A stretch of 27,899 nucleotides of DNA from a virus, in the IMG/VR virus record IMGVR_UViG_3300046474_000122, positions 1 through 27,899 of that record. One strand, given 5' to 3'. Shown here in pieces: positions 1 through 27,899 of the stretch; the stretch's first letter is position 1, and every line of letters starts with the position of its first letter. The notes beneath the pieces were generated by a model that saw nothing but the letters and a program-made list of their open reading frames with translations, was not told where the DNA came from and ran no database searches. Position numbers and translations under genes: made by a program.

Positions 1-61
1 GTGCGCGGCCCCGGAGCGAACCTTCCTATGGCATCTGGTGAGCATTGACCCGCATTTTGAT
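1..61. other. edge region downstream of imuA, no assignable gene
   Basis: This stretch follows the imuA stop codon. ImuB would be expected next on the minus strand. The first minus-strand ATG (55-53) reaches a stop after nine codons. The frame opening at 45 is open to the edge but does not resemble an ImuB N-terminus. An AGGAAGG motif (27-21, minus strand) might be a ribosome binding site for a start near or beyond the edge. Nothing firmer can be said. Confidence 0.4.
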
Positions 62-793
62 TTACCGGGTCAGCTCAGCCAGCCGATCTTGGGTAACCAA
101 TGGCGCACGCTCCGGCGCCACCTGACGATGCCTCTGAGGAATAAACATCGAGACCGACATAGGCAGGAACAAAGGCTCATCCCGCTGCGGTCCCTGACGC
201 TTCACAAACCCGATCTCGATGCCGCCAGGCGCTGGCCGCACACTCAACCGTAGAGGCGCTGGTGATGCGTCCTGCTCGGCTGTCAGCGGGCGGAAGTTGA
301 AGAATAGCGTTTCTCCCTGCTGCGCGGCGAGGTGCAGGCGCCTCAAGCTCTCGGCTCGCACGGGCTGCTGCCTCGCGTTGGAGCTCGACGTTTGCCCCGG
401 CCAGAACAGTAATGCGCCACAGCTACCGCTGCGAAGCACCTGCTCGGCAGCCCATAGCGCGTCTGCGGTGCGTTCCGAGCGTATCCACAGGACCGACTCC
501 AGAGGCAAGCCAAGCGCAGCCAGGGACAGCGCTTGCGGAGCGTGCGGCGGCTGCAGTAGCACGACCTTGCGCGCCGCCACCTTTGCCAATGCAGGAGCGA
601 CCAGCCGCATCTCCCCTATCCCGGGCTGCTGCACCAATAGGTCGACAAGCGTACCTACAGGCCAGCCGCCGCCCGGCAATTGGTTCGATAGCGCCGGATG
701 ACCAGTATCGATGCACTGCGTCCGGCTGCGCCCTAGCTGAGATGCGCGCCAGAGTGACGGATGAAGCGCCTCAAGCTCGTTTGCGTTCGTCAT
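62..793 (-). CDS. imuA: ImuA-type translesion synthesis accessory protein (SulA/RecA-like)
   Basis: The 243-residue product resembles ImuA, a RecA-fold relative that works with ImuB and the DnaE2 polymerase in SOS-induced error-prone translesion synthesis. Visible family features are the PGGGWPVGTLVDLL stretch (about residues 40-53), a degenerate nucleotide-binding loop (QQPGIGEMRL), the ARKVVLLQPPHAPQ strand and loop, and LFFNFRP near residue 165. The length is normal for the family. The ATG lies 18 bases from a perfect LexA box, so SOS control is very likely. It is the only gene here that looks chromosomal rather than phage-borne. ImuB is not visible in the remaining 61 bases, so the usual imuA-imuB-dnaE2 order cannot be confirmed. 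Confidence 0.82.
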   Translation of the reverse strand: MTNANELEALHPSLWRASQLGRSRTQCIDTGHPALSNQLPGGGWPVGTLVDLLVQQPGIGEMRLVAPALAKVAARKVVLLQPPHAPQALSLAALGLPLESVLWIRSERTADALWAAEQVLRSGSCGALLFWPGQTSSSNARQQPVRAESLRRLHLAAQQGETLFFNFRPLTAEQDASPAPLRLSVRPAPGGIEIGFVKRQGPQRDEPLFLPMSVSMFIPQRHRQVAPERAPLVTQDRLAELTR

Positions 794-810
794 GTTGTGT
801 TTGCAAAATA

Positions 811-826
811 CTGTATGTTCGTACAG
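811..826. promoter_or_regulatory. LexA (SOS) box
   Basis: The sequence CTGTATGTTCGTACAG matches the CTGT-N8-ACAG LexA operator exactly. It sits 18 bases upstream of imuA (minus strand) and 59 bases upstream of the plus-strand ORF at 885. On the minus strand a TTGTCA -35-like element and a TACAGT -10-like element about 18 bases apart overlap the box, as expected for LexA repression of imuA. On the plus strand TTGCAA (801-806) and weaker -10 candidates around 824-830 also flank it, so control of both divergent genes is possible. Confidence 0.88.
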
Positions 827-884
827 TATAGCGTGACAAAACAGCCATGTCGAAATACTAACGGTCTAACGAGTTGGGGGAGTT

Positions 885-1193
885 ATGGCAGATGAAGGAA
901 TTCTTGAGGATCTGGATGCGGCGGACGACGCGGCGAGAGAGATTGTCCCGCGGGTGGTGATGCGCTATCGGGAATTAGGCGTACTCACCTGGGCGCTCAT
1001 GCACAAGATTGAGGGCGAAGTGCTAGACGCATTAGACGCGACTGGCGTGCATCCGAGAGCGGCGCTCAGCATGATCCGGTCGTCGCCAGCGTTTAGGTAT
1101 CCACAGGATGATCGTCCGGCGTCATTTGGCGGTGCGTCCGCTATGCCGGCGATCTTCCTTCAGATTGAGCGGGCGTGGAATCGGGTTCACTAG
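885..1193 (+). CDS. unrecognised 102-residue protein at the prophage-host junction
   Basis: I do not recognise this family. The protein is acidic at the N-terminus (MADEGILEDLDAADDAARE) and mostly predicted helical, with no signal peptide or membrane segment. A GGGGGAG stretch at 876-882 could serve as a ribosome binding site, although it lies close to the ATG. It is one of only two plus-strand genes supported here. Its TAG stop overlaps the stop of the convergent gene at 1190 within one CTAG palindrome, a tight fit that suggests it belongs to the phage block. The LexA box 59 bases upstream raises the possibility of SOS induction. Either a phage accessory gene or a host gene is possible. Confidence 0.55.
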   Translation: MADEGILEDLDAADDAAREIVPRVVMRYRELGVLTWALMHKIEGEVLDALDATGVHPRAALSMIRSSPAFRYPQDDRPASFGGASAMPAIFLQIERAWNRVH

Positions 1194-1690
1194 TCATTCT
1201 GCGGCGCGTCGGCGATCGTATAATGTTTCGGCGATTTCTCGGCGTGCATCGCTTGCAAGCGCGCCACATGCGGTGTGAGTTCCGTTACAGCACGCCGGTA
1301 GCCATTTGGGAAGTCGCGGTCGTCGATCAGCTTGTCAGCGTATTTGGCGCGCACCAAGATAGCCAGGCAAGCGAGTGCGTGGCCCAGGTGCGGGATACCG
1401 CTGTCAGGATCGGCTTCTTCGCCCACGAACCATGCGTTGAGGTGTCGCTTTGCAGCGTCGTAGTAAATGCTGGCTCGCACGTCCGTAGCCGCGAAGTTTC
1501 CCCTCCCATACTTTCCCGCCCCGTCCAGCAGTCCGATCGCGCCAAGTGCTGTCGCCTCTTCTGGCCAGAGGTGCATCGGGATCTTGGACGAGCCAATGCT
1601 GTCCTTCGGGTTCGGTTTTTTGGTGGCGGTGCCAGTCGGCCCGAAAGTCAGCGCGTCATGCTCGTCAGCGAGCGGATCGATAGTACTCAT
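1190..1690 (-). CDS. phage dATP/dGTP diphosphohydrolase-like protein (DUF5664, MazG/MazZ-like)
   Basis: This 166-residue protein matches the DUF5664 (dGTP_diPhyd_N) family, MazG-like all-alpha nucleotide pyrophosphohydrolases of phages. Visible signatures are GAGKYGRGNF (57-66), the RH of KRHLNAW (82-83), EEADPDSG (91-98) and HLGHA (101-105). The acidic and histidine residues are plausible Mg-binding and substrate-binding positions. Such enzymes hydrolyse purine dNTPs to dNMP and pyrophosphate; the best-known member, MazZ, serves 2-aminoadenine DNA synthesis. It lies at the end of the phage operon, with a 4-base ATGA overlap with the preceding gene. The partner genes purZ and datZ are not in this window, so a Z-genome role is not supported; nucleotide-pool control is the safer reading. 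Confidence 0.72.
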   Translation of the reverse strand: MSTIDPLADEHDALTFGPTGTATKKPNPKDSIGSSKIPMHLWPEEATALGAIGLLDGAGKYGRGNFAATDVRASIYYDAAKRHLNAWFVGEEADPDSGIPHLGHALACLAILVRAKYADKLIDDRDFPNGYRRAVTELTPHVARLQAMHAEKSPKHYTIADAPQND

Positions 1691-1941
1691 TTCTTAGTCA
1701 CCTTTGCATGTACCCACATCGAAGCCATTGCGCCCAAGCCGGAGCCGAGACCAATAGCCAAAACGATCCAGCCGTATCCGTTGCGTGCAGTCGTGGCGAT
1801 CACGTAGACCTCGCACGCCGCCATCGACATCGAGGTAGGCAAGACCCAGAGATATTGCTTGTTGACGACGTTTAGCTGCTGGAATGCTTTCAGGAAGATG
1901 AAGACAAAGGCGGTGAGGAACGCTAGCAGGTAGGTGCTCAT
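1687..1941 (-). CDS. small phage membrane protein, function unknown
   Basis: The 84-residue product has an N-terminal hydrophobic segment (residues 4-17), a second around 31-50 and a third (57-77) rich in glycine and alanine, so it is probably a three-pass inner-membrane protein. Its start overlaps the stop of the HTH-metallophosphoesterase gene and its stop overlaps the start of the nucleotide-hydrolase gene (both 4-base overlaps), so the three genes form a coupled unit. No family function is recognised. It lies apart from the endolysin, so a holin role is possible but not favoured. Confidence 0.6.
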   Translation of the reverse strand: MSTYLLAFLTAFVFIFLKAFQQLNVVNKQYLWVLPTSMSMAACEVYVIATTARNGYGWIVLAIGLGSGLGAMASMWVHAKVTKK

Positions 1942-3125
1942 GCCGCCTCCTTGAGCTGCCCCTTGATCATGTCAAAGCTAACCGTGATTCTGCCAACCTC
2001 GCCATAATCCCTGTGGTACGTGATCACCTTGGCGTCGCGGCCCGTGACCCAGCCACCGCGTGCCGCGTAGGCATCAGGTGCCGCCAGGGTGCGATGCTGC
2101 TCCACGATCATCAGGTTATTCTCCTTGACGTCGACGTGGTGCAGGTGTCCGGTGTGAGCGTAGGCATACTTGGTGCGGCCGAACATTTCCCTGAACTGCG
2201 CGGCGAAGACCTCGGACACGTTTGTCACCCTCCGTTTGTGCCCGTGGTGCGTAAAGATTGCGACCTTACCGAACTCGTAGGCGTTGTAAGGCGATGGGCT
2301 GGTGTCGACGGTTACCCGAGGATTATTCTCGTACAGGACGGCGATCCACTCGCGCAGCCAGACTTGGCTCACCGGGTCGTGGTTCGCGTCGGCCATGATG
2401 ATGTGCAGGCATTCATGCTTGGCGAGCAGCATTTCGATCACTCGTCGCAGCACGCGGATAGCCACCCTGACCAGCTTCGGAAAGCGCGTATCGGCATCCA
2501 GCAAGTGCTTGGAGGCGGGCGTAACAGCGTCGAAGCCATCCCAGTGCAGAAGGTCCGAAATTTGCGCCAGGACGGCTGTTTTCGCATTTGGCGACTGCGC
2601 GATGGCGCGCTCGAACCACGCGACCAATGTTTGCTCGGCGATGTCGATGTCCCAACTGGCTCCTGTCTCGGGCGCCCAACTTAGAGCCCCCATGTGGAAA
2701 TCGGTAATTACGAAACAGTTGAGTAAGTCGTCGTTACCGGACGGGCTAGTGTATTTCTGACGCGGCAGCCGCGGTAAATTCTCTGCCATTGCCGCGAACA
2801 CCTCGCGCATTAGCGTGGCCTGCTGCTCCTGATCGGGGCTTTGACGCTCCCATGTCCGCTCTACTTCTCCACCCGGGCCGCGCTGCACCGTGACCTTGCC
2901 CATGTTGAAGCCGGGTGCGGCGCCACTTTCGAAGTGCCCCGGCGCATACCCCCGCCGCGCCGCCGAAACCTTCAGTCGCTCGATAGACTGCTGCACACTG
3001 CTTTTCGACATGCCGAGTTCGCGCGCTGCGGCTCGCATGCTGCCTAGCCTGTTCGTGGCCTCGACAAACTGCGACTGGCGAGGGGTCGGGTCGAACTCAA
3101 GCAGCTTAGGGTCAATGATGGTCAT
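1938..3125 (-). CDS. phage HTH plus metallophosphoesterase fusion protein
   Basis: The 395-residue protein starts with a helix-turn-helix (about residues 18-50; GSMRAAARELGMSKSSVQQSI) followed by a linker and a calcineurin-like metallophosphoesterase core. Core motifs in order are D142-x-H144, SD191LLH194 (in place of the usual GDxxD), N248-H249-D250, the HHGH motif at 293-296, and G326-H-x-H329. All the main metal-binding positions are present except the second Asp of motif II, which is His. Similar proteins occur in many tailed phages, often misnamed oxidoreductase. The substrate is unknown; a DNA-targeted phosphoesterase is an inference from the HTH. The gene overlaps both neighbours by 4 bases. 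Confidence 0.72.
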   Translation of the reverse strand: MTIIDPKLLEFDPTPRQSQFVEATNRLGSMRAAARELGMSKSSVQQSIERLKVSAARRGYAPGHFESGAAPGFNMGKVTVQRGPGGEVERTWERQSPDQEQQATLMREVFAAMAENLPRLPRQKYTSPSGNDDLLNCFVITDFHMGALSWAPETGASWDIDIAEQTLVAWFERAIAQSPNAKTAVLAQISDLLHWDGFDAVTPASKHLLDADTRFPKLVRVAIRVLRRVIEMLLAKHECLHIIMADANHDPVSQVWLREWIAVLYENNPRVTVDTSPSPYNAYEFGKVAIFTHHGHKRRVTNVSEVFAAQFREMFGRTKYAYAHTGHLHHVDVKENNLMIVEQHRTLAAPDAYAARGGWVTGRDAKVITYHRDYGEVGRITVSFDMIKGQLKEAA

Positions 3126-3439
3126 TTGCTCTCCGGTGTACGAGGCCAGGCTTCAATCAAGGTGCGCTTTTCGCTGTGGAGCTTTTCATCTTTCGGCCGA
3201 CAGCCAGCCATTGCCGCCTCGAGCCCGGTCGAATAGACCTCCCATGCCGCCGAGTCCTGTAGGGCAATCTGAGCGGCGGCCTTGTCGCCCGGGTAGGCGC
3301 CGACGCCATAGCGATTAGTTGGCCGCATCGGCACATCACCGAGGCAGCCGACCGCGACCGGAACCTGCACGGTTTCCGGTGCCGGCCTGGTCGTGGCGCA
3401 GCCGGTCAGCAACAGTGAGCAGAGAATGAGCGCTCTCAT
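3122..3439 (-). CDS. Rz1-like outer-membrane spanin lipoprotein
   Basis: The 105-residue product begins with a short lipoprotein signal (MRALILCSLLLTGC) whose lipobox LLTGC puts the lipidated Cys at residue 14. A Pro-containing stretch follows (RPAPETVQVPV), as in Rz1 proteins. The o-spanin anchors in the outer membrane and pairs with the i-spanin to fuse the membranes at lysis. The ATG at 3439 is preferred because GGGGAG precedes it by 7 bases and it forms an ATGA overlap with the i-spanin stop; in-frame ATGs at 3445 and 3454 are alternatives. It is longer than classical Rz1, and overlaps the i-spanin gene end to start rather than being embedded in it. Confidence 0.72.
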   Translation of the reverse strand: MRALILCSLLLTGCATTRPAPETVQVPVAVGCLGDVPMRPTNRYGVGAYPGDKAAAQIALQDSAAWEVYSTGLEAAMAGCRPKDEKLHSEKRTLIEAWPRTPESK

Positions 3440-3807
3440 TGCCATGCTCCCCATGCCTCGCGCAGCACGCCGTCGCAGTTCGTGGCGTCACTACCGGCGA
3501 CTGCGGCCGCTCGCTTGTCGATGCCCTTGATGACGACCGCAGCGTGTTTCTCGGCCTCCTTGCGCAGCGAGTCGGCGTTCTGGGCAACTGCGCTGAGTGT
3601 CGCGATCGCCTGGTTCTGCTCGCGTACCTTGTCTAGCAGGGCGTCGTACTCCTGCTGTTTGGCGGCGAGCTCTTTCAGGTGGGCGCGTTCCAGCCTCCAT
3701 CCGTTGACCGTGGCGCCGGCAAGCGCCGACCCTATGATGACTGCTAGAGCGAAGAGGGCCCCGGCAAGGAGCCGATACGGCGATGGGATCAGGTCGATCA
3801 TGATCAT
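3436..3807 (-). CDS. Rz-like inner-membrane spanin
   Basis: The 123-residue protein has one N-terminal membrane segment (about residues 13-32, LLAGALFALAVIIGSALAGA) followed by a charged, helical, coiled-coil-like periplasmic part (about 35-105). This is the i-spanin layout. It lies directly after the endolysin and holin-like genes and directly before a lipoprotein gene, the standard lysis-cassette order. It overlaps both neighbours by 4 bases. The call rests on architecture and position rather than strong sequence similarity. Confidence 0.75.
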   Translation of the reverse strand: MIMIDLIPSPYRLLAGALFALAVIIGSALAGATVNGWRLERAHLKELAAKQQEYDALLDKVREQNQAIATLSAVAQNADSLRKEAEKHAAVVIKGIDKRAAAVAGSDATNCDGVLREAWGAWQ

Positions 3808-4076
3808 TGCCCCGGTGGGTTGCGCGGCGCGTCAGCCCGCATGAGAGACTTTGCGCCAACCGAGGCCGCAATCGTCCCGATGAACTCGATCATCTGCCGC
3901 ACGTATTCACCGAGCACGCCCATGTCGAGATTGATCTTGCCGGTCGCGACGCCAACAGAAGCGCCAAGGTGGTAGATGCCGACCATGACCGCCCCGAGGA
4001 TCCGGACCGGGCAAAGCGTGGCGTTATCGCCCTCGCTCATCATATGGGCGAAGATTTTGCGTATCCATTCCTTCAT
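3804..4076 (-). CDS. holin-like small membrane protein of the lysis cassette
   Basis: This 90-residue protein has two hydrophobic stretches (about residues 25-45, VRILGAVMVGIYHLGASVGVA, and 62-76, MIEFIGTIAASVGAK) and a charged N-terminus with MSEGDNATLCPVR, a pattern found in phage proteins next to endolysins. It starts 3 bases after the endolysin stop and overlaps the i-spanin start by 4 bases. A holin or antiholin role is inferred from size, hydrophobicity and position. The coiled-coil/TM protein at 4622-4882 is the competing candidate, and the two may act together. Confidence 0.55.
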   Translation of the reverse strand: MKEWIRKIFAHMMSEGDNATLCPVRILGAVMVGIYHLGASVGVATGKINLDMGVLGEYVRQMIEFIGTIAASVGAKSLMRADAPRNPPGQ

Positions 4077-4079
4077 GAT

Positions 4080-4622
4080 TTACCCTTTCAGAACACGTAG
4101 CGCGGCCGCATACAGATCGATCCGCTCCTGTAGCCCATTCGTACCGCCGTTGACCGCCCGGGTTACGCGCGCCTGGTCGCCGGTATCGGCAATCGCGTTG
4201 ATGCCGCGCGAAATCCAATACCAGCCAGCCGATCGACAGGCGTTGAGTGGCGTCTCCAGCAGCTCAGGGTTGTGCAGGAGTCGATCATCACCGAACAGGA
4301 ATTGGCTGCAGGCGCGGAAGTTATCTCTTCCTGTGATTTGCAACAGGCCCCTACCCTTGTACCTTTGGCCGTCGCCGTCCTTGTCTGTGGTGTTGCCGAG
4401 CTTTTCCGCAAGACGCCCGGTGTCGTAAGCCTCACCGCTGGCCAGCTCGAGCACGTAGCGCAACTGGCCCGACTCGACGCCGACTTGCGCCAGGAACGAA
4501 GCCCGTCTCTCAGGGGTGTTAATCCGGGCCTCGTCCATCGTGGCATTCAGACCATCGAGGTAGCGTGCAGCCCGGTTACGCCCATACGGGTAGATCCGCA
4601 CCAACTGTTCCAGAGTCAGCAT
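4080..4622 (-). CDS. endolysin, glycoside hydrolase family 19 (chitinase-like muramidase)
   Basis: The 180-residue protein is a compact single-domain GH19 endolysin that cuts the glycan strands of peptidoglycan to release virions. Visible signatures are FLAQVGVESGQL with the likely general acid Glu50, the SGEAYDTGR segment (62-70), and DGQRYKGRGLLQITGR, the conserved GRG-x-x-QxTG region. There is no signal peptide, so export must rely on a holin. The ATG at 4622 is chosen over an upstream in-frame start at 4709: it makes a 4-base overlap with the preceding gene's stop, and the extra Arg-rich N-terminus would lie wholly inside that gene. Confidence 0.88.
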   Translation of the reverse strand: MLTLEQLVRIYPYGRNRAARYLDGLNATMDEARINTPERRASFLAQVGVESGQLRYVLELASGEAYDTGRLAEKLGNTTDKDGDGQRYKGRGLLQITGRDNFRACSQFLFGDDRLLHNPELLETPLNACRSAGWYWISRGINAIADTGDQARVTRAVNGGTNGLQERIDLYAAALRVLKG

Positions 4623-4882
4623 CAACCCCTCCAGAAGTGTTGAGCCAGCCACGATAGGCCGGCGCCGACGCTTGCCATTGCGCCGCCCAGGATCATCATG
4701 GTTCGCCACCCGCCCCGTGCCTCGGAAAGAGTAAGCAGCACTTGATCGAGTTTCTCGGTCAGTTGCTGGTTACTCTCTTCAAGGCGCGCTGTGCTTGCGG
4801 ATAGATAGGTGACTTGAACTTCGAGCCGGGTAATGTCTAAGCGGGCCTGCACTAGCGCCTCGTTGTGTTGGTTGTCATTCAC
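4622..4882 (-). CDS. coiled-coil protein with C-terminal TM segment, holin/XhlA-like candidate
   Basis: The 86-residue product has a long amphipathic, coiled-coil-like region (about residues 8-57) and one C-terminal membrane segment (62-82, MMILGGAMASVGAGLSWLAQH). This layout recalls XhlA-type lysis accessory proteins. It starts with GTG and overlaps the endolysin start by 4 bases, so it probably opens the lysis cassette. A strong intrinsic terminator ends only 12 bases before its start, leaving no room for a separate promoter. Expression therefore needs read-through or antitermination. Confidence 0.6.
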   Translation of the reverse strand: MNDNQHNEALVQARLDITRLEVQVTYLSASTARLEESNQQLTEKLDQVLLTLSEARGGWRTMMILGGAMASVGAGLSWLAQHFWRG

Positions 4883-4893
4883 GGTTGGCCCGT

Positions 4894-4917
4894 AAAAAAG
4901 CCCGCTCGTGGCAGGCT
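4894..4917 (-). terminator. intrinsic terminator before the lysis cassette
   Basis: On the minus strand a 7-bp stem (AGCCTGC / GCGGGCT, with one G-U pair) and a 5-base loop are followed by a run of six T. The T run ends 12 bases before the GTG start at 4882. It lies after the stop of the 4957-5232 gene. Confidence 0.75.
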
Positions 4918-4956
4918 GGGTTGAGGGAATGTGGTTGCCGGTCGCCGCCGGCTAAA

Positions 4957-5232
4957 TCAATATTTGTCGCAGTGGCCGGGATCCACCCTGTCGAGAAGTC
5001 GACACAAGATGCAGGCCCAGCGTCTCCCCTCTTTCCGTACGCGCTGTGCTCTGGCGCTCATGTATTCGCTGTCATCGCCGCCAGTCGACGCGTTGCCGAC
5101 TCGATCAAAACCTTTGGCGATCGTCCAGGCGCGCGGAGAGCCAACGAGGATCGAGGCAAGCATCCAAGGCAAGGCGAGCGCCACGCACAGGACACAGACC
5201 AGCCAAATACCAAAGAGACGGACACGTGCCAT
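4957..5232 (-). CDS. conserved phage small membrane protein next to the lysis genes
   Basis: The 91-residue protein has one N-terminal membrane segment (about residues 4-30, with IWLVCVLCVALALPWML) and a soluble C-terminal part. The pattern SPRAWTIAKGFDRVGNASTGGDD, then a WACILCRLLDRVDPGHC end, is one I associate with Burkholderiales prophage proteins of unknown function. The ATG at 5232 is preceded by GAGGT at suitable spacing; an in-frame extension to 5310 would run through the upstream terminator hairpin and is rejected. It lies between two minus-strand terminators. A lysis or membrane role is a guess from position. Confidence 0.6.
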   Translation of the reverse strand: MARVRLFGIWLVCVLCVALALPWMLASILVGSPRAWTIAKGFDRVGNASTGGDDSEYMSARAQRVRKEGRRWACILCRLLDRVDPGHCDKY

Positions 5233-5248
5233 TGCGACCTCACAAAAG

Positions 5249-5272
5249 AAAAAAGCCCGCACATGGCGGGCT
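5249..5272 (-). terminator. intrinsic terminator between acyltransferase and late-gene side
   Basis: A perfect 7-bp stem (AGCCCGC / GCGGGCT) with loop ACATG (plus-strand reading) is followed on the minus strand by six T, then C and four more T. The main T run ends 17 bases before the ATG at 5232, and the GAGGT binding site lies between them. The orientation fits termination of leftward transcription. Confidence 0.8.
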
Positions 5273-5304
5273 GTTGTATTGACTGAAGCTGAATCGGATT
5301 TGAA

Positions 5305-5333
5305 TTGCAACGGATACCAAACAGGTTTATCTT
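5305..5333 (+). promoter_or_regulatory. candidate sigma70-like promoter for the acyltransferase
   Basis: TTGCAA (5305-5310) and TATCTT (5328-5333) are separated by exactly 17 bases and each matches the sigma70 consensus at four of six positions. The gene is transcribed against all its neighbours and needs its own promoter, but the match is modest. Confidence 0.3.
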
Positions 5334-5367
5334 CTGTCGAGTCAGCTAACGACCAATGGTGATCTCA

Positions 5368-6426
5368 ATGGCATACCTGTCTATCCTCGATGGAGTCAGA
5401 GCAGTTGCGGTTCTATTGGTCGTTGCGTGTCATTTGCTATCACGTCTATACGGCACTCTGGAACCGCCTGGTTACTCCTTAGCTACTGTCGGCCAGCTAG
5501 GTGTCGCAATCTTCTTCGTGCACACCGCCTTAGTATTGCTCGGGTCACTGGAACGCCATGGCTCAGCCACGATTCCGTTTTATGTGCGCAGGGTTTTTCG
5601 CATCTATCCGCTATCAATCACGGTCATACTGCTCATCGCGCTTTGGCGGCTGGCGGCGCATGCCCCACTGGAGGGCCGGAGACTTATCGGCAGCCTACTA
5701 CTGATGCAGAACCTGGTGGATGAGCAGCCCTATCTGGGTCAATTGTGGTCGCTCCCGTACGAGGTGCAGATGTACCTTTGCCTCCCGCTCCTCTACGCAA
5801 TCGTGAAGCGCACGCGGTGGCCACTCCTTGGGGTTGGGCTGGCGTACATCGTTCTTCTAATTATGGCCGTAGGCGTGAGCAATCTGGATCGTTTCCGCGT
5901 TTCAGGCGTAACCGCTCCGTTCCTTCAATACACGCCATGCTTCATGGCCGGGGTACTCGCGTACGCCCTTGCTGGCCGCATTCCTCAAGTGGTGAGACCG
6001 CTTTGGCTTGCCGTTTTCCTGGCAAGCTGCATTGCCTTCGGACCGATGCTAGTGAGTGCCGGGATGTCAGAAACACCTTTCTTATGGCTGGTCTGCCTAC
6101 TCCTTGGCTTCGCAATCCCCGCATGCCAAGAGATGACATGCAGACCGATCGCTACGGCTACAAAGACTGTCGCAACATACTCCTACGGCGTGTACCTCAC
6201 CCACATGTTTGCGCTTGCAGCTATCGACGGCTTAATGCCGGGGCCGCCTATTGTGCAGTGGGCAGCCATGCTGATTCTTCTCGCAGGGCTGCCGTACATC
6301 TGTTACCACGGCATCGAGAAACGCGGCGTTGCTCTTGGCGCGCGGCTCGTCGATCGCTACTCCCGGCCGCGTCAGCCAGCGGTTCTCGGTGTTACGGCTG
6401 CAAGCGATAACGCGACCCGACCTTAG
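5368..6426 (+). CDS. acyltransferase 3 family membrane protein (O-antigen/polysaccharide acylation), lysogenic conversion candidate
   Basis: The 352-residue polytopic membrane protein belongs to the acyltransferase-3 (OafA/YrhL-like) family, which transfers acetyl groups to surface polysaccharides. Visible are the N-terminal LDGVRAVAVLLVVACH block with the conserved His, FYVRRVFRIYPL, and YGVYLTHM near the C-terminus, with about ten hydrophobic segments. One oddity: the usual FFxxSGF loop reads FFVHTALVL. The start at 5368 has a GGTGAT motif just upstream; an in-frame ATG at 5356 lacks one. It lies on the opposite strand to the late genes, beside the tail fibre, the usual place for a moron expressed in the lysogen. 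The likely effect is to alter the host surface and block superinfection. Confidence 0.85.
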   Translation: MAYLSILDGVRAVAVLLVVACHLLSRLYGTLEPPGYSLATVGQLGVAIFFVHTALVLLGSLERHGSATIPFYVRRVFRIYPLSITVILLIALWRLAAHAPLEGRRLIGSLLLMQNLVDEQPYLGQLWSLPYEVQMYLCLPLLYAIVKRTRWPLLGVGLAYIVLLIMAVGVSNLDRFRVSGVTAPFLQYTPCFMAGVLAYALAGRIPQVVRPLWLAVFLASCIAFGPMLVSAGMSETPFLWLVCLLLGFAIPACQEMTCRPIATATKTVATYSYGVYLTHMFALAAIDGLMPGPPIVQWAAMLILLAGLPYICYHGIEKRGVALGARLVDRYSRPRQPAVLGVTAASDNATRP

Positions 6427-6470
6427 CGCATGGCCGCTGCTCCAGCCTGCTCTACAACTTAGATCGCGGA

Positions 6471-8657
6471 TCAAAGCCCTGCCGCATTGAGGAACGCATA
6501 CAGATCGGCCGCAAAAGCATTCGCTCCAGCTGCGTTCGGGTGATAGGCGTCGTAGGTGTACGCCTTCGCTGTGGCTTTCACATATGATCGACCATATACC
6601 CTGCGCCCATCGAAATAAGACCACCCGTAATCAGCGGCCATATTCTTCAATAGCTGGGCGAACTTGTCATAGGTGCCGTCAGTTGCGCCAACCGCGTTGT
6701 ACGGGTAGCCAACGCACAGGCATCCGTCAACCGTCGGTGCCAGGGCGGCTACCAGATCTTCCATGGAGGCATAATAGGAGCTAGCCCCCGTCAGTCGAGC
6801 GTCATTGATCGTGCAGTAGATAGCCGCGTAATCTGGCGCGATTGCCAGCGTTCCAGGCTTGCCGTTCCACGGATTACCTGTCGCATCGAGGTCAGCGGCG
6901 ACCGCGGCGCAATAGCCTCCCTGCAGGAACACGGGCGTTGATGCGCCGCTAAACGTTTCGATACCAGCGACGTAGCCGGAGCCTGTCGCTCCGACACCGA
7001 TGCTGATGGTATGAACACCCGACGTAACGCTGTACTCGGCGAACGTGAACCCGGCCGCCCCGTTCTGGTTGAGCGTTCCAACAAGAACGTTGTCTACATA
7101 GACGCCAACCGAAGAATTTAGGCCAGACAGGGTCGGGTACCAGACGCGGAATCGATTAAATGCCCCAGTAGGTGCGAACGAAAGCCGCCCCGAAGATCCG
7201 CCGCTGGCAAGAAGGAAACGCCCGCCGAAGATTCCAGAGACGCTAGAGTCGGGAGCCCATCCGCTGCCGAGAGTTATACGGTCGTCGTAGGCCCCCAGCG
7301 CAACCGATGGCGCGAACGTAACGTTTTGCTCGCCAAAAAAGGAGTCCGTCTGGTAGCCGCCGAGGACGGCGAATTTTCTTGCGAGCGATGTTTTTACTGC
7401 ACCTGTCAGTCCCCGTGTACTAGTCCCGGAACCTTCACCTGCAACGTTGCTGTCACCGATGAATGCAAAGCGCGCCGGGTTCGCACTGCCCCGCGCCTTG
7501 GCGGCCTGCCATTTTGCGAAACCACCGGTAAATGCAGTGATGTCGGATGAAGATGCCGTTGAGCTTGATGCTGGCGTCGACCAACTTCCATCTTCCCGCA
7601 GGAACCTGGTGGCGCCTGCCGTGGAGCCGGGATCTGGCACCGCGCCGCCGGCGTGACCAGTTCCCGATGCGCCCATTACAGGCAGATCAGCGGCGACAAT
7701 CGCGCGCATGGTCGGCGTAGCGGCTGCGCCCGATACCGGTCCGGCGAGGAACGTGTTGGCCGTCTGCGTCTTGAGAGTGAACGTCAGGGTACCACTGCCC
7801 GTCACCGGATTGCCTGATACGGTATAGAGCACTCCGGGCACTGAGAGATCGACGCTGGTTACGGTGCCGCCGGTTCCGGTCGGATAACTAAGCGCAGTCC
7901 ACGAGCCAATCGAGGTCGGGTCCGACCCGGTAATGACGTAGACCTTGCTGTTATCCGACCGTGCGCACCAGTCGCCCTTTTCGCCGGTCAGGGCAAGCAT
8001 GGCGGTCTGGTTCGCCACCGTGCCGAGGAAGTCGATGATTGCGAGGTTCGGCAACTGAGACGTTGGCAGCTTGCCTCCGCTATCCAGGCTTGCGTAACCG
8101 TTTGCGGCGCCCTTCTCCGCCTCCTTCTGGTATTGCGAGTGCGGGTCCGAAGCTGCCTCGTGCGCTGTAATCGCAGCCGATGCCGCGCCGGAAGTTTCGG
8201 CCCCGACGTCCGACGCGGTAAGCGTGACAGCGCCCGATCCATCTGGCGTCTTGGTATTGACGCTTTTTACCGTGCCTGAGCCGCCACTACCGCCACCAAG
8301 TACGCGCAGGTCGGCGTGACTGCTGACCGTCGACCCGACGGTAACGATCTGGTGCAGCGCCGTTCGGCCCGCCGTGAAGCCCGTTTGGTTGACAGACACG
8401 GCGCCAGTCGCCGGGTCGGCCTCGACGTAGTTGGTAGCCGATGCCGCCAGTGTCACTTCGCCGTTGGCGATCTGCGTCGGCGTGCCGGAGATCGACACGG
8501 TGCCGCCGTAGTAGCCAAACGTCACGCCTGCGGAAGTTACGGCGCGCCGGCCGTACAGCGCAGCCGGCGACAATGCGTCTGCCAGGGCGTTGACCGTTAC
8601 CTCTTTGTTGGCCTGTGAAGGGCTGACCAAGTCCAAGTGGGTAGTGCTATTTGCCAT
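6471..8657 (-). CDS. tail fibre with C-terminal SGNH hydrolase (esterase) domain
   Basis: The 728-residue protein starts with a phage fibre N-terminus (MANSTTHLDLVSPSQANKEV). Low-complexity Ser/Gly/Thr shaft segments follow, including a DPHSQYQKEAEKG region and a PDPGSTAGATRFLREDGSWSTP segment typical of fibres. From about residue 395 it becomes an SGNH hydrolase: GDS with Ser403, TIND with Asn618, and DAYH with Asp703 and His706. Between the first blocks lies a beta-rich insert (about 450-560). The likely role is receptor binding plus de-esterification, for example removing acetyl groups from a surface glycan. A terminator hairpin precedes the gene by 12 bases. The convergent acyltransferase gene ends 44 bases from its stop. 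Confidence 0.83.
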   Translation of the reverse strand: MANSTTHLDLVSPSQANKEVTVNALADALSPAALYGRRAVTSAGVTFGYYGGTVSISGTPTQIANGEVTLAASATNYVEADPATGAVSVNQTGFTAGRTALHQIVTVGSTVSSHADLRVLGGGSGGSGTVKSVNTKTPDGSGAVTLTASDVGAETSGAASAAITAHEAASDPHSQYQKEAEKGAANGYASLDSGGKLPTSQLPNLAIIDFLGTVANQTAMLALTGEKGDWCARSDNSKVYVITGSDPTSIGSWTALSYPTGTGGTVTSVDLSVPGVLYTVSGNPVTGSGTLTFTLKTQTANTFLAGPVSGAAATPTMRAIVAADLPVMGASGTGHAGGAVPDPGSTAGATRFLREDGSWSTPASSSTASSSDITAFTGGFAKWQAAKARGSANPARFAFIGDSNVAGEGSGTSTRGLTGAVKTSLARKFAVLGGYQTDSFFGEQNVTFAPSVALGAYDDRITLGSGWAPDSSVSGIFGGRFLLASGGSSGRLSFAPTGAFNRFRVWYPTLSGLNSSVGVYVDNVLVGTLNQNGAAGFTFAEYSVTSGVHTISIGVGATGSGYVAGIETFSGASTPVFLQGGYCAAVAADLDATGNPWNGKPGTLAIAPDYAAIYCTINDARLTGASSYYASMEDLVAALAPTVDGCLCVGYPYNAVGATDGTYDKFAQLLKNMAADYGWSYFDGRRVYGRSYVKATAKAYTYDAYHPNAAGANAFAADLYAFLNAAGL

Positions 8658-8668
8658 GGAATTCCCAT

Positions 8669-8693
8669 AAAAAAAGCCACACGAAGGTGGCTT
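8669..8693 (-). terminator. intrinsic terminator between tail hub and tail fibre
   Basis: On the minus strand a stem formed by GCCAC and GTGGC, extended by two A-T pairs, with a 6-base loop, is followed by seven T. The T run ends 12 bases before the fibre ATG at 8657. Confidence 0.78.
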
Positions 8694-8714
8694 GTGTGGC
8701 TGTCAGTCGTTCGT

Positions 8715-11603
8715 CTACGAGATCGTGATCGTGTGGCCGAGATCGTTGTAGCCGGTGGCGGTTTCCCAGGTGCCGGTATTCAGCAGTTGGATCGCATATT
8801 CCGGGCGCGAAGCCAGACCCGACGCCGGGTCAGGCAGCCAGAGCAGAAGCCGATACGTTCCCGAAGCGATACTTGCCGGGATCGTCACGGCTTCGTTGAC
8901 CGTGGCGGTCGTACCCGGCAGCCAGTTCCGCAGATCCGCGGCCAGAGAAACGACCGTCACCGCGTTCGTGCTCGTATTGCGCAGTACCAGTTTCACGGTG
9001 CGTTGCGAGGTCGGAGCCGCGAAGCCGTCGTTCGTGATCTTGAAGTTGACGGTGATCGCGCTGCCCTTCGTGCCGGTCGTCGGGTAAGTACCCGTGGTCA
9101 GGCTCAAGCGGTAGCCGAGGCGCTTGTTGAAGATCGCGTAGTGGCCGCTGTTCTTCCATGACAGGATGACGGACTCGTTATAGCCAGCGTTGCAGAACGT
9201 CCAGTGGAACCGGGCCATTTCGCTGAGCGCCGTTGCACCCGAGGAGCGCGGCTCGTTGTAGGTACAGGTCTCGCCGCCCATCGGCACATACTTCGTGTCG
9301 GCGGACAGGAAGGCTTCCTCGCTTGTCTGCTGCCAGTACGTGCCCGCGTCGGTCGAGCCCGACAGGAAGCAGTCGTTGAAGTGACCGACCCTGCCCACGG
9401 CATTGGCGCTATCGCGGTCAGAAGCGGTCGCCGGGGTGTTGCCGGTGTTGTACATCTTGATCCACGGCTGACGCACCTGAACCCAGCGATCGGACGGCAT
9501 GACGGCCAGCGCCTTGTCGACCACTGCCTTGCGGAGATTCCTGTTGGCGGTCGACAGGTTCGGCGGCCACGAGTCCGAGCCGAAGTTCGTCGAGCCTTGG
9601 AACTCGCCCCACTGGCCCACCCAGCCGCACTGCATTCCCATGATGACGTCCTTGTTCGCGGCGAGGTACGGGGCGAGCTGGTCCATGTGGGACTGGATTT
9701 GGGTCAGCGAAGCGTCGACCGTATCCGTCTTGGTGTAGGCGAAGCGCAGGACGGTCTTCATCCCGTTGGAGCGGATCGAGTTCAGGTTCGCCTGGAACGC
9801 ATTCAGGAACGTCGAATCCAGCGCCGCATTTTTGTATGCAGTCAGGTAGGCCTGATACAGCACGATGCTCATGTTCTGAGCTTTGTACGGATTCAGGTTG
9901 CCACTCGAGAAATCGCCGCCATGCAGAACGTGAACGTAGAAGCCCCGCTCCGGATTCGTGACCGCTGCGGTGTTCGTCGTGTAGTTCACGGTCGCGGTAG
10001 ATCCGCCGCCGCCCGACGATGTGGCATCTGTCCGGAAGCTGGGCCCCGTGACTACAGCCGAATCAAGGCCCACCGCGCTGCGGTGCAGGTAACTCGGGTA
10101 GTAGACGGTGTCAGGGGTAAGGCCAGTTATGCTGACGTTCTGGACACCGGTCGCACTTACCGCTTGGGTCTTGCCTGCCTTGACGGCAGTATCGGCTGGG
10201 TTCGCATTCGTCGAGAACAGGGCGTACAGGGTTCCGGTTGCGGTATCGGTGGATACCGTGCCGGTGGCAGTGCTGGGGCCGGTCTTAGTGCTGGTCGGTG
10301 TGGTCAAGATCGGAGCAGCCGGGGTTCCGCCGCCAGCAAGCGCGTCCGTCCGGAAGCTCGCGCTGGTCACAACCATGGATTCCAGTCCGGAGCTATTGCG
10401 GTGCAGGAAGTGTAGATAGTACGTTGTGTCCGGAGTGAGGCCGGTAACGTTTACGTATTGCGGACCAGTAGCCGTGACGCCTTGTGACAGACCGGCTTTG
10501 ACTTGGTCTTTAGTTGCGGTCGAACTAGTAGATGGCAGAGCGAACAGAGTGCCGCCAATTTGGTTCGTCGAGACGCTGCCCGAAGCCGAGGTGGAGCCGG
10601 TTTGCGAGCCAGCTGGGCTGGTCAGCACCGGAGCGACCGGACCGCTGCTAGAGCCTCCGCCAGAGCCGCCGCCACTTGCGATCCTGCCGGTGTGTCGGAG
10701 CGCGCCCCTGCCGGGGTATCCACGTCCTACCGTCGACGACAGCTGGTAGACCTGGATATAGACTGGATCACCCGAAGCGATGCCGTCTGCAGCCAGATCC
10801 GCGGCACTGTAGATGGCCGTCGGCGACGTCAAGCCGCTGATCGTGCGCTTGACCGTCGAGAATGTGGCATCCATGATCTCCACCTCGTATGCCTCACTTG
10901 CCTCGCCGAGCGGTACTTCCAGACCGTCCTTCCATTCGCCGGAAATCCGGGTGCGGCGAGTCCAGTTGATCGTCAGGTTCCCGTCCGCATCGCTACCGCC
11001 GCCGATCAGGACCGGGGCATAGGGCTTGAGTCGTGCGCCAAGGTTCGTGAACGACTGAGGAGTAGCGCTAGACAGAAATGCGCCCGAGGTCACCATCTTG
11101 TACAGGCGCGTCTTGCCGATGTCCGATGTCACCTGCGGGATGGGCTTCACGGTCGCCGGAGTAAGCAGCACGAAGCGGTCGCCGGTGGCGTGAGTGTTCA
11201 TGGCCCACTCGGTGCCGCGCCTGCCACGCAGCAGACCGCGCAGCGTGTACAGGCCAGCCCCGTTCAGGACCGCGTCACGGAAATAGACGACCTCGTCGCC
11301 GATCAAGGCCGCCTGCGCCCCTTCCAGCAGGCCCTCATACGGCACCGATGCCAGCGTGCCGTACGTGAGCTTGACGACCACCGAGTTGATCTCGTCGACC
11401 GTGTTGCCGCCTTCGTAGTCGCCCAGCGCACCAAGCGTGCGCCCCATCGTCGCGCGATTGGTGAAAGTGGTCACGACCTGATACGACGACCCACTATCGC
11501 TTGACTGGTACATCGTCGCGCCAGGCCAGGACTTCGCCGCGCTCGTTGCCACAGCATAGAAGCCCGGGTCATTGTCGTCGTCCCTGAGTGCGTTGATGTT
11601 CAT
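8715..11603 (-). CDS. tail hub C-terminal protein: rcc01698-like region, two repeats and DUF4874/DUF4832 glycosidase-like domain
   Basis: The 962-residue protein has three parts. Residues 1-310 resemble the C-terminal region of the gene-transfer-agent hub (rcc01698-like), with ALRDDDNDPGFY and LYTLRGLLRGRRGTEW. A Gly/Ser linker (about 310-320) leads into two tandem ~100-residue beta-sandwich-like repeats. From about residue 533 the sequence matches DUF4874 (TNPERGFYVH, GMKTVLRFAY, GWVGQWGEF) and then DUF4832 (about 700-960, ending in TGTWETATGYNDLG). Those domains are usually found in secreted TIM-barrel-like proteins related to glycoside hydrolases. The ATG overlaps the stop of the first hub half (TGATG), indicating coupled translation. 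Placed at the tail tip, the C-terminus may be a receptor-binding or glycan-degrading tip; activity is inference. Confidence 0.78.
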   Translation of the reverse strand: MNINALRDDDNDPGFYAVATSAAKSWPGATMYQSSDSGSSYQVVTTFTNRATMGRTLGALGDYEGGNTVDEINSVVVKLTYGTLASVPYEGLLEGAQAALIGDEVVYFRDAVLNGAGLYTLRGLLRGRRGTEWAMNTHATGDRFVLLTPATVKPIPQVTSDIGKTRLYKMVTSGAFLSSATPQSFTNLGARLKPYAPVLIGGGSDADGNLTINWTRRTRISGEWKDGLEVPLGEASEAYEVEIMDATFSTVKRTISGLTSPTAIYSAADLAADGIASGDPVYIQVYQLSSTVGRGYPGRGALRHTGRIASGGGSGGGSSSGPVAPVLTSPAGSQTGSTSASGSVSTNQIGGTLFALPSTSSTATKDQVKAGLSQGVTATGPQYVNVTGLTPDTTYYLHFLHRNSSGLESMVVTSASFRTDALAGGGTPAAPILTTPTSTKTGPSTATGTVSTDTATGTLYALFSTNANPADTAVKAGKTQAVSATGVQNVSITGLTPDTVYYPSYLHRSAVGLDSAVVTGPSFRTDATSSGGGGSTATVNYTTNTAAVTNPERGFYVHVLHGGDFSSGNLNPYKAQNMSIVLYQAYLTAYKNAALDSTFLNAFQANLNSIRSNGMKTVLRFAYTKTDTVDASLTQIQSHMDQLAPYLAANKDVIMGMQCGWVGQWGEFQGSTNFGSDSWPPNLSTANRNLRKAVVDKALAVMPSDRWVQVRQPWIKMYNTGNTPATASDRDSANAVGRVGHFNDCFLSGSTDAGTYWQQTSEEAFLSADTKYVPMGGETCTYNEPRSSGATALSEMARFHWTFCNAGYNESVILSWKNSGHYAIFNKRLGYRLSLTTGTYPTTGTKGSAITVNFKITNDGFAAPTSQRTVKLVLRNTSTNAVTVVSLAADLRNWLPGTTATVNEAVTIPASIASGTYRLLLWLPDPASGLASRPEYAIQLLNTGTWETATGYNDLGHTITIS
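10020..10640 (-). repeat. two tandem ~100-residue coding repeats in the tail hub
   Basis: Both copies share the order P-x-L-T-x-P, TG-x-V-ST, GTL-ALxST, VKAG-x-x-Q-x-V-x-ATG, V-x-x-TGLTPDT-YY, LHR-x-x-GL-S-VVT, SFRTDA, and each ends before a glycine-rich linker. The unit resembles fibronectin-III-like spacers of tail proteins. Boundaries are approximate. Confidence 0.75.
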
Positions 11604-14026
11604 CAGAATAGTTCCATCAGGGTTGCGCTTGGCTGCGATACGGTGCCGTCGTTCGGCGGGGTTTCGGTGACCACCACGTGCGGGACGTACATGGACTCAT
11701 CGGCTAACGCTTCGCACTCGATCACGCCGCGGGGCGTTGTGGTGGCGCTCGTGATGCGCATGACGTGCCCTTTGACCTGAGTGCGGTCGGTCGGCTCTAG
11801 CTTTGAGTGTTTTCTCGATACCGAAAATTTGTACGAGATCCTCTCGGCCCACTCGGTATGAAGGTTGTACTCGGCAACTTCCTTGGCCTTCGCATCGGTT
11901 AGGACCAATGGCGCCTCGATGGTCCTTTCGTCACCACTCGAACCAATTAGCCTTTTTGCCTGCTTCGTCGCTGTGTTGTAGTCGTCGGCGGCGAGCAGGT
12001 ATTTCACTGTTACAGCCCGCGACAACTCGTGCTCCATCCGACGCACGCTTTGCAACGGGTCCGGCGACTCACTTCCAAAGTCGTGCGCCGCTAGATCCTC
12101 GTCGTCGATCACGGTAATCGGACCGGTGCCGCGCTTGACGTACTTGACCACCCCTTGCGACTCGACACCGTCAAAGCCGTAGATCGGCCTCAACGTGTCG
12201 ATTGCCGCGCGTGCCGTCGTTTGGCGGGCGATGCAATAACCGTCAACGATATCCGACGAAAGCTGAGAGACATCGCATCTAGGCTCGCCTGCACGCGCGT
12301 GCAGGTCGGCGACGACATCGGCAAGGGACACTCCATTCGGGCTCGTCCTGCCTGCACCGCCAACGAAGATCTTCATGATGTCGCCGCTGCCAGTGAGGAC
12401 ACCCAGCCAGTCCGGCTCGTTCGGCAGCAGGAACACGCGCATGTTGGCACCGACGGGAATCGGCTCTTCGTTCTCGTACGCTTGCAGCACACCGCCATTG
12501 AACAGGATGCAGGGCTCAGGCTGCCAGCCATCCGGGCTGAGCTTTTCCGGGTCGTACGCGCGGATATTCAGGCCATCGACCACGTAGAACATGTCCTGAT
12601 CCGGGCTGTAGACAACCTGCCCATCTCCTACGCCTGAATGCGGGAACACGCCTTCAATAAATCCATCCGGGCCGGCATAGGAGCCTGATGCAAAGTCCAC
12701 AAGGATCCTGCGATTCGTGTCGTAGGCGTCCCAGAAGATATTCGGCTTGCTTGCGAAATTGGAGTTTTGCGTGGAAAAGGATGCAGCGCCCACGCTGCCC
12801 CACATCGGCAACAGATCGCCACCGGCACGTTCGCCAGTCGAGCCCCACGTGACGGGCGGCTGAAGGCCAAAGAACCTGTGAATGACTGTATCAACGTCCT
12901 CGATCCCGGAAACCCCAACGGATGAACCACTAATGTTGTTGTTGTACGCGAGATACCTGAACTCTTTTCGATCCTCAGACTCGGACCACACCACATCCGC
13001 AACTGGCACTTCTATTTGCGCGCAGGATGACTCGTCGAAATTACAGACGATGCCGTGCAGCGCCGGAACCTTGGAGAAGGTCCAGTTGACCAAGTCAACA
13101 ATGGTTACCTGTGTGCCGCCGTACTCGACAACTCGAACTTCGCCGTAGTTATTCCAAGCCATTCTAGGGGCGCCACCATCAAGACCGATAGGCGGCCCCG
13201 CCTCACCGGTAGCGGGATTGACACGATCCAGATACCAATGCCCAAGCTGGTCGGCATAGACGTAGTAGACCCAGCCAGTGATGGCGTCGGAGAATACGCG
13301 GCCATACTGGGAAACCGATACCGGAACGTCTGCAATCTTGACCGGCGCCGGATCGTAGATGGAATAGGTGTACCCGCCAACGTTAAAGGTGGACTTAGGC
13401 ACAGGGCAGCTATCGGCGCTGGATGCGCCCACTTCAACTGTTAGGAACGGAAGTGTATTGCCGTCCTTGGACGTGTCGAAGCCCTCGATCATGATGTACG
13501 CGTAGCCGCGGTAGGCCGGCACATTGCCGACGCCCTCGTACTGCTCCATCAGCGGATCGGGCTCTTGATCGTCGGTCCCAAGGTAGACGCGCAGCGAGCC
13601 GCTTTCCATCGTCGCGCCGTCCCAGATGAGGCGCTTGGCGGGGCCTGCCCAGATGCGCCCGATGCCAGAGATCGGCCCTTCGCACAGCAGAACCGCGAAC
13701 GATCCCAGGTAGGTATAATTTACCGTCGTCTGGCTCGGGCCACCCTTGCCGCCCTGCTCGGTCTCGTTTGCGACTTCCTTGAGATCGGCCGCCCAGATCA
13801 CATTCCCTTGAATTGGGAACGTGCCGTAGATGATCGGGATGGGCGCGCCGTACTCGGACTTTTGGACGCGCAGATCATCCAGGCGCGGGCCGTACTGCGT
13901 GGGGAGCGTATCGAACGACGAGCCAACAGCCCCGCCCACAGCCACGCCAATCGCGGCTCCAACCGGGCCGGCAACGATTCCGCCGATGATCTGGCCAGCA
14001 ACCTGTCCGATTATCTGACCGCTCAT
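11603..14026 (-). CDS. tail hub N-terminal protein (GTA g15/megatron-like, phage tail tip)
   Basis: The 807-residue protein opens with a Gly/Ala-rich hydrophobic stretch (GQIIGQVAGQIIGGIVAGPVG) followed by QYGPRLDDLRVQKSEYGAPIPIIYGTFPIQGNVIWA, the signature start of long tail-tip proteins that also occurs in lambda J-like and GTA hubs. Later features are LGSFAVLLCEGPI and a Phage-tail_3-like region in the C-terminal third. It ends ...ATLMELF and the next protein resumes with INALRDDDNDPGFY. In fused relatives these segments are expected to be adjacent, so the two genes together equal one hub. It forms the tail tip beneath the distal-tail and peptidase proteins. It overlaps the peptidase gene by 4 bases. 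Confidence 0.8.
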   Translation of the reverse strand: MSGQIIGQVAGQIIGGIVAGPVGAAIGVAVGGAVGSSFDTLPTQYGPRLDDLRVQKSEYGAPIPIIYGTFPIQGNVIWAADLKEVANETEQGGKGGPSQTTVNYTYLGSFAVLLCEGPISGIGRIWAGPAKRLIWDGATMESGSLRVYLGTDDQEPDPLMEQYEGVGNVPAYRGYAYIMIEGFDTSKDGNTLPFLTVEVGASSADSCPVPKSTFNVGGYTYSIYDPAPVKIADVPVSVSQYGRVFSDAITGWVYYVYADQLGHWYLDRVNPATGEAGPPIGLDGGAPRMAWNNYGEVRVVEYGGTQVTIVDLVNWTFSKVPALHGIVCNFDESSCAQIEVPVADVVWSESEDRKEFRYLAYNNNISGSSVGVSGIEDVDTVIHRFFGLQPPVTWGSTGERAGGDLLPMWGSVGAASFSTQNSNFASKPNIFWDAYDTNRRILVDFASGSYAGPDGFIEGVFPHSGVGDGQVVYSPDQDMFYVVDGLNIRAYDPEKLSPDGWQPEPCILFNGGVLQAYENEEPIPVGANMRVFLLPNEPDWLGVLTGSGDIMKIFVGGAGRTSPNGVSLADVVADLHARAGEPRCDVSQLSSDIVDGYCIARQTTARAAIDTLRPIYGFDGVESQGVVKYVKRGTGPITVIDDEDLAAHDFGSESPDPLQSVRRMEHELSRAVTVKYLLAADDYNTATKQAKRLIGSSGDERTIEAPLVLTDAKAKEVAEYNLHTEWAERISYKFSVSRKHSKLEPTDRTQVKGHVMRITSATTTPRGVIECEALADESMYVPHVVVTETPPNDGTVSQPSATLMELF

Positions 14027-14424
14027 TCAACCCCCGGGAATGCGTATGCTGCGACGATGCGTTTCGCCCACGTCGCGTCAATACCGTGCTCTGTGACCTT
14101 GCCCGCCCCTAGATAGGAGTGGATCATCCCGCGGTCAGTGACAATGGCAAGGTGCTGCGGATCGCGTTCGAAGCGCATCAAGAGAATGTCGCCGGGCTGG
14201 TACTCGGTGACGCGACTGGCTTGCTCCTCAACGAAGCTGCGTAATGCTTTTCCATCCGGCGTACGCGGATACCCACCCATGTCACGAAGCTCGATACCGA
14301 CATCGCGCCCTACGCAGACGATCAGGCCAGCACAGTCGATGCCTGCCCGGTTGCGCCCCTGGTGGTGGTATGCACAGCCCCTATACGACCTCGCCGCATC
14401 AATGATCTGCTGTCTCGTGGTCAT
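14023..14424 (-). CDS. NlpC/P60 family tail-tip peptidase (GTA g14-like)
   Basis: The 133-residue protein is a compact NlpC/P60 cysteine peptidase. The nucleophile is Cys31 in GIDCAGL, the catalytic His is His91 in PQHLAIV, and His102 (MIHSY) fits the third position. Such tail proteins cut peptide bridges of peptidoglycan during DNA entry. Its place between the DUF2163 protein and the hub matches g14 of the Rhodobacter gene transfer agent. It overlaps both neighbours by 4 bases. Confidence 0.87.
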   Translation of the reverse strand: MTTRQQIIDAARSYRGCAYHHQGRNRAGIDCAGLIVCVGRDVGIELRDMGGYPRTPDGKALRSFVEEQASRVTEYQPGDILLMRFERDPQHLAIVTDRGMIHSYLGAGKVTEHGIDATWAKRIVAAYAFPGVE

Positions 14425-15296
14425 ACCGTACCTGTCTTGTCTACGGCATCTCCGTAATCGATGCCGCCCTGCCTGTAGATCCGGTTCCCCGGCAAGTGCG
14501 GGAAGCCGCCGAAGTTCGGCCCGTTGTTGTGCTTAGTCTTGCAATCTTCGTCGAATCGCTTGAGGCAACCGGCATACACCGAGTAGGTGTCGTCCGGCGC
14601 GATCGGCTCATAGAATGCGTGCGTCAACTCCAGAACGCCAGCCGCGCTGCGCTTGACTTCCATGCTGCGGCCGGCATTCGCGCCGCTTGTCATGGTCAGT
14701 TTCCCGGCCGTGAACCGCTCTGCTTCCTCGGTGCGCGCCGCATCGTTGATGATGCGATTTCCGACGACAGAGCCGACCGTACCGGTGACAGTGATCGATG
14801 TCAGATCGATCTTGCAGCGGCTGTCGCCCAGGTCGTATGGGCAGTCCTTCTGTACCAGCTTGCCGATCGTCTTCGTCAGCGCCTGCAAGAGGCCGCGGAG
14901 TTCCGCGGTGAACTTGCTCCGACCGCCGCGAACCTCGCCTAACGTGCCGACACGCAGAGCGTTTCGCCCTTGTGTCAGATCGGCGTAGTTGACCTCGAAG
15001 ATTTCGACGGCGGCGTAGTCCCACAGCCCGGAATGAATATCGTCGTCGGTGATTGCAGGCGACTGCAAAAAGCCTTCGATTTCCAAATTGTCCGGGTTGA
15101 GTTCCGACGAACTGTCGATGTTCGACGGCATGTAGCTCTGTGCTGCTTTGTAGGTGACACCGCCGAATACGATGTCGCGATCTAGCGAAGTCGCGGCGAC
15201 AACCGTGCCATTGGTCAGGGTCGCTCTCCAGCAGGTGGCTAGAGTGGTCGTGCCTTTGGCGTAGTGATCTTTCAGGCCAGTCGATAGCGCCTTCAT
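14421..15296 (-). CDS. DUF2163 / phage_BR0599 tail hub protein (GTA g13-like)
   Basis: The 291-residue protein carries an N-terminal DUF2163 domain (about residues 3-170) and a C-terminal phage_BR0599 region (about 205-285) with GCLKRFDEDCKTKHNNGPNFGG. Four cysteines (152, 161, 244, 252) are spaced like those that hold an iron-sulfur cluster in the analogous lambda gpL tail protein, so a cluster here is plausible. It joins the distal tail ring to the hub. A fifth Cys at residue 22 is not part of this set. It overlaps both neighbours by 4 bases. Confidence 0.85.
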   Translation of the reverse strand: MKALSTGLKDHYAKGTTTLATCWRATLTNGTVVAATSLDRDIVFGGVTYKAAQSYMPSNIDSSSELNPDNLEIEGFLQSPAITDDDIHSGLWDYAAVEIFEVNYADLTQGRNALRVGTLGEVRGGRSKFTAELRGLLQALTKTIGKLVQKDCPYDLGDSRCKIDLTSITVTGTVGSVVGNRIINDAARTEEAERFTAGKLTMTSGANAGRSMEVKRSAAGVLELTHAFYEPIAPDDTYSVYAGCLKRFDEDCKTKHNNGPNFGGFPHLPGNRIYRQGGIDYGDAVDKTGTV

Positions 15297-15910
15297 TCTC
15301 GGATCTCCTGCAGGATCACCGATGCCGCTTGAACCAACAGCGAGTCATCATTCCCGGGGCGAGCCACCCCCCAGTCAATGAAGTCGTCCATGAAATGGAC
15401 CGGAACCCAAAACGATCCGGTCCAAGTCAAAGCCTCGACATCAGGTGAGCCAGCGATCGTTGCCTTGCCGTCTAGGGGACTAACCGCCGCGGCTGTCAAA
15501 ACGCCATTCTCGTAGACCAGTATGGTTCCCTTTGGGCGCGTGATTCGGCGATCTTTAGTCCGCCCCGATCTCTGGTCGGTGTATCGCTTGATAAGCTGGT
15601 AAAAACCATTCTCGTCCACTTCAAATACCCCGCCCGAACTCACGCGGTTGTCCTTGGGATCCTCCATCAGAAAGCCATACGCCCCGCCTTCGGTGATTTC
15701 GTGCAGGGTCTCGACGTCCTGCCACGCGCGGACGGACATCGGCACAATGCCAATCTCATATTCACGCAGGGTTTGCGTCCAGTTGACGTTGATGGACATC
15801 GAGCCGTTGTCAGTAACAACCCTAGAGTTATTCCGAATCTGCTTTCCGCGCACGCCGGCCGCAATCACCTCGTCGGACAGGAAGACGTCGTCCAGCACAG
15901 TAATTGGCAT
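15293..15910 (-). CDS. DUF2460 distal tail protein (GTA g12-like)
   Basis: The 205-residue protein fits DUF2460: the N-terminus VFLSDEVIAAGVRGKQIRNN, RVVTDNGSMSINVNWTQTLREYEIG, and FWVPVHFMDDFIDW near the end, with a PKG-IxVYENG strand in the middle. These proteins form the distal tail ring that connects the tube to the hub. Its ATG overlaps the tape measure stop by one base (TAATG). Confidence 0.85.
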   Translation of the reverse strand: MPITVLDDVFLSDEVIAAGVRGKQIRNNSRVVTDNGSMSINVNWTQTLREYEIGIVPMSVRAWQDVETLHEITEGGAYGFLMEDPKDNRVSSGGVFEVDENGFYQLIKRYTDQRSGRTKDRRITRPKGTILVYENGVLTAAAVSPLDGKATIAGSPDVEALTWTGSFWVPVHFMDDFIDWGVARPGNDDSLLVQAASVILQEIRE

Positions 15911-18900
15911 TAACGGTTCCTCCTTGTACGCTCTAGTTGCCTTGCAACGTTGGAGCCAAACTGAAGTGCAGTTTCGCGGGTTGCCCCGACGGGTGGCGTC
16001 ACACTGAGCTGGATGTAGGTGTCGCCACCCTTCCCGGGCGTCATGGCATGGTCATTGGCGCCCATCGCGAGCGGGATCACAACGGTGTCGCCGCGACCAC
16101 TGAGCACGCTCGTTGCGGCCTGATCCCTGATGCTGTTCGCGGCCACCAGGCGAGTCGGTTCGGCCGCCCCAAAGATGCCTCCGGTAGCGAAGGCCTTATC
16201 GACCGAGCGGACAGCCATGCGGCCGCTGTGGTCGCGCGTGATCGGCAGGAGCGTGACGTTGCCTCGATCGCCCACCATACGAACGGCGAGCTCGCCGCCC
16301 TTGTCGCGCGCCAGTGGCATGATCGCCTCGGGGCCCGCTTCGCCCATCAGGCCAGTCCTGCCGTTCTTCATCGGGAAAAAGGTGGGGGCCGAGACGACGT
16401 CCGGCACACCACCCTTGGCGAACGGGACGACATTCCCGCCAGCGAAGATGTTCCCCTTGGCCGATGCCAGGAAGTCGGAGGCCGCATAGGCTGCGCTAGA
16501 GGCTACTTCACCTCCGCTGCCTCCGAAGAGACTGGCGATCGCACTAAGCCACCCACCACCGGAACTGCCACTCGACGCGCTTGAAGCCGCGACAATGGAC
16601 TGGAACATGCTGACGATGGCCGGGAGGCGTGCAAGAGCGCCCCCACCAATATCTGCGGAAGCAGCAAGCTGAGCGACACCAGTTGCGGCCGATACCGCGG
16701 TACCACCGAACTCCGTCAGCGAATCAGAAACGTCAGCGGGAATCTCGGCAGCTTCGCCGGTCGAAGGCTCCTCTCCGCCCGCCGCCGATCCAGAGCCACT
16801 CGATGGCAGCGGAGTCGCGCCGTCCCGAGTGGTCGGAAGTTGGGCCAACGCGCTTGCCGCACTTTGCGCAGCCTGCGTCAACTGATCCATCGCGACGCGG
16901 TTAGCATCGACTGCCTGCGTTTGCAGCGCGAGTGCCGCGTCTTTTGGCGAGGCCTTGGTGATGGCGTCCGCGATGTCAGACGATGCCTCGGGAGCCTTGG
17001 GCTTGCCACCGAATACGCCCGCGAAAAAGTCGACGGCACCACCAAGCGGTCCATTTTTACCTAGGAGCTGCCTGGAGAGGTCTTGCGACGCCATCCGCGA
17101 CATCTCAGCAGCAATACCCGAGAACAGCCCCTTAACGGCGTCTTTGAACGAAGCGGTGCCGCTGATAAGCTTGTCGATCGCCGATTCGAATGGGCCAGTA
17201 AAGGCATCCTGGAACCGTTCGCGCACCAAGTCAGCCGATGCCGCCAGGTTCTCGACTTCGATCTTCATGGCACGCGCCTGCTGGATCATGCGCGGGTCGC
17301 CTGAAGCGCGCGCAACTTCGTCGAATGCATTCGCGACCTGCTGAAGATCTGCGGCGGCCTGCAGGCGGGCATCGCTGACAAGTCGCAAGCTTTCCATCTC
17401 GGTCGTAGCCCCCGACTTCGCGCTGTTCTGCGCGCGATCGGTTGCCTCCGTCAGGCTTTGCTGGATGCCGGCGGCGACCTCGTCGAGGCTATTGAGCTGC
17501 GCCCGTGCGACTGCCATGTTGCGCAGTGCGGCCAGCCGCTCCAGATCAGCATTGCGTGCGGCGACGGTCACGGTATCGCCACGCTCATTTGCGGATGAGC
17601 GCTCGGTCTGCAGCTTGGTCTTGATCTTGTCGTTGCTTAGGTCAAACCGAATACCTGCGGCTTGAGACAGCATTCCTTGCTGCTCGAGCAGTTCCGCATT
17701 AATCCCGGTGAGCGTATCCTTGAATGCCTTTGCCGCACGATCCTCTTCGATAGACAGCTGGATCGAGGCTTTACCAGCCGCCTCCTGGATCGCCCTCCGC
17801 TTGTCGACCAGCGCATCAACTTTGCTGTCGATCTCCACTTTTTGGAGGGCGTCCTTGGGCTTCAGCCTTTGGAGATTGTCAATCTCCTTGGTGATGTTCT
17901 CCTCTTGCGCGCGTAAGGCCTCATCCTGTGCGGCACGGCGGCCAGCGTAGTAATCGGTGATCGAGATCAGGTCTTCTTGATAATACGCGCTCAGAAACTC
18001 GGTGCGGTCGGCAAGAATCTCGCGTTCGCGGTCAGAGAGTCGCTCCAGGTTGCGGTTTTCAGCGTCAGCCACCTTCTCCGGGACTTTGGCAAGAGGGTTC
18101 TTGGCCGTGCTCGGGAGGACTGGTGCGCGCCCCTTCTCGACGCCGACCAACTCCTTTTTCTTGTAAAGCTCGTCGATGCGGCCCTGAATGTCCTTGGCTT
18201 CCTCAGGCGTTTTCGCAACCTTCTTTTTTTCCGTGAGGTTTTCAATTTGCGTACCAATAAACTTCTTGGTATTTTCGACCGCCTCTTTCTGCGCAGCGGC
18301 CTTTTTCGTTTGATAGTCCTTTTCGGAGATCAGGTCTTCGTTGCGGTACTTCTGCAAGAATTGGTTGCGAGTCGCAAGGAGATCCTGTTCCTCCTTAATC
18401 AGCTTTTCATTACCGTTGAAGGCCTTCTCATATACGTCCTCGCCCGGTGGGTTGCGAATGCTTTTATAAAGTTTGAGAAACGCCTCCGAGGACTTGCCTG
18501 CAGACTCGCTGTATTTCTCGAAGGCCTCTCCGATTTGTCCTGGCTTGAGCGTCGCCAAGGCCTTCATTACGTTACCGACAAGAGCAGCCTTGATAGCGAT
18601 GTCGTCCAGTACGCTCGCAGCGGCCACGCCACCAGCTGCGAGCAGCTGGATGGCGCCGGCAGCGCGGCCCGCCCACTCGTTAAACTGGTTGCCGTTTTCC
18701 TTGGATGCGAGCAATGCGCCGGAAACCCCCTCCAGCGTTGGCAGTAACTCTGCGGCGAGTGTCCGCCCGAATGCGCCGCTGATTAAGTGAAGCTTGCCGA
18801 GGGTGTCATTGAATGCATCTGCTTGATTTGCGGTCTCCTGGGTGACGCCGGCATAGCGTTTGTAGTATTCAATGTTCTCTTGGAGCGCCTGGCCGCCATC

Positions 18901-19449
18901 GTTAAGGAGGGCGATTTGTTCAGCGCCGGCCTTTCCCAGCAGGCGAACTGCAATCGCCACCTTTTCCGGGCCGTCAGCGTAAGTCGCGAATTTATTGGCT
19001 AGCTCGACCAGGACTTGATCGGCCGTCTTAAGCTTGCCCTGGGCATCGTAAATACTGATTCCCAGCGCCTTGAACGCGTCGGTAAACTCCTTGTTGCCAC
19101 CGGCGGCTTCCGCGATCGACTTGTTCAGCTTGCCAGCAGCGGCCGCGATACTCTCCAGGTCACCGCCAGCTTGACCGGCGGCAAAGCCCAGTCCTCCAAG
19201 CGTGTCGACCGCGATACCAGTCTGTTTCGACAGATCGTTCAGGTGATCGGCAGCATCGATCGCGTTCTTCACGACCGAAACCAGTGCGCCAGCCGACACC
19301 GCAACACCGAGGCCAGCAAGGGCGCCCTTGACGCTGTCGAATGCCTTGCTCATCTTTGCCGCCGAGCTCTGGGTCTGGCGCTCGATCTGGTTCATCGCAT
19401 CGCGAAACCGCGCATACCTGGCTTCAATGTCAATTTCCAGTAACGGCAT
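15910..19449 (-). CDS. tail tape measure protein
   Basis: At 1179 residues this is the longest gene in the window, as expected for the protein that sets tail length. The N-terminus (EARYARFRDAMNQIERQTQSSAAKMSKAF) and the GLAVSAGALVSVVKN-type hydrophobic segment are typical. Long helical stretches follow, with a second hydrophobic stretch around residues 265-310 and charged coiled coils around 350-560. The C-terminal third is rich in Ser/Gly/Ala and includes FAKGGVPDVVSAPTFFPM and GEAGPEAIMPL, the usual tape-measure tail. It sits right after the chaperones. Assuming roughly 1.5 Angstrom per residue, a tail length near 170 nm is an estimate only. Confidence 0.92.
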   Translation of the reverse strand: MPLLEIDIEARYARFRDAMNQIERQTQSSAAKMSKAFDSVKGALAGLGVAVSAGALVSVVKNAIDAADHLNDLSKQTGIAVDTLGGLGFAAGQAGGDLESIAAAAGKLNKSIAEAAGGNKEFTDAFKALGISIYDAQGKLKTADQVLVELANKFATYADGPEKVAIAVRLLGKAGAEQIALLNDGGQALQENIEYYKRYAGVTQETANQADAFNDTLGKLHLISGAFGRTLAAELLPTLEGVSGALLASKENGNQFNEWAGRAAGAIQLLAAGGVAAASVLDDIAIKAALVGNVMKALATLKPGQIGEAFEKYSESAGKSSEAFLKLYKSIRNPPGEDVYEKAFNGNEKLIKEEQDLLATRNQFLQKYRNEDLISEKDYQTKKAAAQKEAVENTKKFIGTQIENLTEKKKVAKTPEEAKDIQGRIDELYKKKELVGVEKGRAPVLPSTAKNPLAKVPEKVADAENRNLERLSDREREILADRTEFLSAYYQEDLISITDYYAGRRAAQDEALRAQEENITKEIDNLQRLKPKDALQKVEIDSKVDALVDKRRAIQEAAGKASIQLSIEEDRAAKAFKDTLTGINAELLEQQGMLSQAAGIRFDLSNDKIKTKLQTERSSANERGDTVTVAARNADLERLAALRNMAVARAQLNSLDEVAAGIQQSLTEATDRAQNSAKSGATTEMESLRLVSDARLQAAADLQQVANAFDEVARASGDPRMIQQARAMKIEVENLAASADLVRERFQDAFTGPFESAIDKLISGTASFKDAVKGLFSGIAAEMSRMASQDLSRQLLGKNGPLGGAVDFFAGVFGGKPKAPEASSDIADAITKASPKDAALALQTQAVDANRVAMDQLTQAAQSAASALAQLPTTRDGATPLPSSGSGSAAGGEEPSTGEAAEIPADVSDSLTEFGGTAVSAATGVAQLAASADIGGGALARLPAIVSMFQSIVAASSASSGSSGGGWLSAIASLFGGSGGEVASSAAYAASDFLASAKGNIFAGGNVVPFAKGGVPDVVSAPTFFPMKNGRTGLMGEAGPEAIMPLARDKGGELAVRMVGDRGNVTLLPITRDHSGRMAVRSVDKAFATGGIFGAAEPTRLVAANSIRDQAATSVLSGRGDTVVIPLAMGANDHAMTPGKGGDTYIQLSVTPPVGATRETALQFGSNVARQLERTRRNR
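17775..18390 (-). repeat. two related coiled-coil units in the tape measure gene
   Basis: Two consecutive protein segments align: LLATRNQFLQKYRNEDLIS then DYQTKKAAAQKEA, and ILADRTEFLSAYYQEDLIS then DYYAGRRAAQDEA. Each is followed by I-NL, and by a helix with an ID-LxxK(K/R) pattern. The units are about 80 residues each and are separated by about 45 residues. They suggest an internal duplication that lengthened the tape measure. Limits are approximate. Confidence 0.7.
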
Positions 19450-19461
19450 GGGATATCCTAG

Positions 19462-19809
19462 TTATTTTTGCTTCGACGCTGCCGTTGCAAGCAGCTTAAA
19501 GTGCGCCACTGGATCAACCTCTTGAACCGGATCCTTCGGCTTGGCGAGGCTAGGCATGAAGTCAGCAGCCGACAGCCCGTCCGAGCCACGCTTGATAGTC
19601 TTGCCGGCAAAGTTGACAACCGTCGCGCAGATCGTCCCGGCGCGAAAGTCGTCCTGCATTGACGCCTGATCATCGCCCCAACGATCCAGGTCGTACAGTG
19701 CGACCCACATACTGAATTCCTGTGAACTCATGGTGGCGTAGAGTTCGTCGAGAGTTCGCCCCATTCTCAGCGCGAGCATTGCTGCTATTCGGAGGCTGGG
19801 GCTTTCGAG
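19462..19809 (-). CDS. T-region of tail assembly chaperone, made as a -1 frameshift fusion (DUF4035-like)
   Basis: This 115-codon reading frame is open from the end of the upstream chaperone gene and contains LRMGRTLDELYATMSSQEFSMWVALYDLDRWGDD, a DUF4035-like tail-assembly pattern. It lies in the -1 frame relative to the gene at 19785-20144. A canonical A AAA AAC heptamer at 19815-19809 joins the two, giving a predicted 227-residue fusion, as with lambda G-GT. Independent starts inside the frame (for example ATG codons before LALRM or GRTL) are alternatives. It ends 12 bases before the tape measure ATG, where GT-type chaperones act by coating the tape measure. Confidence 0.8.
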   Translation of the reverse strand, partial: LESPSLRIAAMLALRMGRTLDELYATMSSQEFSMWVALYDLDRWGDDQASMQDDFRAGTICATVVNFAGKTIKRGSDGLSAADFMPSLAKPKDPVQEVDPVAHFKLLATAASKQK

Positions 19810-20144
19810 TTTTTTTCGGCTTCCTTGCCATCGAGGTCTGACAGGCGCCAGGCGATATCCCACAGGCGGAGCGCTGCGGTGTAGTGCTTTGAGCCGAAGG
19901 CTTCCCACTCGGCTGCAGTGAAAATCGGCTCGTCGTCGGCATCGAGAACACTGGCGGCCAACAACGGCGCCAGATGACCGAAGCTACGAGCTGCCGGGCC
20001 GGTCGACGCTCTGAACTCCTGGCTAAGCGCCATACGCGCGGCAAGGCCAAGGCCGCGCACGAGAACCTCGCCGCCCAACTCAGTAACTTCGACGACCTCT
20101 TCGGGCAGAGCCGGCTTCTGAACTTCTGATTTCTTTACTCGCAT
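19785..20144 (-). CDS. tail assembly chaperone (lambda G-like)
   Basis: The 119-residue product sits between the tail tube and tape measure genes, the fixed place of the tail assembly chaperone. It has a basic N-terminus, an EVVEVTELGGEVLVRGLGLAARMALSQEF core and FTAAEWEAFGSKHYTAALRLWDIAWRLSDLDG, a pattern found in tail chaperones. It ends in the lysine-rich EAEKNSKAPASE, encoded across the slippery heptamer. The ATG has GAGGA just upstream, and a terminator-like hairpin lies immediately before that. Confidence 0.8.
   Translation of the reverse strand: MRVKKSEVQKPALPEEVVEVTELGGEVLVRGLGLAARMALSQEFRASTGPAARSFGHLAPLLAASVLDADDEPIFTAAEWEAFGSKHYTAALRLWDIAWRLSDLDGKEAEKNSKAPASE
19809..19815 (-). promoter_or_regulatory. 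-1 programmed ribosomal frameshift site A AAA AAC
   Basis: In the chaperone frame the codons are GAA AAA AAC TCG; the heptamer A AAA AAC is a classic tandem-slippage site. A -1 slip continues in CTC GAA AGC and joins the downstream open frame, which lacks a strong start of its own. The position, last eight codons of the G-like gene, is the one used in lambda and many siphoviruses. Confidence 0.85.
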
Positions 20145-20155
20145 TTCATATCCTC

Positions 20156-20183
20156 AAAAGTGGACAGCCCCGAAGGGCCATCC
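20156..20183 (-). terminator. terminator-like hairpin after the tail tube gene
   Basis: On the minus strand a 9-bp stem (two G-U pairs) with a TTCG tetraloop is followed by AC and TTTT. It lies between the tail tube stop and the GAGGA site of the chaperone gene. The T run ends 12 bases before that gene's ATG. It probably lowers chaperone expression relative to the tube. Confidence 0.62.
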
Positions 20184-20206
20184 GGAGTTTCGGCGAACGT
20201 CGGCGA

Positions 20207-20854
20207 TTAGTCCGGGTACACGGACGGGGCGCCGTGCATCGTGGCGACGACGCTGGTCAGCACCTTGTCCTGCGCCGAGCCGGTCGGCAGCAGCGAGCAG
20301 CCGATGTACGAGTTGAACGCCACGACCGGGCCGGTGCCGCCGGCGAAGTGGAAACGCACGGCGCGCTGCGAACGGTTCTTCGACGCGACGTTCATTGCGG
20401 CCAGGGCGGCGTCCGACGGATCCCACAGGTTGTCGAAGGTGTACGACGCGGCGTTCGGCAGACCAGGGACCTGGCTCTTGGCGTTGCCGTGGATCGTGGT
20501 GGTGTCGATGAAGTCGAACTCGCCACCGGAGCCGTTCAGGCCGACGGCGGTCGTCATGTTGATGCCGAAGGTGATCTTCTCGGCAGTACCGGAGATGAAG
20601 GTCGCGTAGTTGGTCGTGTCTTCGTTTTCCAGCTCGAAGGTGCCGGAAGTGGAGTTTGCGACGCGGAAGACACGCGAGTCGACTTCGCGCATGCCCAGCA
20701 CGGTCATTTTGACGAAGTCGCCATCAGACAGCCCATGCGCGGCTGCAGTCACGACGGCCGGGTTCGCTTTGGTGATGCCGGTGATGGTATCCGGCGCGTC
20801 CAGCGCCGATTGGATGGAGACGGAGACGTTACTCCACAAATTCACATTTGCCAT
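20207..20854 (-). CDS. major tail tube protein
   Basis: The 215-residue protein (MANVNLWSNVSVSIQ start) is a siphovirus tail tube subunit by size, beta-rich composition, and position between the tail completion and chaperone genes. It includes AITGITKANPAVVTAAAHGLSDGD-like text, with the AxHGLSDGD loop common in tail and fibre proteins, and a C-terminal SLLPTGSAQDKVLTSVVATMHGAPSVYPD. The ATG at 20854 is preceded by AGGTAGGA at good spacing; a TTG 15 bases further upstream is unlikely. Confidence 0.8.
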   Translation of the reverse strand: MANVNLWSNVSVSIQSALDAPDTITGITKANPAVVTAAAHGLSDGDFVKMTVLGMREVDSRVFRVANSTSGTFELENEDTTNYATFISGTAEKITFGINMTTAVGLNGSGGEFDFIDTTTIHGNAKSQVPGLPNAASYTFDNLWDPSDAALAAMNVASKNRSQRAVRFHFAGGTGPVVAFNSYIGCSLLPTGSAQDKVLTSVVATMHGAPSVYPD

Positions 20855-21000
20855 GGTCCTACCTTTCAAAAATGAGGGGACGAGACGGCAGATGGCTAAC
20901 CCAGCATCCTTGTGGGGACACAGGGTTAACTGCAGGCTCGTTTGGGTTGCTCCCCGCGGACGCGGAGGATTTTTGGGTTACTAAGTGCGGCGACCGTGGG
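20855..21000. other. intergenic gap with a hairpin before the tail tube gene
   Basis: This is the largest gap inside the head-tail operon. It holds a 7-bp imperfect hairpin at 20908-20925 (CCTTGTG / CACAGGG, loop GGGA) and four GGGTT(A/G) words scattered over about 80 bases. No T run follows on the minus strand, so it is more likely an RNA-stability or leader element for the highly expressed tube gene than a terminator. No coding sequence is supported. Confidence 0.4.
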
Positions 21001-21357
21001 TTACGACCAGACCGTGCAAGAGATAACAGCCGAGAAAGCTTCGGTTTGCGGGTCGACGTCAGGGCGCCGGCCGGTTACAGCGATGCCCGCCGCCGCGAGT
21101 GCCGCCTCTACGGCGTTACCGACGTCTTCGGCACCGGTGAATGTGTCGGCAATGCACCAGATATCCATCCCAGCAGTTGACGCAAGCGCTACCGCACTGT
21201 GGATCGTCATGACGTAATCTGTCTCGGCGCGCGTATAAACGATCGCCGGCAGTGTCTCGTCCTGTGGCAGAAGCGCCGGCTTGATCCGAGTGCCTACCAG
21301 CGCGGTGACACCTGAGGCGCCGCTCAGTGCTGCGTAGATCTTCGATTCAGCGCTCAT
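21001..21357 (-). CDS. DUF3168 tail completion protein
   Basis: The 118-residue protein starts MSAESKIYAALSGASGVTALVGTRIKPALLPQDETLPAIVYTR, the typical DUF3168 N-terminus, and continues with the family's AIxxEA-like helix region (DVGNAVEAALAA). Members plug or complete the tail at its junction with the head. The ATG at 21357 gives a short overlap with the gp10-like gene; a longer in-frame start would put a non-conserved Ser/Arg-rich N-terminus inside that gene. Confidence 0.82.
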   Translation of the reverse strand: MSAESKIYAALSGASGVTALVGTRIKPALLPQDETLPAIVYTRAETDYVMTIHSAVALASTAGMDIWCIADTFTGAEDVGNAVEAALAAAGIAVTGRRPDVDPQTEAFSAVISCTVWS

Positions 21358-21907
21358 TGAGTTCCTTGTTGGCCTTCTGTATTCGCTTTTCGATTCGCTC
21401 GTTGAATGCGGTGATGGCAGCGTCCTGGTTGTCGGTGAAGGCACGTTTCATGAAGAAGACCGGCGGGACGAACTTGGCGCCGCCTGCCTTCAGCCGATTA
21501 CGCTCAAGTGTTGCGCGGTTCGTGCCACCCTTGATCTTTTGCCCAGGGCCTCGGACCAGGTGCCCGTTTTCGACGAAGCGCCAGTAAAATGCCCCTTTGC
21601 CCCGCGCTGCGGACGCCTTGTCCGACCTGACGCCGACCACGATCAACTCCTTGCCGGGCTTCGACCTGGCGCGCGAGCGAGCGGCATAGACAGCTTTCTG
21701 CAGAGTGCCGGGTACGCGTGGGTTGTTCTTGCGCGTGTCTGGCTTCTGGAGTATCGGCGCGTTAGCGACCGCCGCCTTCCGAAACACGTTACCGGCCGCC
21801 ATCGCCCCGGCGCGCGTCACCTTGCGCTGCATATCCAGCGACAAGGCTCGCAGACGATTGATGAACTCCGGTAGTCCGGTAATCCGTATGTTGATGTCGT
21901 CAGCCAT
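21347..21907 (-). CDS. HK97 gp10-like head-tail joining protein
   Basis: The 186-residue protein begins MADDINIRITGLPEFINRLRALSLDMQRKVTRAGAMAAGNVFRKAA, then KAVYAARSRA and FYWRFVENGH, the standard sequence marks of the HK97 gp10 family. These proteins act at the head-tail interface or tail terminator. The gene lies between the head closure protein and the DUF3168 protein, in the expected order, and overlaps both. Confidence 0.87.
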   Translation of the reverse strand: MADDINIRITGLPEFINRLRALSLDMQRKVTRAGAMAAGNVFRKAAVANAPILQKPDTRKNNPRVPGTLQKAVYAARSRARSKPGKELIVVGVRSDKASAARGKGAFYWRFVENGHLVRGPGQKIKGGTNRATLERNRLKAGGAKFVPPVFFMKRAFTDNQDAAITAFNERIEKRIQKANKELNER

Positions 21908-22229
21908 TTGTCAGCCCGGTCTTTGCAAGTAGTTCAAGGCCGGTTTTGCGACCAAACATTGGATCGACCGAAATGATGTCGTAGGGCTTGCCATCGAAGA
22001 CGATGCGCATTTCCGGCGCGATGCCGGGCCGGTGCCGAATGCGGAACAGCCCTACGGATTCGTCCTGCTTCTGGCGCGCGGCGAAGAATTCCTGCCCGCG
22101 GTTCGGCACGAACTCGGCGGCGCACGACATGACATCGACCCAGCCGTAGAGGTCTTCACCGTTCGCCGGGTTCGTTGTCTTTTGGCGCTGCTGGATTGTG
22201 ATTCGATGACCTAGCCTCCCTGCGCGCAT
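21900..22229 (-). CDS. head closure protein (SPP1 gp16 / head-tail adaptor family)
   Basis: The 109-residue protein reads MRAGRLGHRITIQQRQKTTNPANGEDLYGWVDVMSCAAEFVPNRGQEFFAA, the clear start of the phage head-tail adaptor family. It continues with FRIRHRPGIAPEMRIVFDGKPYDIISVDP. It closes the capsid after packaging. The ATG at 22229 overlaps the stop of the preceding gene by 4 bases. Confidence 0.88.
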   Translation of the reverse strand: MRAGRLGHRITIQQRQKTTNPANGEDLYGWVDVMSCAAEFVPNRGQEFFAARQKQDESVGLFRIRHRPGIAPEMRIVFDGKPYDIISVDPMFGRKTGLELLAKTGLTNG

Positions 22230-22810
22230 CAGTACCCCCAAACCTTATAGGCGTCGAGCATGTGGTCAACGAAACCGCTTCCTAGGTCTTGGCTGGTTGT
22301 TCCGTTGATTACCGATTCACGGTTCTCGTACAGCGCTCCTATGCGCAACAGCATCCAGGCCTTTATCTGCGCCGGCACACTCGCTGCGACCGGGTAGCCG
22401 GCAACATAACGAACGGTGACGGCGCCGGGGTGCTTGCGCGTGAGCGGCCAGTTGATGCTGTATGCCGGATACAAGTCGGCGCCTTCGGTGTGTTCACTCA
22501 GCCGAAAATCTGCCTCTGCCATCGTCTGAAGTTGCCCATCCGAGTCGACGTACTGGAGACTGATGATGCTGGACATCGGTGGCTTCGACAAGCGGATTGC
22601 GCCAGCAGGGCCCGGGAACTCCGTCAGTGCTAGCTCCCAGGTCTGCAACATCAGGGCGCGCCGCGTCTCGTGCTCAGCCGCCTCGCGCGCCGCCGTGATC
22701 AGCGAGCCAATCAACAAGTCATCGTCAGAGACTTCCACGCGCAGATGTGCTTTCGCCTCCGCGAGCGTGATCGGCTCGGACGCTGGCGGGGTAATGAGTT
22801 TCACCGCCAT
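22229..22810 (-). CDS. head-tail connector protein (gp6-like)
   Basis: The 193-residue protein starts MAVKLITPPASEPITLAEAKAHLRVEVSDDDLLIGSLITAAREAAEHETRRALMLQTWEL, the hallmark of the phage gp6-like connector family, and ends in a C-terminal helical region (KAWMLLRIGALYENRE). It forms the ring beneath the portal. The ATG at 22810 is preceded by AAGG; a TTG at 22816 overlaps the upstream stop and is less likely. Confidence 0.87.
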   Translation of the reverse strand: MAVKLITPPASEPITLAEAKAHLRVEVSDDDLLIGSLITAAREAAEHETRRALMLQTWELALTEFPGPAGAIRLSKPPMSSIISLQYVDSDGQLQTMAEADFRLSEHTEGADLYPAYSINWPLTRKHPGAVTVRYVAGYPVAASVPAQIKAWMLLRIGALYENRESVINGTTSQDLGSGFVDHMLDAYKVWGY

Positions 22811-22812
22811 GG

Positions 22813-23103
22813 TCAAGCCTTACGGCGGCCGCGGCCTCGGGCCGGAGACGGGGCGACCGGCTGTTCAGGCGCGGCGGCATCACATTCGGCGAGTGGTCCA
22901 TCAGCCGGCACGCTCTCCTGCGCCTGTGCGGCAGGCTGGGCGGCGCCGACCACTGGCTCCGCGAACCCGGCGCCGATGAAAGCTTGCGCCAGGTCGAGTG
23001 CACCTGCACTCCCGCTGAGATCGTACTCAGCGCCGGCGACGTAAGTCGCGATGCGGCAGCCATCAACCGACCCGCGCTGCGTTTCGATCATCTTGATTTT
23101 CAC
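22813..23103 (-). CDS. small head-region protein with basic C-terminus, function unknown
   Basis: The 96-residue product has a short folded N-terminal part (MKIKMIETQRGSVDGCRIATYVAGAEYDLSG) and a low-complexity Ala/Pro-rich linker that ends in the basic ARGRGRRKA. Its position between the capsid-associated protein and the connector is common for small proteins of this sort. It starts with GTG, with AAGGA upstream. A role in head maturation is a guess. Confidence 0.6.
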   Translation of the reverse strand: MKIKMIETQRGSVDGCRIATYVAGAEYDLSGSAGALDLAQAFIGAGFAEPVVGAAQPAAQAQESVPADGPLAECDAAAPEQPVAPSPARGRGRRKA

Positions 23104-23124
23104 GGTGGATTCCTTGCGGGAGTT

Positions 23125-23146
23125 GGGGCGGCGTTACCGCCGCCCC
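23125..23146 (-). other. strong hairpin between two head-region genes
   Basis: A perfect 9-bp GC stem (GGGGCGGCG / CGCCGCCCC) with a 4-base loop lies between the stop at 23154 and the GTG at 23103. No T run follows on the minus strand, so it is probably an mRNA-processing or stability element rather than a full terminator. Confidence 0.6.
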
Positions 23147-23153
23147 GAGCTAC

Positions 23154-23564
23154 TTAGGCGACGGGAGCGTTTTGCGGGTGGCCCAGGATGGCCGTCGCCG
23201 CGATCAGGGCCGCAGAGGCGTTGTTGACCGGAGTGACGGTCAGGCGCACGTAACGCTTGTTGCCGATGTAGCCGATCTTGCGCACCTCGTTGTCATCGTC
23301 GAACTGGAACGACGCGCCAGCCTCGGTACCCAGCAGACCCGAATCGGCGACCGCCGAGGCATCCGACAGGTTGGCAGCGTTGCCGTCCTCGACCAGCACG
23401 GTGAAGGTGACATCCGCATCAGCGACCGCGCCGATGTTCAGCACGAATTCCAGCGCACCAAAGCCGGCGGTGTCGATAATTTGCGAAACTTGCGCCGTGT
23501 TGTCTGTCACGGAGACCGGGCTGATGCCGCGGCGAACCGCGATGTTGTTGTGAAGATCACGCAT
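23154..23564 (-). CDS. conserved capsid-associated protein (possible decoration protein)
   Basis: The 136-residue protein matches a conserved phage pattern: MRDLHNNIAVRRGISPVSVTDNTAQVSQIID, then DADVTFTVLVEDG, NLSDASAVADSGLLGTE, IGYIGNKRYVRLTVTPVNN and ILGHPQNAP. It is beta-rich and lies directly after the major capsid gene, so a head decoration role is likely but not proven. GAGGT precedes the ATG. Confidence 0.72.
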   Translation of the reverse strand: MRDLHNNIAVRRGISPVSVTDNTAQVSQIIDTAGFGALEFVLNIGAVADADVTFTVLVEDGNAANLSDASAVADSGLLGTEAGASFQFDDDNEVRKIGYIGNKRYVRLTVTPVNNASAALIAATAILGHPQNAPVA

Positions 23565-23593
23565 GAATTACCTCATTAGTAACTATTAGGAAC

Positions 23594-23609
23594 CCCCGCC
23601 GAAGCGGGG
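23594..23609 (-). other. hairpin after the capsid gene (weak terminator or attenuator)
   Basis: On the minus strand CCCCGC-TTCG-GCGGGG, a 6-bp stem with a stable tetraloop, is followed by GTTCC, which is only weakly T-rich. It lies between the capsid stop and the next ATG and may reduce downstream expression or protect the abundant capsid message. Confidence 0.5.
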
Positions 23610-23621
23610 AGCCATCACAGG

Positions 23622-24851
23622 TTAGGCCGCGACCTTCAGGCGAACACCCGCTTCAGCCTGGCGCACGCCGCCGCCGGTACGCTTGCGACCACGGAACACG
23701 ACCAGGCCGTCGTCAGCGCCGGTCATGTAGTCCGGCTGGAACGAGATGCCGACGCGATCGATGATCACGTACAACTTCTTCCAGTCCGCGAACGCGATCG
23801 GATAGGCATTTGCGGCGATGTTCGGCATGTCCGACATTTCGGCATAAGCGGCACCGAGGATCGTGTTTGCGATGCCGTTGGCGATGCCTGGCACCCACAG
23901 GTACTGGCCGTTACCGTCTTTCAGCTTGCGGACCGCGCCGAGGGTCGAGCGGTTCAGGGTCCAGATGCCGTTCTTGGCGTAGGCGGTTTTCAGCCCGTGG
24001 AACAGGTCGATCAGGCCATCGCCAGTGATCTGCGATGCGTGGCCGCTGTTGAACGATGCCAGGCCTGCAGCGTCCAGCAAGAAACCAGCCGCTTCGGTGG
24101 TACCGCCCACGCCGGAGACGTACTCAGCGCCTTCGCGCACCGAGAATTGCTCGGATGCGTCCTCGCGCAGCTCCGCCGACAGATCGTAGTCGGAGTCTTC
24201 CAGCATTTGCTGCGACACTTCGATGCGCGCGAACATCTCCGGCGCGCTGATGGTCAGCATGCCGTAGGTCGAGTCGCCAGTATTGGCGCGCGGTGCGCGC
24301 TCGCCGACGCGCAGCGCCGAACCGCTGCCGGTTTTCTTCGGCGACTTCCAGCTGTCGCCGCCGATGGTGCGCACGGTTGCCAGCGAACGCATCGGGGTCA
24401 TCTCGATCACGTTCTTGATGATCTCCTTCTGCATTTCCGGCGGCGCCAGCAGATAGCCCGCGCTTGCGTCGTCGCCTTTGACCAACGCGGCCGAACGGTT
24501 CTTGACCAGCTCCACGTCAGCTGGGTCGCGGTCGCCGGAAGGGCGGCGCATCATGCGGTCGAACGCAGCCAGGTATTCCTGCGCGGCCTTGGCCTGCGGA
24601 TCGGCGACGCCACCCAGGCCGGAACGGTTGGCGATCTTCTCGATGCTGTCGAGTTGCTCCTGCATCGCCTTGTTCTGCTTTTCGATCATGACGAGCTGCT
24701 GGTTCATCGGCTCGTACTTGTCGAAAACCTTGTTGATCTTGTCGATCTTTTCGTCCAGTGCAGCGCTGTGCTTCTTCTGGTTCTCGTCGTTCGCCTTGCG
24801 GAACTCTTCGAACGCGCCCATCACTTCTTGGACCGGATCTTTTTCAGCCAT
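23622..24851 (-). CDS. HK97-family major capsid protein
   Basis: The 409-residue protein has a charged, coiled-coil N-terminal delta region (about residues 1-105), expected to be removed by the prohead protease. A typical HK97 fold sequence follows: SAALVKGDDASAGYLLAPPEMQKEIIKNVIEMTPMRSLATVRTIGGDSWKSP, FARIEVSQQMLEDSDYDL, and GVRLKVAA at the C-terminus. It follows the protease gene, in the standard order. A clear AAGGAG precedes the ATG and overlaps the protease stop. Confidence 0.94.
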   Translation of the reverse strand: MAEKDPVQEVMGAFEEFRKANDENQKKHSAALDEKIDKINKVFDKYEPMNQQLVMIEKQNKAMQEQLDSIEKIANRSGLGGVADPQAKAAQEYLAAFDRMMRRPSGDRDPADVELVKNRSAALVKGDDASAGYLLAPPEMQKEIIKNVIEMTPMRSLATVRTIGGDSWKSPKKTGSGSALRVGERAPRANTGDSTYGMLTISAPEMFARIEVSQQMLEDSDYDLSAELREDASEQFSVREGAEYVSGVGGTTEAAGFLLDAAGLASFNSGHASQITGDGLIDLFHGLKTAYAKNGIWTLNRSTLGAVRKLKDGNGQYLWVPGIANGIANTILGAAYAEMSDMPNIAANAYPIAFADWKKLYVIIDRVGISFQPDYMTGADDGLVVFRGRKRTGGGVRQAEAGVRLKVAA

Positions 24852-24857
24852 GACTTG

Positions 24858-25877
24858 TTACTCCTTAATGGTGTTGGTGAACTGAGTGATGCTTTGTGCG
24901 AGTCGGGCTGCGACATCGCGCTTCTCAACATCCGCAGACTCGCCGCCAGCATCGCGGAGGGGCTTGTTTTGCGGCTTCGGCGGATCGTCGCGATCCAGCC
25001 CGCGCGCTGCCTGAGCGGCAATGCGCTTTGCTTGCGCGTTTGAGAGCCCTTCTCCGTCACGGAGGAAGGCTTCGAACTCGCGAATCTCTGGGGTGTCTGC
25101 CGCCGCCAACAGGTTCTGCGGGGCGTTTTTGAATAGGTTGAACAGAGCCGAGCTGGCTGCTTTCTTCTTTTTTGCCGGCGTCATCGAGTCGGCAAAGCCA
25201 GCGTCTACCGCCTCTTGACCGGTGAACCACGTCTCGTCGTTCACCCAGGCTTCCAAGTCTGCGCGATCTGCCCCGGTCCTGGCTGCGTAGATGTCGATGA
25301 TTCCGCCTTCGAGCTTGTCAAGGATGGCGGCTTCCTTGCGAAATGCGTTCGCATCACCCCAGGTGCCCGACCACGGCTTGTGGATCATTACCTGGGCGCC
25401 TTCAGCAATGCGAATCTCGTCGCCAGCCATCAAGATCACGCTCGCGATCGAAGCCGCGATGCTATCGACATGCATAACGATCTTTGCGTCATGGCGCGCC
25501 AGCGCGTTATAGATAGCGAGGCCTTCGAACACGAGGCCGCCGCCGCTATTGATACGAACATCGATTTCATCGGCATCAATGGCAGCAATTTCCTTGCTGA
25601 TCGATTCGCCGGTGATCCCCTCGTCCCACCATCCGCCACCGATGTCGCCGTAAATAAGGACCTCAGGGTTCTTCCCGTCTTGCGCGGCATTGACGCGGAC
25701 CCTGCCCGGCTTCAGCGCAACGCGGTTCAGGCGCATTGACGCCATGTCTTCAGGTGCATCGGTTTCCAACTTGCTCAGCACGGTGTCGAGTGCATCACGT
25801 GCTTCGCGCAAGCGGGCTTCGTTTGCTGCGGACAGCACCCGGCCTGCCGCGTGAGGCGACATATTCGATTTGGGCAT
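24858..25877 (-). CDS. prohead protease, ClpP-type serine protease (S14-like)
   Basis: The 339-residue protein has an N-terminal helical segment, a ClpP-like core (about residues 70-230) and a helical C-terminal tail. In the core, VRINSGGGLVFEG precedes SIAASIASVILMAGDEI with the catalytic Ser143, and MIHKPW supplies His166. Phage proteases of this type cleave the capsid delta domain during head maturation and may act as part of the scaffold. The gene lies between portal and capsid. Confidence 0.9.
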   Translation of the reverse strand: MPKSNMSPHAAGRVLSAANEARLREARDALDTVLSKLETDAPEDMASMRLNRVALKPGRVRVNAAQDGKNPEVLIYGDIGGGWWDEGITGESISKEIAAIDADEIDVRINSGGGLVFEGLAIYNALARHDAKIVMHVDSIAASIASVILMAGDEIRIAEGAQVMIHKPWSGTWGDANAFRKEAAILDKLEGGIIDIYAARTGADRADLEAWVNDETWFTGQEAVDAGFADSMTPAKKKKAASSALFNLFKNAPQNLLAAADTPEIREFEAFLRDGEGLSNAQAKRIAAQAARGLDRDDPPKPQNKPLRDAGGESADVEKRDVAARLAQSITQFTNTIKE

Positions 25878-25885
25878 GTGTTTTC

Positions 25886-27088
25886 CTACGAGGTTACTTC
25901 GGTGGGAGACTTCGATGCATCTGTGGTATTGAGCTGGACCCGATAGGTGTTACCACCGTCGTATGGGTTTTGCTCCTCCATCGCCCGAATTTCGTTCGGA
26001 TTGAGAGTCCCCATCGACCACATCTTGTAATAAAACTCGGCGCGGTCTTTCGCGGCTCCCCGCATCAGTGCATTCGGCAGGAACTTGGCGTAGATGCCGG
26101 CCTGGCGGTCCTCACGCGTAAGCAGATGCTTGTCGATCGACTTCTCAATGCGTCTGAACCACGGCTGCAGGGTGTACTTCACATGCGCCAGGAACATCTG
26201 CTCGGCGCTCGCGTAAGTGGCAGCCTTGTCAGCATGGCCGATCATGATCGGCATCACACGGAAGGCGCGACAGATCTCCTCAATCTGATGCCGGCGCGTT
26301 TCTAGGTGCTGAGCATCGACACCACTCATCGAGATCGGCGTCCACTTGGCGCCACGATCCAGGACGAGTGGCTTGAAACGATTCTCGCCTGCGATCTGGG
26401 TTGAGATCCACTTGCTCAGGTCTTTGTACTGCGTTTCGTTCAGCGTCGAGTCGACTGAGTACATGCCGCTGGCTTGACCACCATTCGCATGCAAGCTTGC
26501 GTGAGCCTCCTCGGTTGCCATCGCCAAGCCGATCGCCTCGCGAGCCATCCGAACAGCAGCCATCCCGGTCTTCGTGTCGATCGACGGGCCGCGTACGTGC
26601 CAGATCGCCTCGGCCGGGAAATCCCTCTGCGCCCCCTTGCTGGTTGTGCATGAGTAGGTAGGGATAAAGTCGTCCCACTTCTCGCTAACCGCCCCAGGTG
26701 GGAAAGGAATCAACTCACGTACGCTGTTCCGAACCTTGTTCTTGAAAGCATAGAAGTTCCCGCCCAGCGAGGCCTGAATGGCTAGGTTCTCGATAAAGTC
26801 AAACCCGGTTTGCCAGTCATTGGGGCCGACGTCGAGAAGGTCTGACAACGGGTGCTCACGCTCCTCGTCGCTGCCTCCGTCCTTCCGCTTGCGAAACAGC
26901 TTTAGCGGAACCTGGGCAAGATCTTCCGAGATGACGCGCACGCATCCTAGAACGGCAGTAACCTCCAACGAGGAGGCGAGGGTTACTGACTGCCCCGAAC
27001 GAGCGCGCGTGAAAGAAAATAAATCGCCCCAGAATGACTCTTTGAGGGCCTCGTTTCGGCGCTGATTGGCAGGAACAAATAGAGCCAT
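25886..27088 (-). CDS. portal protein, HK97 family
   Basis: The 400-residue protein shows the HK97 portal signature VTLASSLEVTAVLGCVRVISEDLAQVPLKLFRKR and HPLSDLLDVGPNDWQTGFDFIENL, followed by a helical core and a C-terminal region with LAHVKYTLQPWFRRIEKSIDKHLL. It forms the DNA channel and tail-joining vertex. It follows the terminase and small membrane protein genes, and its ATG overlaps the preceding stop by one base (TAATG). Confidence 0.93.
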   Translation of the reverse strand: MALFVPANQRRNEALKESFWGDLFSFTRARSGQSVTLASSLEVTAVLGCVRVISEDLAQVPLKLFRKRKDGGSDEEREHPLSDLLDVGPNDWQTGFDFIENLAIQASLGGNFYAFKNKVRNSVRELIPFPPGAVSEKWDDFIPTYSCTTSKGAQRDFPAEAIWHVRGPSIDTKTGMAAVRMAREAIGLAMATEEAHASLHANGGQASGMYSVDSTLNETQYKDLSKWISTQIAGENRFKPLVLDRGAKWTPISMSGVDAQHLETRRHQIEEICRAFRVMPIMIGHADKAATYASAEQMFLAHVKYTLQPWFRRIEKSIDKHLLTREDRQAGIYAKFLPNALMRGAAKDRAEFYYKMWSMGTLNPNEIRAMEEQNPYDGGNTYRVQLNTTDASKSPTEVTS

Positions 27089-27264
27089 TACTCACCTGCC
27101 TTCGAACGAGACAACCCGATTCCGGCAATGACGCCACCGGCCAGCATCAAAATCCCACCAGTAATGAATCCGGCCGCCGGGTGCAGCAGCCAAGCGCCAT
27201 ACGATAGTGCCGCCGCACCAGCGACGATCAATGCGTCAGGCATGACTTTGATGAGTTTGTTCAT
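27088..27264 (-). CDS. small membrane protein between terminase and portal
   Basis: The 58-residue protein has two hydrophobic segments (about residues 10-24 and 30-50, the second Gly-rich: GFITGGILMLAGGVIAGIGL). The ATG at 27264 is chosen because it makes a 4-base overlap with the terminase stop; an in-frame ATG at 27276 lies inside the terminase gene. Function is unknown; a small phage membrane protein in this place is unusual but not rare. Confidence 0.6.
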   Translation of the reverse strand: MNKLIKVMPDALIVAGAAALSYGAWLLHPAAGFITGGILMLAGGVIAGIGLSRSKAGE

Positions 27265-27899
27265 CAGGATTCCCAAAATGATTTCGTGCTTTGCGAGGAC
27301 GGGTTCAGCGACATCAGTTCGATTGCGTTAAACATCGCCATCAGCGGGTCGATCTTCCCGGTACCAGATGCCTGCTTCGTGATAATCACCGCATTCCCGC
27401 GAGGCTCGACCTTGGCATTGCCGACGCACCAGGCCATGAGCGGCTGTCCGCTATGGACCAGCACACCCTCGGCAAGCTTTCGCTCGGCTGTCTTGATTGG
27501 CCCCGTCAGTTTCCAGCCTTGCGAAATACCGACGATGAGTTCTTCAGGTATGCCCGCCAATAGCATCGCGTCGAGGATGCCACCGATGCCGCTCGGGTCA
27601 ATTCCCATCTTGGAAAGCAAGCCCGCTTCATGGACCCGCGCGACGTTTGCCGCGAATTCCTCGACGTCGTCACCGATCCGCGCGACTAACGTCAAATGCC
27701 CCTGCTTCGCGAAGTCTTTCAGCCGCGGTGCGATTTCCTTGCGCCGCTCAAGGACAGATGGGTGGGCCCAGGCATGTCCCCAGCAAAGCCAACGGCGGGT
27801 CTCTTTGCAGCGGCCGATGGCGTACTGGCCGAGCAAATCGTCCAACCCACCACCGTCTCCGCCCATTGTGACTACCTCCGATCTGGCGATCAGATCGTC
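27264..27899 (-). CDS. terminase large subunit, C-terminal part (partial)
   Basis: The frame runs open through the right edge, so the gene is cut by the window. It shows the start of the nuclease domain, DDLIARSEVVTMGGDGGGLDDLLG, which holds metal-binding acidic residues, and ends with AMFNAIELMSLNP. The nuclease cuts the concatemer; the ATPase half is outside the window. The internal ATG at 27866 is not the true start, because conserved sequence continues upstream of it. Confidence 0.87.
   Translation of the reverse strand, partial: DDLIARSEVVTMGGDGGGLDDLLGQYAIGRCKETRRWLCWGHAWAHPSVLERRKEIAPRLKDFAKQGHLTLVARIGDDVEEFAANVARVHEAGLLSKMGIDPSGIGGILDAMLLAGIPEELIVGISQGWKLTGPIKTAERKLAEGVLVHSGQPLMAWCVGNAKVEPRGNAVIITKQASGTGKIDPLMAMFNAIELMSLNPSSQSTKSFWES

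Follow-up and report, generated by a model that had tools for sequence, protein, structure and literature searches.

A putative lysogenic-conversion acyltransferase gene convergent with a tail fibre bearing an esterase-like SGNH tip in an uncultivated phage

Gene content of the locus

The stretch of DNA analysed here, which we refer to as the window, is a 27.9-kb piece (27,899 nucleotides) of a tailed-phage genome, held as IMG/VR virus record IMGVR_UViG_3300046474_000122. Its late genes lie on the minus strand in the order tape measure, tail genes, a megatron gene in two parts, and then a tail fibre gene (Table 1). Adjoining the fibre gene, on the plus strand, is a gene for an acyltransferase-3 (AT3) membrane protein, on the far side of which the minus-strand lysis genes resume. 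The AT3 and fibre genes converge on a gap of 44 bases, exactly as the original prediction had described. A DNA search with the whole window gave no match among known phages.

Table 1. Features of the AT3-fibre locus and its surroundings; positions are those of the window
Feature	Position	Strand	Basis
Endolysin, start of the lysis genes beyond AT3	4080..4709	-	PHROG 181 endolysin, E 9e-61
Intrinsic terminator for the late strand, close upstream of AT3	5254..5272	-	terminator search
Stand-alone AT3 membrane protein, 352 aa, putative surface-glycan O-acetyltransferase	5368..6426	+	PF01757, PHROG 3333, motifs
Gap between the AT3 and fibre stop codons, 44 bases	6427..6470		genes convergent
Tail fibre, 728 aa	6471..8657	-	ORF; position after the megatron genes; N-terminus and gene order common to kin
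Fibre C-terminal SGNH module (last 365 residues; Ser403, Gly581, Asn618, Asp703, His706)	6471..7568	-	PF13472, alignment A7, fold model
Codons of Ser403; Asn618; Asp703; His706	7449..7451; 6804..6806; 6549..6551; 6540..6542	-	
Beta-sandwich, carbohydrate-binding-module-like, inserted between SGNH blocks I and II	6951..7214	-	predicted strands, model residues 119-206; CBM35/CBM36 matches
Conserved N-terminal module of the fibre (120 aa), presumed to serve for attachment	8298..8657	-	alignment A3
Intrinsic terminator for the late strand, separating the megatron gene from the fibre gene	8674..8693	-	terminator search
Tail megatron protein, second half, C-terminal DUF4874-DUF4832	8715..11603	-	PHROG 4271, E 3e-79
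Tail megatron protein, first half	11603..14026	-	PHROG 4271, E 2e-105

The original prediction spoke of a lysogen. Across the window itself no integrase gene was found, but another contig from this phage (IMGVR_UViG_3300046520_000099), which reproduces window positions 1-12582 save for two mismatches, carries a tyrosine integrase gene about 0.5 kb past the window's left end. The phage is thus probably temperate, and to speak of a lysogen is reasonable on the strength of that overlapping contig.

The second half of the megatron matches PF16116 (E 1.7e-64) and PF16173 (E 1.1e-37), and has a partial match, below the cut-off, to NF048004. The two megatron ORFs overlap by one base, at window position 11603; the same arrangement is found in L012, L018 and L020, and a single ORF in L016, L023 and L024. 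The full 962-residue C-terminal half recurs with 87% identity in L018, and its counterpart in L012 and L019 is only about 300-340 residues long.

The acyltransferase

The longest ORF for the AT3 protein runs from 5356 to 6426 on the plus strand (356 aa), but we prefer the start at 5368 because related AT3 proteins begin MKDSPNLDLLRA, at an equal distance from the conserved arginine. The product exceeds the Pfam Acyl_transf_3 cut-off by a wide margin (PF01757, E 1.3e-32, 113.6 bits against 31), and its best PHROG fit is PHROG 3333, 'O-acetyltransferase' (E 3e-43). Two motifs are required for AT3 function (PMC9558356), and both are present: the first helix has R/K-x10-H, as RAVAVLLVVACH, and the first cytoplasmic loop has RxxR, as RVFR. 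On this evidence the gene is a membrane O-acyltransferase gene, as had been proposed. Its product probably adds acyl groups to host surface sugars, and the group transferred is probably acetyl. A search of 299 genomes from the Stenotrophomonas family found no relatives of this AT3.

The window's AT3 has no fused SGNH domain. Whether a stand-alone AT3 may have a separate SGNH partner is a question raised in a review of the family (PMC9558356), and one other phage locus touches on it. At L126:3703-5827 a phage AT3 gene is convergent with a gene for a tailspike-like protein, and is preceded on its own strand by a gene for an SGNH protein of 228 aa with what looks like a signal peptide; this SGNH protein may be secreted and serve as the separate partner of a stand-alone AT3.

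The fibre and its SGNH tip

The N-terminal 120 residues of the fibre are 53-80% identical to those of seven kin, and this module is present in at least 80 viral loci; none was found in 398 genomes of the order to which Stenotrophomonas belongs.

At the other end of the protein, the match to Lipase_GDSL_2 lies barely above the cut-off (PF13472, E 7.5e-8, 33.5 bits against 32.9). The full Ser-Asn-Asp-His set that the original prediction had seen there is nevertheless borne out by alignment A7, which shows Ser403, Gly581 (block II), Asn618 (block III), Asp703 and His706 unchanged across seven homologues with identities as low as 30%. Asp703 stands three residues ahead of His706, forming an Asp-x-x-His pair. 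Against known structures, a profile built from the seven SGNH members matches acetylxylan esterases (E ~4e-8), and a tblastn search of known phages with the fibre tip gave no match.

An AlphaFold model of the tip, of moderate confidence (pTM 0.72, pLDDT 65), replaced an earlier fold model with a pLDDT of 51. Its best match in the PDB is the Campylobacter jejuni peptidoglycan O-acetylesterase Ape1 (TM 0.54, E 2e-9), followed by esterases of carbohydrate esterase family 2 (CE2). Together, model and match support an alpha/beta/alpha SGNH fold, and in a structure search the inserted beta-sandwich resembles carbohydrate-binding modules. The likeness to Ape1 and CE2 covers nearly the whole module and takes in both the SGNH fold and a carbohydrate-binding-type beta-sandwich; Ape1 differs, however, in being a cellular enzyme with peptidoglycan as its substrate, and it is only 12% identical. 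The viral fold matches are tail fibres and phage hydrolases, with the tail fibre of Klebsiella phage Sin4 first. Judged by sequence conservation and the model, then, the tip has the look of a polysaccharide O-acetylesterase that is still intact.

SGNH tips of this kind have precedents. The tail protein gp63.1 of Escherichia coli phage G7C, which does not appear among the structural matches listed for the window's tip, is an SGNH protein that reportedly deacetylates the host glycan on entry. In gp63.1 and in fibres of Klebsiella prophages the receptor-binding tip is an SGNH esterase domain, as is predicted here, and two of the Klebsiella prophage fibres are active esterases (PMC13123978).

Linkage of the two genes in related phages

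The neighbourhood was searched from both directions, from the fibre N-terminus and from AT3. On the fibre side, 50 viral records had sufficient downstream sequence and six of them carry AT3. All six have an AT3 gene within 2.2 kb past the fibre ORF, convergent with it in five. One of these, G597, also has a second, partial AT3 (G597:C1:17-613), at a contig end and outside the slot. From the AT3 side, 13 loci at 38% identity or more represent ten distinct phages, the window's own included. In every one of the ten, the same fibre family adjoins the AT3 gene in convergent orientation, at -39 to about +1760 bases, and in all 13 loci a megatron gene lies behind the fibre. These ten phages share ancestry, and their agreement does not amount to ten independent events. 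Two of the AT3 genes in the slot, from the fibre-kin set, belong to other AT3 branches (20-25% identity), implying that the slot has been filled more than once. In L049 (12968-14005) the same convergent post-fibre slot holds a gene for a PAP2-family membrane protein, another possible envelope modifier.

Chance adjacency of AT3 and fibre can be dismissed, given the placement in all six of the fibre kin that carry AT3 and in all ten AT3 phages. The linkage is confirmed as tight and recurrent, and it is an already known kind of layout. The linkage that had been anticipated thus exists between AT3 and fibre, but it does not extend to the esterase. Neither the 50 fibre kin nor the other nine close AT3 phages gave a single PF13472 match. 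None of the other fibres is like the window's SGNH tip, although several of them are like one another. The reverse search, for AT3 near six SGNH relatives, included five that were checked as whole records or genomes. A profile search found no AT3 in the viral records L004, L008, L107 and L108, of which L004 (7.6 kb) and L108 (4.7 kb) are short fragments, and the genome holding L009 gave no match to the window's AT3; L009 and L010 both derive from one Stenotrophomonas geniculata assembly. The neighbours of these SGNH relatives include a DNA adenine methylase gene (L004, L010) and META-domain genes (L009). AT3 and the SGNH fibre as a conserved unit across related phages is therefore not supported.

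Comparison of pairwise divergences among the ten AT3 phages bears on how this arrangement arose. In Mantel tests, divergence in AT3 is correlated with divergence in the megatron C-terminus (r 0.72, p 0.0002), and no such correlation is seen for the fibre N-terminus (r 0.16, p 0.19). AT3 thus tracks a tail protein and not the fibre, as would be expected if fibres have been swapped past a resident AT3; with ten phages, the pattern is suggestive of an AT3 that travels with the tail module while fibres are exchanged.

Transcription signals

No terminator was found in the gap between AT3 and fibre, and the next on the late strand is the one just upstream of the AT3 start, so that late fibre transcripts should run antisense through the whole of AT3. 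Under strict rules, a terminator so placed was seen in only two of the ten phages, the window's own and L119, against 0.15 expected; looser rules add L117 and L118. The terminator between the megatron and fibre genes may mean that expression of the fibre needs antitermination. For AT3 no sigma-70-like promoter was found, and its expression in the lysogen is thus an assumption.

Discussion

The layout at this locus is best understood beside known phages. In Shigella phage Sf6, as here, a stand-alone AT3 gene (oac) is convergent with the receptor-binding gene, the two being 33 bases apart, although the Sf6 tailspike is an endorhamnosidase rather than an esterase and Sf6 Oac is only 23% identical to the window's AT3. 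Acetylation by Sf6 confers superinfection immunity, and blocks the endorhamnosidase of the phage's own tailspike (PMC9558356). Escherichia phage phiV10 likewise has its oac convergent with a tail fibre gene, 12 bases away and with lysis genes just beyond, and this oac is annotated for superinfection immunity; the phiV10 fibre, however, has no SGNH Pfam match, and its Oac is 13% identical. In both Sf6 and phiV10 the O-antigen is the glycan that Oac acetylates, to the exclusion of superinfecting phage. In Pseudomonas phage D3 an AT3-type O-antigen acetylase gene directly follows a tail gene, within a seroconversion cluster. Here the differences are greater, since the D3 gene is on the same strand, encodes a longer protein and is accompanied by iap and wzy, and the tail protein is pectin-lyase-like. 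The window's AT3 gene has the placement of the Oac class, beside the receptor-binding tail gene of a phage for which the integrase indicates a temperate life style. By likeness to Sf6, phiV10 and D3, its product most likely alters the surface glycan of the lysogen.

Why, then, should an acyltransferase and an apparent esterase be neighbours? The explanation that we favour, and hold to be a probable one, is that a lysogenic-conversion AT3 stands beside a separately acquired, polysaccharide-deacetylating fibre, where we infer the activities, the target glycan and the exclusion. AT3 would be a conversion gene sited where the fibre gene meets the lysis genes, in a phage that is probably temperate. 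Its product would add an acyl group, probably acetyl, to a surface polysaccharide of the lysogen, and the altered glycan would change the receptor for competing phages, giving seroconversion or superinfection exclusion in the manner of the Sf6 and phiV10 Oac proteins. On the virion, the SGNH tip with its carbohydrate-binding-like sandwich would recognise and trim acetylated host glycan on entry, this tip having presumably arrived independently, through fibre exchange. During lytic growth, the antisense transcription from the fibre gene would probably help to shut AT3 off. The two genes would be neighbours because the lineage keeps AT3 in the slot beside the fibre.

The original prediction had gone further, to a matched pair in which the acetyl group put on by AT3 would be the very one that the fibre tip takes off, the host being marked against others while the phage keeps its own key. 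Such a pairing has some appeal, in that this one phage has adjacent genes predicted for the two activities and, for Klebsiella, prophage acetylation and deacetylation have already been proposed to interact (PMC13123978). The relatives speak against it, however: the SGNH tip is missing from the fibre kin and from the other close AT3 phages alike, AT3 was not found near the six SGNH relatives searched, and AT3 divergence follows the tail protein instead of the fibre N-terminus. A fibre that strips the mark would, moreover, defeat self-exclusion and bind acetylated debris, so that a pair acting on one group is sensible only as a lock against rivals with a private key. We regard the matched pair as unlikely, and it is just as doubtful that the AT3 lineage has gained an SGNH tip that opens exactly its own modification. 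A similarly low probability attaches to a tip that only binds glycan, without cleavage, with AT3 acting on an unrelated glycan. The domain does lie at the receptor-binding end, it does carry the inserted sandwich, and its Pfam score is marginal; against this, the retention of Ser, Gly, Asn, Asp and His in all seven homologues implies selection for catalysis.

Less probable still is a passenger role for AT3, in which it would change the fitness of the host, through envelope robustness or resistance to grazing for instance, and play no part against phages. AT3 proteins modify many different envelope glycans (PMC9558356), just six of the 50 fibre kin carry one, and the PAP2-family gene of L049 fills the same slot, all of which would suit a passenger. 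The recurrent siting of AT3 against a receptor-binding gene, which is also seen in phages whose seroconversion has been demonstrated, argues otherwise. We also reject, as improbable in the extreme, the idea that AT3 has its transferase partner in the SGNH domain, the two jointly acylating a glycan. Both domains are indeed needed in AT3-SGNH fusions (PMC9558356), but here the SGNH domain forms the end of a structural protein, a fibre whose N-terminus is conserved among phages, it is encoded on the opposite strand in the late gene cluster, and related AT3 phages lack it.

Lysogenic conversion by AT3, beside a fibre of separate origin, therefore remains the reading that we prefer. It extends the fibre-linked seroconversion slot of the Sf6 and phiV10 type to an uncultivated phage lineage, and the ten phages suggest that within this slot the acyltransferase is retained along with the tail module as fibres are replaced. 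That AT3 would stay as fibres come and go points to genes directed against other phages rather than matched to any one fibre tip. Should the pair in this phage nevertheless prove to act on a single acetyl group, it would offer a clean test of whether a phage can lock out its rivals while keeping its own key.
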